In this document: piece by piece, positions 1 to 64,000 of the stretch
How the letters are laid out: every line of letters starts with the position of its first letter
How positions within the stretch are numbered: the stretch's first letter is position 1
Source of the DNA: Pontixanthobacter rizhaonensis
GTDB lineage: Bacteria; Pseudomonadota; Alphaproteobacteria; Sphingomonadales; Sphingomonadaceae
DNA length: 64,000 nt
Assembly: GCF_012972675.1 (NCBI RefSeq)
Contig: NZ_JABCRE010000002.1
Coordinates: 981,001-1,045,000, forward strand
Direction of reading: 5' to 3'
Program-made: the position numbers and the translations under genes
The notes under the pieces: generated by a model
What the model saw: only the letters and a program-made list of their open reading frames with translations
The model's database searches: none
Told to the model about the DNA's origin: nothing

Positions 1-29
1 AAGGCATTGCGTTTATCGGCGGCACTCAT
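1..29 (-). CDS. start of an unidentified protein (partial, runs off left edge)
   Basis: An ATG on the minus strand at 29-27 overlaps the TGA of the next gene by four bases (ATGA). This is the translational coupling seen throughout this operon. Only the first nine codons are inside the window (MSAADKRNA), so no family can be named. The call rests on the overlap alone. Confidence 0.45.
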
Positions 30-406
30 TCGGGTATCTCCACATGATTGGCTTCGTCGCTGCTGCCATCAATTTCTCTGGCCGTGCTGGGTTTAGTCTC
101 ACTGCCATCGGCATTGACGGCGGTGTCTTCACCATCATTGAACAACGACATTATCGGATTGCGAGCGAACCATAGAGCTATGGCGGCTACAAGAACCACC
201 AGGATACCACGTTGGTCGCTCGCTTTGGCCGATGCCTGTTCCAACACATCATGCGCGCCTTCTGTCATCCGATTGGCAAACCGCTTGCCAATGTTTTTGG
301 CACTGTGGTCTTGTTTGACCTGTTCAATGTCTGCTTTGACGACAGCTAGCGCGCTGTCGCGCAAAACTTTATCCTCGCGCAATTGACGATCAAATTTATC
401 GCTCAT
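26..406 (-). CDS. small one-helix membrane protein, DUF3618-like
   Basis: This 126-residue protein has a charged, probably helical N-terminal half (about residues 1-65, rich in K, R, E, Q), one hydrophobic segment at about 68-87 and an acidic, disordered-looking C-terminal tail. The layout resembles the short DUF3618-type proteins that follow holin-like DUF1469 genes in alphaproteobacteria. The family name is inferred from layout and context; I see no diagnostic motif. Its ATG overlaps the stop of the upstream holin-like gene by four bases, so the two are translated together. A role at the inner membrane in envelope stress is plausible but unproven. Confidence 0.6.
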   Translation of the reverse strand: MSDKFDRQLREDKVLRDSALAVVKADIEQVKQDHSAKNIGKRFANRMTEGAHDVLEQASAKASDQRGILVVLVAAIALWFARNPIMSLFNDGEDTAVNADGSETKPSTAREIDGSSDEANHVEIPE

Positions 407-822
407 TGCTCACTATCCTCAGCGGCGCCGGTTTTAAACGCGTTGGACAGGCTTAGAAACTTGGCCCGTGCCATCCATAGGAACGCAGCAACGCCAATCA
501 AAAGCCCGCCAACTACAGCGAGAGTAGCACCGCCAGGGCCCATTAGCGGTATCAAAGTAATTATTCCGCCGATGACAGCGCCAATCAGGGCAAGATGCAG
601 GAACGCCAATGCGGCCAGAATGTAGATAACACCCGACTTTGACCGGTTGGCCGCAAGCGAAATTCGCGACTTTTGAAAAGCCAGCTCGGCTTCCACATAC
701 GTTTTGCCATCGTCGATGAGCGCATTGACGTCAGCCTGCAAGGAGCGGTCCAATTCTGGCCGCTCCTCGATAGGTTCATTGGCGTCGTTCTCTGGCTCGC
801 CGGAGTGATTACTGTTCGTCAT
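403..822 (-). CDS. holin-like membrane protein (DUF1469 / Phage_holin_3_6 family)
   Basis: This 139-residue protein has an acidic N-terminus (about 1-25), an amphipathic stretch ending in AELAFQKSRISLAANRSKSG, and two adjacent hydrophobic segments (about 65-92 and 98-118) rich in Gly and Ala. This is the usual shape of the DUF1469 family, which is named for likeness to phage holins but is mostly chromosomal. It lies between a DUF883-like gene upstream and a one-helix gene downstream, a common trio in Proteobacteria often linked to stationary-phase or osmotic stress. No phage genes are nearby, so a lysis function is unlikely. Confidence 0.75.
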   Translation of the reverse strand: MTNSNHSGEPENDANEPIEERPELDRSLQADVNALIDDGKTYVEAELAFQKSRISLAANRSKSGVIYILAALAFLHLALIGAVIGGIITLIPLMGPGGATLAVVGGLLIGVAAFLWMARAKFLSLSNAFKTGAAEDSEQ

Positions 823-861
823 TTGGTCGCCCTAGCGCGGACTGCGTCCACTAGCGAGAGC

Positions 862-1416
862 TTAGCGGCTGCTGCTGAACAGCCGCGCCACCATAAAGCC
901 GATTACTGCCGCAATCCCGATAGCGGTGCCGGGGCTTTTGCGGACGGCTGCACGCGCATCCTCGCCAAGCTCTTCAACGCTTTTATTATCAATCTTAGCC
1001 GCAGTTTCTTGCAGGCTGCGTGACGCGCTGCGTGCGTAATCGCCATATTTTTCGCCAAGTTTCTCATCGATCAGTCCGGCGTTTTCGGACACAACTTTTC
1101 CAAGTGTAGCAATGCCGTCGCTGGTTTTCGCTTTGGCTTCAACAGCCAGTTCGCCAGCCCGTTCTTTGGCGTCACCGGCCCAGTCTTCGGAACGAACCTT
1201 CGCTTCATCGCGGTAGGCGGCTGCTCGCGTTGCGGCTTCACCCTTAAGGGCGGCCGCGCCCGCTTTCGCTTCTTCCAGCGCCGTATTGAAACGTGTCTTG
1301 GCCTCGTCGGTCGCTTCGACCTTTTTAGCCGGAGCCGCTTTCTTTGCTGCGGGCTTACGTGCTGCCGGCTTTTTTGCGGCTGCAGGTTTGGTGGTGGTTT
1401 TCTTTGCTTCTGCCAT
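862..1416 (-). CDS. Lys/Ala-rich DUF883 (YqjD/ElaB)-like membrane-anchored protein
   Basis: The start is placed at the ATG at 1416, seven bases after a clear GAGGG ribosome site; an upstream in-frame ATG at 1437 lacks one. The 184-residue protein opens with a Lys/Ala/Pro repeat tract (residues ~5-35, units like KKPAARKPAAKK) resembling histone H1 tails. A long Ala/Glu/Lys helical region follows. It ends with a short Ala/Gly/Ile hydrophobic anchor and Arg near the C-terminus, as in YqjD/ElaB proteins that tether ribosomes or nucleoid material to the inner membrane. The basic tail suggests nucleic-acid binding; this is inference. It is first gene of the operon 862-1. Confidence 0.72.
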   Translation of the reverse strand: MAEAKKTTTKPAAAKKPAARKPAAKKAAPAKKVEATDEAKTRFNTALEEAKAGAAALKGEAATRAAAYRDEAKVRSEDWAGDAKERAGELAVEAKAKTSDGIATLGKVVSENAGLIDEKLGEKYGDYARSASRSLQETAAKIDNKSVEELGEDARAAVRKSPGTAIGIAAVIGFMVARLFSSSR

Positions 1417-1593
1417 GAGTATTCCCTCGTATTCCATTCAATATGTTGACCAGTTCGCTTGCGATGCACCACGCGGGATGCTTCTGCATACGGTTTCTGG
1501 CCGCTCAATATTACAACGCAACTTGCGCCCTTTTGTTCCTGCGAATAAGGCCACATTGCACGCTGATCCACTACCAATATGGCGGTGTATTAG

Positions 1594-2913
<1,320 letters not shown>

Positions 2914-2970
2914 TCGGGTTGACCCTCTCTCTGCAAGGCATAGGATGCGCAGCAGAGAGAGGAGAGTGGC

Positions 2971-4044
2971 TTGGAGAGATTCCCAACCACGCCGGATGAT
3001 ATTGAAGGGGCATTTCTAAGCGCGGCATTAGATGCGCAGGTAGTGTCATGCAGCAGCGTACCTATTGGTGCCGGGCTAGTGGGTGATAGCGCGCGAATAT
3101 CAATTGAATATGCGCACCCCAATAGTGGGCCGGCAACTATCGCTGCAAAGTTTCCTGCGGCAGACCCGACAAGCAAAGGTACTGCGGTATCAATGCAGCT
3201 ATATGAAAGGGAAGTCGGCTTTTATCGCGAAATCGCACCGAACATCGGTACGCGCACACCGATCACATATTTCGCAGAGCATGAGAAAGAGAGCGGCAAT
3301 TTTCTGCTCTTGATGGAAGATTGCGGTCCTGCACAGCAAGGCGATCAACTGGCTAGTTGCTCAGTTTCCCAAGCCAGAGCGGCCATTAAGGCGCTGGCCG
3401 CTTTGCACGGCCCCACTTACGAAAACCCGGAATATCAGAATCTGCCATTCCTCGCGCCAAACCCTGACGTTAGAGCATTTGCTGCCGCCGGATACCCCGG
3501 GGCGAGTGGGAAATTTTCGTCAACATATGCCGGAAAGATACCAGATGATGTTCTGGCGTATATCTGCTCGCTTGCCGATCATTCGGAACAGTATTTCCTC
3601 GGCGAAAGTGGTCCGGCACCGTGCGTGATTCACGGCGACTTTCGCCTTGATAACATGCTGTTTGATATTGCTGGCGGCACAGAACCCGTCGCCATTCTGG
3701 ATTGGCAGACCATCGCATTGGGTCATCCTTTGACAGATCTTGGCTATTTCATGGGAGCAGGAATTGGCAGTGGTCTGCGGCGCGAGAACGAGGTCGAATT
3801 TCTGGAGCTTTACCGCGGTGAATTGGTTGCTCAGGGCGGGCCGGATCTTGGTGATATCCGCGTTTCTGATGAGTATGCGCGCGGCGCATTGCACGGCATT
3901 TCAACAGCCGTGTTTAGTGCCGCCTTCGTGGAGCATACGGACCGAAGCGAAGCGATTTTTCAATCCATGGCAGTAGGCGGCGCAGAGCTGGCTATGGAGA
4001 TCGACGCAATGCGCATATTGGAGGGTGTTGATGGTGCTGAGTAG
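2971..4044 (+). CDS. aminoglycoside/choline-kinase-fold phosphotransferase
   Basis: This 357-residue protein has the APH/EcKinase-type kinase fold. The catalytic loop is HGDFRLDN (His221, Asp223, Asn228) and the metal-binding Asp is in ILDWQ (Asp244). The N-lobe carries an AAKF-like lysine at about residue 59. The likely start is TTG at 2971, just behind a strong AGAGAGGAGAG ribosome site; no better ATG exists. The substrate is unknown. Relatives in sphingomonads and mycobacteria act, or are thought to act, on lipid, steroid or small-alcohol substrates rather than antibiotics. It overlaps the next gene and is probably co-translated with it, so the pair likely works in one pathway. Confidence 0.85.
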   Translation: MERFPTTPDDIEGAFLSAALDAQVVSCSSVPIGAGLVGDSARISIEYAHPNSGPATIAAKFPAADPTSKGTAVSMQLYEREVGFYREIAPNIGTRTPITYFAEHEKESGNFLLLMEDCGPAQQGDQLASCSVSQARAAIKALAALHGPTYENPEYQNLPFLAPNPDVRAFAAAGYPGASGKFSSTYAGKIPDDVLAYICSLADHSEQYFLGESGPAPCVIHGDFRLDNMLFDIAGGTEPVAILDWQTIALGHPLTDLGYFMGAGIGSGLRRENEVEFLELYRGELVAQGGPDLGDIRVSDEYARGALHGISTAVFSAAFVEHTDRSEAIFQSMAVGGAELAMEIDAMRILEGVDGAE

Positions 4045-5122
4045 AGGTGATGAATATCCGATCCATCAGACACCGGAACCGGTGGCATATTCCGGAACGG
4101 ACCGGAATTTCTATGATCGCTATTTCTTCAATGGCTATGCCCCTGATGGTATTGAGTTTTTTGCACTGGCATTTGGCGTATATCCTCATTTGGATGTCGC
4201 AGATGCCCATTTTTGCGTCATCAGAGACGGTGTTCAGCATTGTATTCATGCCAGCCGCGAATTGGGTATGGAGCGGATGGAGCTATCCGTCGGCCCGATA
4301 AATATTGAGATCATCGAGCCACTGCACAAAATCCGGGTGAGCGTTGCAGAAACTGACGGAATATCTGCCCAATTTGAATTCAGCGGCAGAGCGTTCCCCA
4401 TAGAAGAGCCTCGCTTCACCCACCGCATCGGGCCGCGGACCTTTATGGACTATACGCGAATGACCCAAAATGGCGGCTACACCGGGGAAATCACCGTGGA
4501 TGGCGATACCCGTAGACTGGCTGATGGCACCTTGGGAACACGTGATCGAAGCTGGGGCGTAAGGCCGGTTGGAGCGCGGGATACGCAACCAATGCCAGGC
4601 GTGCCTGCGCCGACTTTCTTTTGGCAATGGACACCGATCAATCTGCCGAGTGGCAGCGTATTCTGGCATAAGAATGCACATCCGGATGGCACCAACTGGA
4701 ACAGCCGCGCAGCGTGGGTGCCATTGGGCGGAGGCATAGATGATGTGGTTGAAGGCGAAGGGCGACTGACTTCAACTTTGAAAAGCGGCAGTCGCTGGCC
4801 GAGCTCTGCTCAGCTCCAGCTCAACGTGCCGGGCGCGCCGGATAGCATCCAGCTGACACCGCAATCGCGCTTTCAGATGCGCGGGCTAGGGTACACCTCA
4901 CCAGATTGGGGACACGGTCAACATCAAGGCCCATTGAAAGTAGCGCGTGAAGATATCGGGCTGGAAGAACTGAATCCCCTCCAACCCGAAAATTTACACG
5001 TACAAATGATTTGTAATGCCGCCGCAAGCAATGGCGAGACCGGCATCGGTATATTAGAACAATTGATCCTCGGGCCCTATGCGCCGCTAGGCCTCAAAGA
5101 GTATTTCGACGGAGGCAGTTAA
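4031..5122 (+). CDS. CrtC/AttH-like lipocalin-fold protein of unknown function
   Basis: This 363-residue protein is rich in beta-strand-forming residues and aromatic amino acids. It carries the motif [13 protein letters not shown] near residue 170, typical of the AttH/CrtC (hydroxyneurosporene hydratase-like) lipocalin-type superfamily. No signal peptide or membrane segment is evident. The ATG at 4031 lies inside the end of the phosphotransferase gene, and a GTG at 4025 is an alternative. The coupling to a kinase-fold enzyme suggests handling of a hydrophobic substrate that one partner phosphorylates. The substrate cannot be inferred. Confidence 0.65.
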
Positions 5123-5541
5123 CCTGCAAATTGTGCCTGTAGATTGAGCAGGGCGAGGGCCGCTTTAGCCGCTTCACCGCCTTTGTTCATTTGTGCGGGA
5201 TCCGCTCTAACAATAGCTTGCTGCTCGTTCTCGGTTGTCAGGATGCCGTTACCAATCGCAATCCCGTCCATCGTCAAAGCCATGATTCCGCGGGCGCTTT
5301 CGCCGGCAACAATCTCGAAGTGATACGTCTCACCGCGAATAACCACGCCGATTGCCACGAACCCTGCATATTGCTGACTTTCGACAGCAAGCGAGATGGC
5401 GCCGGGTATCTCCAAAGCGCCAGGAACGGTGAGCACATCAACGTCATGGCCTGCATCTTCCAATGCAGAGCGTGCACCAGATACGAGCATATCGTTCAGG
5501 TGGTCATAAAATCGGGCTTCAACGATCAAAAAACGGGCCAT
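5119..5541 (-). CDS. ribH: 6,7-dimethyl-8-ribityllumazine synthase
   Basis: This enzyme catalyses the penultimate step of riboflavin synthesis, joining 5-amino-6-ribitylaminouracil with 3,4-dihydroxy-2-butanone 4-phosphate. The 140-residue length is normal. Motifs seen are [14 protein letters not shown] (substrate pocket) and [18 protein letters not shown] (phosphate-binding and catalytic His region). It is not clustered with other rib genes here. Its stop overlaps the stop of the convergent lipocalin-like gene. No FMN riboswitch consensus is visible in the 212-bp leader region, so regulation by that route is not supported. Confidence 0.96.
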
Positions 5542-5677
5542 TACGTACTCCTATGAGTGCGCCCTAGCCACTGGGGCAGCAAGAAGAAACCTTCATCTGC
5601 ATCTCAAAATCCTGAACAGCTATTTGTGCCGACCAAATTATGGTTTACAAACTGGAAACAGCGTGTGTGACCGGAAG

Positions 5678-5706
5678 CACAACTGATTGCGCATTTGTCC
5701 TATAAT
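5678..5706 (+). promoter_or_regulatory. putative sigma70-type promoter for the 5754-7378 operon
   Basis: A perfect TATAAT (-10) lies at 5701-5706, about 48 bases before the ATG at 5754. No good -35 is present at the right spacing (CACAAC at best), so strength is uncertain. The gene itself has a G-rich ribosome site (AAGGGGGG) just before ATG. Confidence 0.35.
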
Positions 5707-5753
5707 GAGCGTAGCGGACGTAGGATTGAACGGTTCGTTGAGAAGGGGGGCGC

Positions 5754-6320
5754 ATGAACCAAGATACAAAATATGCCGGGGCACTGATCGCATTTGGGGT
5801 GCTTTGTGTCTTAACCGGATTTAGCGTTTGGCTGGCGTGGAATACCCACGCCGCCGCATATATTGTTGACCCGGACGAGCTTGAGTCAGAGCTGCTGTTC
5901 CCTTGGCGTATTGCAACGTTTTTCATGGAACTGGGTACCGGCATCAACGCGATGCTGGCCGGTGTGTTTGCGATCGTTACTGCGGTGACAGGTTGGATGA
6001 CCGAGATATTCGCAAAGCGTTGGCAGCTTGCTGCTATCATCGTCCTTTGTGTCGCTGGGCTTCTTTCCATCATCTATACCATGGTGGAAATTGGCACGGA
6101 TGGCTTGTCTCAACTGCGGTTTTATGGCGAACTTTATACCGACCTTCCGGATCAAGAAAGCATCGCAGAGACAACATCAGCATTCAGAGCCTTTGGCAGT
6201 CAATTGATTGCTGCATTTTCGTTCTTTCTCGCTTCCCGATTGGGTATTTCAATCGCATCCGACGGCGGCCGGGTGCGGCAATTTATCGGTAAAACACTTG
6301 GTAAGGATGACGGAGAATGA
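5754..6320 (+). CDS. four-helix inner-membrane protein, unknown function
   Basis: This 188-residue protein has four hydrophobic segments at about 7-29, 58-82, 87-112 and 145-167, with a soluble acidic stretch between the first two (VDPDELESELL). The C-terminus is short and basic/acidic. I do not recognise a family. Its stop overlaps the start of the secreted-protein gene downstream (ATGA), so the two probably form a membrane/periplasm pair. Codon use looks like its neighbours. Confidence 0.7.
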   Translation: MNQDTKYAGALIAFGVLCVLTGFSVWLAWNTHAAAYIVDPDELESELLFPWRIATFFMELGTGINAMLAGVFAIVTAVTGWMTEIFAKRWQLAAIIVLCVAGLLSIIYTMVEIGTDGLSQLRFYGELYTDLPDQESIAETTSAFRAFGSQLIAAFSFFLASRLGISIASDGGRVRQFIGKTLGKDDGE

Positions 6321-7378
6321 AGCAGGTATTGCGACGGGCAGTAGCGTTTACAGCGACCCTCACTGCATCCGTTCCGATGGCGGCTCAGGCACAAAGCGTT
6401 GAGAATAACGTGCCTATCGTATTAACGTGGAACAATGAGGGCGGGGCCCCTACCGGGGCAGCGTTTGATACACGCAGCGGGGTCAAGACGTTTGAAAAGC
6501 AAAACAGGCGTTTGGTCGGGTCGCGGTCCAGCTCAGGCCAGGTTGTTGCTCATGATATATCGGTGAACTTTAAGGAGTTCTCTGTTCCGCTCACCATTCA
6601 TACTTGGGCTGATGACACCCGGGTTCAGATCAATACTGAACTCTGGTCGGTCAGTTGCAGACCAGCTGATGTTCGGCGGATCAATGCGGTCAACAGCAGT
6701 TCCGGGCAAACCAAGATTATCGGCGCAATCATAGCGGCACATTATATCGCCGAAGCAGTTGGAACAGCGTGCCCTAAACCCGTACGGACCAAGATGCGGC
6801 AAAAGTACTTCACCTTGTCATGCAATCTCGCAAAGAAAGTCGATTTCTTCGGTTTGTCACAGGATGCAATGCGGGCCTATGCCATTAGCAAGGACACGGG
6901 GCAACGCGAAGCAGAGGCATGTCAGAGGGCTGTGCAGGGAGAGGCATTTCGCAAACTCAATGGCCGACTTGAACAGCGCATGCGCAAGAACGACCTATCG
7001 TCCGATCAAATTGCGCAGGCTCGCGAAATCAAGGCTGCTTTGGTAAATCTGTCGACTGACCCAGCTTGGTCTGAGGGTGCGGCGCAGTTCGATTTGGATG
7101 CCAATACCTTGGCAGCCTACGAAGCTAAACTTACCTACCGGGAATCCATTCTGGCCTCTAACGACAGGAATTACGCGGAAGCGTTGACGCTGAACCAAAA
7201 GCTGCAAGGTCAGCTGGATGATGCAGATGGCCGGAGAGTTCTGGGAAAGGTGAGTATTAACGAACGCCTTCTTACTCAAGATGCCGCATTCTTTACGACA
7301 AGAATTGATCAGGCAGCAGCGCAAGAGGCACTGAATTCTGCTGCCGCTACGGCCAACATTGACCAATCCGGCATCTGA
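6317..7378 (+). CDS. secreted (periplasmic) protein of unknown function
   Basis: This 353-residue protein has a Sec signal peptide (basic MKQVLRRA, hydrophobic core, cleavage likely after AQA near residue 26). The mature part has four cysteines (in SVSCRPA, GTACPKP, TLSCNLA and EACQRA) that could form two disulfides in the periplasm. The C-terminal ~130 residues are Ala/Gln/Leu-rich and probably helical or coiled coil. I do not recognise a family. It is translationally coupled to the four-helix membrane protein upstream, and the tRNA-Lys gene follows on the opposite strand. An envelope role is a guess from localisation only. Confidence 0.7.
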   Translation: MKQVLRRAVAFTATLTASVPMAAQAQSVENNVPIVLTWNNEGGAPTGAAFDTRSGVKTFEKQNRRLVGSRSSSGQVVAHDISVNFKEFSVPLTIHTWADDTRVQINTELWSVSCRPADVRRINAVNSSSGQTKIIGAIIAAHYIAEAVGTACPKPVRTKMRQKYFTLSCNLAKKVDFFGLSQDAMRAYAISKDTGQREAEACQRAVQGEAFRKLNGRLEQRMRKNDLSSDQIAQAREIKAALVNLSTDPAWSEGAAQFDLDANTLAAYEAKLTYRESILASNDRNYAEALTLNQKLQGQLDDADGRRVLGKVSINERLLTQDAAFFTTRIDQAAAQEALNSAAATANIDQSGI

Positions 7379-7393
7379 CTTTTGAAATAAAGG

Positions 7394-7469
7394 TGGTGGA
7401 CGCACCAGGGTTCGAACCTGGGACATGCTGATTAAGAGTCAGCTGCTCTACCAACTGAGCTATGCGTCC
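7394..7469 (-). tRNA. tRNA-Lys (anticodon CTT)
   Basis: The full cloverleaf can be drawn on the minus strand: acceptor GGACGCA/TGCGTCC with discriminator A, D arm GCTC...GAGC, anticodon stem GCTGA/TCAGC with loop CTCTTAA (anticodon CTT, reading AAG), and T arm CCAGG-TTCGAAC-CCTGG. The CCA end is encoded (7394-7396). It lies 26 bp downstream of rodA on the same strand and may be co-transcribed with it. Confidence 0.97.
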
Positions 7470-7495
7470 ACATACTCTGCATGCAGTGCGCTTGC

Positions 7496-8614
7496 CTATC
7501 TAATGAAGCCAGACCGGTTCTGTTCCCGGTTCCACCGATTGACCATCATTAAAGTGCCAATGCAGATCATGTTGGTCATCATGGATGATCCGCCGTGGCT
7601 CATAAATGGCAACGGTATGCCAACCACGGGTGCCAGCCCCATGACCATCATCAGATTGATCGCAACGTAGAAGAACATTGTTGCCACCATGCCTGCAGCC
7701 AACAGCTTGGCGAACCGGTCATTGGCAGTCTTTGCAACGTTGAGACCCCACCGCATTATCAACGCGAAGATGAGGAGCACCAGAATACCGCCCAACAGGC
7801 CCCATTCTTCAGCCATCGTGGCGAAGACAAAATCCGTGTGCGGCTCCGGCAGATAATTGAGGTGGCTTTGAGAACCTTCGTTGAAACCTTTGCCAGAAAA
7901 ACCGCCAGACCCGATGGCAATTTTCGATTGGGTGATGTGATAGCCTGACCCCAGCGGGTCGCTTTCGGGATCGAGGAATGTTGTGACCCGTCTTTGCTGA
8001 TAATCCTGCAAGCCGAAGAAAAACGCCAGGGGGGTCGCGATCGCAGCAGCCACGCCGCCAGCGACAAACCAGCGCATGGGCACCCCCGCAAGAAACATTA
8101 CAACAACCCCGCAGAATACGATCGCCAGCGACGTTCCCAGATCGGGTTGAAGCAGCACCAAGCCGACCGGTGCAATAATCAGGGCCGCAGCGGGCACTAC
8201 AGCCCTCCAGCTTGCGATCATCCCGCTGGGCAAAGTTCCGTAAAAGCTCGCTAAGGCCAGAACGATTGTCGGCTTCATCAATTCGGATGGCTGGATCCGC
8301 AAAAAGCCCAGCTCTAGCCACCGCTGGCTGCCACCTTTAACCGCGCCCATCACTTCCACACCGACCAGCATGATCAGAACGACACCGAAAACCAGGTACG
8401 CAGCCGACTTCACGAAATTGCGTGGAAACCACACAATGATCGAAGCCATCACGAAGAACACGGCAAACCTGATCAGGTGGGAGCTAGCGAACGGTTGGAA
8501 ATTACCACCGGCCGCCGAATATAAAACGGCCCCACCAAACGCCACCAGAATGAATAGCGGGATCAGCATTTGCCAAGGTTGGCGCGCGATCGGTGCGGGA
8601 ATTACAGAATTCAT
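7496..8614 (-). CDS. rodA: peptidoglycan glycosyltransferase RodA (SEDS family)
   Basis: RodA polymerises glycan strands for side-wall elongation, with PBP2 as its transpeptidase partner. The 372-residue protein is a polytopic membrane protein of about ten helices. Conserved SEDS stretches are visible: QPSELMKP, LLQPDLGTSL, GSGGFSGKGFNEGSQSHLNYLPEPHTDFVFA (in parts) and the C-terminal MSHGGSSM. The ATG overlaps the stop of the PBP2 gene by four bases. It is the last protein gene of the mreB-mreC-mreD-mrdA-rodA operon. Confidence 0.97.
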   Translation of the reverse strand: MNSVIPAPIARQPWQMLIPLFILVAFGGAVLYSAAGGNFQPFASSHLIRFAVFFVMASIIVWFPRNFVKSAAYLVFGVVLIMLVGVEVMGAVKGGSQRWLELGFLRIQPSELMKPTIVLALASFYGTLPSGMIASWRAVVPAAALIIAPVGLVLLQPDLGTSLAIVFCGVVVMFLAGVPMRWFVAGGVAAAIATPLAFFFGLQDYQQRRVTTFLDPESDPLGSGYHITQSKIAIGSGGFSGKGFNEGSQSHLNYLPEPHTDFVFATMAEEWGLLGGILVLLIFALIMRWGLNVAKTANDRFAKLLAAGMVATMFFYVAINLMMVMGLAPVVGIPLPFMSHGGSSMMTNMICIGTLMMVNRWNREQNRSGFIR

Positions 8615-10686
8615 CGCGGCGTTCCTGTCCCGCTACCGGTGCTATCACCGCTATTCGACCGGCCTTGTCTGACCGTGTCAGTGTTCTCAGCGAATTCCTC
8701 CGCTTGCTGTGCAGCCATTCGGGCTTCCGCATCGACACGGTCAAATATTTCTTCTGCGCGGGGCGGGGAAGGCGGAATTTCCGCGCCCGCTGCCTCTGCA
8801 TAGCGAGCGTATTTTTGCGCCAAACGCTCCTTAGCATTTCCTCCCCATTGCCGTTCATAGCTGCGTAGCGCATCCATGCCTTTGGCGGGGTCGAACAGGA
8901 ATGTCATGATATCCCGGGCGATCGGGTAAGCAGAGCCTGATCCACCGCCATGCTCAATCACCACGGCTCCTGCATATTTGGGTTTGTCGAGTGGAGCGAA
9001 GAATACAAACAATCCGTGGTCCCGGAATTTCCAGGGACCGGTTCTGCCGTCTGACACGTTAAGGCCGACAACTTGTGCGGTCCCCGTCTTACCAGCGATC
9101 TGGATACCATCGAGCGGTAGACGTGCCCGCCGAGCAGTTCCGGCACCGTTGACGACATCACTCATCGCCTGGCGGAGATAGGCCAAGTGTTCCTCATCAA
9201 AGCCCATATCGGCAGGTACGGGCACTTTCTGGTCCATGGTAAGGCGCGGCGACAATCGTTTGCCCGTTGCAAGCCGTGCCGACATTACTGCCAATTGCAG
9301 AGGATTGGCCAGATAATACCCCTGACCGATACTGGCATTGACCGTGTCGAACGTCCGCCAGGGCTCTCCGTACTTTTCTTCTTTCCAAGCCGGGGTGGGA
9401 ACAGTTCCGTAAAACTGGCTCGTAACAGGAAGCGGGAATTGACGACCCATCCCAAGACGTTTTGCCAGCGCTGCGATTTTGTCAAAGCCGACTTGCTGTG
9501 CGAAATGATAAAAGTAGCTGTCACAGCTTTGCGCGATGGCCTTGTTCATATCAACCACGCCGTGATTGCTGTGACAGTTGAAAAAGCGGCTGCCGATACG
9601 CCGGCCGCCACCGCAAACGATTGTTTCGTTTGGATCGATACCTTCTTGCAAGAAGGTCATGCAGTGCATGGGTTTTATCGTTGATCCAGGCGGGTACAGG
9701 CCCTTCAATACCTTGTTGCGCAGCGGCACACGCTCGTCTTCGCGCAGCATTGCATATTCAATGCTGCCAATGCCTGACGAAAAGCTGTTCGGATCAAAAC
9801 TGGGCATGGAAGACATACACAGCAAGTCTCCGGTGTCGCAGTCCATCACAACTGCAGAACCGGACTCAAGCCCGATGCGGCGTGCAGCATAATCTTGCAG
9901 CGGCCCATCAATGGTCAGTTTCACAGGGCTGCCCTGGACATCGGGGCGAGTATCAAGATCGCGAATGATCCGGCCTGACGCGGTTACTTCCACCCTGCGG
10001 GCACCGGCTTCCCCGCGTAGTTCCTGTTCGAATTGTTTCTCTAACCCGTCTTTGCCGATTTTGTAGCCTGGTGTGACAAGCAACGGACTACGATCGATCT
10101 CGTACTCCTCGGCAGAGGCAGGGCCGACATATCCAATCAAATGGCCAACTGAGGGTCCGGTTGGATAAAATCGAGAATAACCCCGTTGAGGAACCACGCC
10201 GGGCAAATCGGGCAAGCGAACGCTTATCGCCGCAAATTGTTCAAACGACAGCCCTGTTCCGATTTCCACCGGTTGGAATCCGCGCGCATCAGCGACAGTC
10301 TCTTTCAGATCACGTAAGGCCACAGCGTCCAAACTCAGCAGTTCGGCCAGCGTATCAAGCGTCCGTTCCGGATTAACCATCCGTTCCGGAATAACGTCAA
10401 CGCGGAAATCGGCACGGTTGGATGCTAGCGGCGCTCCGTTGCGATCCAGCAACCAACCACGGCGTGGCGGGATGAGGGTAAGATTGACCCGGTTGCTCTC
10501 TGACTCAACCCGGTATTTCTCGTTCTCTGCAATGGCGATGTAGGCCATTCTCCCCGCAAGTAACGTCCCAACGCCCGCACCAACAGCGGTAATGACAAAA
10601 CTGCGCCTGTCATATCTGCTTGCCAATGTTGATGCATTAACGGTCGGAGGCCGCTTTTGAGATTTACGCCGCTTGCCAAACGCCAT
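8611..10686 (-). CDS. mrdA: penicillin-binding protein 2 (elongation-specific transpeptidase)
   Basis: PBP2 cross-links peptidoglycan made by RodA. The start is set at ATG 10686 (MAFGKRRKSQK), which overlaps the mreD stop as ATGA; a longer reading frame exists upstream but only shadows mreD. The 691-residue protein has a cytoplasmic basic tail, one membrane anchor (about 30-55), a dimerisation/pedestal domain and a transpeptidase domain. The active-site Ser335 and Lys338 lie in GSTIKP, the second motif is SCDSYFY, and Lys533 is in KTGTAQVV. The C-terminus is Gly/Ser-rich and probably disordered. Confidence 0.97.
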   Translation of the reverse strand: MAFGKRRKSQKRPPTVNASTLASRYDRRSFVITAVGAGVGTLLAGRMAYIAIAENEKYRVESESNRVNLTLIPPRRGWLLDRNGAPLASNRADFRVDVIPERMVNPERTLDTLAELLSLDAVALRDLKETVADARGFQPVEIGTGLSFEQFAAISVRLPDLPGVVPQRGYSRFYPTGPSVGHLIGYVGPASAEEYEIDRSPLLVTPGYKIGKDGLEKQFEQELRGEAGARRVEVTASGRIIRDLDTRPDVQGSPVKLTIDGPLQDYAARRIGLESGSAVVMDCDTGDLLCMSSMPSFDPNSFSSGIGSIEYAMLREDERVPLRNKVLKGLYPPGSTIKPMHCMTFLQEGIDPNETIVCGGGRRIGSRFFNCHSNHGVVDMNKAIAQSCDSYFYHFAQQVGFDKIAALAKRLGMGRQFPLPVTSQFYGTVPTPAWKEEKYGEPWRTFDTVNASIGQGYYLANPLQLAVMSARLATGKRLSPRLTMDQKVPVPADMGFDEEHLAYLRQAMSDVVNGAGTARRARLPLDGIQIAGKTGTAQVVGLNVSDGRTGPWKFRDHGLFVFFAPLDKPKYAGAVVIEHGGGSGSAYPIARDIMTFLFDPAKGMDALRSYERQWGGNAKERLAQKYARYAEAAGAEIPPSPPRAEEIFDRVDAEARMAAQQAEEFAENTDTVRQGRSNSGDSTGSGTGTPR

Positions 10687-11240
10687 CAGCCAATCTTCCA
10701 AAAGCGCATCAGGCGCACCCGATCCAGACGCGCCACTTGCCTGGCGATAACGGGAAAAAGCAATATCGCGATGAGCAGCTGTGGGACGAGGGCGACAACG
10801 GCCTGCCAATCTAGAGAAGCACCCGATAGTAAGGCGCCCAGCAACAGATATAGCGTGATGATCACAACAGCGCTCAGCCAATCCTGTATAAAGCCCCGCC
10901 AAGGGAAACGGGCTTCCAACACTTCAACGCTGATCAGAGCCAGCGACCACAGCATAATGGCAGACCCGAATGGCTGGCCGCTGAACAAGTCATCGATCAT
11001 TCCCAGTGGGAAACCAGCCCAAATAGGAAACAGCCCCGGCCGAACCATCCGCCAAGCGAGCAAAGTGATGAAGCCCAAAGGCGGCATTAAGGGAACTGCA
11101 CTGGCGATCGGTACAATCGACAGGATCGAACCGCACACAACCGTCAGCAGCGGGATACAATAGGCAAGGGTAGGGGAGTGTGCCCGGTTGATCCGGCTGC
11201 CATAAGCGTCACTACGTGCGGATGGCGCGAGGCGGTCCAT
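10686..11240 (-). CDS. mreD: rod shape-determining protein MreD
   Basis: This 184-residue integral membrane protein has about five hydrophobic segments and belongs to the elongasome scaffold linking MreB/MreC to PBP2/RodA. The sequence is weakly conserved in general, so the call depends on membrane topology, length and position between mreC and mrdA. PIWAGFPLGMIDDLFSGQPFG is the typical MreD-like PxxxGFxxGxxxDxxxG stretch. It overlaps mreC by one base (TAATG) and mrdA by four. Confidence 0.93.
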   Translation of the reverse strand: MDRLAPSARSDAYGSRINRAHSPTLAYCIPLLTVVCGSILSIVPIASAVPLMPPLGFITLLAWRMVRPGLFPIWAGFPLGMIDDLFSGQPFGSAIMLWSLALISVEVLEARFPWRGFIQDWLSAVVIITLYLLLGALLSGASLDWQAVVALVPQLLIAILLFPVIARQVARLDRVRLMRFWKIG

Positions 11241-12130
11241 TACGGCTCCAACGGCGCATCGGCAGGCTGTTCAGCACTTTCGATGGTTTCCGGAAGCCAG
11301 ATCGATTCCACAGTAACAAAATTTGTTGCCGCAGGATCGCTAACTATCCGGGCGACAGCCCCGTCATCTGTCACCTCGGTCACAATTGCTACCGCGATCC
11401 CTGGTTCGTAATATCCGCCAGAACCACTGGTTACCAGCATATCGCCTTCTTCCAGAGGGTTCACGCCAAGATTGATCAACCGGATTTGTAACAAGCCATC
11501 GCCGCGCCCCTCAGCGAATGCAACCACATCTTCATCCGCCAATCGGACGGGCAAGATGCTTTGACTGTCTGTGAGCAACAAGATGCGAGCGGTTCCAGGG
11601 GAAACCTCCAGCACCCGGCCAACGACGCCGCGCGCACTGCGCACGGGCATGCCGGGTTGCACTCCGTCGGATGAACCAGCGCCAATATAGGCAAAACGCC
11701 GGCTGCTGGATGATGTTGATCCGATCATGCGCGTTACAGTGACAGATCTATCGCTTGCTTCGGTCAGAGACAGCAGTTCTTTCAGCCGAGCATTTTCCTG
11801 GCTTACAGCCTCCGCCTCCGCCAACCGGATACGGGCGAGTTCTACTTCTTTTTTTAGATGAGCATTTTGACCGCCAGCTTCCAAATATCCTGAGATGGCA
11901 TCGAACAGGCTTTGGCCGCTGGTGCGCGCGGTGGCACTGGCTTCGCCGACCGGCTGAACGATAAGGTCCGAGGCCACATTCCGCGGGCCTGAAAAGCTAC
12001 CGGGCTGCCACAGAGACAGCCCCAGCAAAACAGCACCAATTAGCGCACCAATCCCGGCGACGACATAGCCCGTAAAGGTACCATATTGCGCCCGTCGTGA
12101 GTAACTGGAGCGCCGGGATGTCGACGCCAT
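11240..12130 (-). CDS. mreC: rod shape-determining protein MreC
   Basis: MreC is a bitopic periplasmic scaffold that activates PBP2/RodA. The 296-residue protein has a short Ser/Arg-rich cytoplasmic tail, one transmembrane helix at about 20-42, a coiled-coil region (about 75-120, with Ala/Glu/Leu heptads such as ARIRLAEAEAVSQENARLKELL in parts) and two beta-domains with GVVGRVLEV and SGSGGYYEPGIAVA. It lies 13 bp downstream of mreB. The C-terminal ~25 residues are acidic/proline-containing and look disordered. Confidence 0.95.
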   Translation of the reverse strand: MASTSRRSSYSRRAQYGTFTGYVVAGIGALIGAVLLGLSLWQPGSFSGPRNVASDLIVQPVGEASATARTSGQSLFDAISGYLEAGGQNAHLKKEVELARIRLAEAEAVSQENARLKELLSLTEASDRSVTVTRMIGSTSSSSRRFAYIGAGSSDGVQPGMPVRSARGVVGRVLEVSPGTARILLLTDSQSILPVRLADEDVVAFAEGRGDGLLQIRLINLGVNPLEEGDMLVTSGSGGYYEPGIAVAIVTEVTDDGAVARIVSDPAATNFVTVESIWLPETIESAEQPADAPLEP

Positions 12131-12143
12131 GGCGCTTCTCCCC

Positions 12144-13208
<1,065 letters not shown>

Positions 13209-13379
13209 TTATGGGCCTTTGCCGCGCGAACTTGCGAGAGATGCAACCCAATTATGACAGGGATGAAAGCCTCTTAACGAAACCCTCCGGAAAAGGCCAA
13301 AAATTTATGTCGGTAGTGCACCGCTTTTTCCACTGCCAAACTCGAATTTGCGCCGCTTCGTCGCTACCGCTGCATTTCC

Positions 13380-15197
13380 ATGCCGATTATTCGCCGTCTC
13401 CCAGAAACTTTGGTCAACCGCATCGCTGCTGGCGAAGTGGTCGAACGACCTGCCGCTGCACTTAAAGAACTGGTGGAAAATGCCATAGATGCAGGATCTT
13501 CGCGGATTGCCATTCACATTGTTGATGGCGGCCTGACCCGGATAGAGATCGCTGATGACGGGTGCGGGATGGCGCCCGATCAAATAGCCTTGGCATTGGA
13601 ACGCCACGCAACATCCAAGCTGCCGGATGAGGCGATTGAGCAAGTGGCAACGCTGGGTTTTAGGGGGGAGGCACTGCCATCTATCGCCAGTGTCGCGAAA
13701 TTTACGATGGAAAGCCGGCCGCGCGATGCGGAGCAGGGCTGGCGCAAGATCGTTGATCATGGCGCTTTGGTGGAGGACACACCGGCTGCCTTGCCGCCCG
13801 GTACGCGGGTTCGGGTCGAAAACCTGTTTGCCAAACTCCCCGCGCGCAGGAAATTCTTGCGCACCCCGCGCAGCGAGTATGGCGCCTGCCTTGACGTTGT
13901 ACGCCGTCTGGCGATGGCTCGGCCTGATATTGCCTTTACTTTTGAGCATGGGGAACGGCGCGTGCTGGCCGTGCAGGGCCGAGAGAGCGTCGAAACGCGC
14001 GTCGCCGGAATTGTTGCCAGAGAATTGGCGGATAATGGCGTGCTGATTGATTTGGAACGGCCAGCACCGAGTGGTGCGATGCGCTTGACCGGCGTGGCTG
14101 GATTGCCGACCTATAATCGCGGGGTGGCTGATCACCAATATTTATTCGTCAATGGCCGGCCAGTGAAGGACCGCTTGCTGACCGGGGCGGTTCGCGGCGC
14201 ATATGCCGATATGTTGGCGCGTGATCGGCACGCAGTTCTGGCGCTGTTTCTGGAGCTGCCGCCGGAGGATGTAGACGTGAATGTCCATCCCGCCAAAACC
14301 GAAGTCCGCTTTCGCGATAGTCAGGCTGTTCGGGGTTTTATTGTGTCTGGCCTTCGCCAAGCGCTCGGAACAGGCGACCGCAGGAGCGCACAATCCCCAG
14401 ACGCTGCGGCAATGGGCCGCTGGCAATCAGAACCTTTCCAGCAGGAACCCGCCCCTGCGCTTCGATCCATGTTTGAAGGGCGCGATTGGGGCCGCAGCCA
14501 GCCTTCCCATGTAGCATCGCCGTCGCAGCCCTATCACGGGTTTGAAAATGAGGATCTGGCTGCACCACAGGGCCGCGCCGAAGTGGCCGAGGATATCGGG
14601 GCTGAGGCTGACAAATACCCGCTCGGTATCGCCCGCGGGCAAGTCGCCAATACCTATGTCGTGGCAGAGGCCGCCGATGGTTTGGTGATCGTCGATCAAC
14701 ACGCCGCCCACGAACGTTTAGTGCTGGAACGCTTGCGCGCCGCGGGCGCAGAAGACGCGATAAAGCGCAGTCAGGCGTTGCTAATGCCCGATGTGGTCGA
14801 GCTGGAGGAACCCGACTGTGACCGGTTAGAAGACGCCATCCCTAAAATGGCCGAACTTGGGCTGGTTATTGAACGGTTCGGTCCGAATGCGATGTTGGTC
14901 CGCGCGGTCCCTCACGCTTTGGGTAAAGCCAATCCAGCCAAGCTGCTGCAAGACATAGCCGATGATATCGCCAAGCACGGGGAAGCCATCCTGCTGGGCG
15001 AGAAACTCGATTTGGTGCTGGCAACAATGGCGTGCCACGGATCGGTCCGGGCAGGGCGGACGCTCAGCGTCACCGAAATGAATGCTTTGCTGCGAGAGAT
15101 GGAAGTCACCCCGCGCTCAGGCCAATGCAATCACGGCCGCCCGACTTGGGTGAAGTTGAGCATGGATGATGTCGAGAAGCTATTCGGGCGGCATTGA
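13380..15197 (+). CDS. mutL: DNA mismatch repair protein MutL (with endonuclease motif)
   Basis: MutL couples MutS mismatch recognition to strand removal. The 605-residue protein has an N-terminal GHKL ATPase (LVENAIDAG, DDGCGM, TLGFRGEAL), a transducer domain (VNVHPAKTEVRF), a linker with low conservation (about 330-400) and a C-terminal dimerisation domain. The C-terminal domain carries DQHA-x2-E-x4-E from Asp439, together with ACHGSVRAG and CNHGRPT. This is the metal-binding nicking site found in MutL of bacteria that lack MutH. The organism therefore probably uses MutL itself as the nickase. It is divergent from mreB. Confidence 0.97.
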   Translation: MPIIRRLPETLVNRIAAGEVVERPAAALKELVENAIDAGSSRIAIHIVDGGLTRIEIADDGCGMAPDQIALALERHATSKLPDEAIEQVATLGFRGEALPSIASVAKFTMESRPRDAEQGWRKIVDHGALVEDTPAALPPGTRVRVENLFAKLPARRKFLRTPRSEYGACLDVVRRLAMARPDIAFTFEHGERRVLAVQGRESVETRVAGIVARELADNGVLIDLERPAPSGAMRLTGVAGLPTYNRGVADHQYLFVNGRPVKDRLLTGAVRGAYADMLARDRHAVLALFLELPPEDVDVNVHPAKTEVRFRDSQAVRGFIVSGLRQALGTGDRRSAQSPDAAAMGRWQSEPFQQEPAPALRSMFEGRDWGRSQPSHVASPSQPYHGFENEDLAAPQGRAEVAEDIGAEADKYPLGIARGQVANTYVVAEAADGLVIVDQHAAHERLVLERLRAAGAEDAIKRSQALLMPDVVELEEPDCDRLEDAIPKMAELGLVIERFGPNAMLVRAVPHALGKANPAKLLQDIADDIAKHGEAILLGEKLDLVLATMACHGSVRAGRTLSVTEMNALLREMEVTPRSGQCNHGRPTWVKLSMDDVEKLFGRH

Positions 15198-15207
15198 TAC
15201 CCTAACC

Positions 15208-15672
15208 TCAGCCCTCAATCGGCGCATCGGGATTTCGGACTTGGATGAGCCCGTTTGAGGTCATTTCCAGTACTACATCACCATCTTGATTGATCGTTTT
15301 CTGGGTCGATTTGAAAATACCCATTTCTGGGCGCGACTTGCTTCGCCGTTTTTCGATCAGAGTGGTTTCAACGCGCAACGTGTCGCCGGGATAGACCGGT
15401 TTTTTCCAGCGGAGTTGATCAACGCCAGGACTACCGAGCCCGGCCTGCTTGTTGACCTTCATATTTGCTACCATCATTGCCATAGTCATGGAACATGTGT
15501 GCCAACCGCTCGCGGAAAGCCGCCCGAAATGGGTCGCAGCCGCAGCATCATCGTCGAGATGGAACGCTTGCGGATCATACTTGCCCGCAAATTCTATCAC
15601 TTCTTCGCGAGTTACTTCGTAATGACCGAATTTCTGGGTGGAACCGATTTCCAGATCTTCAAAATACAGCAT
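15208..15672 (-). CDS. MaoC-family (R)-specific enoyl-CoA hydratase-like protein
   Basis: This 154-residue single hot-dog-fold protein carries the hydratase 2 motif, with Asp and His in FAGKYDPQAFHLDDDAA and the following FGRLSASGWH. Such enzymes hydrate trans-2-enoyl-CoA to the (R)-3-hydroxyacyl form; the substrate here is not evident. It lies 16 bp downstream of ychF on the same strand and is likely co-transcribed, without an obvious functional link. It converges on mutL across 10 bp. Confidence 0.88.
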   Translation of the reverse strand: MLYFEDLEIGSTQKFGHYEVTREEVIEFAGKYDPQAFHLDDDAAAATHFGRLSASGWHTCSMTMAMMVANMKVNKQAGLGSPGVDQLRWKKPVYPGDTLRVETTLIEKRRSKSRPEMGIFKSTQKTINQDGDVVLEMTSNGLIQVRNPDAPIEG

Positions 15673-15688
15673 CGCGAATTTGCTCCGA

Positions 15689-16792
15689 TTACACGTTGAA
15701 CTTGAAGTTCAGAATATCGCCGTCCTTGACAAGATAGTCCTTCCCTTCTTGCCGCAGTTTACCGGCTTCGCGTGCGCCGCTTTCACCCTCGCAAGCGATA
15801 AAATCATCATAGGCGATGGTTTCCGCTTTGATGAAGCCGCGTTCAAAGTCAGAATGGATTTCGCCAGCAGCTTGCGGGGCCTTTGCGCCCATCGGGAAAG
15901 TCCATGCGCGGGATTCTTTGGGGCCGGCAGTGAAGTATGTCTGCAATTGGAGTAACTCATAACCGGCACGGACCACACGGGCGAGGCCGCTTTCGCTGAG
16001 ACCCAATTCGGACAGATATTCTCCGCGATCTTCCTCTTCCATTCCGACCAGCTCGGATTCGATGGCCGCAGAGACAACTACGGATTGGGCGCCCTCAGCA
16101 GAGGCCTTTGCCGCTACTTGTTCGGACAGCGCGTTTCCGGTCGCTGCGTCCTCTTCCGCCACATTGCAAACATACAGAACGGGCTTTGCAGTCAGCAGCT
16201 GTGCCTGATGAAACACCCGCTCTTCCTCAATATCTTTGGGCTCTGTCAAACGGGCTGGTTTCCCGGCACGCAGCAGCTCAAGCGCTTGACCAAGAACACT
16301 GGCAAGAACCTTCGCGTCTTTGTCGCCTGCCTTGGCCTTCTTTTCGGCCGCAGGAACACGCTTCTCGAGGCTTTCCAAATCGGAGAGCATCAATTCGGTC
16401 TCTACCACTTCGGCGTCGGTTGTCGGATCAACTTTGTTGGCGACATGTTGGATGTCATCATCTTCAAAGCAGCGCAGTACGTGGACGATGGCATCCACTT
16501 CGCGAATGTTGCCGAGGAACTGGTTGCCCAAACCTTCGCCTTGGCTCGCACCTTCGACAAGGCCGGCAATGTCAACAAAGGCGAGCTGCGTCGGGATAAT
16601 CTTCGCGCTACCGGCAATGGCGGCGATTTTGTCGAGCCGTTCGTCCGGTACGGAAACCTGCCCGACATTAGGTTCAATGGTGCAAAACGGATAATTGGCC
16701 GCTTGGGCAGCCTGCGTCTCTGTCAACGCATTGAACAAGGTGGACTTACCAACATTGGGCAGCCCGACGATCCCACAACGGAAACCCATCAC
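15689..16792 (-). CDS. ychF: Obg-like ATPase YchF
   Basis: YchF/OLA1 is a P-loop protein of the Obg class that hydrolyses ATP and binds ribosomes; it is linked to oxidative-stress responses. The 367-residue length is typical. Visible parts are the P-loop GLPNVGKSTL (from residue ~8), the switch region FVDIAGLVEGASQGEGLGNQFL in pieces, the NVAEED in place of the GTPase NKxD, a coiled-coil insertion and the C-terminal TGS domain ending DGDILNFKFNV. A perfect 10-bp inverted repeat sits between it and the SDR gene upstream. Confidence 0.97.
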   Translation of the reverse strand: MMGFRCGIVGLPNVGKSTLFNALTETQAAQAANYPFCTIEPNVGQVSVPDERLDKIAAIAGSAKIIPTQLAFVDIAGLVEGASQGEGLGNQFLGNIREVDAIVHVLRCFEDDDIQHVANKVDPTTDAEVVETELMLSDLESLEKRVPAAEKKAKAGDKDAKVLASVLGQALELLRAGKPARLTEPKDIEEERVFHQAQLLTAKPVLYVCNVAEEDAATGNALSEQVAAKASAEGAQSVVVSAAIESELVGMEEEDRGEYLSELGLSESGLARVVRAGYELLQLQTYFTAGPKESRAWTFPMGAKAPQAAGEIHSDFERGFIKAETIAYDDFIACEGESGAREAGKLRQEGKDYLVKDGDILNFKFNV

Positions 16793-16817
16793 ACACTCCG
16801 GTATATAAACAAGACGC

Positions 16818-16847
16818 GGCCTTTAGCGAGCGTCCCTGCTAAAGGCC
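16818..16847. terminator. 10-bp inverted repeat between SDR gene and ychF
   Basis: GGCCTTTAGC (16818-16827) and GCTAAAGGCC (16838-16847) are exact complements around a 10-base loop, and an outer ACGC/GCGT pair extends the stem with a bulge. The minus-strand continuation (GCGTCTTGTTT) is only weakly T-rich, so termination after the SDR gene is likely but not certain. Confidence 0.5.
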
Positions 16848-16867
16848 AGTGCGTGTTGTTCAAATCA

Positions 16868-17863
16868 TCAAACGTTATGGACCGCCTTGATCATTGGACC
16901 ATAGGGGCTTTCGCCAAGCCAGCCGATTTGCGCCTTGGCTGACACTTCATTGATGGCGACTTGCGGCTTGGAACCGGGATGCACCGGACGGCGAAGAGGG
17001 CGCGTGCCTGCTGGCATAGCAATAATCTCTGCAATTGCATTGGGTACATCCATCGGATCGGTCGAGCCGCCATTATTGGAGGCAGAACGAAGCCGCGTCA
17101 CCATCGCTTCATACCCGTTCAAATGCTTGTCCTCCGCGCGATCCAATAGCCCTTGGGTCAGAGCGTTGCTGTTCGCCCAAATCTCTGTCGGGTAGCCGCC
17201 GGGCTGGATGATCGTGACCTCGATATTGTGGGGCGCGAGCTCATAGGCCATTTGCTCGCTCATGGCTTCCAAAGCGAACTTCGTCGGGGAGTATTGACCA
17301 AAACCTGGCAACATGACGCGGCCGAGCTGAGACGATACGTTGAATATCTGACCTGACTTGGCAGCGCGCATGGCGGGCAGGGCGGCCCGAGCCATACGCT
17401 GCGGACCAAATACGTTGGTATCGAATAAGAGCTGCGTCGCAGCCATGTCTTGGATCTCTATCGGCCCGGCGGTAGAAATCCCTGCATTGTTGACCAGAAC
17501 ATCCAGCGCGCCGCCAGCCAAACGTTCAGCCTCGGCAACGCCGGCTGCAACCTGGGCGTCATCGGTTACATCAATTTCAAGGACGGTAATATCGAGCCCT
17601 TCGTCGCTGGCCAAAGCACTGAGTTCACTCGCTGCCGGGCGGGGCAAGTTGCGCATAGTGGCGAACACTTTAGCGCCTTTGCGCGCGTAATCTTCTGCCA
17701 TCAAACGGCCAAAGCCAGATGAGCAACCAGTGATCAAAATTGTTTTCCCTTTTACCGATCCCGCCGGTTTGATCATATCTGACTGCGCCGCGGCAGCGGT
17801 GGCGGCCAAAACGGTGGTGGCAGCTGCGCCGCCAAGTAATGCTCTGCGATTGATATTGGGCAT
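16868..17863 (-). CDS. short-chain dehydrogenase/reductase with Tat-like signal
   Basis: The start is set at ATG 17863, which follows GAGAGGAT about ten bases upstream; a longer frame adds 13 residues without a ribosome site. The 331-residue protein begins with NRRALLGG and an alanine-rich hydrophobic stretch ending AAAAQS, which looks like a twin-arginine signal. A classical SDR follows: TGCSSGFG cofactor site, NNAG, catalytic Ser in NVSSQLG, Tyr191 and Lys195 in YSPTK. The substrate is unknown. Export of a folded NAD(P) enzyme has precedent in the Zymomonas glucose-fructose oxidoreductase. Confidence 0.88.
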   Translation of the reverse strand: MPNINRRALLGGAAATTVLAATAAAAQSDMIKPAGSVKGKTILITGCSSGFGRLMAEDYARKGAKVFATMRNLPRPAASELSALASDEGLDITVLEIDVTDDAQVAAGVAEAERLAGGALDVLVNNAGISTAGPIEIQDMAATQLLFDTNVFGPQRMARAALPAMRAAKSGQIFNVSSQLGRVMLPGFGQYSPTKFALEAMSEQMAYELAPHNIEVTIIQPGGYPTEIWANSNALTQGLLDRAEDKHLNGYEAMVTRLRSASNNGGSTDPMDVPNAIAEIIAMPAGTRPLRRPVHPGSKPQVAINEVSAKAQIGWLGESPYGPMIKAVHNV

Positions 17864-17942
17864 CAGGAAGATCCTCTCTCGATCAGTGTTCTTATGTCGC
17901 AATGTACCGCACTGTCAGCGGTTTCAGCAAATGCGTCAAATC

Positions 17943-18515
17943 TTAGCTGTCAGCTAGCCTCATGGCCAGCTCGCTCATGAAACGCGGATCATTGCCTTGC
18001 GCCAGCCAATTCGCCTCTGCCCCGATCCCGCCAAGCATGTCGATCAGCATCGGTTGTTCGGCCTTGGCATAGTTGCCGAGCACATGGCCGTGGACCCGGT
18101 CTTTATGACCGGGGTGGCCGATACCAATACGGACACGGCGAAATTCTGCATCAAGATGCTGGGTGATCGACCGAAGGCCATTATGGCCAGCATGACCGCC
18201 GCCCTGTTTTACCTTCACCTTGAATGGCGCAAGGTCCAGCTCGTCATGAAAAACTGTCAGCGCATCTGTGCCCAGCTTATAGAACCGAAGTGCTTCCCCA
18301 ACAGCCCGGCCGCTTTCATTCATATATGTGGCGGGTTTCAGCAGAAGGATCTTCTCGGTCCCAATTCTGCCTTCTTGTACCCAACCTTGGAACTTCTTCT
18401 GGACCGGTCCGAAATTATGCATTTCGGCAATAACATCTGCCGCCATGAAGCCGACATTGTGCCGGTGCATCACATATCCCGGTCCGGGGTTTCCAAGGCC
18501 TGTCCAAATTTGCAT
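17943..18515 (-). CDS. pth: peptidyl-tRNA hydrolase
   Basis: Pth cleaves the ester bond of peptidyl-tRNAs dropped by the ribosome and recycles tRNA. The 190-residue protein is of family length. The active site is visible: GLGNPGPGY (Asn9), catalytic His19 in HRHNVGF and Asp in FHDELDL, plus GGGHAGHNGLRSI. It lies downstream of rplY on the same strand (the common rplY-pth order), but a strong intrinsic terminator separates them. Confidence 0.97.
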   Translation of the reverse strand: MQIWTGLGNPGPGYVMHRHNVGFMAADVIAEMHNFGPVQKKFQGWVQEGRIGTEKILLLKPATYMNESGRAVGEALRFYKLGTDALTVFHDELDLAPFKVKVKQGGGHAGHNGLRSITQHLDAEFRRVRIGIGHPGHKDRVHGHVLGNYAKAEQPMLIDMLGGIGAEANWLAQGNDPRFMSELAMRLADS

Positions 18516-18561
18516 GATCAGTAGGTAGTCACAATCAGCCGATGCGTGAAGTGGTTCAGAT

Positions 18562-18597
18562 ACAAAAACACCGGCCGTGCTTGCGCAGGGCCGGTGT
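18562..18597 (-). terminator. intrinsic terminator downstream of rplY
   Basis: On the minus strand ACACCGGCC pairs with GGCCGGTGT around a 12-base loop and is followed by TTTTT (complement of 18564-18568). It lies 27 bp past the rplY stop and before pth. It should end or attenuate rplY transcription and limit pth read-through. Confidence 0.85.
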
Positions 18598-18623
18598 CTT
18601 GAAATTGTTCAGCTAAGATCAGC

Positions 18624-19283
18624 TTATTCTGCTGATGCCTCGCCTTCAGCTGCTGCGGCTTCTTCGCCTTCAGCTTCTTCGCCTTCTTCGGTTGTATCGC
18701 CTTCAGCTTTCTTGAGCGCTGATGGAGCAACCAATGTTGCGATTGTGTAGTCACGGTCAGTGATCGCGCTTGTCGATCCCTCAGGCAGCGAGACTTCGCT
18801 GATGTGCAGGGAATCGCCGACTTCTTTGCCGGTAACATCGATTTCGATTTCGGACGGGATTTTGTCTGCTTCGCAAACAAGTTCCAGTTCGTGACGAACG
18901 ATATTGAGAACACCGCCTTTTTTGAGGCCAGGTGAGGCTTCTTCGTTGATAAAGACTACTGGAATAGCGACTTCGATCTTCGAATCCTTCGACAGGCGAA
19001 GGAAATCGGCGTGGATCGGACGATCAGTAACCGGGTGGAATGCAACATCCTTAGGGATGGTACGAACCTTATCACCACCGATTTCAACCATGACGATTGA
19101 GTTCATGAAGTGACCGGTCATGAGCTGACGCATCAGCTCCTTGCCTTCGATGTGGATCGTTGTTGGTTCTTCTTTTCCGCCATAAATCACAGCGGGTACA
19201 CGGCCCTCGCGACGCAATGCACGGGAGGCTCCCTTGCCTGCCCGTTCGCGCGCTTCGGCCGGCAGAGTAAGAGCGTCGCTCAT
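18624..19283 (-). CDS. rplY: 50S ribosomal protein L25 (long, CTC type)
   Basis: L25 binds 5S rRNA in the large subunit. This 219-residue version has the N-terminal 5S-binding domain ([20 protein letters not shown]), the C-terminal beta-domain of the TL5/CTC type (about 95-190) and a very acidic Glu/Ala tail of about 30 residues. The long form is normal in alphaproteobacteria and is sometimes called a general stress protein. A terminator follows the gene. Confidence 0.96.
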
Positions 19284-19402
19284 AATAATTGCCTTTCAAA
19301 TTGCATATTTCGTAATGTTCCGCGCCACGCCTCCAGGGATGACCATAGCTGCAGAAGAGCGGCCAACTAGTGTGCTTGCCCGTATTTGGCAAGCAAAACC
19401 GC

Positions 19403-20302
19403 CTATTGGATACGGGTAACTGTATAGCCCTGCTGGCGCAGCATATCTGGTAAGCCATCTGATCCGGCCATATGGGCAGCACCAACCGCGACCATTATCG
19501 GTCCGGTGTCGGGGAACAACACTTGCAATTGCCGGACCCAATCCTGATTGCGCTGGACAAGCAAGGCTGAACGCAGTTCTGGATCTGCGAGCATTCCCTT
19601 CATGCTTTCTTGTTCAAGCGCCTGCATATCGCCCTTGATCCATGTAGCAACTAAATCGCTTGGCTTGCCAGCATCCGTTTCCTGCGTTTCATCAATCACA
19701 GCGTGGAGGAGATCGATCTGTTCTTTGGCTGGTAATTGGTCAAATATACCGAGTTGCCGCGCGGTGCCTTCGAGCTCAATCAACAGGCGGTTGCCGGAAC
19801 TGCGGATTAACGCGCGGTCTACTCCGTTTTCGGAATCTCCAACGCTTTGCAATTGAGCCAACGTAATGGCGGCGGCCCAGGTGTCGGTGGATTGAAAGTG
19901 ACCTTGGTCAAAGTCCCCCTTTGCCATCATCCGCTCAAGCTTCTTCACGCGATCGGAAGATACCCGTTCAACCAATGCGAGCTGCCTGGGTGACAGGGCC
20001 AATTGGTAAAATGTGCGCGCTAAAGCTTGCTGATCGTCGAGATTTGCAATCTCCACCGCCAATGCCTCGGATTGTTGCAAAGCCCTGTCCAGAGCTTCCG
20101 TCCGCCATCTGACGCCGTCGGGCAGGGCATGGATGGTGCCGAACAACCAGCCTTCTGTATTGCCCGCATCGTCCGCTACCAACCACAAGGCGGGCGACGG
20201 CTTATCCGCCGTACCCGCCTCATTATTGTCAGACAAGACACTTCCGCAGCCCGACAGCAGCACAAGTGCCGCCAAAGGGCCGAAGAAATATTTCGAGATC
20301 AT
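19403..20302 (-). CDS. TraB/GumN family lipoprotein
   Basis: This 299-residue protein begins with a lipoprotein signal (hydrophobic core, lipobox LLSG-Cys at about residue 19). It contains GWLFGTIHALPDGVRW, the GTxHxxP motif of the TraB/GumN/Tiki fold. Tiki proteins are metal-dependent proteases, but the function of bacterial GumN members is mostly unknown. It is the second of two adjacent paralogues; its ATG region overlaps the upstream copy's stop by one base (TAATG). Localisation is inferred as envelope-anchored. A 7-bp hairpin (19374-19394) follows the gene without a terminator-like T-run. Confidence 0.85.
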   Translation of the reverse strand: MISKYFFGPLAALVLLSGCGSVLSDNNEAGTADKPSPALWLVADDAGNTEGWLFGTIHALPDGVRWRTEALDRALQQSEALAVEIANLDDQQALARTFYQLALSPRQLALVERVSSDRVKKLERMMAKGDFDQGHFQSTDTWAAAITLAQLQSVGDSENGVDRALIRSSGNRLLIELEGTARQLGIFDQLPAKEQIDLLHAVIDETQETDAGKPSDLVATWIKGDMQALEQESMKGMLADPELRSALLVQRNQDWVRQLQVLFPDTGPIMVAVGAAHMAGSDGLPDMLRQQGYTVTRIQ

Positions 20303-21237
20303 TATTGGACCCGAGTAACCTCAATATCGCGATCTTCAAGCATATCTTGAACGCTTTTCTCGCCAGCCAAATGTCCTGCACCCACAGCAATAAATACCGT
20401 GCCGGGTGTATCCATCCGGTTATCAATCCAATCAGTCCAGTTGGCGTTGCGGTTATACAGCAAGGCTTCGGCCAATACCGGGTCACTAAGCCCTTCGTTC
20501 ATCAATTCTGCAAGAGCGTCAGCATCACCTTCTGCCCATTCGTCAACCATCTTGTCGAGCATTGGGACGACATCGTCTATGTTGGTCGCTACTTCCATCA
20601 TGTAATTAACTTGAACGTTCATTGGCAGACCATCAAAAACACTGGTTTGGAATGCCACTGTTTCCAATTCGCCGCGCGCCATGTCGCCGGCCTTTTCTTC
20701 CAAAGCTGATTCCACGCCAGCATCGGGCGAGTATCCCTTTTGCAGCAACGGGATAATCGACATGTTCATTGCTACGAACCACGGTTCAAAACCATCAAAT
20801 GCAGGTGCGGGGACGCCAAGCTTGCCCAATGCCGCTTCGTAAGCAGCTTTCTGTTCTTCGTTCAGAAGATCACGGACTTTACGGCCATCGGTGAAAGACC
20901 CTTCGCCCATCATGTACTGACCAGCTGCTGCCTCAGAGCCTTTTTCCATGTGGATTTCGGTAACTAGCTTGTCCGAAGCCGCCAGGGCGTTCGCTACTTT
21001 TGGAGTGTACCAATCGATACCTTCAGGCAGCAAATGGACAGTCCCAAACAGATAGATCGTGGTATCTTCGTCTGCGACTTTCCAAAGCGCCGGGCCAGCT
21101 GGTTTCGCATCCTCAATAGCTACTTCGGTCGATGCCACAGGCGTCGGCTTTTGCTGCTGCTGGGCGCAAGCAGTTGTTGAAAATAGCATTGCGATGCCAG
21201 CGGCAGTCGAAGCGAGAGCGTTTTTGTAGGTGTTCAT
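20302..21237 (-). CDS. TraB/GumN family exported protein (paralogue)
   Basis: This 311-residue protein has an N-terminal signal sequence ending in TTACAQQQQ, which could be Sec-cleaved or lipid-modified; the lipobox is non-canonical. It carries TIYLFGTVHLLPEGIDWY (GTxHxxP) and shares the same layout as the downstream gene, including the C-terminal VAVGAAHMAG-type segment seen here as IAVGAGHLAGEKSV. The pair is a tandem duplication whose copies have diverged and presumably specialised. A proteolytic or haem/metal-related role is possible but not shown. Confidence 0.85.
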   Translation of the reverse strand: MNTYKNALASTAAGIAMLFSTTACAQQQQKPTPVASTEVAIEDAKPAGPALWKVADEDTTIYLFGTVHLLPEGIDWYTPKVANALAASDKLVTEIHMEKGSEAAAGQYMMGEGSFTDGRKVRDLLNEEQKAAYEAALGKLGVPAPAFDGFEPWFVAMNMSIIPLLQKGYSPDAGVESALEEKAGDMARGELETVAFQTSVFDGLPMNVQVNYMMEVATNIDDVVPMLDKMVDEWAEGDADALAELMNEGLSDPVLAEALLYNRNANWTDWIDNRMDTPGTVFIAVGAGHLAGEKSVQDMLEDRDIEVTRVQ

Positions 21238-21280
21238 TACATTACCTTTCGGGAAAGAGAGGGTGGATTAAAAAGTGAAA

Positions 21281-21712
21281 TTAGTGGATCCCTAACTTGC
21301 GGGCTCCATAAACGACGAAGGTGGTAACGAGCATGAAAGCAATCACTGGCAGCGCGGAGGGTTCCGGCGCGCGACCTATATCATACAAGACGTACCACAG
21401 GCCAAATGCCCATAGAGTCACATAATAACCGATCAGATGGCTCCATAAATTATCGGCTAGGTCCAATTCGTCTATTCGTCTGAAGTAGTCCCTTGTGAAC
21501 CAGGCTAGGCCGGCCAAAACGACCGCCCAAGCGGCATACAGTATCCAAATCGGCAGTTTCCCGCTTTCAAACAAACCGCTGAGGTACCCCGTGCCGAGAC
21601 CTGCGCCGAAACTGATAAGAACGGCAATGATGAAGTAGCGGATCCATGCTGACCGGCGTGCCTTCAGTTTGAGCTCACCGGAAAGTGGTTCTACATCAGA
21701 TTTATGCGTCAT
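21281..21712 (-). CDS. four-helix membrane protein in XRE-regulator operon
   Basis: The ATG at 21712 follows GAGGAG by about eight bases and sits inside the end of the XRE gene, so it is preferred to the ATG at 21727. The 143-residue protein has about four hydrophobic segments (near 25-45, 52-72, 90-112 and 118-138). I do not recognise a family by motif. It is likely controlled by the tiny regulator encoded just upstream. The base composition is more AT-rich than the flanking genes. Confidence 0.7.
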   Translation of the reverse strand: MTHKSDVEPLSGELKLKARRSAWIRYFIIAVLISFGAGLGTGYLSGLFESGKLPIWILYAAWAVVLAGLAWFTRDYFRRIDELDLADNLWSHLIGYYVTLWAFGLWYVLYDIGRAPEPSALPVIAFMLVTTFVVYGARKLGIH

Positions 21713-21893
21713 CAAAGATCTCCTCAATTGGCATATTGAACAAGCGAGCTATCTTAAAGGCCAGGGGCAGTGACGGATCATGCTTCCCCGTTTCGATTGC
21801 GTTCACGGCTTGCCGAGAAACTTCTAAACGACCAGCCAATTCTGCTTGGCTCCAGTCGCGTTCAGCGCGCAATACTTTTAGGCGGTTGTTCAT
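21702..21893 (-). CDS. XRE-family helix-turn-helix regulator (single domain)
   Basis: At 63 residues this is essentially one Cro/CI-type HTH domain: WSQAELAGRLEVSRQAVNAIE is the helix-turn-helix and KHDPSLPLAFKIARLFNMPIEEIF the closing helices. Similar minimal regulators commonly sit in operons with small membrane proteins. Its start overlaps the upstream membrane gene by four bases, and it overlaps the downstream gene by 11 bases. It probably autoregulates through the repeats at 22339-22372. Confidence 0.92.
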   Translation of the reverse strand: MNNRLKVLRAERDWSQAELAGRLEVSRQAVNAIETGKHDPSLPLAFKIARLFNMPIEEIFDDA

Positions 21894-22306
21894 GTCAGGC
21901 CTCGATAACGGCGCCAGTTAAACCCTACAAAAAAACCGCTAGCTAGGGCTAGATAGGTCCATTCATGAGGGAATCGCGGTTCATTGGGACTACCCATCAA
22001 CCCATCAACCAATCCGAGAAGAAACGGGCCAATAAACACCCAAAATATAGCGGTTGCTAGGGCAGTGGTTGCCCCTGCTTGCCATAAGCCTCGCAGAAAC
22101 TCGTCATTATGCTTTGCGTTCATCATCAGGAGTATCGACAGGAGGGCAATAATTTTGCCGATGAGAGCCAGATCAGGACTGCGAAAGTACACTTCACAGA
22201 CAATAGCAAACATTGTTCCGAGCGCGCCGATCCAGCCTCCTGCTAGATACCATGCCGCATTATCATTTCGAGTGGGTTCTGATGAGTAGGGCATCGCCTC
22301 TACCAA
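21890..22306 (-). CDS. membrane protein, first gene of the XRE operon
   Basis: This 138-residue protein has four hydrophobic segments (about 17-38, 46-62, 75-97 and 112-130) and no motif I can name. It is translationally coupled to the XRE gene (ATGA). The promoter lies directly upstream with a perfect TTGACA. Two membrane proteins flanking a one-domain regulator suggests a self-contained, regulated membrane module. Confidence 0.68.
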   Translation of the reverse strand: MVEAMPYSSEPTRNDNAAWYLAGGWIGALGTMFAIVCEVYFRSPDLALIGKIIALLSILLMMNAKHNDEFLRGLWQAGATTALATAIFWVFIGPFLLGLVDGLMGSPNEPRFPHEWTYLALASGFFVGFNWRRYRGLT

Positions 22307-22338
22307 TATGTCCGTGGTTCGTGTGATGTAAGGTGTGC

Positions 22339-22372
22339 CTGACTATATGTCGTGATTCGCTGACTATGTCAA
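22339..22372 (-). promoter_or_regulatory. promoter with 21-bp-spaced direct repeats for the XRE operon
   Basis: On the minus strand TTGACA (22372-22367) is followed by TATAGT (22347-22342) with 19 bp between, or CATATA with 17. The element CTGACTAT (plus-strand reading, at 22339 and 22360) occurs twice exactly 21 bp apart, two helical turns, one copy over the -10 and one over the -35. This is a good candidate operator for the XRE protein. Confidence 0.6.
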
Positions 22373-22490
22373 GAAAACCTTACAAAAAGTTTGGACAAGG
22401 TGACAGAACAAGCTCTGCTCCACCTCTATACTGAGCACAGGTTGCAGTGCAGCATTGACGCATTTGGGGCGGTGCGCCAAAGCCGCGCGC

Positions 22491-23414
22491 ATGGCGACGA
22501 CTACACCTTCTATTCCCGCTCGCAATCCTGCGAAATCGTTTCAAGATATGATCTTGGCCCTTCATGATTTCTGGAGCGCACATGGCTGCTTGATTTTGCA
22601 GCCTTACGATATGCGTATGGGGGCGGGGACGTTCCACACCGCAACAACCCTGCGTGCGCTTGGGCCAGAACCGTGGAATGCCGCCTTTGTGCAGCCGTGC
22701 CGCCGACCGACCGACGGGCGCTATGGCGAAAACCCCAACAGGTTGCAGCACTATTACCAGTATCAAGTGATCCTGAAGCCAAGTCCGTCCGATATTCAGG
22801 AACTCTACCTTAAGAGCCTCGAAGTGATCGGGATTGATCCGCTCAAGCATGATATTCGCTTTGTGGAAGATGACTGGGAAAGCCCCACGCTGGGCGCATG
22901 GGGTCTTGGCTGGGAAGTGTGGTGTGACGGGATGGAAGTCACGCAGTTCACCTATTTCCAGCAAATGGGCGGCTTTGATTGTAAGCCTGTTGCGGGCGAG
23001 CTGACATACGGGCTTGAACGCCTCGCCATGTATATTCAGGGCGTGGACAATGTGTACGACCTCGACTTCAACGGGCGCGGCGTTTCCTACGGAGAGGTAT
23101 TCCTCGAAAACGAACGCCAGATGTCCAAATGGAATTTCGAAGTCGCAGACACCGATGCGCTGTTTGATCTGTTCAACAAGGCTGAGGCCGAGTGCAAAAA
23201 TGCGCTTGCGGGTGACGTGCCCATCGCCGCCTATGAGCAAGCGGTTGAGGCGAGCCACATCTTTAACCTCCTCCAAGCGCGCGGTGTGATTTCTGTGCAG
23301 GAACGCGCCAGCTATATGGCCCGGGTCCGCGATCTGGCGCGCGGATCGTGCGAGAAGCATATGGAGCTGAAAAAAGACGAATGGGCCGAGAAGTTTCCGG
23401 AGTGGAGCGCATGA
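22491..23414 (+). CDS. glyQ: glycyl-tRNA synthetase alpha subunit
   Basis: The alpha subunit holds the class II catalytic core that charges tRNA-Gly in the alpha2beta2 enzyme. The start is set at ATG 22491, giving 307 residues; a TTG at 22455 is in frame but less likely. Family stretches include [35 protein letters not shown] (in parts), [15 protein letters not shown] and [14 protein letters not shown]. It overlaps glyS by four bases, so the subunits are made in step. Confidence 0.98.
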
Positions 23415-25474
23415 GCAATTTCCTCCTAGAACTCCGTTCCGAAGAAATCCCCGCCCGTATGCAAAAGGGTGCGCGGGCAGAGCTTGAGAAGCTGTTCCGC
23501 CGCGAGATGGATGCCGCCGGTGTGGCGCTGGGCGAGTTGACCGTATGGTCCACGCCGCGCCGCCTTGCCTTGATTGCGCGTGATCTGCCGACACAAACCG
23601 ATGCCGTCAGCGAAGAAGCCAAGGGTCCGCCGGAGGGTGCTCCCGATCAGGCGGTCGATGGCTTCTGCCGCAAGAACGGCGTCTCGCGCGACCAGTTGGA
23701 AGTCCGCGACGTCAAAGGCCGCCCTACTTATTTTGCCGTAATCAATACGCCGGGCAGGGCGGTTGCCGAGGTTTTGGCTGAAGCTATCCCCGCGATTATC
23801 CGCGATTTTTCATGGCCCAAATCGCAGCGTTGGGGCGCGGCCTCGATCAGCACCGAAAGCCTGCGCTGGGTCCGCCCGCTATCGGGCATTGTAGCGCTGA
23901 TGGATGGCGATGTGGTGGCGTGCGAAACACATGGCATCACATCGGGCAATGTTACCAAGGGCCACCGCTTCCATCACAATGGTGAAATTACGATTGGTAG
24001 CGCGGATGATTATGCAGCCAAGTTGCGCGATGCCCATGTGATTGTCGATCATGAAGAACGCCAAAACATTATCCGCACCGGCGCTGCCAAGGCTGCGCAG
24101 GATGCGGGCCTTGATCTGGTCGAGGATGAAGGCCTCGTCATCGAGAATGCGGGCCTGACCGAATGGCCCGTGCCGCTGCTTGGCCGGTTTGAGGATGATT
24201 TCCTCGAAGTGCCGCCGGAAACAATCCAGCTCACCGCGCGGGTCAACCAGAAGTATTTCGTGTGCGAAAAGGATGGCAAGCTTGCCAACGCCTTCATCTG
24301 CACGTCCAATATCGAGGCGGAGGATCCCGCTGTGGTGGTGGAGGGCAACCGCAAAGTCCTCGCCGCGCGTCTGTCTGATGCGAAGTTCTTCTGGGATGTG
24401 GACCGCAAGAAGACGCTGGCGGAGCACGCCAAAGGTCTTGAGCGGATTACTTTCCATGAGAAGCTGGGCACGGTTGCGGATAAGGTCGAGCGGGTGGGTT
24501 GGTTGGCCAAATGGCTAACACAACTGAATTTCGACCATGGCCTGGGGGACGCCGCAGAAAAAGCTGCGGGTTTGTGCAAGGCTGACCTTGTCACCGAAAT
24601 GGTCGGAGAGTTCCCTGAACTTCAGGGACTTATGGGCGGTTATTACGCCCGCGCTGAAGGTTTAGGCGATGCAGTCGCTGATGCGATCCGCGATCACTAC
24701 AAGCCAATCGGGAAGAGTGATGAAATACCAACTGCTCCGTTGACCGTGGCAGTGAGTTTAGCCGACAAGCTCGATACTCTGGCAGGCTTCTTCTCAATTG
24801 ATGCAGCACCGACAGGATCGAAAGACCCATTTGCGCTACGGCGGGCCGCGCTTTCGTCGATCCTGCTGATTCAGCACAACAATTTGCGCGTTGGACTCGC
24901 TTCCGTTCTGGAACGGCATATGCGTCAATTTGGAAGTGAGAGCCCGCAAAAACTCCTCGACTTCTTCGCCGACCGCCTCAAAGTCCAACAACGCGATGCT
25001 GGCGTCCGTCACGACCTCATAGACGCAGTCTTTGCGCTCGGCGGCGAAGACGATCTCGTCCGCTTGCTCGCCCGCGTCCATGCGCTGCAATCCTTTATGG
25101 CCACAGAAGACGGCACCAACCTGCTCGCGGGTTACAAGCGTGCGTCCAACATTCTCAAGAAAGAGGAGTGGGACAATTCAGACTCTACGGCGGACAATAA
25201 CAACTCTCTGTCCTACGCGCCGGAAACCAGCGAGAAGGCATTGATCGACGCGCTTGATGCAGCAGGCCCAAAAGCGGCCTCTGCGATTGAGAGCGAAGAT
25301 TTCGAGGGAGCAATGGCGGCGCTCGCGTCATTACGTAGTCCAATTGATGAGTTTTTTGACCATGTCACGGTTAATGACAGCGATGCAGACAAGCGGGCCG
25401 CACGGCTCGATTTGCTCGCGCGTTTCCGCAGTGCGGTTCATCAAGTGGCGGATTTCAGCCGCATCGAAGGGTGA
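23411..25474 (+). CDS. glyS: glycyl-tRNA synthetase beta subunit
   Basis: The beta subunit recognises tRNA-Gly (HD-like and anticodon-binding domains) and partners GlyQ. The start at ATG 23411 ([17 protein letters not shown]) overlaps the glyQ stop. The 687-residue length is normal. Visible parts include [26 protein letters not shown] and [24 protein letters not shown] (in parts). The segment around 24600-24900 looks slightly less GC-rich at third positions than the rest of the gene, which may reflect recombination but is weak. Confidence 0.98.
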
Positions 25475-25553
25475 TGTTAAATCCTGCTTTAGAACTATGT
25501 CCCATGTGTCCCTTTCCTACATTTAAGCCCACCATCCAAGCGAGGCCCGAACA

Positions 25554-28223
25554 GTGAAAACGGTTTATACATTTGGCGGAAATGCCGATCACAGCGATCC
25601 ACGGCAAAAAGACAAAACCGTTACTGGCGGGAAGGGTGCCAATCTGGCGGAAATGGCGCAGATCGGTTTGCCAGTCCCACCGGGTTTCACCATCACCACA
25701 GAAGAGTGCGTAAAATACCTCGCTGGCGGGTCCGATTTCACCGAAGCGCTGCGAAATGACGTCAAGGCGGCATTAAACCATATTGAAGCCACCGTCGGTA
25801 AGTCCTTCGGAAATAACGAAGATCCTCTGCTGGTGTCCGTACGCTCTGGCGCCAGAGTGTCGATGCCGGGCATGATGGATACGGTTCTGAACTTGGGTTT
25901 GAATGACGCCACGGTGCAGGGTCTGGCCAAGACATCGGGCGATCACCGTTTTGCATGGGACAGTTACCGCCGGTTCATCCAGATGTATTCTGACGTCGTC
26001 CTGGAGGTTGACCACGGGTTGTTTGAAGAAGCACTCGAAATCGCCAAGGAAGACAAGGGCTTCTATAACGATACGGAGATGGAAGCTGAAGACTGGCAAG
26101 CGCTGGTCACAGAATATAAATCCATCGTTGAGAAGGAATTGGGCACACCATTCCCGCAAGACGTCACGCAGCAATTATGGGGCGCAATCTCTGCCGTGTT
26201 TGACAGCTGGGATGCTGACCGCGCGAAAGTCTATCGGCGGCTCAATGATATTCCTTCGGGTTGGGGCACAGCCGTCAATGTGCAGGCCATGGTGTTCGGC
26301 AATATGGGCGATACCAGCGCGACGGGTGTGGCCTTTACCCGGGACCCTGCAACGGGCGAGAAAGCCTATTACGGCGAATGGCTGGTCAATGCGCAGGGCG
26401 AGGATGTGGTGGCCGGCATCCGTACTCCGCAATATCTCACCAAAGCCGCCCGTGAACGCGCCAATGCCAAGCCGCTCAGCATGGAAGAAGCCATGCCCGC
26501 CGCTTATGGCGAATTGGCTGCTGTGTTCGAGCTGCTCGAAAAACATTACCGCGATATGCAGGATATCGAATTTACCGTTCAAGACGGCAAATTGTGGATG
26601 CTGCAAACCCGTTCCGGCAAACGCACGGCCAAGGCTGCGCTGAAGATGGCCGTCGATATGGCGGGCGAGGGGCTGATTAGCGAGGAAGAAGGCATTCTGC
26701 GCGTCGATCCAATGGCGCTGGATCAATTGCTCCACCCCACGCTCGATCCGCGCGCGCATCGTGACGTGCTGACAACTGGCTTGCCCGCATCGCCGGGGGC
26801 AGCCTCTGGAACCATTGTGCTGGATGCGGACAAAGCAGAACAAGCCGCCAATCGCGGTGAGAAAGTCATTCTGGTTCGCGTTGAAACGAGCCCCGAAGAT
26901 ATTCACGGAATGCACGCAGCGCAGGGGATTTTGACCGCGCGCGGCGGCATGACGTCACACGCCGCTGTGGTGGCGCGCGGGATGGGCCGCCCCTGTGTAT
27001 CGGGCGCGTCCGCCGTGTCTATCGACATGGCAAGCCGTACATTGCGGATCGGCAACCGGGAACTCAGCGAAGGTGATACGCTCACGCTGGACGGCTCCAA
27101 TGGCCAGGTGATGGCCGGCGAAGTTCGCACTATCGAACCGGAAATGGCGGGTGATTTCGGCGTATTGATGGGTTGGGCAGACAAGCATCGGCGGATGAAT
27201 GTTCGGACCAACGCTGAAACTCCGGCAGATTGTAAGATGGCGCGCCAGTTCGGCGCCGAAGGCATCGGACTATGCCGGACAGAGCATATGTTCTTTGACG
27301 CTGGCCGGATCAGCGCGGTTCGCGAGATGATCCTGGCGGATACGGAAGCGGGCCGCCGTGAGGCGCTGGCTAAGCTTCTTCCTGAACAGCGCAATGATTT
27401 CAAAGCGATATTTGAAGTTATGGTGGGGCTTCCTTGCACCATTCGATTGCTTGATCCGCCGTTGCATGAATTCCTGCCGCATGGTGATGCTGAATTTGCA
27501 GACCTTGCCGATGTCACTGGCCTCAATGTCGATCATTTGAAACGCCGCGCGGCTGAGCTGCACGAGTTCAACCCCATGCTGGGCCATCGTGGTTGCCGCC
27601 TTGGGATTACCTATCCTGAAATTTACGAGATGCAGGCACGGGGTATCTTTGAAGCGGCGTGTGCTGTTGCCAAGGAATCTGGCGATGCTCCAGTGCCGGA
27701 AATCATGGTCCCATTGGTCGCGACCAAGCGGGAATTAGAGATTTTACGCGCACTTATTGACCGTGTTGCGCAGGACGTCTTCACCGAACAGGGCCGCGAG
27801 ATCGAGTATCTTGTCGGCACCATGATCGAACTGCCACGTGCCGCTTTGATGGCTGGTGAAATTGCCAATGAAGCGCGGTTCTTCTCCTTTGGTACCAATG
27901 ACTTAACCCAGACAACTTTGGGCGTTTCGCGGGATGATTCCGCGCGTTTCCTCGCACCTTATGTTGATCAGGGAATTTTCGAGCGCGATCCCTTCGTCAG
28001 CCTTGATGTTGATGGCGTTGGCCAATTGGTGGAAATGGCAGCCGAGCGGGGCCGGGCAACGCGCGGGGACATTAAGCTGGGCATTTGCGGGGAACATGGC
28101 GGTGATCCGGCCAGCATCAGTTTCTGCGACGATGTCGGCTTGGACTATGTCAGCGCCTCACCTTACCGGGTGCCAATTGCTCGCTTGGCGGCGGCACAGG
28201 CATCGCTGCGCAAAAAAGCCTAA
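25554..28223 (+). CDS. ppdK: pyruvate, phosphate dikinase
   Basis: PpdK interconverts pyruvate, ATP and Pi with PEP, AMP and PPi, allowing gluconeogenic or PPi-driven glycolytic flux around the enolase product. The 889-residue protein starts at GTG 25554 after a GAGG site. It has an N-terminal ATP-grasp domain (GGKGANLAEMAQIGLPVPPGF in parts), the swivelling phosphohistidine domain (GGMTSHAAVVARGMGRPCVSG, catalytic His) and the C-terminal PEP/pyruvate barrel (GTNDLTQTTLG, GICGEHGGDP). All catalytic regions look intact. It follows glyS but is separated by about 80 bp. Confidence 0.98.
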   Translation: MKTVYTFGGNADHSDPRQKDKTVTGGKGANLAEMAQIGLPVPPGFTITTEECVKYLAGGSDFTEALRNDVKAALNHIEATVGKSFGNNEDPLLVSVRSGARVSMPGMMDTVLNLGLNDATVQGLAKTSGDHRFAWDSYRRFIQMYSDVVLEVDHGLFEEALEIAKEDKGFYNDTEMEAEDWQALVTEYKSIVEKELGTPFPQDVTQQLWGAISAVFDSWDADRAKVYRRLNDIPSGWGTAVNVQAMVFGNMGDTSATGVAFTRDPATGEKAYYGEWLVNAQGEDVVAGIRTPQYLTKAARERANAKPLSMEEAMPAAYGELAAVFELLEKHYRDMQDIEFTVQDGKLWMLQTRSGKRTAKAALKMAVDMAGEGLISEEEGILRVDPMALDQLLHPTLDPRAHRDVLTTGLPASPGAASGTIVLDADKAEQAANRGEKVILVRVETSPEDIHGMHAAQGILTARGGMTSHAAVVARGMGRPCVSGASAVSIDMASRTLRIGNRELSEGDTLTLDGSNGQVMAGEVRTIEPEMAGDFGVLMGWADKHRRMNVRTNAETPADCKMARQFGAEGIGLCRTEHMFFDAGRISAVREMILADTEAGRREALAKLLPEQRNDFKAIFEVMVGLPCTIRLLDPPLHEFLPHGDAEFADLADVTGLNVDHLKRRAAELHEFNPMLGHRGCRLGITYPEIYEMQARGIFEAACAVAKESGDAPVPEIMVPLVATKRELEILRALIDRVAQDVFTEQGREIEYLVGTMIELPRAALMAGEIANEARFFSFGTNDLTQTTLGVSRDDSARFLAPYVDQGIFERDPFVSLDVDGVGQLVEMAAERGRATRGDIKLGICGEHGGDPASISFCDDVGLDYVSASPYRVPIARLAAAQASLRKKA

Positions 28224-28227
28224 GGGT

Positions 28228-28983
28228 TTATTTCCAACCGGTTAGGGTGATCATTTCAAAGCTCTCTTTGATCTTCCCATCATGGTCAGCAAGAGCTTGA
28301 AAGGCGATTTTAGCCCGAGCAAGCCCCTCACGGCAGATGTGCGGCGCTGAATTCATCAAGGCGTTATTCATGCCGTGATCGCGTAGATCACTAACAAGCC
28401 GGTCGAGCGATGAAAAACGTACTGAAAGTGTATGACTATCAACCACTTGCCGCTTGAACCCGGCGCGCTGTAACAAGCCCGCGGCGGACTGGTTATCGAC
28501 CATAGGATGAATTCGCGCTGCAGGCCGATCACCATCAGCCGCCAGCATGGCTTGCCGCAATTTGGGCAAGCTCCCTGCGCCAGGGAATGTGGCGATCATC
28601 AGGCCTCCATCCGCAAGCGCATTCTTGCTGTGGATCAGCGCACCGGGCAAATCGTTGACCGTTGCCAAGCCCAACAGATGAATAACAAGATCATACGGGC
28701 CGCCGGAAATTGGCTGCTCTTCATCAAATACGCCAATGGGATAGCGGTCCACTTCGACCCCGCGCGCTTTCAAAACTGACGGCAAGAGGCCAGTCCAATC
28801 GCCTATAATGAGGGCGTTTTTTGGCGTCAGTTGCATAAAATCCATCCGCTCAACCACATCATCGACAGCGTCACGAAGCAGATAATCGGCGGCGTCTGGC
28901 GCCCTGGATCGGGTAATCAAACGGGCCCATTTGGCAGCCCGTCGGACGCGGCAGAATATGGTGGGCGGTGCAGCATTGCTCAT
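28228..28983 (-). CDS. SAM-dependent methyltransferase-like protein
   Basis: This 251-residue protein resembles the BioC/NDUFAF5-type class I methyltransferase group: NALIIGDWTGLLPSVL stands in the SAM-binding position, and PYDLVIHLLGLATVNDLPG and GGLMIATFPG follow as later strands. The glycine loop (IGDWTG) departs from the usual GxGxG. The ATG at 28983 is preferred; a longer frame upstream would run further into the divergent comF gene. The target is unknown. It is divergent from and slightly overlaps comF at the 5' ends. Confidence 0.78.
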   Translation of the reverse strand: MSNAAPPTIFCRVRRAAKWARLITRSRAPDAADYLLRDAVDDVVERMDFMQLTPKNALIIGDWTGLLPSVLKARGVEVDRYPIGVFDEEQPISGGPYDLVIHLLGLATVNDLPGALIHSKNALADGGLMIATFPGAGSLPKLRQAMLAADGDRPAARIHPMVDNQSAAGLLQRAGFKRQVVDSHTLSVRFSSLDRLVSDLRDHGMNNALMNSAPHICREGLARAKIAFQALADHDGKIKESFEMITLTGWK

Positions 28984-29825
28984 CAGGTTGCACTGCCGTG
29001 CTTGCCGATGCGGTGCAAGCAAGACATTGTGGCCACGTGCATTTCTGGACCATCTTGAAAGACGCTGTTAAACCAGCGGTAGACCTGATCTATCCGCCAC
29101 GGTGCCCCTTGTGCGGTGAAGGGATTGCTGAGCAAAAAGGCCTATGCGGCTCTTGTTGGGGGGAATTGGTTATCCCCGGGCAGCCAAGCTGCTCAACGTG
29201 TCAGAGGCCGTTTCCAGCGGATTATGGATCAGACCAAATGCAATGCGCGGTGTGTCTCGACATCCCTCCAAACCATGACGGGATCGCCGCTGGCACACTC
29301 TATAATGACGCGTCGAGAAAGCTGGTACTGGCATTCAAGCATGGGCGGCGAATTGCCTTGTCGCGCACTTTTGGCCCATTGATCGTCGCCCAATTGCCAG
29401 AGTTAGAGGGTGACTGGCTAATTGTGCCCGTTCCGCTTCATTGGACCCGGTTGTGGCACCGCGGCTTTAATCAAGCAGCACTTTTGGCGCAGCATATCGC
29501 CTCTGCCACCGGTAAAACACTGCTGGTCGACGGTCTGAAACGGACAAAGCGAACGCTTCCCCTCGGAGGACTGGGGCGCAAGGGTAGGGAACGTATGCTC
29601 ACGGGCGCGATCTCTGTCAGCGCCGCCAAAAATGACGTCATGAAGGATGCGCAAGTCATTCTGGTTGATGACGTTTTGACCAGCGGCGCGACTAGCGAAG
29701 CGTGTGTGAATGCCCTGAAGAAGGCTGGTGCCTCAACCGTGATTATCGGGTGTTTTTCACGCGTTTTGGATGAAGCGCGAGATCAGCGCAAAACACCCCA
29801 GAAACGCGAAACGCCCGAGGTCTAA
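28968..29825 (+). CDS. comF: ComF family phosphoribosyltransferase-like protein
   Basis: ComF proteins are linked to DNA uptake and combine a zinc-finger-like N-terminus with a PRTase domain. Here the Cys pairs are CPLCGEG, CGSCW, CSTCQ and CAVC, and the PRPP-binding loop is VILVDDVLTSGAT. The C-terminal residues are basic. The start is uncertain: ATG 28968 is possible, but GTG 29037 (VHFWTILKD) would remove a poor N-terminus and the overlap with the divergent methyltransferase gene. The stop codon sits in the loop of a strong hairpin. Confidence 0.88.
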   Translation: MQHCSSGCTAVLADAVQARHCGHVHFWTILKDAVKPAVDLIYPPRCPLCGEGIAEQKGLCGSCWGELVIPGQPSCSTCQRPFPADYGSDQMQCAVCLDIPPNHDGIAAGTLYNDASRKLVLAFKHGRRIALSRTFGPLIVAQLPELEGDWLIVPVPLHWTRLWHRGFNQAALLAQHIASATGKTLLVDGLKRTKRTLPLGGLGRKGRERMLTGAISVSAAKNDVMKDAQVILVDDVLTSGATSEACVNALKKAGASTVIIGCFSRVLDEARDQRKTPQKRETPEV

Positions 29826-29836
29826 GACCCCGGGCG
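29812..29836. terminator. hairpin spanning the comF stop codon
   Basis: CGCCCGAGGTC and GACCCCGGGCG form ten pairs with one mismatch; the three-base loop is the TAA stop of comF. Downstream on the plus strand there is no T-run. On the minus strand the continuation is GTTTCGCGTTTCT, moderately T-rich. It could therefore terminate a minus-strand transcript from the gap that follows, or protect the comF mRNA end. Confidence 0.55.
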
Positions 29837-30137
29837 CCACGTGACGAATATATGTGGATCCGCCTTGCGGCTTGGGTGACTGTCCCCCTTTGATAGTCAC
29901 CGGGATCCAATCCCTCATCGTTCAACAGGAGCGCCAGGCGATGAAGCCGGCAGCATCCTTACCCCCTGAACCAGGCACTCTTTGGAGCCGTTGTTCTGGA
30001 AGACACTTCCTTTCATTGGTTGGCGCAGTATGAAAGGCTGTTATGAACATCGAGCAAGTTTTGGTCACCATCTGTGGTTATCATGCAACAAACGATTAGC
30101 GGCCATTGTTGGCCGCCCAGATTGAAAGATCTCAAGA
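29837..30137. ncRNA. comF-hisI intergenic region, possible structured RNA
   Basis: These ~300 bases have no convincing reading frame but contain several hairpins. GGATCC at 29857 and 29903 can pair around an inner GTGACT/AGTCAC stem. CATCG/CGATG (29916-29943) forms another. CGGCTT near 29869 can pair with GAGCCG near 29985, enclosing the first two. GCGGCCA/TGGCCGC (30099-30116) forms a separate tetraloop hairpin before hisI. The size (~150-190 nt) and the large internal bubble recall 6S RNA, but I cannot match a consensus and the strand is unclear. Confidence 0.35.
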
Positions 30138-30515
30138 ATGACCACTCCCACCAAAGCCGACCGAGAGAATGGCTCGCGCTTCTTGCCCAAATTTGATGAT
30201 AACGGTTTGCTGACAGCTGTTATCGTTGATCATGAGACCCAACAGGTACTGATGGTAGGGTTTATGGACCAAGAAGCCATTGATCAAACCCTGACAACCA
30301 AGTTGGCCCACTTCCACTCCCGCTCACGCGGTAAGCTTTGGCAAAAGGGCGAGACATCAGGGAACGTCCTAAGGGTGCAAGATATCCTCGTAGATTGCGA
30401 CCAGGATGCGCTCGTCATAAAGTGTGAAGCAAGTGGACCGACGTGCCACACCGGGGTCACGTCATGCATGTACCGCCGCCTGGAAGATGGCCAGCTGACA
30501 CCCATCGATACTTGA
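30138..30515 (+). CDS. hisI: phosphoribosyl-AMP cyclohydrolase
   Basis: HisI opens the purine ring of phosphoribosyl-AMP in histidine synthesis. The 125-residue protein carries the single-domain signature: GFMDQEAI, LWQKGETSGN, the metal-binding DCDQDAL and the zinc cysteines in CEASGPTCHTG. It is a free-standing HisI without the HisE domain, as usual in alphaproteobacteria, and is not next to other his genes. Its stop codon lies inside the MerR operator/promoter. Confidence 0.96.
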   Translation: MTTPTKADRENGSRFLPKFDDNGLLTAVIVDHETQQVLMVGFMDQEAIDQTLTTKLAHFHSRSRGKLWQKGETSGNVLRVQDILVDCDQDALVIKCEASGPTCHTGVTSCMYRRLEDGQLTPIDT

Positions 30516-30539
30516 CGTTTACGTAAAGGGTAGTTATGA
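30512..30539 (+). promoter_or_regulatory. MerR-type operator/promoter before the MerR-acyl-CoA dehydrogenase operon
   Basis: TTGACGTTTACGTAAAG (30512-30528) is a near-palindrome (TTGACGT-TT-ACGTAAA) of the kind bound by LiuR-like MerR regulators. It also supplies a -35 (TTGACG) with TTATGA as -10 at 30534-30539, 16 bp apart. Transcription would start at about 30546-30547, at the MerR ATG itself. The same sequence recurs at 44621-44637 with 15 of 17 identities. Confidence 0.6.
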
Positions 30540-30546
30540 CACTTGC

Positions 30547-31014
30547 ATGACTACGCCATCCGATGTTCACGACGCCAAACCCGTTAGAGAGGCCCATGCT
30601 GGCGCTCATTTAGATCGTCCCGACAAGCTGGATCGGGAGCAATACAGCATTTCCGATCTCACGTCGGAATTCGATTGTACCGCCCGCGCACTTCGGTTTT
30701 ACGAAGACGAAGGGCTGGTTGCGCCAAAGCGTATCGGGCTGACCCGGGTGTATTCCAAACGTGACCGCGCAAGGCTTGCATGGATCATGCGGGCCAAGAA
30801 TGTTGGCTTTAGTCTCGTTGAAATCCGCGAGATGATTGACCTTTACGACCTTGGCGATGGTCGGGTCGAACAGCGCCGTGTCACAGTAGAAAAATGCCGC
30901 GACCATGTCGCCAAATTGAAGCGTCAGCGCGCCGATATCGATTCGTCGATCAAGGAGCTGAGCGCCTTCATCAATCAAATCATAGAGTTAGACCTCGACA
31001 GCTCAAAGAGCTGA
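30547..31014 (+). CDS. MerR-family transcriptional regulator (LiuR-like)
   Basis: This 155-residue protein has an N-terminal winged HTH (YSISDLTSEFDCTARALRFYEDEGLVAP, in parts) followed by RVYSKRDRARLAWIMRAKNVGFSLVEIREMI and a C-terminal dimerisation coiled coil (about 110-150). No metal-binding cysteines appear in the C-terminus, so it is probably not a metal sensor. Proteins of this type next to acyl-CoA dehydrogenases control fatty-acid or branched-chain amino-acid breakdown and sense an acyl-CoA. The gene has no ribosome-binding site and appears leaderless. It is followed after 20 bp by the dehydrogenase. Confidence 0.88.
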   Translation: MTTPSDVHDAKPVREAHAGAHLDRPDKLDREQYSISDLTSEFDCTARALRFYEDEGLVAPKRIGLTRVYSKRDRARLAWIMRAKNVGFSLVEIREMIDLYDLGDGRVEQRRVTVEKCRDHVAKLKRQRADIDSSIKELSAFINQIIELDLDSSKS

Positions 31015-31034
31015 CTCCTTAAAAGGATCGAATT

Positions 31035-32840
31035 ATGCCTACTTACACCGCACCAACGCGCGACGCGCGCTTTATCATCAACGAAGTGCTTGATCTGGCG
31101 AGCTACAATAATCTGCCGGGTTTTGAGAGCGCGACGCCCGACATGATCGACACCGTCGTGAATGAAGCTGGCAAGTTCTGCTCTGAAGTGCTCGCTCCGC
31201 TTAATCAGGTCGGAGATAAAGAAGGTTGTACTCGCCACGAAGACGGGTCTGTAAGCACCCCAACGGGCTTTAAGGACGCGTTTGAAAAGTATCGCGAGTC
31301 GGGTTGGGGCACAATCGCCCAGCCTGAAGAGTTTGGAGGGCAGGGTATGCCTCATGTCCTCGGCTTTGTGGTCGAAGAGTTTGTGGGCACAGCCAACCAA
31401 GCCTTTGCGATGTATCCTGGCCTTACCGGCGGCGCCATTGCCGCTATCACGGCGAAGGGATCTGACGAGCAAAAGGAAACCTACCTGCACAAAATGATCG
31501 CCAATGAATGGACGGGTACAATGAACCTGACCGAACCGCATTGCGGTACCGATTTGGGGATGATCCGGACCAAGGCAGAACCGCAAGCTGATGGATCCTA
31601 TGCCATCACCGGTACCAAGATTTTCATCTCTGCCGGCGAGCACGATATGGCGGAGAACATCATTCATTTGGTTCTCGCCAAAACACCGGGTGCCCCTAAC
31701 AGTTCAAAAGGCATTTCGCTGTTCGTCGTGCCGAAATTCTTGGTCAATGAAGATGGTTCTTTGGGTGACCGTAACACGCTGGAATGCGGCTCGATCGAAG
31801 AGAAGATGGGCATCCACGGCAATTCCACCTGCGTCATGAACTATGATGGTGCTAAGGGCTGGATGGTCGGCGAAGAGCATAAAGGCCTTGCCGCAATGTT
31901 TATCATGATGAACGCCGCCCGCTTAGGCGTCGGCATCCAAGGCTACGCCCAAGCAGAAGTCGCCTATCAAAATGCGGTGGCTTACGCGCTGGATCGCCGC
32001 CAAGGTCGTGCCCTTAGCGGCCCGGCCGAGCCAGAGGCGGCAGCTGATCCAATCTTTGTTCACGCGGATGTTCGCCGGATGTTGATGGACGCAAAAGCCT
32101 ATGTCGAAGGAATGCGCGCACTGGCGTTATGGGGTGCGTTGCAGGTCGATCTCACCCATAAAGGTGCAACTGAAGAAGACCGCGCAAAGGCGGACCAGAT
32201 CATCAGTCTGCTAACCCCTGTCATTAAAGGATACGGCACTGACAAAGGCTACGATGTCGCAACCAATATGCAGCAAGTCTTTGGCGGCCATGGCTATATC
32301 CAGGAATGGGGTATGGAACAATTTGTTCGCGATAGCCGCATTGCTATGATTTACGAAGGCACCAACGGGGTGCAAGCGATGGACCTTTGTGGCCGTAAGC
32401 TTGCCCAAAATGGCGGTGCAGCCATCCAGACATTCTTTGCTACCGTCGATGAAGAAATCGCTGCGGCGAAAGATATTGAAGCCCTTGCTCCATTTGCCGA
32501 GAAGCTTGAGAAAGCACTTGGCGAGCAGAAAGCTGCAACCATGTGGTTTATGCAAAATGCGATGGCCAATCCAGATCATCTGGGCGCGGGCGCGCATCAT
32601 TATATGCACATCATGGGCATCGTCTCCCTCGGCCTGATGTGGCTCAGAATGGCGACAGTTGCGCAGGCAAAACTGGATGCAGGCACGGATGATGCGGCAT
32701 TTTATGAAACCAAACTGGCGACGGCACGCTACTTCGGTGATCGCTTCCTGCCAGATTGCGGCTCGCTTCGCCGGAAGATTGAAACTGGTTCTGACAGCAT
32801 GATGGCACTTGGCGAAGATGCGTTTTTGACCGCTGCATGA
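31035..32840 (+). CDS. acyl-CoA dehydrogenase (long form, C-terminal extension)
   Basis: This 601-residue flavoenzyme introduces a trans-2 double bond in an acyl-CoA. It has the N-terminal helical domain, the flavin/substrate beta-domain (MNLTEPHCGTDLGMIRTKA, KIFISAGEHDMAENI), the C-terminal helical domain (VFGGHGYIQEWGMEQFVRD, IYEGTNGVQAMDL) and an extra C-terminal domain of about 120 residues. The size and extension match the group that includes DmdC (3-methylmercaptopropionyl-CoA dehydrogenase), but substrate cannot be set by eye. An AAGGA site lies seven bases before ATG. It is co-transcribed with the MerR gene. Confidence 0.95.
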   Translation: MPTYTAPTRDARFIINEVLDLASYNNLPGFESATPDMIDTVVNEAGKFCSEVLAPLNQVGDKEGCTRHEDGSVSTPTGFKDAFEKYRESGWGTIAQPEEFGGQGMPHVLGFVVEEFVGTANQAFAMYPGLTGGAIAAITAKGSDEQKETYLHKMIANEWTGTMNLTEPHCGTDLGMIRTKAEPQADGSYAITGTKIFISAGEHDMAENIIHLVLAKTPGAPNSSKGISLFVVPKFLVNEDGSLGDRNTLECGSIEEKMGIHGNSTCVMNYDGAKGWMVGEEHKGLAAMFIMMNAARLGVGIQGYAQAEVAYQNAVAYALDRRQGRALSGPAEPEAAADPIFVHADVRRMLMDAKAYVEGMRALALWGALQVDLTHKGATEEDRAKADQIISLLTPVIKGYGTDKGYDVATNMQQVFGGHGYIQEWGMEQFVRDSRIAMIYEGTNGVQAMDLCGRKLAQNGGAAIQTFFATVDEEIAAAKDIEALAPFAEKLEKALGEQKAATMWFMQNAMANPDHLGAGAHHYMHIMGIVSLGLMWLRMATVAQAKLDAGTDDAAFYETKLATARYFGDRFLPDCGSLRRKIETGSDSMMALGEDAFLTAA

Positions 32841-32908
32841 ATATAGCAGCGCGCTTTCCGCGTTGCGCTCATTATTCAGCAACGGCCCATTGCCTTGTTT
32901 CTGCACGA

Positions 32909-32937
32909 GCCGGCTACCGAGACTATCGGTAGCCGGC
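32909..32937 (+). terminator. 12-bp hairpin downstream of the acyl-CoA dehydrogenase
   Basis: GCCGGCTACCGA (32909-32920) is an exact complement of TCGGTAGCCGGC (32926-32937) around a five-base loop. It is followed by CCGTTTGC, a short T-run only. It lies 69 bp after the gene and before the sulfotransferase, so it is a likely transcription terminator. Confidence 0.65.
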
Positions 32938-33058
32938 CCGTTTGCAATTGGGCGCTGTTACAGAGCCTTACTATCCGCTCAGTGCGCTGTAATTCGGACT
33001 CTATGCTGATTGCGACGAATGGCTGGCCTGCGCGCGTAGCCATGCTAGACCTAGCGGT

Positions 33059-33958
33059 ATGAAGCAGACTTTCTTTGTCGGGATTGGCGCACACAGATCG
33101 GGAACGTCGTGGCTGTACCACTTTGTAAATAGCAATCCGGATTGCCGCCTCTCCAGTATGAAAGAAATGCATTATTACGATTCATTTCATGCGCAGGATA
33201 TTACCGGCATACGGTCCCGAATAGCTCGCCACCGCTCTCGCGTGCGGTCAATTGGTTTTAATCAGTTGGCTTATTGGACCGGCTTGCGGCGCTTTCATGG
33301 CTACACAATGCGGGAGCATTTTGCTCTTCTGAAAGACTATGAAAACTTGGCTTCCGGGCATGAATATTCTCCTTCAGCATATGCCGAGATGCTGCGACAT
33401 CATGCTGGGGAACATAAGGTCTTTGGGGAAATCACTCCCGCTTATGCGATCTTACCTGCAGAGCAGCTCGGGCAGATTTACAGGGCTTCCTCCGATACAA
33501 AGCTGATTTTTCTGATACGCGATCCGATCAGCAGATTGTGGTCCCATGCACGCAGAGCGGCGGGAAATGGCCGTGAGATAAAAGCCAACGATATTCTGCA
33601 TGATATCAATTCTGGGAAATATCCTGATGTCTTGAAGCGAAGTGATTATCGCCAGACTATTCTCAATTTAGAGAGCGCGGTGCCGCTTTCAAATGTGCAC
33701 ATCGAATTTTCGGAAAACCTGTTCTCTGGCGGGAAGACAGCCGCAGAAGCGAGAAACAAGATTTGCCATTTTCTGGCGATATCACACCACTCGCCGCCAT
33801 TGGTTGATCAAGTGAGGAATGGGGCGCCTCCAGGTGATTTGCCAGATAAACTGGCGCGTGAAACGATGGCCTTGCTGCGCCCCCAATATGAATTCATCGC
33901 CGATAGATTTGGCGGGTTGCCGCAAATCTGGGCAAGCAACCTCAGTAAGTACAGCTAA
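33059..33958 (+). CDS. sulfotransferase family protein
   Basis: This 299-residue protein resembles PAPS-dependent sulfotransferases. The 5'-phosphosulfate loop is GAHRSGTSWLY (from residue ~8) and the 3'-phosphate site is FLIRDPISRLWSHA (residues ~150-163). It is a soluble protein without a signal peptide. The acceptor (sugar, lipid or protein) is unknown. The gene is more AT-rich than its neighbours, stands alone between two hairpin terminators, and could have been acquired horizontally. Confidence 0.88.
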   Translation: MKQTFFVGIGAHRSGTSWLYHFVNSNPDCRLSSMKEMHYYDSFHAQDITGIRSRIARHRSRVRSIGFNQLAYWTGLRRFHGYTMREHFALLKDYENLASGHEYSPSAYAEMLRHHAGEHKVFGEITPAYAILPAEQLGQIYRASSDTKLIFLIRDPISRLWSHARRAAGNGREIKANDILHDINSGKYPDVLKRSDYRQTILNLESAVPLSNVHIEFSENLFSGGKTAAEARNKICHFLAISHHSPPLVDQVRNGAPPGDLPDKLARETMALLRPQYEFIADRFGGLPQIWASNLSKYS

Positions 33959-33986
33959 CGGTACCTGCTACGGGGCGACGCACGTG

Positions 33987-34023
33987 AAAAGGGGCACTCC
34001 TTATAAAGAGTGCCCCTTTTTTT
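33987..34023 (+). terminator. strong intrinsic terminator after the sulfotransferase gene
   Basis: GGGGCACTC pairs exactly with GAGTGCCCC around an eight-base loop. The stem is flanked by AAAA upstream and TTTTTTT downstream, so it may work in both directions. It lies 28 bp past the sulfotransferase stop. Confidence 0.93.
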
Positions 34024-34210
34024 CGTGTTTTTGGTGTTTAATGGGCCGTTAGATGGCTTAGATAAATATGTTACTATACGGTCACAATATGCGGCCGCGT
34101 GTTGACGCGGGGGTATTCGGTCCCAAAGCTCAAAAGGTTACCATTCGGTCCAAAAATATTGATAAGGTGCTGTTATAGGACGCAAAAAACTCTATCATCG
34201 CGATGATGCA

Positions 34211-34756
34211 TTGCTCGCTATCAAGCATCATTTCTGGAAATATGGTTTCGAAGCTACTTCACTTTTCGATTTAGAGCGGGTTTCGGGGTCGCCCAAACAA
34301 ACATTGTATCGCGAATTCACGGATAAGGAGGGCATGTACGTAGCTGCATTGGCCCATTACCAAGTTCAAGAAGTCCAAAGTGCAAACAGATTGCTCAAGA
34401 CGCAGGAAAACCCGAAAGCCCGTTTCCAAGCCCTTTTTGATGCCATCCTAGCCGATGCGGGCAGCCCGAGCGGACGGCTAGGGTGCTTCATTTGCAATGC
34501 AGCTGCGGAGCGCACCAATCTCGGCTCTCAAGCAACCGATCAACTTGTCGATGCGCTTGGGCGACTTCGGTCAATATTCGCGGACGCTCTCAACGTGCCT
34601 TCAGGTGATGACTACCTCGCTGACAGCGTCTTGGCCGGGTATATCGGTTTCAGGAACCTGGTCCGTAACGATTGGTCGACAACAAACTTGCAAGCGGTTG
34701 CAAATGATCTGTTGAGCATGACCGACCGCGGGGCGAAATTGCCGCAGCAGCCCTAG
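34211..34756 (+). CDS. TetR/AcrR family regulator with unclear start codon
   Basis: The coordinates give the first in-frame standard start (TTG 34211, 181 residues), but family homology clearly begins earlier. The codons from 34175 read (I)GRKKLYHRDDALLAIKHHFWKYGFEATSL, matching a TetR N-terminus. The only candidate there is ATA 34175, preceded by AAGGTG at a normal distance. The HTH (FDLERVSGSPKQTLYREF) and the ligand domain look intact. Either AUA is used as a start, or an ATG has mutated and expression is lost or reduced. No obvious target gene is adjacent. Confidence 0.75.
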   Translation: MLAIKHHFWKYGFEATSLFDLERVSGSPKQTLYREFTDKEGMYVAALAHYQVQEVQSANRLLKTQENPKARFQALFDAILADAGSPSGRLGCFICNAAAERTNLGSQATDQLVDALGRLRSIFADALNVPSGDDYLADSVLAGYIGFRNLVRNDWSTTNLQAVANDLLSMTDRGAKLPQQP

Positions 34757-34792
34757 GGTAGGCAATCGTTAGCTCAACTTATCACGGCGCTA

Positions 34793-35716
34793 TTATGCTT
34801 CAGGCAAAAACTCTGGCACCGACAAATATCGCTCACCAGTATCGTAATTGAAGCCCAGCACGCGGGACCCTTCCGGTAGGTCAGCCAGTTTTTTCGCAAT
34901 CGCGGCCAGCGTGGCGCCGCTTGAAATGCCAACCAGCAACCCTTCTTCGGCAGCGCAGCGGCGGGCCATTTCTTTAGCAGCCTCTGCATCCACCGGGATA
35001 GCGCCGTCAATCGCCTGAGTGTGAAGGTTGCCCGGGATGAAGCCAGCGCCAATACCCTGGATCGGGTGAGGGCCGGGTTGCCCGCCGCTGATCACGGGGG
35101 ATAGTTCGGGCTCAACCGCATAGGCTTTCATGCCCGCCCAATGCCGTTTCAATTCTTCGGCACACCCTGTCAGGTGCCCGCCAGTGCCGACACCGGTAAT
35201 CATGACATCAATGGGATCATCGGCAAAGTCAGTGAGAATCTCTTGCGCGCTGGTGCGCACATGGACTGCGACATTGGCTGGATTGTCGAACTGGGCGGGC
35301 ATCCAAGCACCATCAGTTTGGCTGACCAGCTCCGTTGCGCGTTCAATAGCGCCTTTCATGCCCTTGGTTTTATCAGTCAGGTCAAATGTGGCGCCATAAG
35401 CAAGCATCAGTCTGCGGCGTTCGAGCGACATCGATTCCGGCATCACAAGGACGAGCTTATAACCCTTGACCGCAGCCACCATTGCCAGCCCGATACCGGT
35501 GTTTCCGCTGGTGGGTTCAATGATAGTACCGCCTGGTTTCAGATCACCGGCTTCTTCAGCAGCTTCCACCATCGCCAAAGCAATGCGGTCTTTAATCGAA
35601 CCGCCAGGATTGCCGCGTTCCGACTTCACCCACACCTCGTGATTGGGGAACATACGGGAAAGCCGGATATGCGGAGTATTACCAATGGTAGCGAGGACGG
35701 AATCGGCTTTCATCAT
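34793..35716 (-). CDS. cysK: cysteine synthase A (O-acetylserine sulfhydrylase)
   Basis: CysK makes cysteine from O-acetylserine and sulfide using PLP. The 307-residue length is standard. The PLP lysine is Lys42 in GGSIKDRIA; the substrate loop is [10 protein letters not shown] and the phosphate-binding loop is [10 protein letters not shown]. It overlaps the upstream MFS gene by four bases, so the two form an operon; the transporter could export or import a sulfur compound, though nothing in its sequence proves this. Confidence 0.97.
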
Positions 35717-36999
35717 TTCTCTCCTGAGGAATTCGTATTGCTTACATCTAGCAATTCTTCTGGCGGATCAAAGGTCTTCGTGGTGCGAAGGACGGGAAAT
35801 AGCTGGCTCCAAATAGCGACAGTCATGATCGCGCCTGCCCCGCCAAGCACTACAGCAAGAACTGGGCCGATGAAGAATGCCAGCGTTCCAGAGAAGAAAT
35901 CGCCGAATTCGTTCGAGGCGGAAATGGTCATCATCGACACCGAAGATACCCGGCCCCGCTTATCATCTGGAGTGTGCAGCTGGATAAGCGATTGGCGAAT
36001 ATAGACCGAGAACATATCCGCTGCGCCCACAATCACCAGCATCGCAAGCGATAGCGGCATCGACGTGGAAAACCCGAAGACGATGGTCGCAATCCCAAAC
36101 ATGGCAACCGCGCCCAGCATCTTGGGGCCAACATTGGTCTTGATTGGGAAGAAAGAGAAGAAGGCTGCCGTAACGACTGCACCGACTGCGGGTGCCATCG
36201 CGAGCTGACTAAGGCCAGTTGATCCAACCTGTAGAATATCGCGGGCATATACCGGGAAAAGCGCCGTCGCGCCGGCCAAGAATACTGCAAACAAATCGAG
36301 CGTGATCGCACCCAGTACCATCTTATTGCGGATGACATATTGCAGGCCATCAACGATCTGTCCGATTGGACGCTGGGCGCCCTTTATTGCGCTACGCGGG
36401 ACATCGCCGATGGTGGTGAGCGCGACGATCGATACAGAAAACAGCGCGAAGGCGACCGCATATGGTAGAGCGGCCTGAATATCATACAGATAACCGCCGA
36501 TTCCCGGGCCAGCTATCATGCCGACTTGCCATGCGATTGAAGAGAGAGCGATGGCATTGGGCAAGCTGGCTTGGGGGACCAAATTAGGTGCCAAGGCAGA
36601 CAAGGCCGGTCCGGCAAAGGCGCGGGCGATTCCCAAGCAGATGGCGACACCAAACAGGTTGGGGATTGTGATTGCATCGGTCCATGTGAGCCATGCCAGA
36701 TAGCCCGCACACGCCATTTGCAGTGCGACTGTCAGCCGTGCCACTGTCCTGCGATTAAATCGATCTGCGGCGAGGCCTGAAAACGGCGTCAGCACAAACA
36801 ATGGCAAAAATTGCAGAAGACCGATCAAAGCCAGCTGGCCCGAAGACGCTCCGACACTCAGACCGCTATCACGCGCGATGTTGTATGTCTGCCAACCGAT
36901 GATCAGCAGCATGGCATATTGCGCCAGCGTCATTGATAGACGCGATACCCAATATGCGCGGAAATTATGTATGCGAAATGGATGCGTAGGTTCAGTCAC
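35713..36999 (-). CDS. major facilitator superfamily transporter
   Basis: This 428-residue protein has about twelve hydrophobic segments and a central loop (about 200-225). [16 protein letters not shown] after helix 2 is the MFS loop 2-3 signature. It resembles the enterobactin-exporter/EntS-like drug-proton antiporter group. The substrate is unknown. The gene is the first of an operon with cysK (ATGA overlap). Loop residues and length look complete. Confidence 0.9.
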
Positions 37000-37077
37000 A
37001 TGGACGCCATGACAGGGGAGGGTCCCCGTGCCAAGCGCTCACTGAGTTAGCGAAAGACTAGAGCGCCCTATTCAGGC

Positions 37078-37416
37078 TTAGCGGTTCTTACGCAATCTTG
37101 GGTTGGGCTGAAGCGTGTCGATCATCTCGACAAAGTCATCGACGCGCAAAATCCGCTCAAATTGAAACCCGATGCGGGGCTCTCGCGTCCAGATAACATA
37201 CGCTTCGATCCGGCCGATAACTGGTAAGCGGATAATCACACGGTCGCCGCGAACAAGATCCACACCGTCATCCACCATAAAGCCATGGGCCGACAGGTTG
37301 CTGATATGCAGCTTGATATCACCGCGTTGTGCATGCTCTGCGATTACAGGATGGTCTACTGGATGCCGCGCCGCGCGCCGCATATCAGTTACCGAAAGTT
37401 GTGCTCCAACACCCAT
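37078..37416 (-). CDS. PilZ-domain protein (c-di-GMP effector)
   Basis: This 112-residue single-domain protein carries the two c-di-GMP motifs: RxxxR in RRAARHPV and the N-x-S-x-x-G motif in ISNLSAHGFMV. It should bind cyclic di-GMP and transmit the signal to a partner, for instance in motility or exopolysaccharide control. No signalling partner is next to it. Confidence 0.9.
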   Translation of the reverse strand: MGVGAQLSVTDMRRAARHPVDHPVIAEHAQRGDIKLHISNLSAHGFMVDDGVDLVRGDRVIIRLPVIGRIEAYVIWTREPRIGFQFERILRVDDFVEMIDTLQPNPRLRKNR

Positions 37417-37527
37417 TGGTCCGCGACCCTCCTTGATCGAGTGGAAGAGCCCTAATGCGGTATAAAGCCTGATATTTTGTAAAGTTCCGTTGTCTCAATA
37501 TGGCACAAAACCACGCATTTCTGCGGG

Positions 37528-38757
37528 TTACAGCGTGATCACCCCATGTTTTTTCTTACCCAAACTCAGTTTTTTGTCGGCCCCTTCGGTAACCGTAACC
37601 AAAAAACCGGGGTCATTGACGCTTTCGCCATCCAGTTTGACCGCGCCCTCTGCCAGTTTGCGCTTCGCTTCCCCGTTGGATGCGGTGAAACCGATGGCAG
37701 TCAGAACAGCGCCAATGCGCATACCTTCGCTACCCACCGCCAAAGTCGGCAGATCTTCCCCGGAACCACCGCCTGCAAATGTTGTGGCTGCAGTGGTTTC
37801 AGCAGAACGGGCTGCATCTTCCCCGCGCACCATTTTTGTCACTTCATTGGCAAGAATCACCTTTGCGTCGTTGATCGCGCTGCCTTCCAACGCCTCAAGA
37901 TCCGCAATTTGTTCCATCGGCAGGTCCGTAAACAAGCGTAGAAACTTTCCGACATCCCTGTCGTCTGTATTCCGCCAATATTGCCAGAAATCGTACGCTG
38001 GCAACTGGTCTTCATTCAGCCAGATCGCGCCGTCAACGGATTTACCCATCTTCGCACCGTCCGCACGGGTGATCAGCGGCGCTGTGAAGCCATAGACTTC
38101 CTTGCCATCAATCCGGCGAGTCAGTTCAATCCCATTGACGATGTTGCCCCATTGATCGCTCCCGCCCAATTGGAGGCGGCAACCGTAATCCCGGTTGAGC
38201 ACAAGATAGTCATACGCCTGCATGATCATGTAGTTGAATTCGATAAAGGTCAGCGGTTGTTCGCGGTCTAGCCGCGTTTTCACCGAATCGAATGTCAGCA
38301 TACGGTTGATAGTGAAATGCGGGCCAACGTCGCGTAGCAGTTCGATATAGCTCAGTTTGCTGAGCCAATCGTCATTATTGATCAGCAAAGCGCCACTTTC
38401 GCTATCGTCAAATCGCAATATCCGTTCGAAACATCCTTTGATCGACGCGATGTTACTGGCGAGCCTTTCCTCGGTCAGCATTTGACGGGTTTCGTCTTTG
38501 CCGGATGGATCGCCAACCTTGGCGGTACCGCCGCCCATAATCACGATCGGACGGTGTCCTGCCTGCTGCAATCTTTTGAGCAGCATGATCGACGCCAGAT
38601 TACCAATGTGCAGGGACGGCGCGGTCGGGTCAAAGCCGACATACCCGGTCACAACTTCTTTTTGCGCAAGGGCATCAAGCGCTGCCGCATCTGTAATCTG
38701 ATGCAGATGGCCACGTTCTTCTAGCAGGCGGAGTAGGTCGGAATTGTAGTTGGTCAT
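37528..38757 (-). CDS. tyrS: tyrosyl-tRNA synthetase
   Basis: This class I synthetase charges tRNA-Tyr. The 409-residue protein has the HIGH-type motif as HIGN (LHIGNLASIM, ~residue 50), the tyrosine-binding QAYDYLVL and QLGGSDQWGN, the KMSKS loop as KMGKS, and a C-terminal S4 RNA-binding domain (about 340-409). It lies divergent from the DOMON-like gene. No T-box or other leader is apparent. Confidence 0.97.
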   Translation of the reverse strand: MTNYNSDLLRLLEERGHLHQITDAAALDALAQKEVVTGYVGFDPTAPSLHIGNLASIMLLKRLQQAGHRPIVIMGGGTAKVGDPSGKDETRQMLTEERLASNIASIKGCFERILRFDDSESGALLINNDDWLSKLSYIELLRDVGPHFTINRMLTFDSVKTRLDREQPLTFIEFNYMIMQAYDYLVLNRDYGCRLQLGGSDQWGNIVNGIELTRRIDGKEVYGFTAPLITRADGAKMGKSVDGAIWLNEDQLPAYDFWQYWRNTDDRDVGKFLRLFTDLPMEQIADLEALEGSAINDAKVILANEVTKMVRGEDAARSAETTAATTFAGGGSGEDLPTLAVGSEGMRIGAVLTAIGFTASNGEAKRKLAEGAVKLDGESVNDPGFLVTVTEGADKKLSLGKKKHGVITL

Positions 38758-38889
38758 AAGTACCCTGTGATTTGAACGGGCGCTTTAGCAATGAAATTTG
38801 CCGTCGGTAAGTGGCCTTGCACAGCTGTTCTGTTTGTTAAACGGAGCAATGGACTTGCGAGGGCTTTCTGCTGCGCTAATACGCACCTT

Positions 38890-39411
38890 ATGCAAACACT
38901 CATACTTCATCCCGATTGTGCCGCAGGTCCCATCACCAATGTCCAAGCCGAGATCGAGGCAACAAAGCAGGGCTGCAAAGCTCGCTTTCGGTTCGATGGA
39001 GATATCTCACGGATCAAAGTGCCCATGCACGCGGCCAGTGAACGCATGGACTTTCTGTGGAAGACAACCTGCTTTGAAATATTCTGGCAACCAGAAGGCG
39101 GCCAATATTACCGGGAATTCAACCTGTCTCCGTCAAGCCGTTGGGCGTGTTATGACTTCGATGATTTCCGGTTAAACAGCAGGAACGCTCCGGTGGAGGC
39201 AATCGCAATTGCCTGTTCGCATGATGGCACGTCCCTACAACTTGAAGCCAGCATAGCTTCCGAACTCCCATTGCCTGCCGCCGTGGCATTGAATGCGATC
39301 GTGGAAGACAATGACGGCAATATCCAGTTCTGGGCATTGGCTTTCGAGGACGGCAAGGCAGAGTTTCACAGCGAAGTATGCCGGGCAATCACACTGGAGA
39401 AACTGGCATGA
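38890..39411 (+). CDS. DOMON-like (type-9 carbohydrate-binding) protein
   Basis: The start is set at ATG 38890 (MQTLILHPDC), giving 173 residues; an earlier in-frame ATG at 38791 adds a poor extension. The beta-rich sequence, with FLWKTTCFEIFWQPEGGQYYREFNLSPS in parts, matches the DOMON-like MurB-associated group, which are sugar/haem-binding-like folds. No signal peptide is seen. It overlaps the NamZ muramidase gene by four bases, suggesting a joint role in muropeptide or sugar recognition. Confidence 0.78.
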   Translation: MQTLILHPDCAAGPITNVQAEIEATKQGCKARFRFDGDISRIKVPMHAASERMDFLWKTTCFEIFWQPEGGQYYREFNLSPSSRWACYDFDDFRLNSRNAPVEAIAIACSHDGTSLQLEASIASELPLPAAVALNAIVEDNDGNIQFWALAFEDGKAEFHSEVCRAITLEKLA

Positions 39412-40616
39412 GTGTCCAATTCGGAATAGATCGGCTGCTGGCAAATGCTGACCTGCGGAAGCCGCTGGAAAATAAGCGGGTGGCGTTGGTCGCCCATCCC
39501 GCATCGGTAACAACTGATCTTACCCACTCTTTAGACGCGCTGATCGGCGCGGGCGTGAATGTAACCTCAGCCTTTGGCCCGCAACATGGCCTGAAGGGCG
39601 ACAAGCAAGATAATATGGTCGAAACGATGGATGAGACCGATCCGACCTACAACATACCGGTGTTCAGCTTGTACGGCGAGGTGCGCCGCCCAACAGCGCA
39701 GATGATGGCGAGCGCAGATGTATTTTTGTTTGACCTGCAAGACCTTGGCTGCCGAATATATACCTTCGTAACGACACTGTTATATTTGCTCGAGGCGGCG
39801 CAAGAGCATGGCAAAGAAGTATGGGTCCTGGATCGGCCAAACCCCGCCGGAAGGCCCGTTGAAGGCACTATCCTGCAATCAGGCTATGAAAGCTTTGTCG
39901 GCGCTGGCCCAATGCCAATGCGCCACGGCCTGACCCTTGGCGAGATGGGGCATTGGTTCATCGACCATTTCGGGCTCAATGTTAATTACCGCGTTATTGA
40001 GATGGCGGGGTGGAAACCGGAAGGAAGCGGGAAAGGTTGGCCAACAGACCGCATCTGGATCAACCCCAGTCCCAATGCCGCGGCGTTAAATATGGCGCGC
40101 GCTTATGCGGGCACTGTAATGATCGAAGGCGCAACCGTTAGCGAGGGCAGGGGTACCACACGGCCGTTAGAGGTGCTGTTTGGCGCGCCTGATCTAGATG
40201 CCAAAGCAATTCTTGCCGAGATGCAGCGCTTTGCGCCGCAATGGATGGCGGGATGCTTGCTGAGAGAATGCTATTTCGAGCCGACCTTCCACAAACATCA
40301 GGGGGAGCTTTGCAGCGCACTGATGATCCATGCGGAGGGGCCGCATTATGATCATGACGCGTTCAAACCATGGCGGTTGCAAGCTCTGGCATTCAAAGCA
40401 ATCAGGGTGCTGTATCCTGACTATGATTTGTGGCGCGGGCTGGATTTCAAATATGAATACACAAACGACGTCTTGGCGATTGATGTGATCAATGGCGGGT
40501 CATCACTGCGCGAATGGGTGGATGATCCATCATCGCAGCCTGATCATTTGGATGCTCTCGCCAACCCTGACGAAGCGGCGTGGCGAAACGATGTTCGCCA
40601 GCACTTGCTTTACTAG
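39408..40616 (+). CDS. exo-beta-N-acetylmuramidase NamZ-like (DUF1343)
   Basis: DUF1343 proteins were shown to remove MurNAc from the non-reducing end of peptidoglycan-derived oligosaccharides (NamZ). The 402-residue length fits. Typical stretches are RVALVAHPASVT, FGPQHGLKGDKQDN, LFDLQDLGCRIYTF, VLDRPNPAG and EGRGTTRPLE. The start ATG 39408 overlaps the DOMON-like stop. I see no signal peptide, so action may be cytoplasmic unless the DOMON partner changes this; many homologues are exported. The gene links to cell-wall recycling. Confidence 0.88.
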   Translation: MSVQFGIDRLLANADLRKPLENKRVALVAHPASVTTDLTHSLDALIGAGVNVTSAFGPQHGLKGDKQDNMVETMDETDPTYNIPVFSLYGEVRRPTAQMMASADVFLFDLQDLGCRIYTFVTTLLYLLEAAQEHGKEVWVLDRPNPAGRPVEGTILQSGYESFVGAGPMPMRHGLTLGEMGHWFIDHFGLNVNYRVIEMAGWKPEGSGKGWPTDRIWINPSPNAAALNMARAYAGTVMIEGATVSEGRGTTRPLEVLFGAPDLDAKAILAEMQRFAPQWMAGCLLRECYFEPTFHKHQGELCSALMIHAEGPHYDHDAFKPWRLQALAFKAIRVLYPDYDLWRGLDFKYEYTNDVLAIDVINGGSSLREWVDDPSSQPDHLDALANPDEAAWRNDVRQHLLY

Positions 40617-41797
40617 GCGCCGTTCTTCCGCGTTAGCTCACGCATGGCATCGTCCAAACCGTCCAAAGTCAGGCCGTACATCCGGTCATTGACCAGTTCT
40701 TTGATAATTTTCGTGCTTTGAGAGTAATTCCACTGCTTCTCTGGCACCGGGTTGATCCAAACTGTTGCAGGATATGTGTTGGTAACACGGCGCATCCACA
40801 TGGCTCCGGCTTCCTCGTTCATATGCTCCACGCTGCCACCCTGATGGGTAATTTCGTAAGGGCTCATGGCTGCGTCGCCCACAAAAATGACTTTGTAGTC
40901 ATGACCGTATTTATGCAGGATGTCCCAGGTATTGGTTCTTTCCTGCCAGCGGCGTTTATTGTCTTTCCAGACGCCTTCATACAGGCAGTTATGGAAGTAG
41001 AAAAACTCCATATTTTTGAATTCGCTATTGGCTGCGCTGAACAGCTCTTCGACCATCTTGATAAAGGGATCCATTGATCCGCCGACATCAAGGAACAGCA
41101 ACAACTTTACCGCATTATGGCGTTCCGGGCGCATGCGGATATCTAGCCAGCCTTGCTTGGCAGTTCCTTCGATGGTTGCGTCCAGATCCAGCTCATCCGC
41201 ATTTCCCTCACGGGCAAAACGGCGGAGTCGCCGCAGCGCCATTTTGATATTGCGCGTGCCAAGTTCTTTGGTGTTGTCGAGGTTTTGAAACTCGCGCTTC
41301 TCCCAAACCTTCACCGCTTTCTTATGCTTGCTTTCGCCGCCGATCCGAACGCCTTCGGGATTGTAACCGGAATGACCAAACGGGCTGGTGCCGCCGGTAC
41401 CAATCCATTTATTGCCGCCTTCATGGCGTTTCTCTTGTTCCTCAAGACGCTTCTTGAGGGTGTCCATAATCTCATCCCAATCACCCAGAGCTTCAATCTC
41501 GGCCATTTCTTCTGGAGTAAGGAACTTTTCCGCGACCGCTTTCAGCCATTCCTCGGGAATATCAACGGCTTCTTGGCCATAGTCTGACAGAATGCCTTTG
41601 AAAGTCTTGTTGAAGACTTGATCAAACCGGTCGAGCAAACCTTCATCTTTCACGAAGGTGGCGCGGCTTAGATAATAAAAAGCCTCAGGGGTCTGATCAA
41701 TCACATCACGGTCAAGGGCCGCAAGCAAGGTGAGGTGCTCCTTAAAGGACGCCTGAATACCCGCCGCGCGGAGCTCATCTACGAAATTAAAAAACAT
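40613..41797 (-). CDS. VWA-domain protein (CoxE-like)
   Basis: This 394-residue cytoplasmic protein has an N-terminal helical half and a C-terminal von Willebrand A domain with a MIDAS motif of the D-x-G-x-S kind (LFLDVGGSMDPF) near residue 235. CoxE-like VWA proteins usually work as substrate adaptors for a MoxR AAA+ ATPase, and a MoxR gene lies on the same strand 2 kb upstream (43734-44597). The two genes are separated here by a chemoreceptor on the opposite strand and a broken membrane gene. It is divergent from the chemoreceptor and convergent on namZ with a 4-bp overlap. Confidence 0.9.
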   Translation of the reverse strand: MFFNFVDELRAAGIQASFKEHLTLLAALDRDVIDQTPEAFYYLSRATFVKDEGLLDRFDQVFNKTFKGILSDYGQEAVDIPEEWLKAVAEKFLTPEEMAEIEALGDWDEIMDTLKKRLEEQEKRHEGGNKWIGTGGTSPFGHSGYNPEGVRIGGESKHKKAVKVWEKREFQNLDNTKELGTRNIKMALRRLRRFAREGNADELDLDATIEGTAKQGWLDIRMRPERHNAVKLLLFLDVGGSMDPFIKMVEELFSAANSEFKNMEFFYFHNCLYEGVWKDNKRRWQERTNTWDILHKYGHDYKVIFVGDAAMSPYEITHQGGSVEHMNEEAGAMWMRRVTNTYPATVWINPVPEKQWNYSQSTKIIKELVNDRMYGLTLDGLDDAMRELTRKNGA

Positions 41798-41928
41798 GAA
41801 TCATGCTTACCATGTTGGCCGCGCGTTACCAGTCAGTTTCAGTTCGAATACCAAATTGCCGCTCTTAAGAGTTCGATAACCATAAGTCCGGTAAAGACGG
41901 CCAATACAAAATTGGGGTGATCTTCCGA

Positions 41929-43332
41929 ATGAAACATGCCGAATTCGATAAGGCCGATAGCCAAAGCATCGACACCATTTCCGAGAGCTGCGGCGATGTA
42001 ACCGTCGGTTGTGCCGATGTTGCCGGATTTGTTGAATCGGTAATGGCATCTTACGATGGCCTTAGAGCTGAACACGAAGCTTTGCATGAAACAGTAACGG
42101 GGCTTGAGGCCGACCAGCTGAAGGTGTCCGAGGCAAGTGACGAAGCGCGCCTTCTGTCTGAACGCGCGATCGAACGGCTTGGGCAGGGCACCAACCTCAT
42201 TCAGTCCTCGCTGGGTCAAATATCCGATTTATTGGAACTGGTTGAGACACTCACCCAGCACGTAACTGGCTTTGCAGCAGCGATGGAGCAAGTCCGCAAA
42301 TGCTCGCAAGACATTGATCAGATCGCCGAGACGACCAATATTCTCGCCTTAAATGCCACCATCGAAGCGATGCGTGCAGGCGATGCCGGGCGCACTTTCG
42401 CAGTGGTGGCCAACGAAGTGAAAAGCTTGGCCGGCGACACCCGCCGGGCAACAGAAGAAATCAGCAGAACCATTTATGCACTGGGCGGGGAAGCCGAGAC
42501 TGTCATCGCTAAAATCGAAGCTGGTGCAGCGGCCAGTAAAGCCGCCAAAACCTCTGTTTCGCAGATTGAACAGACTATCGATGGCGTGGCCAATCTGGTC
42601 GAAGAAGTTGACCGTCAGAACGATCAGATCGCGCGCACGACGGGCACAATTAGCGACCATGTGCATAAAGTCCGCGATGTGTTGGTTTCTTTCGACAATG
42701 CTGGCCTCAACAACGAGAAGCATTTGAAATTGGCGCAAGAGCGTATGCGCGGCCTTGAGCTGACGGCCAGCCAGATGTTCGATGATATTGTCAAAGCGGG
42801 TATGTCGCCTCGGGACAGTGTGATCGTCGAACAGGCGCAGAAGCACGCCAAGGAAATCGTTGAGAAAACAGAAGCCGCGATAGAAAGCGGCGATTTGAAT
42901 TCAGAAGCGTTGTTCGACCAAAACTATATTCAAGTCGAAGGCAGTAATCCGCCACGCTTCCGGACAAGCCTGAGCGATTGGGCCGATCAAAATTGGCGGC
43001 CAGTGCTTGATCATGTGTCCAAGCAAGGCGGACCGATCAAAATGTGTTCGCAAGCTGACATGAACGGGTTCCTGCCAACACACGTCTCAGACAGGTCGAG
43101 AACACCCACGGGCGACCTGGCGCACGACACAGAATATTGCCGCAATGGCCGCATATTATTCGACGCGACTGACCAGAAAGCCAAACGCAGCAATGCACCC
43201 TACATGATGGCGGTCTACCGTCAGGAAGGGAACGGGCAAGAATACATCGTAGTCCGAAACGTATATGTGCCGATTTACATCAATGGCCGCCGCTGGGGCG
43301 ACTTTGAAGTGGCCTATATTTTTGAGGATTAA
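41929..43332 (+). CDS. soluble methyl-accepting chemoreceptor with C-terminal sensor
   Basis: The ATG at 41929 is preferred (a GTG at 41917 is possible), giving 467 residues. There is no transmembrane segment. Residues ~15-110 form helices, and the MCP signalling hairpin is clear around residues 125-175 ([22 protein letters not shown], in parts; [18 protein letters not shown]). The C-terminal ~170 residues carry a conserved block ([49 protein letters not shown]) that looks like a small PAS/Cache-like sensor placed after the signalling domain. It may sense a cytoplasmic signal. It is divergent from the VWA gene. Confidence 0.9.
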
Positions 43333-43682
43333 CGAGGGTTGCGCTGCAATCCCAATATAGCCAGCGCGAGGCCAAGCAATGACCAAACCATACCAGCAGC
43401 TATCAAATCGATGTAAAGCCCCGCGACGCTAGCATCGCGGTGAGGGTCGACGCCTTCTGCGACATTTCCTGCGAGCGACATCCAACCCATCCCCAGCCCG
43501 AAGGCCCATCCCGCGCTCAGTGTCGGGCCACCCCAATAACGGCTTTGCAGGGTACCAACCGCACCGAAAATCAGCAGGGTTGCAGCGACATAGTCAACCA
43601 ACCACTAGGGCCACCATTGCCATTGCCCCCAATTTATCCAGGTTTCAACGAAGCCGAGGGCGATACCCGAAGCCAGTGCCAT
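43329..43682 (-). pseudogene. small membrane protein gene interrupted by an in-frame TAG
   Basis: An ATG at 43682 opens a frame of 25 codons ending in WINWGQWQWWP, followed by TAG (43607-43605). The same frame continues at once as WLVDYVAATLLIFGAVGTL and runs to 43329. Joined, this gives a ~117-residue, three-helix membrane protein. The downstream part alone would need a TTG start at 43601 and has no ribosome-binding site. A single change (TGG to TAG fits a Trp run) most simply explains it. Only comparison with relatives would show which residue is ancestral. The 3' end overlaps the chemoreceptor's 3' end. Confidence 0.6.
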
Positions 43683-43733
43683 GTAAGAGGAAATACGAAG
43701 CAGAAAGCTGGTCCTAGATTGGGATTGGGTTTA

Positions 43734-44597
43734 TTAACCCGGATTACGACGCGACATGAAGGCGAGACGTTCAAACAGCATGATGTCCTGTTCATTCTTA
43801 AGCAGCGCGCCGTGCAGCGGCGGAATAGCCTTTGTGGGGTCCTGATTTTGCAGCACGTCCAACGGCATATCCTCGTTCAGAAGCAGCTTTAGCCAGTCGA
43901 GGAGTTCCGACGTGCTTGGTTTCTTCTTGAGACCGGGAACCTCGCGGATTTCATAGAACATTTCCATCGCCTTGCTGACCAGAGTTTTCTGGATGCCAGG
44001 GTAGTGGACTTCGATAATCGACCGCATTGTGTCGCGATCAGGAAACTTGATGTAGTGGAAGAAACAGCGGCGCAGGAAAGCGTCAGGCAGCTCTTTCTCG
44101 TTGTTTGAAGTGATCACAACAATCGGGCGTTCTTTAGCCGCGACCCGCTCTTGAGTTTCATATACATCGAAGCTCATCCGATCGAGTTCCTGCAACAGAT
44201 CGTTGGGGAATTCGATATCCGCCTTGTCGATCTCGTCGATCAGCAGCACTGGCAATTCAGAAGAGGTGAACGCTTCCCAAAGCTTGCCTTTTTTGATGTA
44301 ATTACGAATATCGTGAACACGCTCTTCACCGAGCTGTCCATCGCGCAGACGCGCCACAGCGTCATATTCATACAGGCCCTGCTGGGCTTTAGTGGTCGAC
44401 TTCACGTTCCATTCGATGAGCGGCGCACCAACGGCTTTCGCGATTTCATGCGCCAAGACAGTCTTACCGGTTCCCGGCTCACCTTTGACCAACAAAGGGC
44501 GGCGCAATGTCACCGCAGCATCGACGGCTACTTTAAGATCATCTGTTGCAATATAATCGTCAGTACCGCCAAAGCGCCCAATAGTCGTATCGGTCAT
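43734..44597 (-). CDS. MoxR-family AAA+ ATPase
   Basis: This 287-residue protein has Walker A GEPGTGKT, Walker B VLLIDEIDKAD and sensor 1 VVITSNNEKELPDAF, the pattern of MoxR-type AAA+ chaperones that mature or activate enzyme complexes together with VWA partners. The CoxE-like VWA protein at 40613-41797 is the likely partner. The upstream region carries a second copy of the MerR-type site found at 30512. Confidence 0.93.
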   Translation of the reverse strand: MTDTTIGRFGGTDDYIATDDLKVAVDAAVTLRRPLLVKGEPGTGKTVLAHEIAKAVGAPLIEWNVKSTTKAQQGLYEYDAVARLRDGQLGEERVHDIRNYIKKGKLWEAFTSSELPVLLIDEIDKADIEFPNDLLQELDRMSFDVYETQERVAAKERPIVVITSNNEKELPDAFLRRCFFHYIKFPDRDTMRSIIEVHYPGIQKTLVSKAMEMFYEIREVPGLKKKPSTSELLDWLKLLLNEDMPLDVLQNQDPTKAIPPLHGALLKNEQDIMLFERLAFMSRRNPG

Positions 44598-44620
44598 GAA
44601 ATGTCCTATCCTAAGCTTAT

Positions 44621-44637
44621 CTTTACGTAAGCGTTAA
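44621..44637 (-). promoter_or_regulatory. second MerR-type operator, upstream of moxR
   Basis: Read on the minus strand the site is TTAACGCTTACGTAAAG. It matches the site before the MerR gene (TTGACGTTTACGTAAAG) at 15 of 17 positions. It lies 24 bp before the moxR ATG. The -35/-10 assignment here is unclear (TTAACG as -35 with no good -10). Confidence 0.5.
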
Positions 44638-44674
44638 GCTGAGCGGCACAAAAGGGCAAGCTTTGAAAACCCGG

Positions 44675-45964
44675 CTACTTCGCAAAAGTGATCAACCGCT
44701 GCGCCAAAAGGTCGAGCGTCGTTTTATCGACATCAGCCTCAGTATTGTTCCAGCTCAAGGTCAGCACGTGCCATTTTCCAGTCTTGCTCTGCAACAGCCA
44801 AGTAAGGTTGAGCACACCAGGTTCGGAGCCACCCTTATATCCGACATATGACCAATCCTTCACCCGGGCTTCCGGCATTGCGTTTGATACAGCCAATATT
44901 GTTCGGGCTGTTGGATCAGCAAGATCTGTGATGCGCTGCAAAATACTCTGAATATCACGGGCACTCGCAAACCATTCGAGCGTATCGATCTGGGTTGGCG
45001 AAGAGAAACGCGGCGGAGTTATCTGATCAGGATCACCACCAACATCATCTTCAAAATCCAACAGAATGCGCCGCTTTCCTACATCATCTGCCGCAAGATA
45101 TTTCGCGGCATTTGACGGGCTACCTTTCAAGGCGAAAAGTTCCAGCGTGGACAGGAACGGCAATGTGCGGCCGGGCTGAGAGTGACCGCTGGATAGCAGC
45201 TCACTTTCGACAGCGTTCCGGCCCAGCTCATGCAGCAAAATATCTGTGGCAGTGTTGTCGCTGATCGAAATCATCATGGTAGCCAATGTCTGAATGGTTA
45301 CCGGAGCATCTTCAGGCCAATTCTGCATCATCCCGCTGGGGAAAGATCGGCGATTGATCGTCACAATGTCGGACCAATTTCGCTCACCGTTCTCTATCGA
45401 ACGTGCCAACGCCGAAAGGATATACAGTTTGAACGTAGATCCGATCGCAAACTGATCATCATCATTGAGGGAAAAAACCGCTTTCGCTGATGGATCAAGC
45501 GGGGTGAACAGCACGCCAACAGAACCCGGTAATGCCTCCAGTTCAGTACGAATCTTGGCCAGATCATCGTCAATCGGATCAAAGGTTTGCAGCAAAAGGC
45601 CGTTCACCTTAAACGGCTCGGCCTCCGTGATATTCATTGAGGCAGTGCCCAAAGCACGTTCAAATCGAAATACTATTTTGGCACTCGTGGGGCCGTTGGC
45701 TTCAAGGCTTTCGACCCCGATAATGTCGCCAAATTGCGCTGTCAGCTGGCGATTGATCTGTTCCAGCTGGGCTGGGGGCACCTGCGCAAGAAACGCGTCA
45801 TCAAACACGTCCTCTGCCGCAGTGCGTCCTTGGAACACCGATACAACGTCTACTGCACGCTGTTGTAAGGTGTTGCCCTCAGAAGTTTGCGCTGACACAG
45901 TCCCGGTCGCGGGCTGAAGCACAAATATCACGGCCAAAAACGTAAATAACAAGCGGCTCAACAT
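44675..45964 (-). CDS. exported serine beta-lactamase-fold protein
   Basis: The start is set at ATG 45964 (MLSRLLFTF), giving 430 residues with a Sec signal peptide cleaved near TVSA-QTS. Residues ~28-140 form an extra N-terminal domain resembling NTF2/Cpn60-like folds. The rest is class A beta-lactamase-like with Ser176 and Lys179 in STFK, SDN at 235-237 and KGG at 377. I do not see the general-base Glu of the omega loop (ExxLN), so true penicillin hydrolysis is doubtful. A peptidase-like or penicillin-binding role is as likely. Confidence 0.85.
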   Translation of the reverse strand: MLSRLLFTFLAVIFVLQPATGTVSAQTSEGNTLQQRAVDVVSVFQGRTAAEDVFDDAFLAQVPPAQLEQINRQLTAQFGDIIGVESLEANGPTSAKIVFRFERALGTASMNITEAEPFKVNGLLLQTFDPIDDDLAKIRTELEALPGSVGVLFTPLDPSAKAVFSLNDDDQFAIGSTFKLYILSALARSIENGERNWSDIVTINRRSFPSGMMQNWPEDAPVTIQTLATMMISISDNTATDILLHELGRNAVESELLSSGHSQPGRTLPFLSTLELFALKGSPSNAAKYLAADDVGKRRILLDFEDDVGGDPDQITPPRFSSPTQIDTLEWFASARDIQSILQRITDLADPTARTILAVSNAMPEARVKDWSYVGYKGGSEPGVLNLTWLLQSKTGKWHVLTLSWNNTEADVDKTTLDLLAQRLITFAK

Positions 45965-46113
45965 ATGACTCTCCAATCGTCCGACACTGCCGACATCGAC
46001 ACTTAAGATCAACCGCATCGGAAGAGGTCACAACTTATTGCGCGCCCATAGAAACTTTATGGTAGCGTCCCGCGAACACTCCTTGAGAGTCCAAAACGGA
46101 CAAAGGAACAATC

Positions 46114-47331
46114 ATGCCGACCGAGACCATCACCATTCAAACGCCCTCTGGCCATTCATTGGCTGGTTCCCTGGAGCTACCGACCGGTTTGGTTAGGGGT
46201 ACAGCGCTGTTCGCCCATTGCTTTACTTGTACCAGGCAAAGCCGCGCGGCTGTCGCAGTGGCACGGGCTTTGGCCAAAAACGGAATAGCCACGCTGCGGT
46301 TTGATTTCACCGGCCTTGGCGGAAGCGAAGGTGAATTTGGCAGGGCGGGGTTTGCAACGGATGTGGGCGACTTGGTGGCTGCGGCGGAAAGCCTGATTGC
46401 GCGTTTCGGCGGTAAAATTCTGCTCGTCGGTCACAGCCTTGGCGGCGCGGCGGTTCTGGCAGCAGCAGACGATTTGGGATATGACCAGATTGCAGCCATT
46501 GCGACAATCGGTGCCCCGTCCGACGTACCCCATGTTTTGGAACGCATTGAAGGTGATCTTGACGCTATCAGACGGGATGGCCAGGGCAATGTTACTATTG
46601 GTGGACGGCCCTTTGCGTTGAGCCGGGACTTCATTGATCGGACTGTTCAAACCAATTTATTGGAGGAAGTGGGTCGCATCCGTGTCCCGCTGATGGTCTT
46701 GCACTCACCAACAGATGATTATGTAAGTATAGATCACGCCAGCAAGCTGTTTGTGGCAGCGAAGCACCCGAAGAGCTTTGTCAGCATGGACAATGCTCAT
46801 CATCTCTTGCTGGATGAGAAAGACGCCTGGTTCGCCGCAGATGTTATCGCGAGTTGGGCTGACCGGTATTTGCCAAAGGCTGCTGAAAGCGCGTTCCCGG
46901 AAAACGGTATTGTCGTGCGGACAGGTAACGGGAAATTCGGAACGGAGGTCCATACGGCAAGCCACCGGTTCGTTGCTGACGAGCCAGTATCCTATGGCGG
47001 TGAGGATACCGGCCCCACGCCATACGATCTTTTATTGGCTGCGCTTGGTACCTGCACAGCGATGACAATGAAGATGTATGCCGACAGGAAGGGGCTACCA
47101 TTTGAAGGCGCCACTATCGCTTTGCGGCATGAACGAAATCACGCGGAAGATTGCGGCCATATGTTGGATGCGGAGGAGGAAGGTATGCCGACGCAAGCGT
47201 TGTACCGCTCGATAACGCTTTCCGGTAACTTAAACCCGGACGAGCAGGAGAAACTGATCAAAATTGCGGACAAATGCCCAGTGCACAGAACGTTAGAGGG
47301 GCATTTGCATATTCACACCGAACGAGCGTGA
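46114..47331 (+). CDS. alpha/beta-hydrolase fused to OsmC-type peroxidase
   Basis: This 405-residue protein is a natural fusion. Residues ~1-255 form an alpha/beta hydrolase with the nucleophile elbow GHSLGGA, an acid in SPTDDYV and a His in DNAHHLL. Residues ~265-405 are an OsmC/Ohr-like domain with the redox cysteines in GTCTAMTMKMYADRK and KCPVHRTLEG. OsmC proteins reduce organic hydroperoxides; the hydrolase may release acyl or sulfur-bound substrates. The fusion is known in proteobacteria. The stop abuts the parE stop. Confidence 0.95.
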   Translation: MPTETITIQTPSGHSLAGSLELPTGLVRGTALFAHCFTCTRQSRAAVAVARALAKNGIATLRFDFTGLGGSEGEFGRAGFATDVGDLVAAAESLIARFGGKILLVGHSLGGAAVLAAADDLGYDQIAAIATIGAPSDVPHVLERIEGDLDAIRRDGQGNVTIGGRPFALSRDFIDRTVQTNLLEEVGRIRVPLMVLHSPTDDYVSIDHASKLFVAAKHPKSFVSMDNAHHLLLDEKDAWFAADVIASWADRYLPKAAESAFPENGIVVRTGNGKFGTEVHTASHRFVADEPVSYGGEDTGPTPYDLLLAALGTCTAMTMKMYADRKGLPFEGATIALRHERNHAEDCGHMLDAEEEGMPTQALYRSITLSGNLNPDEQEKLIKIADKCPVHRTLEGHLHIHTERA

Positions 47332-49323
47332 TTATGCATCAATCATATCGCGGTCCATATCGCCCGCATTATTCTGGATGAAATTGAACCGGTGCTCCGG
47401 ATTGCGACCCATCAGTTGATCAACCAGTTCTTTCACCACCGCGCGCTGTTCAAACTCGGCCGGTAGAGTAATCCGGATCAAACCCCGCGTATCGGGATTC
47501 ATCGTCGTTTCGCGAAGCTGTGCCGGGTTCATTTCACCCAGACCTTTAAACCGTCCAACATCAACGGTTTTGCCTTTGAATACGGTTGCCTCCAGCTCTG
47601 CGCGATGCGCATCATCCCGTGCGTAGCGGCTCTCTTTGCCAGCGGTTAGCCGGTAAAGTGGCGGCTGCGCGAGGAACAGATGCCCTTTGCGAACAATATC
47701 CGCCATTTCCTGAAAGAAGAATGTCATCAGCAGTGTCGCGATATGGGCACCATCGACATCAGCATCGGTCATGATGATGACGCGGTCATACCGCAGGTTT
47801 TCTGCGTCACAATCTTTGCGTGTTCCGCAGCCCAATGCGAGAGCCAGATCGGCAATTTCAGCGTTTGCGTTAATCTTGTCTTTCGTGGCGCTGGCGACGT
47901 TTAAGATTTTACCGCGGATCGGCAAGATCGCTTGTGTCTTCCGATCACGAGCCTGTTTTGCACTGCCACCCGCAGAATCACCCTCGACGATAAATAGCTC
48001 AGTCTCCCGATCAGTCTCTCCGCTACAATCGGTGAGCTTGCCCGGTAGGCGTAATTTTTTGGCACTGGTCGCGGTTTTGCGCTTGATCTCACGCTCTTGC
48101 TTGCGGCGCAGGCGTTCATCCATGCGCTCCATCACCTGACCGAGCAGAGCCTTCCCGCGATCCATATTGTCGGTCAGAAAATGGTCGAAATGGTCACGGA
48201 CGGCATTTTCTACCAATCGGCTTGCTTCTGGCGAGGTCAGCCGGTCTTTGGTCTGCGACTGGAATTGCGGGTCGCGGACAAAGACTGACAGCATGACTTC
48301 GCCGCCGGTCATGATGTCATCCGCAGACAGATCCTTCGCCTTTTTCGTGCCGGTCAGTTCGCCAAACGCGCGCAGTCCTTTGACCAGCGCAGCCCGCAGA
48401 CCTTGCTCGTGCGTACCGCCATCTGGCGTCGGAACTGTGTTACAATACCAGCTTGTAGACCCGTCAGAATAAAGCGGCCACGCACACGCCCATTCTACGC
48501 GGCCCTGTTGGTTGCCGTCTTCGTCTTCCGGAAAGTCTTGATTACCCGCAAAGGGGAGGGTGGTGATGCATTCGCGATCACCTAGCTCCTCAGCCAAATG
48601 ATCAGCCAGCCCGCCAGGGAATTTGAATGTTGCCTCAGCCGGGGCATCATCGCTGGTTAGACTGTCCGCACATTTCCAGCGAATTTCTACTCCCGCAAAC
48701 AGATAGGCCTTGGACCGTGCCAACTTGAACAGACGATGCGGTTTGAATTGCCGATCACCGAAAATCTCAGTGTCAGGGGTAAATGTAACCGTGGTGCCGC
48801 GGCGATTTGGGGTGGGGCCGAGGTTCTCAATCGGCCCAAGCGTCTGCCCCTTGGCAAAGTTCTGGACATATAATTGGCGATCACGCGCAACTTCGACACG
48901 GGTGTCGCTGGACAAGGCATTGACGACACTTACACCCACTCCGTGAAGACCGCCGCTGGTGGCGTAGGCCTTGCCGGAGAATTTACCGCCCGAGTGAAGC
49001 GTCGATAGAATGACTTCCAAGGTTGATTTGCCCGGAAACTTGGGATGCTCGTCCACAGGTATGCCGCGGCCATTATCGGTAATGCTCAGCCGATTGCCCT
49101 CAGCCAAGCTCACTTCGATGCGGGTCGCATGACCGGCGACCGCTTCGTCCATAGCGTTGTCGAGTACCTCGGCAGCCAAATGGTGCAGGGCGCGATCATC
49201 TGTCCCGCCAATATACATGCCCGGCCGGCGCCGAACAGGTTCTAACCCCTCCAGCACCTCGATAGATGAGGAATCGTAATCACCACTGGAGGCAGGGGTA
49301 CCATCGAAAAGATCATCGGACAT
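47332..49323 (-). CDS. parE: DNA topoisomerase IV subunit B
   Basis: ParE supplies the ATPase and Toprim parts of the enzyme that unlinks daughter chromosomes. The 663-residue protein has the GHKL ATPase (EVLDNAMDEAVAG, DNGRGIPVD, GGLHGVGVSVVNAL), the Toprim domain (VEGDSAGGSAKQARDRKTQAILPIRGK, in parts; MTDADVDGAHI) and the C-terminal ARP-like end. The Toprim motif Glu and the DxD are intact. It is not next to parC. Confidence 0.97.
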   Translation of the reverse strand: MSDDLFDGTPASSGDYDSSSIEVLEGLEPVRRRPGMYIGGTDDRALHHLAAEVLDNAMDEAVAGHATRIEVSLAEGNRLSITDNGRGIPVDEHPKFPGKSTLEVILSTLHSGGKFSGKAYATSGGLHGVGVSVVNALSSDTRVEVARDRQLYVQNFAKGQTLGPIENLGPTPNRRGTTVTFTPDTEIFGDRQFKPHRLFKLARSKAYLFAGVEIRWKCADSLTSDDAPAEATFKFPGGLADHLAEELGDRECITTLPFAGNQDFPEDEDGNQQGRVEWACAWPLYSDGSTSWYCNTVPTPDGGTHEQGLRAALVKGLRAFGELTGTKKAKDLSADDIMTGGEVMLSVFVRDPQFQSQTKDRLTSPEASRLVENAVRDHFDHFLTDNMDRGKALLGQVMERMDERLRRKQEREIKRKTATSAKKLRLPGKLTDCSGETDRETELFIVEGDSAGGSAKQARDRKTQAILPIRGKILNVASATKDKINANAEIADLALALGCGTRKDCDAENLRYDRVIIMTDADVDGAHIATLLMTFFFQEMADIVRKGHLFLAQPPLYRLTAGKESRYARDDAHRAELEATVFKGKTVDVGRFKGLGEMNPAQLRETTMNPDTRGLIRITLPAEFEQRAVVKELVDQLMGRNPEHRFNFIQNNAGDMDRDMIDA

Positions 49324-49379
49324 ATATCAGCTATAAGCGCGAGTTTCCCCGCCTTACAAGCAACTATCCGGCTTTATCT

Positions 49380-50564
49380 TCAGTCCTCGAATTTGGTGGG
49401 GGCCGCTTCAACGATGACAACCTCCCCGTTCCGAATTTCGCGAACTTCCATTGCCCGCTCAACAACGCCGTTACGGCGGAAGCGGAAAGCGCCGTCCAGG
49501 CCCAAGAACCCGTCCTGCGCACGCAGCTTGCTGACCGGAAAATTAGATCCAACCCGCCAGTCGCGCGCAACACGCAGGCTCAGCAGAACACTGTCATATC
49601 CCAATGTAGCAATCCGGAATGGCTGAGAGCCGAAGCGCGAGGAATAACTGTCTGAAAACCGTTTGAACCGGGCATCTGACACAGCAGAGAACCACGAGCC
49701 GCGCAAAGCTGACGCCCGTGTGACAGAGCTTTCACCGCTTAGCAGCTCAGTCCCCAAGAGCTGGGTCGCACCAACACCGCGCGGGCGGAGTTCCCCGGCG
49801 GCTAGAGCCGCCAAACGCGCCCCATCGGCGATCAGGACCGTATCAAAGCCGCCGGCCGCTTTAAGCCGCTGGGCTGCACTGACAATGGATGTGTTACCGC
49901 GCGAATACCGTTCCGTCCGTACCAATGTGCCGCCGGAACTTGCAATCGCTGTAGACAAAGCTGTTTCCGCACGGCGACCATATTCGCCATCAGGGGCGAT
50001 CACGGCGAAGTTCTGCGAACCTTTGTTGCGTGCATATTCCAATGTCCGCGCGATCGACTGGTCAGGCACATGGCCCATAACAAACACGTCTGGCCCAGCA
50101 ACGCTGACATCGTTGGAATATGAAATCAAAGGCACATCAGCCGGTCTCGCTTCCGCCAGAACGGCCGGGACGTTGTTAGCAAGCAACGGCCCCAGAATGA
50201 GCTTGTTTCCGTCAGACACCGCTTTGCGAGCCGCGTCGCGGGCACCATTGGCAGTATTGTAAGTGGTGATCCGCAAGTTTGATGCGTTGGTATCGAGTAG
50301 CGCCATAGTGGTTGCATTGGCAATTGCGTTACCCACACCGCCATTCCGCCCTGTCATTGGGACAAGCAAAGCCACCCGGTGCCGCGTTTCATCTGTCGGC
50401 AATGCCGTTGCGGACGGTGTAGGGCTTGGACCGGTTGCCGGACCTTGGGTACTGGTTGTCGGCCCTTTGGGAATGACTTGGCACCCGGCCAACAATACAG
50501 TCGCAGCCACCATCATAATATTCCGGCGGTTCATTGCGGTTTTGACCAAATTCATGCGCTTCAT
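49380..50564 (-). CDS. LpoA-like penicillin-binding-protein activator lipoprotein
   Basis: LpoA-type proteins activate PBPs from the outer membrane. The start ATG 50564 is preferred, following AGGA at about eight bases. The 394-residue protein has a lipoprotein signal with LLAGC, a Thr/Pro-rich linker (about 30-60), and a periplasmic-binding-type domain (VALLVPMTGRNGGVGNAIAN, NKLILGPLLANNVPAV, VIAPDGEYGRRAETAL). It lies divergent from rsmI-yraN-gshB, the usual context of LpoA-like genes in proteobacteria. Confidence 0.9.
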   Translation of the reverse strand: MKRMNLVKTAMNRRNIMMVAATVLLAGCQVIPKGPTTSTQGPATGPSPTPSATALPTDETRHRVALLVPMTGRNGGVGNAIANATTMALLDTNASNLRITTYNTANGARDAARKAVSDGNKLILGPLLANNVPAVLAEARPADVPLISYSNDVSVAGPDVFVMGHVPDQSIARTLEYARNKGSQNFAVIAPDGEYGRRAETALSTAIASSGGTLVRTERYSRGNTSIVSAAQRLKAAGGFDTVLIADGARLAALAAGELRPRGVGATQLLGTELLSGESSVTRASALRGSWFSAVSDARFKRFSDSYSSRFGSQPFRIATLGYDSVLLSLRVARDWRVGSNFPVSKLRAQDGFLGLDGAFRFRRNGVVERAMEVREIRNGEVVIVEAAPTKFED

Positions 50565-50603
50565 CCTTGCGGTCCTACTCACCGGCGTTCAATAGCAGGG
50601 CCT

Positions 50604-51452
50604 GTGTCACACGAAAATGCCCCTGAACCCCTAATTCCCGGCCTCTATATAGTGGCCACGCCGATTGGCAATCTCGGCGATGTAACAATACGCGCGGTTG
50701 ACGTTTTAACGCGTTGTGATGTTGTGGCGTGTGAAGATAGCCGCGTGACGGGCAAGTTACTGAAACATCTTGGCATACACAAACGGCTGATCCGGTATAA
50801 TGATCACAGCGATGAAAAAGCGCGCAGCAAATTGATTTCTTCCATGCGTGACCAAGCGGTTGCCTTGGTCAGCGATGCCGGAACTCCCTTGATTTCAGAT
50901 CCCGGTTATCGGCTGGTACAGGATGCAAGATCTGCCGACATTGCGATAACCAGCCTTCCTGGCGCGTGTGCGGCTGTAGTCGGCTTGACGCTTTCAGGAC
51001 TTCCTAATGATCGTTTTATGTTCGCAGGCTTCCTGCCTACGAAAGAACAAGCGCGCCTTGCAGCCTTGGAATCCGTAAAATCTATCGATGCGACCTTAGT
51101 TTTTTACGAGACCGGCCCCAGACTGGTGAAGGCGCTTGACGCCATCCAAACTGTATTGCCCGGCCGTGAGGTATCGGTCGCGCGGGAGCTCACCAAGCTG
51201 TTCGAGGAATGCCGGACCGGATCACCGGAGGAGTTGGCGGCTCATTACCGCATGGAACCGCCAAAAGGCGAGATTGTCCTGTTGATTGGCCCGCCGATAC
51301 CAGAAGTTACCAGCCCTCAGGATGCTGACGCACTTCTGAAACTGGCTCTGGAAGTAGACAAACCGTCCCAAGCTGCTGGAAAGGTAGCGAAAGAAACGGG
51401 GCTTGATCGCAAGACGCTCTATGCTCGCGCGCTTGAGCTGCGCAACGAATGA
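50604..51452 (+). CDS. rsmI: 16S rRNA (cytidine1402-2'-O)-methyltransferase
   Basis: RsmI methylates the 2'-OH of C1402 in 16S rRNA with SAM. The start is GTG 50604 (VSHENAPEPL), after AGGG; a longer upstream frame only shadows the divergent lipoprotein gene. The 282-residue protein has the tetrapyrrole-methylase fold: GLYIVATPIGNLGDVT, EDSRVTGKLL, SDAGTPLISDPG and FYETGPRL. It overlaps yraN by four bases. Confidence 0.96.
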   Translation: MSHENAPEPLIPGLYIVATPIGNLGDVTIRAVDVLTRCDVVACEDSRVTGKLLKHLGIHKRLIRYNDHSDEKARSKLISSMRDQAVALVSDAGTPLISDPGYRLVQDARSADIAITSLPGACAAVVGLTLSGLPNDRFMFAGFLPTKEQARLAALESVKSIDATLVFYETGPRLVKALDAIQTVLPGREVSVARELTKLFEECRTGSPEELAAHYRMEPPKGEIVLLIGPPIPEVTSPQDADALLKLALEVDKPSQAAGKVAKETGLDRKTLYARALELRNE

Positions 51453-51799
51453 AGCGTCAGCGTGCCGAAAAAAGCGGCCGCGATGGCGAGAGAAGAGCCG
51501 CTATATGGCTAAAGCTCAAAGGCTGGTCGGTTCTGGCGCGAAGAGTAAAAACTCCTCGCGGAGAAATTGACTTGGTTGTCCGGCGAGCGGGCGTTGTTGC
51601 GTTTGTAGAAGTGAAATGGCGCACAAAAGCGGCCGATCTTGATCATGCAATCGATGAATATAGGCTGCGGCGCGTTGCAGCAGCGGTGGAATGTGTGGCG
51701 CATGAATATGCTGCATCGGGCGAAGATATACGAATTGATGTGATGCTCCTTGCGCCCGGCCTGTTGCCTCGCCACATCGTCAATGTTTGGCAGCCTTAA
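51449..51799 (+). CDS. YraN family protein (UPF0102, nuclease-fold)
   Basis: This 116-residue protein belongs to UPF0102: GRDGERRAAIWLKLKGW, RVKTPRGEIDLVVRRAGVVAFVEVKWR shows the restriction-endonuclease-like E-x-K core. A role in Holliday-junction or DNA processing is suggested for the family but not settled. It is translationally coupled to rsmI and followed by gshB, the common order. Confidence 0.93.
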   Translation: MKRQRAEKSGRDGERRAAIWLKLKGWSVLARRVKTPRGEIDLVVRRAGVVAFVEVKWRTKAADLDHAIDEYRLRRVAAAVECVAHEYAASGEDIRIDVMLLAPGLLPRHIVNVWQP

Positions 51800-51825
51800 A
51801 CGCTGCCTCAATGGAGTGAATGATT

Positions 51826-52788
51826 ATGGCCCTGCGCGTTGCAGTCCAAATGGACCCGATGGAATCGATCAATATTGCTGGCGATTCCAGCTTTGCCCTG
51901 ATGCTTTCCGCTCAGGCTCGCGGCGCGGAGCTGTGGCACTATGATGTGCGCACGCTCGCCTATGACACATCTGTTGCTGGCGGTACCTTAACCGCTCACG
52001 CCGCGCCGGTGACCGTTCAACGGGTGGAGGGCGACCATTATACAATGGGTGAACGCCGACGGATTGATCTGGCAAAAGACATTGATGTCATTTTCATGCG
52101 GCAAGATCCGCCATTTGACTTGGGTTACATCAGCGCTGCTTTGATGCTCGACCGGCTTAAAGGGCAAACGCTGGTGACCAATGATCCTCGCGAAGTCATT
52201 AACGCACCAGAGAAGATGTTCGTGCTTGATTACGCGCAGTTTATGCCGCCGACGCTTATCGCGCGTGAGCTTGCCGATGTGCGTGCTTTCATGGATACCC
52301 ACGGGGCGGTGGTGGTCAAACCGCTACATGGCAATGGCGGCAAAGCCATCTTCAAGGTTGATGAAGACGGTACAAATATCTCTGCTTTGTTTGAAATGTT
52401 CAACCAGACATGGCCAGAGCCGCATATGATCCAACCTTTCCTGCCGGAAGTTGCCGAAGGGGATAAGCGCATCGTTCTGGTCGATGGTGAATTCGCCGGA
52501 GCCATTAATCGTAAGCCGGGCAAGGGCGAGTTTCGCTCCAACCTTGCCCAAGGGGGCTATGCGGAAGCTGCCGGTTTGACGGCGCGCGAGGAAGAAATTT
52601 GCGCGGCAATGGGGCCGGAACTGAAAAAGCGCGGGTTGGTTTTCGTTGGGATCGATGTGATCGGCGGAAAATGGCTGACGGAAATCAACGTCACCTCACC
52701 CACCGGTATTGTTGCGATTGACGCGTTTAACGGGACCGATACCGCTGGCCGGATCATGGATGCGGTGGAAGCCCGGTTAAACGCCTGA
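51826..52788 (+). CDS. gshB: glutathione synthase
   Basis: GshB joins gamma-glutamylcysteine and glycine with ATP. The ATG at 51826 has GGAG nine bases before it; an ATG at 51820 is too close. The 320-residue protein is an ATP-grasp enzyme: AVQMDPMESINIAGDSSFAL (N-terminal domain), MRQDPPFD, VVVKPLHGNGGKAIFK, RIVLVDGEFAGAINRKP and EINVTSPTGI. It ends an rsmI-yraN-gshB run. Confidence 0.97.
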   Translation: MALRVAVQMDPMESINIAGDSSFALMLSAQARGAELWHYDVRTLAYDTSVAGGTLTAHAAPVTVQRVEGDHYTMGERRRIDLAKDIDVIFMRQDPPFDLGYISAALMLDRLKGQTLVTNDPREVINAPEKMFVLDYAQFMPPTLIARELADVRAFMDTHGAVVVKPLHGNGGKAIFKVDEDGTNISALFEMFNQTWPEPHMIQPFLPEVAEGDKRIVLVDGEFAGAINRKPGKGEFRSNLAQGGYAEAAGLTAREEEICAAMGPELKKRGLVFVGIDVIGGKWLTEINVTSPTGIVAIDAFNGTDTAGRIMDAVEARLNA

Positions 52789-52802
52789 TCTGATACTGCA
52801 CA

Positions 52803-53699
52803 TTAGCTTTTCTCTCGGGGGTGTGCGCCGCGATAAGCCTCCAGCAAAGCGGCCGAATCCACCTTGGTATATATCTGCGTGCTACCCAAACTCGCATGAC
52901 CGAGCAGCTCTTGCAGGCTGCGCAAATCCGCACCGGCGCCGAGAAGATGTGTGGCAAAACTGTGCCGCAGCGCATGGGGGGTCGCCGTCGCTGGCAAGCC
53001 CAACGCAATGCGGGCTTTTGCCATCGCCTTTTGCACCATGCCTTGGCTGAGAACACCCCCGCGAAACCCGCGGAAAATCGGTTCTTCATCCGATATCGGC
53101 CATGGTGAGGAATCCAGATACTCGGCAACCGCCTGTTTGATGATCGGTAAAATCGGCACGACCCGCTCTTTGCCGCCTTTACCGGTTATCACCAGACTAT
53201 TGCCCAACGGAATATCTGATCCGGTAATTGAAAGTGCTTCTGCGATGCGCAATCCGGCGCCATATAGTAGCAGCAGAACCGCGCGGTCTCTGGCGCCGAC
53301 CCAATCATTGACCGCTGTACTTTCGACCATGTCTGCAACACCAAGCGCGTCATCGGGGGTTACAGGGCGGGGGAGCCCTTTTTTGATCCTTGGCCCCCGC
53401 ATTCTGGGGCCGCCAGTGTCGGACAGGCCAGCCTGTTTGCGTGCGAAGCCGATAAAGGATTTTAGTGCGGACAATTCCCGCGCCGTGGAGCTGTTTCCCA
53501 AGCCGTCCTCGCGCCTGCTAGCCAAATGGGCCCGCAATGTGCCTGAGGTCATTTCCCCTATTTCGTTCCAACCACTATAATTTCCGCGTTCCAATAACAG
53601 TCGCGCTGCCGAAAGATATGCACGAACGGTATGTTCTGACCGTCTACGCCCTTGAACAAGGTGCTGTTGCCACTGCTCCAAGAAATCAGCTGCCGTCAT
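52803..53699 (-). CDS. xerC: tyrosine recombinase XerC
   Basis: XerC resolves chromosome dimers at dif with XerD. The 298-residue protein has an N-terminal SAM-like DNA-binding domain (about 1-90) and the catalytic domain with Arg in YGAGLRIAEAL, HALRHSFATHL (HxxR) and the closing His/Tyr in GHASLGSTQIYTKVD. The ATG overlaps the hemW stop by four bases. Two Xer-like recombinases are usual; the XerC name rests on family feel and context, and XerD is possible but less likely. Confidence 0.9.
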   Translation of the reverse strand: MTAADFLEQWQQHLVQGRRRSEHTVRAYLSAARLLLERGNYSGWNEIGEMTSGTLRAHLASRREDGLGNSSTARELSALKSFIGFARKQAGLSDTGGPRMRGPRIKKGLPRPVTPDDALGVADMVESTAVNDWVGARDRAVLLLLYGAGLRIAEALSITGSDIPLGNSLVITGKGGKERVVPILPIIKQAVAEYLDSSPWPISDEEPIFRGFRGGVLSQGMVQKAMAKARIALGLPATATPHALRHSFATHLLGAGADLRSLQELLGHASLGSTQIYTKVDSAALLEAYRGAHPREKS

Positions 53700-54847
53700 G
53701 CGGACACCAAATCATAATGGACCAATTCACCCAGCAAGGCATCCAATACCGGTATTCCTTGAGGGGTCACGGTTAGGCGTGTGCCATCTTGCTTTACATA
53801 TCCAAGCCGCTCCATCAGCGAGACTTGCTGCTGGTCAATCAATTGAGGCACCTGAAGGTTAAATCGATCAGCCAGTTGATGAACATCGACGCCCTCGCTC
53901 AAACGTAGCCCCATCAACAATGCTTCAGTGGCAGCTTCGGAGGTGCCAAGCTTCTGCTCTGATTTGAGCCCGCTGCCATTGGCCCCCACGCTGGCCAAGT
54001 AATTCTCCGGCTTCTTGTGGCGCAAGGTTGCCATACCGTTTCTACGTCCATGCGCACCGGGACCAATTCCGATATAATCCTGATACCGCCAATAGGTAAG
54101 ATTGTGGCGGCTTTCCTGCCCGCACCGCGCGTGGTTGCTCACTTCGTACATCGGTATTCCTGCCGCATTGGTGAGTTCCTGCGTCACGCTGAACAGATCC
54201 GCTGACGGATCATCATCCAGCGGAGCAAATTTGCCAATCCGGACATCGGTCGCGAACCGCGTATTGGGCTCAATCGTCAATTGATATAGCGACAAATGAT
54301 CAGTCCCGAACGCAAGCGCTGTGGTCAGTTCTTGCTGCCACATTTCAGCGGTTTGTTTCGGGCGTGCATAAATCAGATCACAGCTTACCCGGTCAAAGTT
54401 TTGTTGGGCCACATCCAAGGCCGACAGGCTTTCTTTGACGGAATGCAGCCGCCCCAAAAACTGCAACGCATCATCATCCAGAGATTGCAGGCCAAGGCTG
54501 ACCCGGTTGATTCCGGCGAGCCTAAGGTCACCAAACTTATCCGCCTCTACTGAAGAGGGGTTTGCCTCCAAAGTGATCTCAATATCATCTTCAAACCCCC
54601 ACAATCGTTCTGCCTCTGCCAGCAAAGCCGAGACAAGGGCGGGGGGCATTAAAGACGGAGTACCCCCGCCGAAGAAAATGGAATGGAGCCGTTCGCCAGA
54701 AGCAAGCTGCGCTTCATACCGCATGTCTTCCACCAGCGCTTTTTGCCACGCTGCAAAATCAACACCATCACGGACATGGCTATTAAAGTCGCAATAGGGG
54801 CATTTTTTCACGCAAAAAGGCCAGTGGATGTAGAGAGCGCGCGCCAT
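53696..54847 (-). CDS. hemW: radical-SAM haem chaperone HemW
   Basis: The start is set at ATG 54847 (MARALYIHWPFC). The 383-residue protein has the Fe-S motif CVKKCPYCDF (CxxxCxxC), SIFFGGGTPSLM and the C-terminal HemW wing domain (about 290-383). HemW inserts haem into respiratory proteins; it is often mis-named coproporphyrinogen oxidase, but here the CxxxCxxC-F pattern without the extra HemN Cys supports HemW. It is coupled to xerC. Confidence 0.95.
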   Translation of the reverse strand: MARALYIHWPFCVKKCPYCDFNSHVRDGVDFAAWQKALVEDMRYEAQLASGERLHSIFFGGGTPSLMPPALVSALLAEAERLWGFEDDIEITLEANPSSVEADKFGDLRLAGINRVSLGLQSLDDDALQFLGRLHSVKESLSALDVAQQNFDRVSCDLIYARPKQTAEMWQQELTTALAFGTDHLSLYQLTIEPNTRFATDVRIGKFAPLDDDPSADLFSVTQELTNAAGIPMYEVSNHARCGQESRHNLTYWRYQDYIGIGPGAHGRRNGMATLRHKKPENYLASVGANGSGLKSEQKLGTSEAATEALLMGLRLSEGVDVHQLADRFNLQVPQLIDQQQVSLMERLGYVKQDGTRLTVTPQGIPVLDALLGELVHYDLVSA

Positions 54848-54891
54848 CGTTCTTTCAGGACTTGTTAAACGCTTGAAGTCAAGGTGTAGCG

Positions 54892-55443
54892 ATGCGGTTA
54901 AAGGTATCATCTTTCGTAGCGATGGCGCTGGTCACAGCCGGCATTGTCACGCACACTAGCGTAGCACAGGCGGAAACCAAGGCTTTGGTGTCGAGCTCAC
55001 CCTCGAATGAGTTTGAGAAAGTTCTGCTCCAATTCCACAATACCGAAAGAGAACGGAAGGGCGCTGTTCCGCTGCGCTGGAATGACACTTTGGAGGATCA
55101 AGCAAGAGATTGGGCGCGGAGACTGGCGAAAGAGCGCCGAATGTATCATTCCACATATGAAGGCCGGCACCAAACTGGCGAAAACTTGTGGGCAGGCACA
55201 GCTGGGCGGTTCGGTCCGGATGCCATGATGACTGCATTCCTTAACGAAAGAGAATACTTCAAAGCGGGTCAATTCCCGAAAGTCTCTTCCACCGAAAAGT
55301 GGCAGGATGTGGGCCACTACACCCAGATCATATGGCGAAGCACAACGCATGTGGGGTGTGCCATTGAGAATGGCGGCGGGTTTGATTTTCTTGTTTGCCG
55401 ATACTGGCCGAGCGGAAATGTAACGGGCACCTGGATCGACTAA
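54892..55443 (+). CDS. exported CAP-superfamily (SCP/PR1) protein
   Basis: This 183-residue protein has a Sec signal (cleaved near VAQA) and the CAP domain: LLQFHNTERERKGAVPLRWNDTLEDQARDWA in parts, GENLWAG, HYTQIIWRSTTHVGCA and FLVCRYWPSGN. CAP proteins are secreted, stable and of uncertain function. It lies on the opposite strand between rdgB and hemW, genes that are usually contiguous, and overlaps the rdgB stop by four bases. Confidence 0.93.
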   Translation: MRLKVSSFVAMALVTAGIVTHTSVAQAETKALVSSSPSNEFEKVLLQFHNTERERKGAVPLRWNDTLEDQARDWARRLAKERRMYHSTYEGRHQTGENLWAGTAGRFGPDAMMTAFLNEREYFKAGQFPKVSSTEKWQDVGHYTQIIWRSTTHVGCAIENGGGFDFLVCRYWPSGNVTGTWID

Positions 55444-56069
55444 GCGCCGAATTGCTCAGCAACTAATTTGGCAAAAGCATCTGCCCGGTGGCTCATCGCG
55501 TGCTTTTCAGCAGGATCTAGCTCGGCAAAAGTCTCTTTCCGCCCGGACGGCACAAACACCGGGTCATAACCGAACCCTAATGTGCCCCTTGGCGGCCAGG
55601 TCAGCGAACCGTCTATGCGGCCTTCATAGACCACGCTTTCGCCATCCGGCCAAGCCAGCGCCAACACACAAGAAAACCACGCATCGCGCGGCGTGTCCGG
55701 ACCCTGTTCAGCCAGCAGCCCTTCGACCTTGCCCATTGCCATATACCAATCGCGGCCTGGCGAACCTTCAAAATGCTGCCGTTCTGCCCAATCGGCAGTA
55801 TAAATTCCGGGGCGGCCATCCAACGCAGCGACCGAAAGACCACTGTCATCGGCCAGAGACACAATGCCCGATGCCTCGGCAGATGCTCTCGCTTTGATAA
55901 GCGCGTTTTGCGCAAAAGTTGTTCCTGTCTCCGGTGGTTCCGGCAGGCCCAGTGAGCCTGCCGAAATGCACTTCACACCATACGGGTCGAGCAGAGCCGA
56001 AATCTCTTTCAACTTACCTGCGTTATGCGTGGCGATTACAAGCGAACCGGAACCAAGACGTTTAGACAC
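55440..56069 (-). CDS. rdgB: non-canonical purine NTP pyrophosphatase
   Basis: RdgB hydrolyses dITP/XTP to keep deaminated purines out of DNA. The 209-residue protein has the family pattern: VIATHNAGKLKEI, FAQNALIKARA, ADDSGLSVAALDGRPGIYTADWA (in parts), GFGYDPVFVP, FAELDPAEKHAMSHRADAF. It follows rph by ten bases, the usual pairing. Confidence 0.97.
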   Translation of the reverse strand: MSKRLGSGSLVIATHNAGKLKEISALLDPYGVKCISAGSLGLPEPPETGTTFAQNALIKARASAEASGIVSLADDSGLSVAALDGRPGIYTADWAERQHFEGSPGRDWYMAMGKVEGLLAEQGPDTPRDAWFSCVLALAWPDGESVVYEGRIDGSLTWPPRGTLGFGYDPVFVPSGRKETFAELDPAEKHAMSHRADAFAKLVAEQFGA

Positions 56070-56079
56070 CCTTATGCCC

Positions 56080-56793
56080 TCACTGTGTCGCTTTAAGTTG
56101 CTCTGCGAAAATGCCGTCGCAGCCGATTTTGGCTAGGCGGAGTAGGCGCAGCAAGCCTTCCTCGTCATAGGTTGCGCCCTCCGCTGTTGCTTGCACTTCG
56201 GCAATCTGACCGCCCTCGATCAGGACAAAATTCGCATCCGTGTCTGCATCGCTGTCTTCTGGGTAATCCAGATCGAGAACAGGTGTGCCTTTGTAGATAC
56301 CGCAACTGATCGCGGCGACCTGAGCAGTGATCGGATCATGGGTTATATCACCGGATGCCATCAAAGAATTGACCGCGAGACGTAAAGCCACCCAAGCGCC
56401 TGAAATTGAAGCAGTACGGGTTCCGCCATCGGCCTGGATGACATCGCAATCCAGAGTAATTTGACGCTCGCCCAGCTTCTTGAGATCAACAACAGCGCGC
56501 AGAGAACGCCCGATAAGGCGTTGAATTTCCTGTGTCCGACCGCTTTGCTTGCCGCGAGCCGCCTCACGGCTACCGCGGGTATGAGTGGCGCGGGGTAGCA
56601 TTGAATATTCGCCGGTGACCCAACCTTCACCTTTGCCCCGCAACCATGGCGGGATCCGCTCTTCGACGCTTGCGGTACATAAAACTCGCGTATCGCCGAA
56701 ACTGATCAGGCAAGACCCTTCTGCATGTTTGGTGAAACCAGTTTCGATAGTGATAGCGCGCATTTCGTCAGGCGCACGTCCAGAAGGTCGCAT
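56080..56793 (-). CDS. rph: ribonuclease PH
   Basis: RNase PH is a phosphorolytic 3'-5' exoribonuclease that trims tRNA and rRNA ends. The 237-residue protein has [62 protein letters not shown]. The active-site lengths look complete. It is first in rph-rdgB and divergent from hrcA, a layout shared by many alphaproteobacteria. Confidence 0.97.
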
Positions 56794-56840
56794 AGATTGT
56801 CCTTTGATGAATCGGTTGCGCTTCGTTAGGCCTAAGGGGC

Positions 56841-56868
56841 TTGAGCCTGCAAGGCCGTTGATTAGATT
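56841..56868 (+). promoter_or_regulatory. putative hrcA promoter giving a leaderless transcript
   Basis: TTGAGC (56841-56846) and TAGATT (56863-56868) are 16 bp apart. Transcription would start about 6-8 bases on, at the ATG (56875). No Shine-Dalgarno precedes this ATG (GATTGACCCC). CTTGAG also resembles a heat-shock (RpoH) -35, but the -10 is not a clear RpoH match. Confidence 0.4.
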
Positions 56869-56874
56869 GACCCC

Positions 56875-57918
56875 ATGACAAATGTACCTTTGACGGAATT
56901 GACGAACAGAGCGCGGGAGATATTCCAGCTCGTTGTCGAAGGGTACATTGAAGATGGCACTCCGGTTGGATCCAAGGCGCTTGCGAGTAACGACCGGCTG
57001 GAATTGTCACCTGCGTCAATCCGTTCTGTCCTTGCCGACCTCGAACAAATGGGGTTGTTAGCCGCCCCGCATACCAGCGCGGGACGGATGCCGACTGAAA
57101 CCGGACTTCGACTGTTTGTCGACGGGATGATGCAGGTCGCAGAACCGTCCCGCACGGAACAGGCGGCTATTGAGCAACGGCTGTTAGAAAACGGTCCGAT
57201 AGAGCAAGCCCTGGAAGCAACGAGCACGTTGCTGTCGGACATTTCTGGCGCAGCAGGCGTGGTCATGATTCCCAAGCGGGAGAACCGGTTAAAACAACTC
57301 AGCTTGATCCGCCTCTCTGAGACACAAGGCTTGGCGGTCTTGGTAAGTGCTGACGGGCAGGTTGAGAACCGCGTATTCGCGTTAGATGCTGCCGTGGACA
57401 GCTCTGACTTGGAACAGGCATCCAATTATATCACCGGGCGCCTGTCAGGCAGAACTCTAGCCGAGGCGCTGAAGGTTCTGAGACACGAAATCGCTTCCGA
57501 AAAAAATGCGTTGGACACAGCGAGCAAGGCCTTGGTTGAGAGTGGCTTGGCGGTTTGGACGCAAGATCCCGCACAGCGCCCTGTGTTGATAGTCAGGGGA
57601 CAAGCTAATTTGATTGACGATGGCGCTCTGCAAGATATCGAACGTGTCCGTTCTCTGCTCGACGATCTTGAAAATAAGCAATCTGTGGCTGCTTTGCTGG
57701 AAGATGCCCGCACTGCCAATGCAACCAAAGTGTTTATCGGCGCGGAGAATCGGCTTTTCGCGCTGTCCGGATCTTCCGTGATTGCCTCGCCATATCGTGA
57801 TGGCGAAGGAAAAGTGGTGGGAGTATTGGGAGTGATTGGACCGACCCGGTTGAATTACGCGCGCGTTGTCCCCATGATTGATTTCACAGCGCGTTCGTTG
57901 GGCAAACTCATCGGATAG
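56875..57918 (+). CDS. hrcA: heat-inducible transcription repressor HrcA
   Basis: HrcA represses chaperone genes through CIRCE elements. The 347-residue protein has an N-terminal wHTH ([57 protein letters not shown]), a central insertion (about 90-250) and a C-terminal GAF-like domain ([36 protein letters not shown]). No CIRCE-like TTAGCACTC repeat was seen here, so its targets (probably groESL) lie outside. grpE follows by 28 bp. Confidence 0.97.
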
Positions 57919-57946
57919 CGAACCAAAAGATAGCTGGATTTAGAAA

Positions 57947-58552
57947 ATGATGAATGACGATAAATCGGAGCCACAGGGTTCCGAAACTCAAGATGCAGCC
58001 GTTGAAGCGGAATTGAAAGGCGTTCCAGAGGAAATGCTGGCTGATGATGATGGAGAAGACGCAGCCGAAGAAGGCGGGCTTGAGGAAGCACTGAGCAATT
58101 TGCGCAGCGATCTTGAAGAGCAAAAGCAGCAAGTGCTTTATGCCCGCGCGGAAACGCAAAATGTGCGTCGCCGGATGGAAAAAGATATTGCCGATGCACG
58201 GGCCTATGCCGCGACCGGCTTTGCGCGGGATATTCTGTCCGTTGCAGATAATCTGTCACGCGCGATTGAAGCTGTGCCCGCTGATCTGCGTGAAGATGAG
58301 AAGTTCAAGGGGCTTGTAGTTGGTATCGAAGCCACTCAGCGCGAGGTCGAGAAGGTATTCGCCCAGCACGGGATAACAAGAGTTGCGGCGATGAACATGC
58401 CGCTCGATCCGAACCAGCATCAGGCCATGATGGAAATTCCAACCGATGCGCATGAACCCGGCACGATCATTCAGGAAATGCAATCCGGATATATGATCAA
58501 GGATCGCTTGTTACGGCCAGCGATGGTGGGTGTGGCTAAAAAGCCGGACTAA
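57947..58552 (+). CDS. grpE: nucleotide exchange factor GrpE
   Basis: GrpE drives ADP release from DnaK. The 201-residue protein has a disordered acidic N-terminus (about 1-45), a long helix dimerisation region with ARAETQNVRRRMEKDIADARAYA in parts, and a C-terminal beta-domain (HQAMMEIPTDAHEPGTI, MQSGYMIKDRLLRPAMVGVAKKP). It follows hrcA and probably shares its transcript; dnaK is 1.2 kb away, after two minus-strand genes. Confidence 0.97.
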   Translation: MMNDDKSEPQGSETQDAAVEAELKGVPEEMLADDDGEDAAEEGGLEEALSNLRSDLEEQKQQVLYARAETQNVRRRMEKDIADARAYAATGFARDILSVADNLSRAIEAVPADLREDEKFKGLVVGIEATQREVEKVFAQHGITRVAAMNMPLDPNQHQAMMEIPTDAHEPGTIIQEMQSGYMIKDRLLRPAMVGVAKKPD

Positions 58553-58560
58553 CGACAATT

Positions 58561-59073
58561 TCAGCCAGCTGCGCCGGGAAACCGCACCAAAACGTCATAT
58601 GCGGCTGCGCTGGCTACGCCTGCTAATTTGGCACCATTTCGTAGCATGAATGCATGCTTCACGATTTCGGCCTGTTGTTCGATCCCATATCGTTCCAACG
58701 GCCAACCGGGCTTTAGGGTGTAGTCATATCTGGCCCATGGCATTCGGTTAAATACCAGCCACCAGCGCCCCTTGCGCTGCGCTTGCCAAACGTGAACCAT
58801 TTCGTGGATAAAGTGCGCCTGCGGGCCAATCGGCTGAACCGAGAAATCGTCACAATAGCCCATCGAACTGGGGTGAAAATGGATATGTCCGCTCGGCGCC
58901 ATCGTGACGTTCCGCGGCTGGAATGGCATCCATTTTTTCCGTCGGATCTTGACCAAGCTGTAATCAATTGCAGAACCAAACACCGATTGGGCCAGCGTGA
59001 CTTCGCCAGCGGTCAGGGGCCGTTCTCCGCCTGCCGGGCAGAATAAGGTCTGTTCCGTTTGAAGTTTGTTCAA
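58561..59073 (-). CDS. vgr-related protein (putative zinc metalloprotein)
   Basis: This 170-residue soluble protein carries HEMVHVWQ (HExxH), the classic zinc-protease motif, in its centre (about residues 90-97). Similar small proteins are commonly annotated as vgr-related in sphingomonads, though I see no type VI secretion genes here. No signal peptide or membrane segment is evident. The natural role is unknown. It converges with grpE and precedes the copper-chaperone gene on the same strand. Confidence 0.65.
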   Translation of the reverse strand: MNKLQTEQTLFCPAGGERPLTAGEVTLAQSVFGSAIDYSLVKIRRKKWMPFQPRNVTMAPSGHIHFHPSSMGYCDDFSVQPIGPQAHFIHEMVHVWQAQRKGRWWLVFNRMPWARYDYTLKPGWPLERYGIEQQAEIVKHAFMLRNGAKLAGVASAAAYDVLVRFPGAAG

Positions 59074-59084
59074 TTATTGCCCGA

Positions 59085-59576
59085 TCAATGGCTATGCTCA
59101 CGCTCGCCGCCAGCGGCAATAATTTTGGCCGGAACGCTTTGTTTGTCGCCACCAGAAACGATCAATGTGACTTCGGTGGTGCCGCCTGGTTTGAGCTCTG
59201 GCGAGACACCCATTGCCATGATGTGCTTGTCCCCCGGCTTAAAACTGACTTCCGTCCCCTTAGTCAGTGGAACCGGCAACATTTCCATCATCTGTACTTT
59301 AAAATCATACTCACCATATTCGTGCATCATAGCGCTTTCCGCACCTTCAACCGCGACCCGGCTGAGAGACACGGCCCGATCGCCTTCGTATTTCAAGTCC
59401 AGATAGACCGCTGCTGGGTTTCCTTCTACCGGAGCGAGCACCATCCGCACATTCTCAACGGTTAGCCCCTCAATACCTTCAGGCGCCTCGACGACCTCTT
59501 CGGAGGATTGCCCGCAGGCCGCGAGGGTCACTGTTGAAATACCCAACGCCAAGCTTGCTAGAAAACGTTTCGCCAC
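59085..59576 (-). CDS. PCu(A)C-type periplasmic copper chaperone lipoprotein
   Basis: The start is set at GTG 59576 (VAKRFLAS), which has GGAG eight bases upstream; a longer frame lacks that. The 163-residue protein has a lipoprotein signal with LAAC. The PCuAC metal pattern is visible: MMHEYG, MMEML and KHIMAMG, ending in a His-rich GGEREHSH. Such proteins deliver Cu(I) to the CuA site of cytochrome oxidase. The final His cluster could add metal binding. It lies 11 bp past the vgr-related gene's start, on the same strand. Confidence 0.9.
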   Translation of the reverse strand: MAKRFLASLALGISTVTLAACGQSSEEVVEAPEGIEGLTVENVRMVLAPVEGNPAAVYLDLKYEGDRAVSLSRVAVEGAESAMMHEYGEYDFKVQMMEMLPVPLTKGTEVSFKPGDKHIMAMGVSPELKPGGTTEVTLIVSGGDKQSVPAKIIAAGGEREHSH

Positions 59577-59753
59577 GACAAAAGACTCCTGAATTGTTTC
59601 TGTATTGGGACTAGCTGTCTCAATCCCTTGTGCCAACAAAAACCGCACCTATATCCAGCTCCGAAGTTGCAAATTTAACAAGCTCTGTTGTGCAGCATTC
59701 TTGGACGATCGTTGGCAGCAGGGCTGAAACATTTTTAATCAAGTGGGGAATCC

Positions 59754-61682
59754 ATGGCTAAAGTAATTGGTATCGATCTGGGCACGACAAATTCGTGTGT
59801 CGCCGTTATGGACGGAGGCAAGCCTAAAGTTATTGAAAATTCAGAAGGCGCTCGCACGACACCTTCTATCGTAGCGTTCACTAAAGATGGCGAGCGTTTG
59901 ATTGGCCAGCCTGCAAAACGTCAGGCCGTCACCAATCCGGACAACACTCTGTTTGCCATCAAACGCCTGATTGGCCGCCGCTTTGATGATCCAATGACCA
60001 AAAAGGACATGGATCTCGTCCCGTATAACATCGTCAAAGGCAAGAACGGTGATGCTTGGGTCAAAGCTGGTGAAGAAGATTATAGCCCGTCACAAGTTTC
60101 CGCATTCATTCTTCAGAAAATGAAAGAAACCGCTGAAAGCTATCTTGGTGAAACAGTCACACAAGCTGTGATCACCGTTCCAGCTTACTTCAACGATGCG
60201 CAGCGTCAGGCAACCAAAGATGCCGGTCAGATTGCTGGTCTTGAAGTACTGCGTATCATCAACGAGCCGACTGCTGCTGCTCTGGCATATGGCATGGACA
60301 AAGATGACGGTAAAACTATCGCCGTTTACGATCTTGGCGGCGGTACTTTTGACATCTCAGTTCTCGAAATTGGCGATGGCGTGTTCGAGGTGAAATCTAC
60401 CAATGGCGACACGTTCCTTGGCGGTGAAGATTTCGACAATGCCATCGTTGAATGGTTGGCTGGCCAATTCAAAAAGAAAGAGAACATGGATCTGGCAACA
60501 GACAAACTTGCTCTCCAACGCTTGAAAGAAGCCGCCGAGAAAGCGAAGATCGAATTGTCGAGCTCGCAAACTACGGAAGTGAACTTGCCGTTCATCACAG
60601 CGCGTATGGAAGGTGGTTCGTCCACTCCATTGCACTTGGTGGAAACAATCAGCCGTTCCGACCTTGAAAAAATGGTTGGCGATCTGATCAAGCGCACTCT
60701 TGAGCCGTGCAAGAAAGCTATTGCCGACGCCGGTGTTGATAAGAACGGCATCGATGAAGTTGTTCTCGTTGGCGGCATGACACGGATGCCAAAGGTTCGT
60801 GAAGTTGTTGAAGAATTCTTCGGCAAGAAACCGCACACCGGTGTGAACCCTGATGAAGTTGTTGCCATGGGCGCAGCCATTCAAGCTGGCGTTCTGCAAG
60901 GCGACGTCAAAGACGTTCTGCTGCTCGACGTAACACCGCTGTCATTGGGTATTGAAACACTTGGCGGCGTCTTCACACGAATGATTGATCGTAACACGAC
61001 AATCCCGACGAAGAAATCGCAGACTTATTCAACCGCTGAAGACAACCAGCAGGCGGTGACTATCCGCGTTGGCCAAGGCGAGCGTGAAATGGCAGCTGAC
61101 AACAAACTGCTGGGTCAATTTGATCTGGTTGGTATTCCGCCAGCACCGCGCGGTGTTCCGCAAGTTGAGGTGACTTTCGATATCGATGCCAACGGCATCG
61201 TGAACGTTTCTGCCAAAGATAAAGGCACGGGCAAAGAACAACAAATCCGCATTCAAGCATCCGGCGGCTTGTCTGATGCCGATATTGATCAGATGGTCCA
61301 AGACGCTGAGAAATTTGCGGACGAAGACAAGAAGCGGAAAGAATCTGCGGAAGCACGCAACCAGGCTGACAGCTTGGTACACGCGACCGAAAAACAGCTT
61401 GAAGAGCATGGCGACAAAATAAGCGCCGATCTGAAGGGCGAAGTTGAAAGCGCCTTGGCAGAAGCAAAGACCGCGCTTGAAGGTGAAGACACTGATGCCA
61501 TCAGCGAAAAGGCACAGGCTCTGACCGAAGTTGCCATGAAGATGGGTCAAGAGATCTATCAACAGGAACAAGCCAATGCGGCACCAGAAGGCGAAGCGGG
61601 ACCAACCGAAACTCCTTCTGATGATGAAGACGTGGTTGACGCCGAGTTTTCTGAAGTGAACGAAGACGAAAACAAGGGTTAA
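59754..61682 (+). CDS. dnaK: chaperone DnaK (Hsp70)
   Basis: DnaK is the ATP-driven Hsp70. The 642-residue protein has [14 protein letters not shown], the ATPase [10 protein letters not shown]-type motif (as [15 protein letters not shown]), GGMTRMPKV, the linker [16 protein letters not shown] and the acidic C-terminus [10 protein letters not shown]. It is separated from dnaJ by 82 bp containing a 19-bp hairpin. Upstream, no clear RpoH promoter consensus could be assigned. Confidence 0.99.
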
Positions 61683-61703
61683 TACCCTTCTTGAAACTCT
61701 GCC

Positions 61704-61745
61704 CGCCACCGGCATACGTTGCGATCAACGTGTGCCGGTGGCGGC
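61704..61745 (+). terminator. 19-bp near-perfect hairpin between dnaK and dnaJ
   Basis: Bases 61704-61722 pair with 61727-61745 along 19 positions with a single G-U wobble (T716/G733) around a CGAT tetraloop; GC-rich at its base. No T-run follows, so it is not a classical terminator. It probably protects the 3' end of dnaK mRNA or is an RNA-processing site giving more DnaK than DnaJ. Confidence 0.75.
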
Positions 61746-61764
61746 AACGGTTTAGGATCGAACC

Positions 61765-62880
61765 ATGTCCGCAGATTTCTATGACTTGTTGAATGTCAGC
61801 CGGGATGCTGACGATAAAACCATCAAGTCTGCTTACCGAAAAATCGCTATGGAGTGCCACCCGGACCGTAACCCGGGTGATGCAGACGCAGAAGCTAAGT
61901 TCAAGTCAGTAAGTGCAGCCTATGACTGCCTTAAAGACCCGCAAAAACGCGCTGCCTATGACCGTTTCGGGCATGAAGCCTTTGAACAGGGTATGGGTGG
62001 CGGCGGCCAGGGCCCGCAAGGTGACTTTGGTGATATTGGCGACATCTTTGAGACCATTTTCGGGAGCGCGTTCGGCGGCGGTGGCGGCAGACAACAGGCC
62101 CGGCGGGGGGCGGATCTTCGGTATGATATGGAGATCAGCCTCGAAGATGCATTCCACGGTAAAAATACCCAGATCGAAATCGAAGTTTCACAAGGCTGCC
62201 GGACTTGTGACGGCTCGGGCGCGAAGCCCGGGACCAGCAGCCGCGTTTGCGACTTATGCAAAGGCCACGGGAAAGTCCGGGCCAAGCAGGGGTTCTTTGT
62301 AGTAGAACGACCTTGCCCGAGCTGTAGTGGCCGCGGCGAGGTTCTTGAAAGCCCGTGCGACGATTGCCGGGGCGAGGGACGTGTAGATCGCCCCATCACC
62401 TTGGATGTCGAAGTGCCACCGGGCGTCGATACCGGAACCCGCATTCGGTTAACCGGTAAGGGAGAGGCAGGCCCTCGCGGGGCTGCTCCCGGTGATCTTT
62501 ACATATTCGTTCATGTTGCGCGGCACGGTGTGTTTGAACGCGACGGGACCACTCTGATTACCCAAGTTCCGATCAGTTTTACTACCGCTGCGCTTGGGGG
62601 GAGTGTCGACATTCCTGATTTGGACGGCAGCACAAATACAGTAGACATTCCCGCAGGCATTCAGTCAGGCAAGCAACTGCGTGTACGCGGTGCAGGCATG
62701 CCGGTTCTGCAAGGGCGTGGCCGCGGGGATTTGGTGGTAGAAATTGCGGTTGAAACACCAACCAAACTAACCAAAGCCCAGAAAGAAATTCTGTGTCAAT
62801 TCCAAGAAACAGAGACGGGCGAAGAATGTCCTGCTAGCAAAGGCTTCTTGGATAAATTGAAAGATGCATTTTCAGGCTAG
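61765..62880 (+). CDS. dnaJ: chaperone DnaJ (type I Hsp40)
   Basis: DnaJ stimulates DnaK's ATPase and brings clients. The 371-residue protein has the J-domain with CHPDRNPGD (HPD), a Gly/Phe-rich stretch (about 75-105), four CxxCxGxG zinc repeats (CRTCDGSG, CDLCKGHG, CPSCSGRG, CDDCRGEG, residues ~143-215) and the C-terminal substrate domains. It forms a dnaK-dnaJ operon. Confidence 0.98.
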   Translation: MSADFYDLLNVSRDADDKTIKSAYRKIAMECHPDRNPGDADAEAKFKSVSAAYDCLKDPQKRAAYDRFGHEAFEQGMGGGGQGPQGDFGDIGDIFETIFGSAFGGGGGRQQARRGADLRYDMEISLEDAFHGKNTQIEIEVSQGCRTCDGSGAKPGTSSRVCDLCKGHGKVRAKQGFFVVERPCPSCSGRGEVLESPCDDCRGEGRVDRPITLDVEVPPGVDTGTRIRLTGKGEAGPRGAAPGDLYIFVHVARHGVFERDGTTLITQVPISFTTAALGGSVDIPDLDGSTNTVDIPAGIQSGKQLRVRGAGMPVLQGRGRGDLVVEIAVETPTKLTKAQKEILCQFQETETGEECPASKGFLDKLKDAFSG

Positions 62881-62891
62881 GACACAGGGCT

Positions 62892-63509
62892 TTGCTGCCA
62901 TCAATTTCTATTATTGATGATTTTTTGGTCGACCCTTGGGCAGCCCGGCAGCAAGCTTTGGCGCTCAATTACGATCCAGCCATGCAGCATGGGAATTTTC
63001 CGGGACGTAATTCTACCGAAGCCCTATCAACGAGCTCGATTGATCAGACTGTATCTCGTTACCTGGGGACCAATGTCAAAGGCGCGGTTGGCACAAATCA
63101 CGGTTACTGCCGCATCACCGGCAAAGCAGATAAAGGGAAAAGCGGAGTCCACATCGACCCCGCATTTTTTTCTGGTATTCTGTTTCTTTCAAAACCGGAA
63201 GACTGCATTGCGCCAAGCGCAGGGGGCACAGACTTCTTCCGGCACAAGCGGACAGGTTTTGAGAGCATTCCTAGAGATGCTCCGTCCATTCAGAACGCAG
63301 GATATAGCGACGTTAATCGGTTGATCGAAGACGTCGTCAACAAAGACACGAACTCCCCGGCGAAATGGGAGCGGACAATGCGTGTTCCGATCCGGTTCAA
63401 CAGGCTCTTGCTGTTCTCACCGTGGCAATTTCACACGGCGGCTGGCGGCTTTGGCAAGACCGACGATGATAGCCGGTTGGTGATGCTTTTATTCTTCGAT
63501 AGGGCTTAA
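62892..63509 (+). CDS. DUF6445-like protein (2-oxoglutarate/Fe oxygenase-like facial triad)
   Basis: This 205-residue protein starts at TTG 62892 (no ATG upstream in frame before the dnaJ stop region). Potential metal ligands are His87 and Asp89 in VHIDPAFF and His181 in WQFHTAAGG, a H-x-D...H facial triad like that of 2OG-Fe(II) oxygenases. Such DUF6445 proteins are known in marine alphaproteobacteria without settled function. The ATG-less start and the proximity to dnaJ suggest read-through expression, but nothing ties it to chaperone function. Confidence 0.7.
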   Translation: MLPSISIIDDFLVDPWAARQQALALNYDPAMQHGNFPGRNSTEALSTSSIDQTVSRYLGTNVKGAVGTNHGYCRITGKADKGKSGVHIDPAFFSGILFLSKPEDCIAPSAGGTDFFRHKRTGFESIPRDAPSIQNAGYSDVNRLIEDVVNKDTNSPAKWERTMRVPIRFNRLLLFSPWQFHTAAGGFGKTDDDSRLVMLLFFDRA

Positions 63510-64000
63510 CCAAGCCGCTCCAAAACCTCTCCTCGGACCGTCGTCAGCAGCTCCGGATTGGCTTTTAGGCGGTCTTCTTCCTCATCCAAGATGGCGAGGA
63601 ATACCTGCCGCTTAAATCTCAAGCATTCCTCATCCGGAAGCTGTTCTTCTGCTGTTGAGCAAATCAGATCAATCATGCGTTCGGCACCGTGTAAACGGCC
63701 CCATAGATAGTCATTCTCCCGGTAAACCCGGCTAAAGAACGCCCCGAAGTTATAGAATTCTGTGCCGCGTAAAGTTGCATTGGTGCCGCCTTCGCGGATC
63801 GCCCGCGCATCATCGGGTGAAATGCGATCAACCTTGATTGGGTCAAATTCCGTCAGCCCCTCATTTCGCATCAATGGAAGAGTGGCCACGTCATAAAACG
63901 GGAACCCAAGATACGTCAGGAGCATCCGCCGCCTTAAGTTTTTAGGCATCTGATCTAGCGCTTCCGCAAGCAGTTCTTCCGCCTTGTCGTCTATCTCTGG
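63506..64000 (-). CDS. patatin-like protein, C-terminal part (DUF3376), runs off right edge
   Basis: The frame is open to the window's right edge (about 16 more codons upstream of the ATG at 63949), so this is the C-terminal ~164 residues of a longer protein. YLGFPFYDVATLPL, EFDPIKVDRISPDDARAI and the flexible Glu-rich end match the DUF3376 region that follows patatin phospholipase domains in sphingomonads. The patatin domain itself is outside the window, so the name is provisional. It overlaps the DUF6445-like stop by four bases. Confidence 0.7.
   Translation of the reverse strand, partial: PEIDDKAEELLAEALDQMPKNLRRRMLLTYLGFPFYDVATLPLMRNEGLTEFDPIKVDRISPDDARAIREGGTNATLRGTEFYNFGAFFSRVYRENDYLWGRLHGAERMIDLICSTAEEQLPDEECLRFKRQVFLAILDEEEDRLKANPELLTTVRGEVLERLG

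Follow-up and report, generated by a model that had tools for sequence, protein, structure and literature searches.

The window, a stretch of 64,000 nucleotides from Pontixanthobacter rizhaonensis, holds two loci that share a short palindromic sequence (Table 1). At one of them, a gene for a MerR-family regulator (merR) stands directly ahead of a gene for an acyl-CoA dehydrogenase (acad). At the other, on the reverse strand, lie a moxR gene and the gene of its presumed partner, a protein with a VWA domain, with a gene on the forward strand between them. The preliminary description had placed a 17-mer, TTGACGTTTACGTAAAG, at 30512-30528 upstream of merR and proposed that it recurs upstream of moxR. 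Both copies are there: the second reads TTAACGCTTACGTAAAG at 44637-44621 of the reverse strand, is identical to the first at 15 of 17 positions and is separated by 23 bp from the moxR ATG at 44597. Their core is a 16-bp inverted repeat, TTnACG-N4-CGTnAA. The pattern TTNACGNTTACGTAAAG has exactly two perfect matches in the window, the merR-side and moxR-side 17-mers; with up to three mismatches it has four, against a mean of 0.69 in shuffled sequence, and four were reached in 1 of 100 shuffles. The description had also called moxR distant. That needs qualifying: only 13 kb separate it from merR here, and in 15 of the 60 genomes compared (this one included) the two genes lie on one contig, 10-17 kb apart. 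The TTGACG of the merR-side site is also compatible with a -35 element. The ORF preceding merR (30138-30515, hisI-like by eye) has its stop codon at 30513-30515, within the left half of that site.

Table 1. Genes and predicted regulatory elements at the two loci (positions in the window)
Feature	Position	Strand	Description
MerR operator 1 (predicted)	30512..30527	+	16-bp core TTGACGTTTACGTAAA, upstream of merR-acad
merR	30547..31014	+	155 aa; Pfam MerR-DNA-bind 2.2e-15, MerR_1 4.3e-15
acad	31035..32840	+	601 aa acyl-CoA dehydrogenase, Acyl-CoA_dh_C domain (Pfam), directly 3' of merR
VWA_CoxE-domain gene, presumed MoxR partner	40613..41797	-	Pfam VWA_CoxE 2.3e-9
MCP-signal-domain gene between moxR and VWA gene	41917..43332	+	Pfam MCPsignal 3e-26
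moxR	43734..44597	-	287 aa AAA+ ATPase; Pfam AAA 6.7e-15, AAA_5 1.6e-11, bpMoxR under its cut-off
MerR operator 2 (predicted)	44622..44637	-	TTAACGCTTACGTAAA, 40 to 25 bp upstream of moxR ATG
Possible moxR -10	44639-44634	-	GCTTAA; overlaps operator 2
Possible moxR -35	44656..44660	-	CTTGC; begins 23 bp upstream of operator 2; putative promoter role

The regulator has an N-terminal MerR winged helix and a MerR-DNA-bind domain, and its own genome contains a single match to it at E<=1e-20. Its association with the dehydrogenase is widespread: 74 of 79 merR loci from various Alphaproteobacteria and relatives also carry a match to acad, mostly directly downstream. Sites were scored with a symmetric weight matrix built solely from the upstream regions of merR orthologues (45 sites from 49 loci, 16 distinct); the window's own merR site was part of the training set and no moxR site was. 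The upstream regions scanned were of unequal length, 250 bp for merR, 150 bp for moxR and 200 or 250 bp for the VWA gene. By this measure a site of at least 15 bits precedes merR in 46 of the 49 loci drawn from the 60 genomes, the three exceptions encoding proteins that are 41-44% identical and have no acad neighbour, and in 26 of 30 loci from named genomes.

Such an arrangement recalls LiuR. As LiuR regulons of Proteobacteria are outlined in the texts consulted, they are governed by a MerR-family protein, serve branched-chain amino acid utilisation and comprise several operons, and in R. rubrum an ILV box lies upstream of Rru_A1994, the regulator gene with its own site (PMC5343134, PMC3223726, PMC7238569). 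The likeness lies in a MerR-family regulator of acyl-CoA-type catabolism with a site at its own gene and several target operons; the difference is that the neighbour here is a 601-aa acyl-CoA dehydrogenase and that the apparent targets are etfBA, maoC-thiolase, acyl-CoA dehydrogenases, an SDR gene and moxR. The likeness is taken from descriptions, and the name LiuR is not established for this protein. The main texts searched on LiuR regulons make no mention of moxR. A search of titles and the first parts of abstracts found no report linking LiuR or an acyl-CoA-related MerR to moxR; RegPrecise and the 2009 regulon paper lay outside that search and could hold an earlier listing.

What the regulator may control can be read from the whole genome. 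In its 2.79 Mb the pattern TTNACGNTTACGTAAA has three perfect matches, at merR, at moxR and 50 bp upstream of etfB, and allowing a single mismatch adds one more, upstream of maoC-thiolase. At two mismatches the real pattern (13+8 matches) and the reversed pattern (9+11) occur about equally often, so only matches with zero or one mismatch carry signal. All 35 genome positions matching TTNACGNNNACGTNAA with at most one mismatch were scored with the merR-trained matrix, and each was called intergenic or intragenic on the basis of ORFs of 120 aa or more. The best 8 of the 35 (17.5-24.2 bits) are all intergenic, lie 20-57 bp upstream of genes and fall at seven promoters, those of merR-acad, etfBA, maoC-thiolase, moxR, a DUF3604 gene, an acyl-CoA dehydrogenase pair and the SDR gene (Pfam, NCBIfam), the last with two overlapping sites. 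The candidate at rank nine (17.1 bits) is intragenic, and the other 26 include two intergenic ones (14.4 bits, upstream of a GMC oxidoreductase gene, and 11.2 bits); one of 14.7 bits is located only in a 132-aa ORF, and the remaining weaker candidates sit inside longer ORFs. Strong matches are accordingly not frequent within coding regions, a frequency that would have spoken against the proposed link. The targets of the best eight are mostly enzymes of the beta-oxidation type, and the presence of etfBA, maoC-thiolase, acyl-CoA dehydrogenases and SDR ties the regulon to acyl-CoA oxidation. Some of these sites are kept among relatives: the etfB site, at zero or one mismatch, in 17 of 60 loci overall and in 8 of 8 genomes of the genus, and the merR and SDR sites each in 8 of 8 genus genomes. 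The gene for ETF-quinone oxidoreductase (ETF-QO), a possible MoxR client, was located in the genome and has no site with zero or one mismatch near it, and it was rejected as a regulon member. The DUF3604 gene (649 aa; at 419693 of contig C3) has an operator of 18.9 bits 36 bp upstream, and its product, a protein of unknown function, possibly belongs to the acyl-CoA regulon as judged by this site.

Conservation of the moxR-side site was followed in 129 moxR loci, 49 from those of the 60 genomes that have moxR (the own genome included) and 80 from named loci, at a threshold of 12 bits. A site is present in 29 of them, whereas dinucleotide shuffling produced one in 5 of 2580 cases (0.19%). Of these 29 sites, 21 score above the best shuffle (14.8 bits) and the other eight no higher than about that value. 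The same 80 named loci supplied a control in the form of their other ORFs of 150 aa or more: 4 of the 482 upstream regions of these ORFs reach 12 bits, compared with 15 of the 80 moxR upstreams, and these four matches are merR itself, one site between MCP and VWA genes counted twice, and one that is unexplained (12.2 bits). The position is also consistent, with 27 of the 29 sites 21-40 bp upstream of the start and the remaining two at 57 and 109 bp. Close relatives retain the site in most cases (6 of 8 genus genomes, with degenerate sites in the other two, G001 and G002), as expected if the link is real, and it occurs in 14 of 29 genomes of the family (genus included). None of the 20 moxR loci representing other families of the order has it, and the MerR is present in 19 of those 20 genomes. 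In all, 100 of the 129 moxR loci lack the site, a point against the link. Named carriers include six Sphingopyxis, two Qipengyuania, Sphingomonas horti, S. prati, Henriciella and Thalassospira. On a moxR tree made by a quick method, with strong support for 17 of its 124 inner branches, the state of the site changes at least 17 times, which implies that the site is readily gained and lost. In S. horti merR-acad and moxR occupy opposite strands, the former lying about 1.4 kb or less upstream of the latter.

A chance resemblance, preserved through common descent or through a promoter role of the segment, is highly improbable as the source of the moxR-side site. The shuffles, the control upstreams and the genome-wide rank led to the rejection of a chance match; in addition the flanks diverge while both half-sites persist, and the site reappears in remote lineages (Henriciella, Thalassospira) and upstream of VWA genes. 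One observation does fit a promoter role for part of the segment: the left half, TTAACG, is retained where the right half is gone (G001, G016).

If the site is functional, it might still be bound by a different regulator with a similar palindrome, for example a MerR paralogue, and moxR would then lie outside the acyl-CoA regulon. The moxR sites of the genus consistently read TTAACGC where its merR sites read TTGACGT, and some genomes encode two or three related MerRs: in Thalassospira, which has three, the MerR analysed has its own site and no acad match alongside, and two further paralogues are present. One moxR-site MAG (G066) yielded no MerR and another (G070) only a fragment at a contig end, and Henriciella, with sites at both moxR and the VWA gene, has a weak merR site (11.7 bits), one of the four named loci below 15 bits. 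Against this reading, the own genome has a single MerR of this type at E<=1e-20, and the moxR site is within the genome's best four under a matrix that was built from merR sites only. A second regulator seems quite unlikely to us, and one MerR acting at both loci is the preferred reading.

The VWA gene offers a further view of this arrangement. The pairing itself is common: the window encodes an AAA+ ATPase (AAA, AAA_5) together with a VWA_CoxE protein, and in numerous Alpha- and Gammaproteobacteria moxR is immediately followed by the VWA gene. (Many Erythrobacter-type and Sphingopyxis loci have, as the window does, an MCP-like gene between the two.) The preliminary description had suggested control of a MoxR/VWA maturation system. 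In this genus the operator stands at moxR, but no operator of at least 12 bits was found upstream of the VWA gene in 8 of 8 genomes, the highest score being 11.5 bits, 247 bp upstream, in one of them (G004). Elsewhere the VWA gene can have its own site. In six of six named Sphingopyxis an operator of 19.8-21.3 bits lies 55-56 bp upstream of it; others were found in G010 (16.0 bits), in Henriciella (G073; 17.1 bits, 25 bp upstream), where the VWA gene lies outside the 10.8-kb moxR locus, and, weakly, in G008 (12.5 bits). Among genomes whose VWA gene does not directly follow moxR, an operator precedes VWA in 9 of the 26 that carry a moxR site and in 1 of the 63 that do not. This count leaves out three site-bearing loci in which only 5-18 bp part VWA from moxR, and site-less loci in which the two are no more than 150 bp apart. 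The one VWA operator without a moxR site scores 14.7 bits and lies 186 bp upstream (G049), and in one set of 29 genomes lacking the moxR site there was none. In the three loci with VWA 5-18 bp behind moxR (L130, L066, L081) the site is at moxR only. The association between VWA and moxR sites gives a Fisher p of 4e-5, or 0.013 with the six Sphingopyxis counted once. When relatedness is considered, five supported independent pairs are left, 3.2 of them on average in the same direction and 0.0 in the opposite one; the sign test is not significant and could not be with these numbers. The separate operators at split VWA genes amount to a natural experiment, and they suggest a common condition under which both proteins are required.

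How the regulator would act depends on where its operator sits in the promoter, with -35 and -10 elements assigned from sequence. In classical activation by MerR proteins, the regulator untwists a long spacer of 19-20 bp between these elements. Membership in the MerR family invites the same reading here, at moxR as at merR, and at merR and etfB of the nearer relatives there is a layout that could accommodate it: TTGACG inside the operator, followed 17 bp on by TA, occurs in 15 of 24 merR sites and 12 of 16 etfB sites of the family, which would put the operator between -35 and -10. (Put as a GYTAG at a fixed distance after the operator, this holds for 27 of the 40 merR and etfB family sites, not for all.) The spacing of 17 bp in those 27 of 40 sites is shorter than the classical one, however, and at moxR the TA is correctly placed in only 1 of 29 sites. 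The possible -35 of moxR is instead a CTTG[CA] further upstream, present 20-36 bp ahead of the operator in 20 of 29 loci against 3.9% of shuffles. Its distance from the operator is exactly 23 bp in 13 of the 29 site-bearing loci, 33 bp in four Sphingopyxis and 28, 29 or 37-40 bp in others; within 45 bp upstream it is missing in four of the 29. The moxR operator thus seems, from these assignments, to cover the -10/+1 region or to sit just beyond the -10. An operator over or after the apparent -10, at variable phase, argues for steric repression and not for spacer untwisting, and LiuR too is termed a repressor in the text consulted (PMC3223726). We disfavour classical activation at moxR for its variable phase and for the 17-bp spacing at merR and etfB, and regard it as unlikely overall. 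The distances near 23, 28, 33 and 37-40 bp approximate half helical turns, in too few clades to judge.

The reading that we prefer is that moxR belongs to the acyl-CoA-oxidation regulon of a MerR repressor, into which MoxR, with or without its VWA partner, has been taken repeatedly; on the sequence evidence we consider this probable. The proposal that one MerR governs both acyl-CoA oxidation and moxR is supported by conservation, by the intergenic rank of the sites and by the content of the regulon, with binding by the MerR itself as the presumed link between them. The same comparisons support a real connection between regulator and moxR in a group of Alphaproteobacteria, one that would extend to the VWA gene in some relatives. 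The MerR encoded just 5' of the acyl-CoA dehydrogenase gene would bind the inverted repeat and, to go by the position of the operator, repress its own operon, etfBA, maoC-thiolase, the acyl-CoA dehydrogenase pair, SDR and moxR. Given these targets, an acyl-CoA intermediate is the most likely ligand to release it. MoxR and its VWA partner would then be made alongside the flavoenzymes of beta-oxidation, and would probably assist or activate one of these flavoenzymes, or their electron acceptor, in the manner of a chaperone or activator.

Known MoxR-VWA pairs give this idea some shape. In E. coli, RavA is a MoxR AAA+ protein with the VWA partner ViaA (PMC10585395, PMC3893208), and ViaA is described as binding the flavoprotein FrdA, part of a respiratory enzyme, with an effect on Frd activity that another group disputes (PMC10585395). 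The likeness to the present case is at the level of the pair, a MoxR ATPase with a VWA protein, subfamilies aside, and the difference lies in regulation. MoxR and VWA genes are also reported downstream of CO-dehydrogenase clusters (PMC12657314), and NorQD is reported to be required for iron insertion into NO reductase (PMC9976466). Like CoxD-type and NorQ/NorD pairs, which are proposed or shown to help complete metallo- or flavoenzymes, the present pair joins MoxR to a VWA protein, here one that matches VWA_CoxE; whereas the CO-dehydrogenase-linked pair adjoins its presumed client, the neighbours examined here vary, and the connection is made by an operator in common. Our leading guess for the client is a beta-oxidation flavoenzyme, in view of the predicted co-regulation with acyl-CoA dehydrogenases and ETF. 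In a more specific version MoxR-VWA is dedicated to the beta-oxidation electron chain, as chaperone or activator of an acyl-CoA dehydrogenase, of ETF or of ETF-quinone oxidoreductase, and was repeatedly recruited to the regulon of the acyl-CoA MerR, with separate recruitment of moxR and VWA where they are split. This version is possible and we offer it tentatively.

A client has been identified for some MoxR-VWA pairs only; for this one the neighbouring genes examined here offer no clue. Among ten neighbours of moxR-VWA at seven loci no conserved gene names a client, and their Pfam hits differ (AraC, GDPD, PALP, TPR, MFS, FlaG, FtsJ and DUF6975, with two lacking a hit); neighbours at other loci were compared solely against genes of the own genome. 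The shared operator ties MoxR-VWA to acyl-CoA oxidation. As a separate observation, a PALP gene (34793-35716) is among the genes that separate merR from moxR here, and a PALP-family gene adjoins moxR in Endozoicomonas and Hahella (L124, L126).
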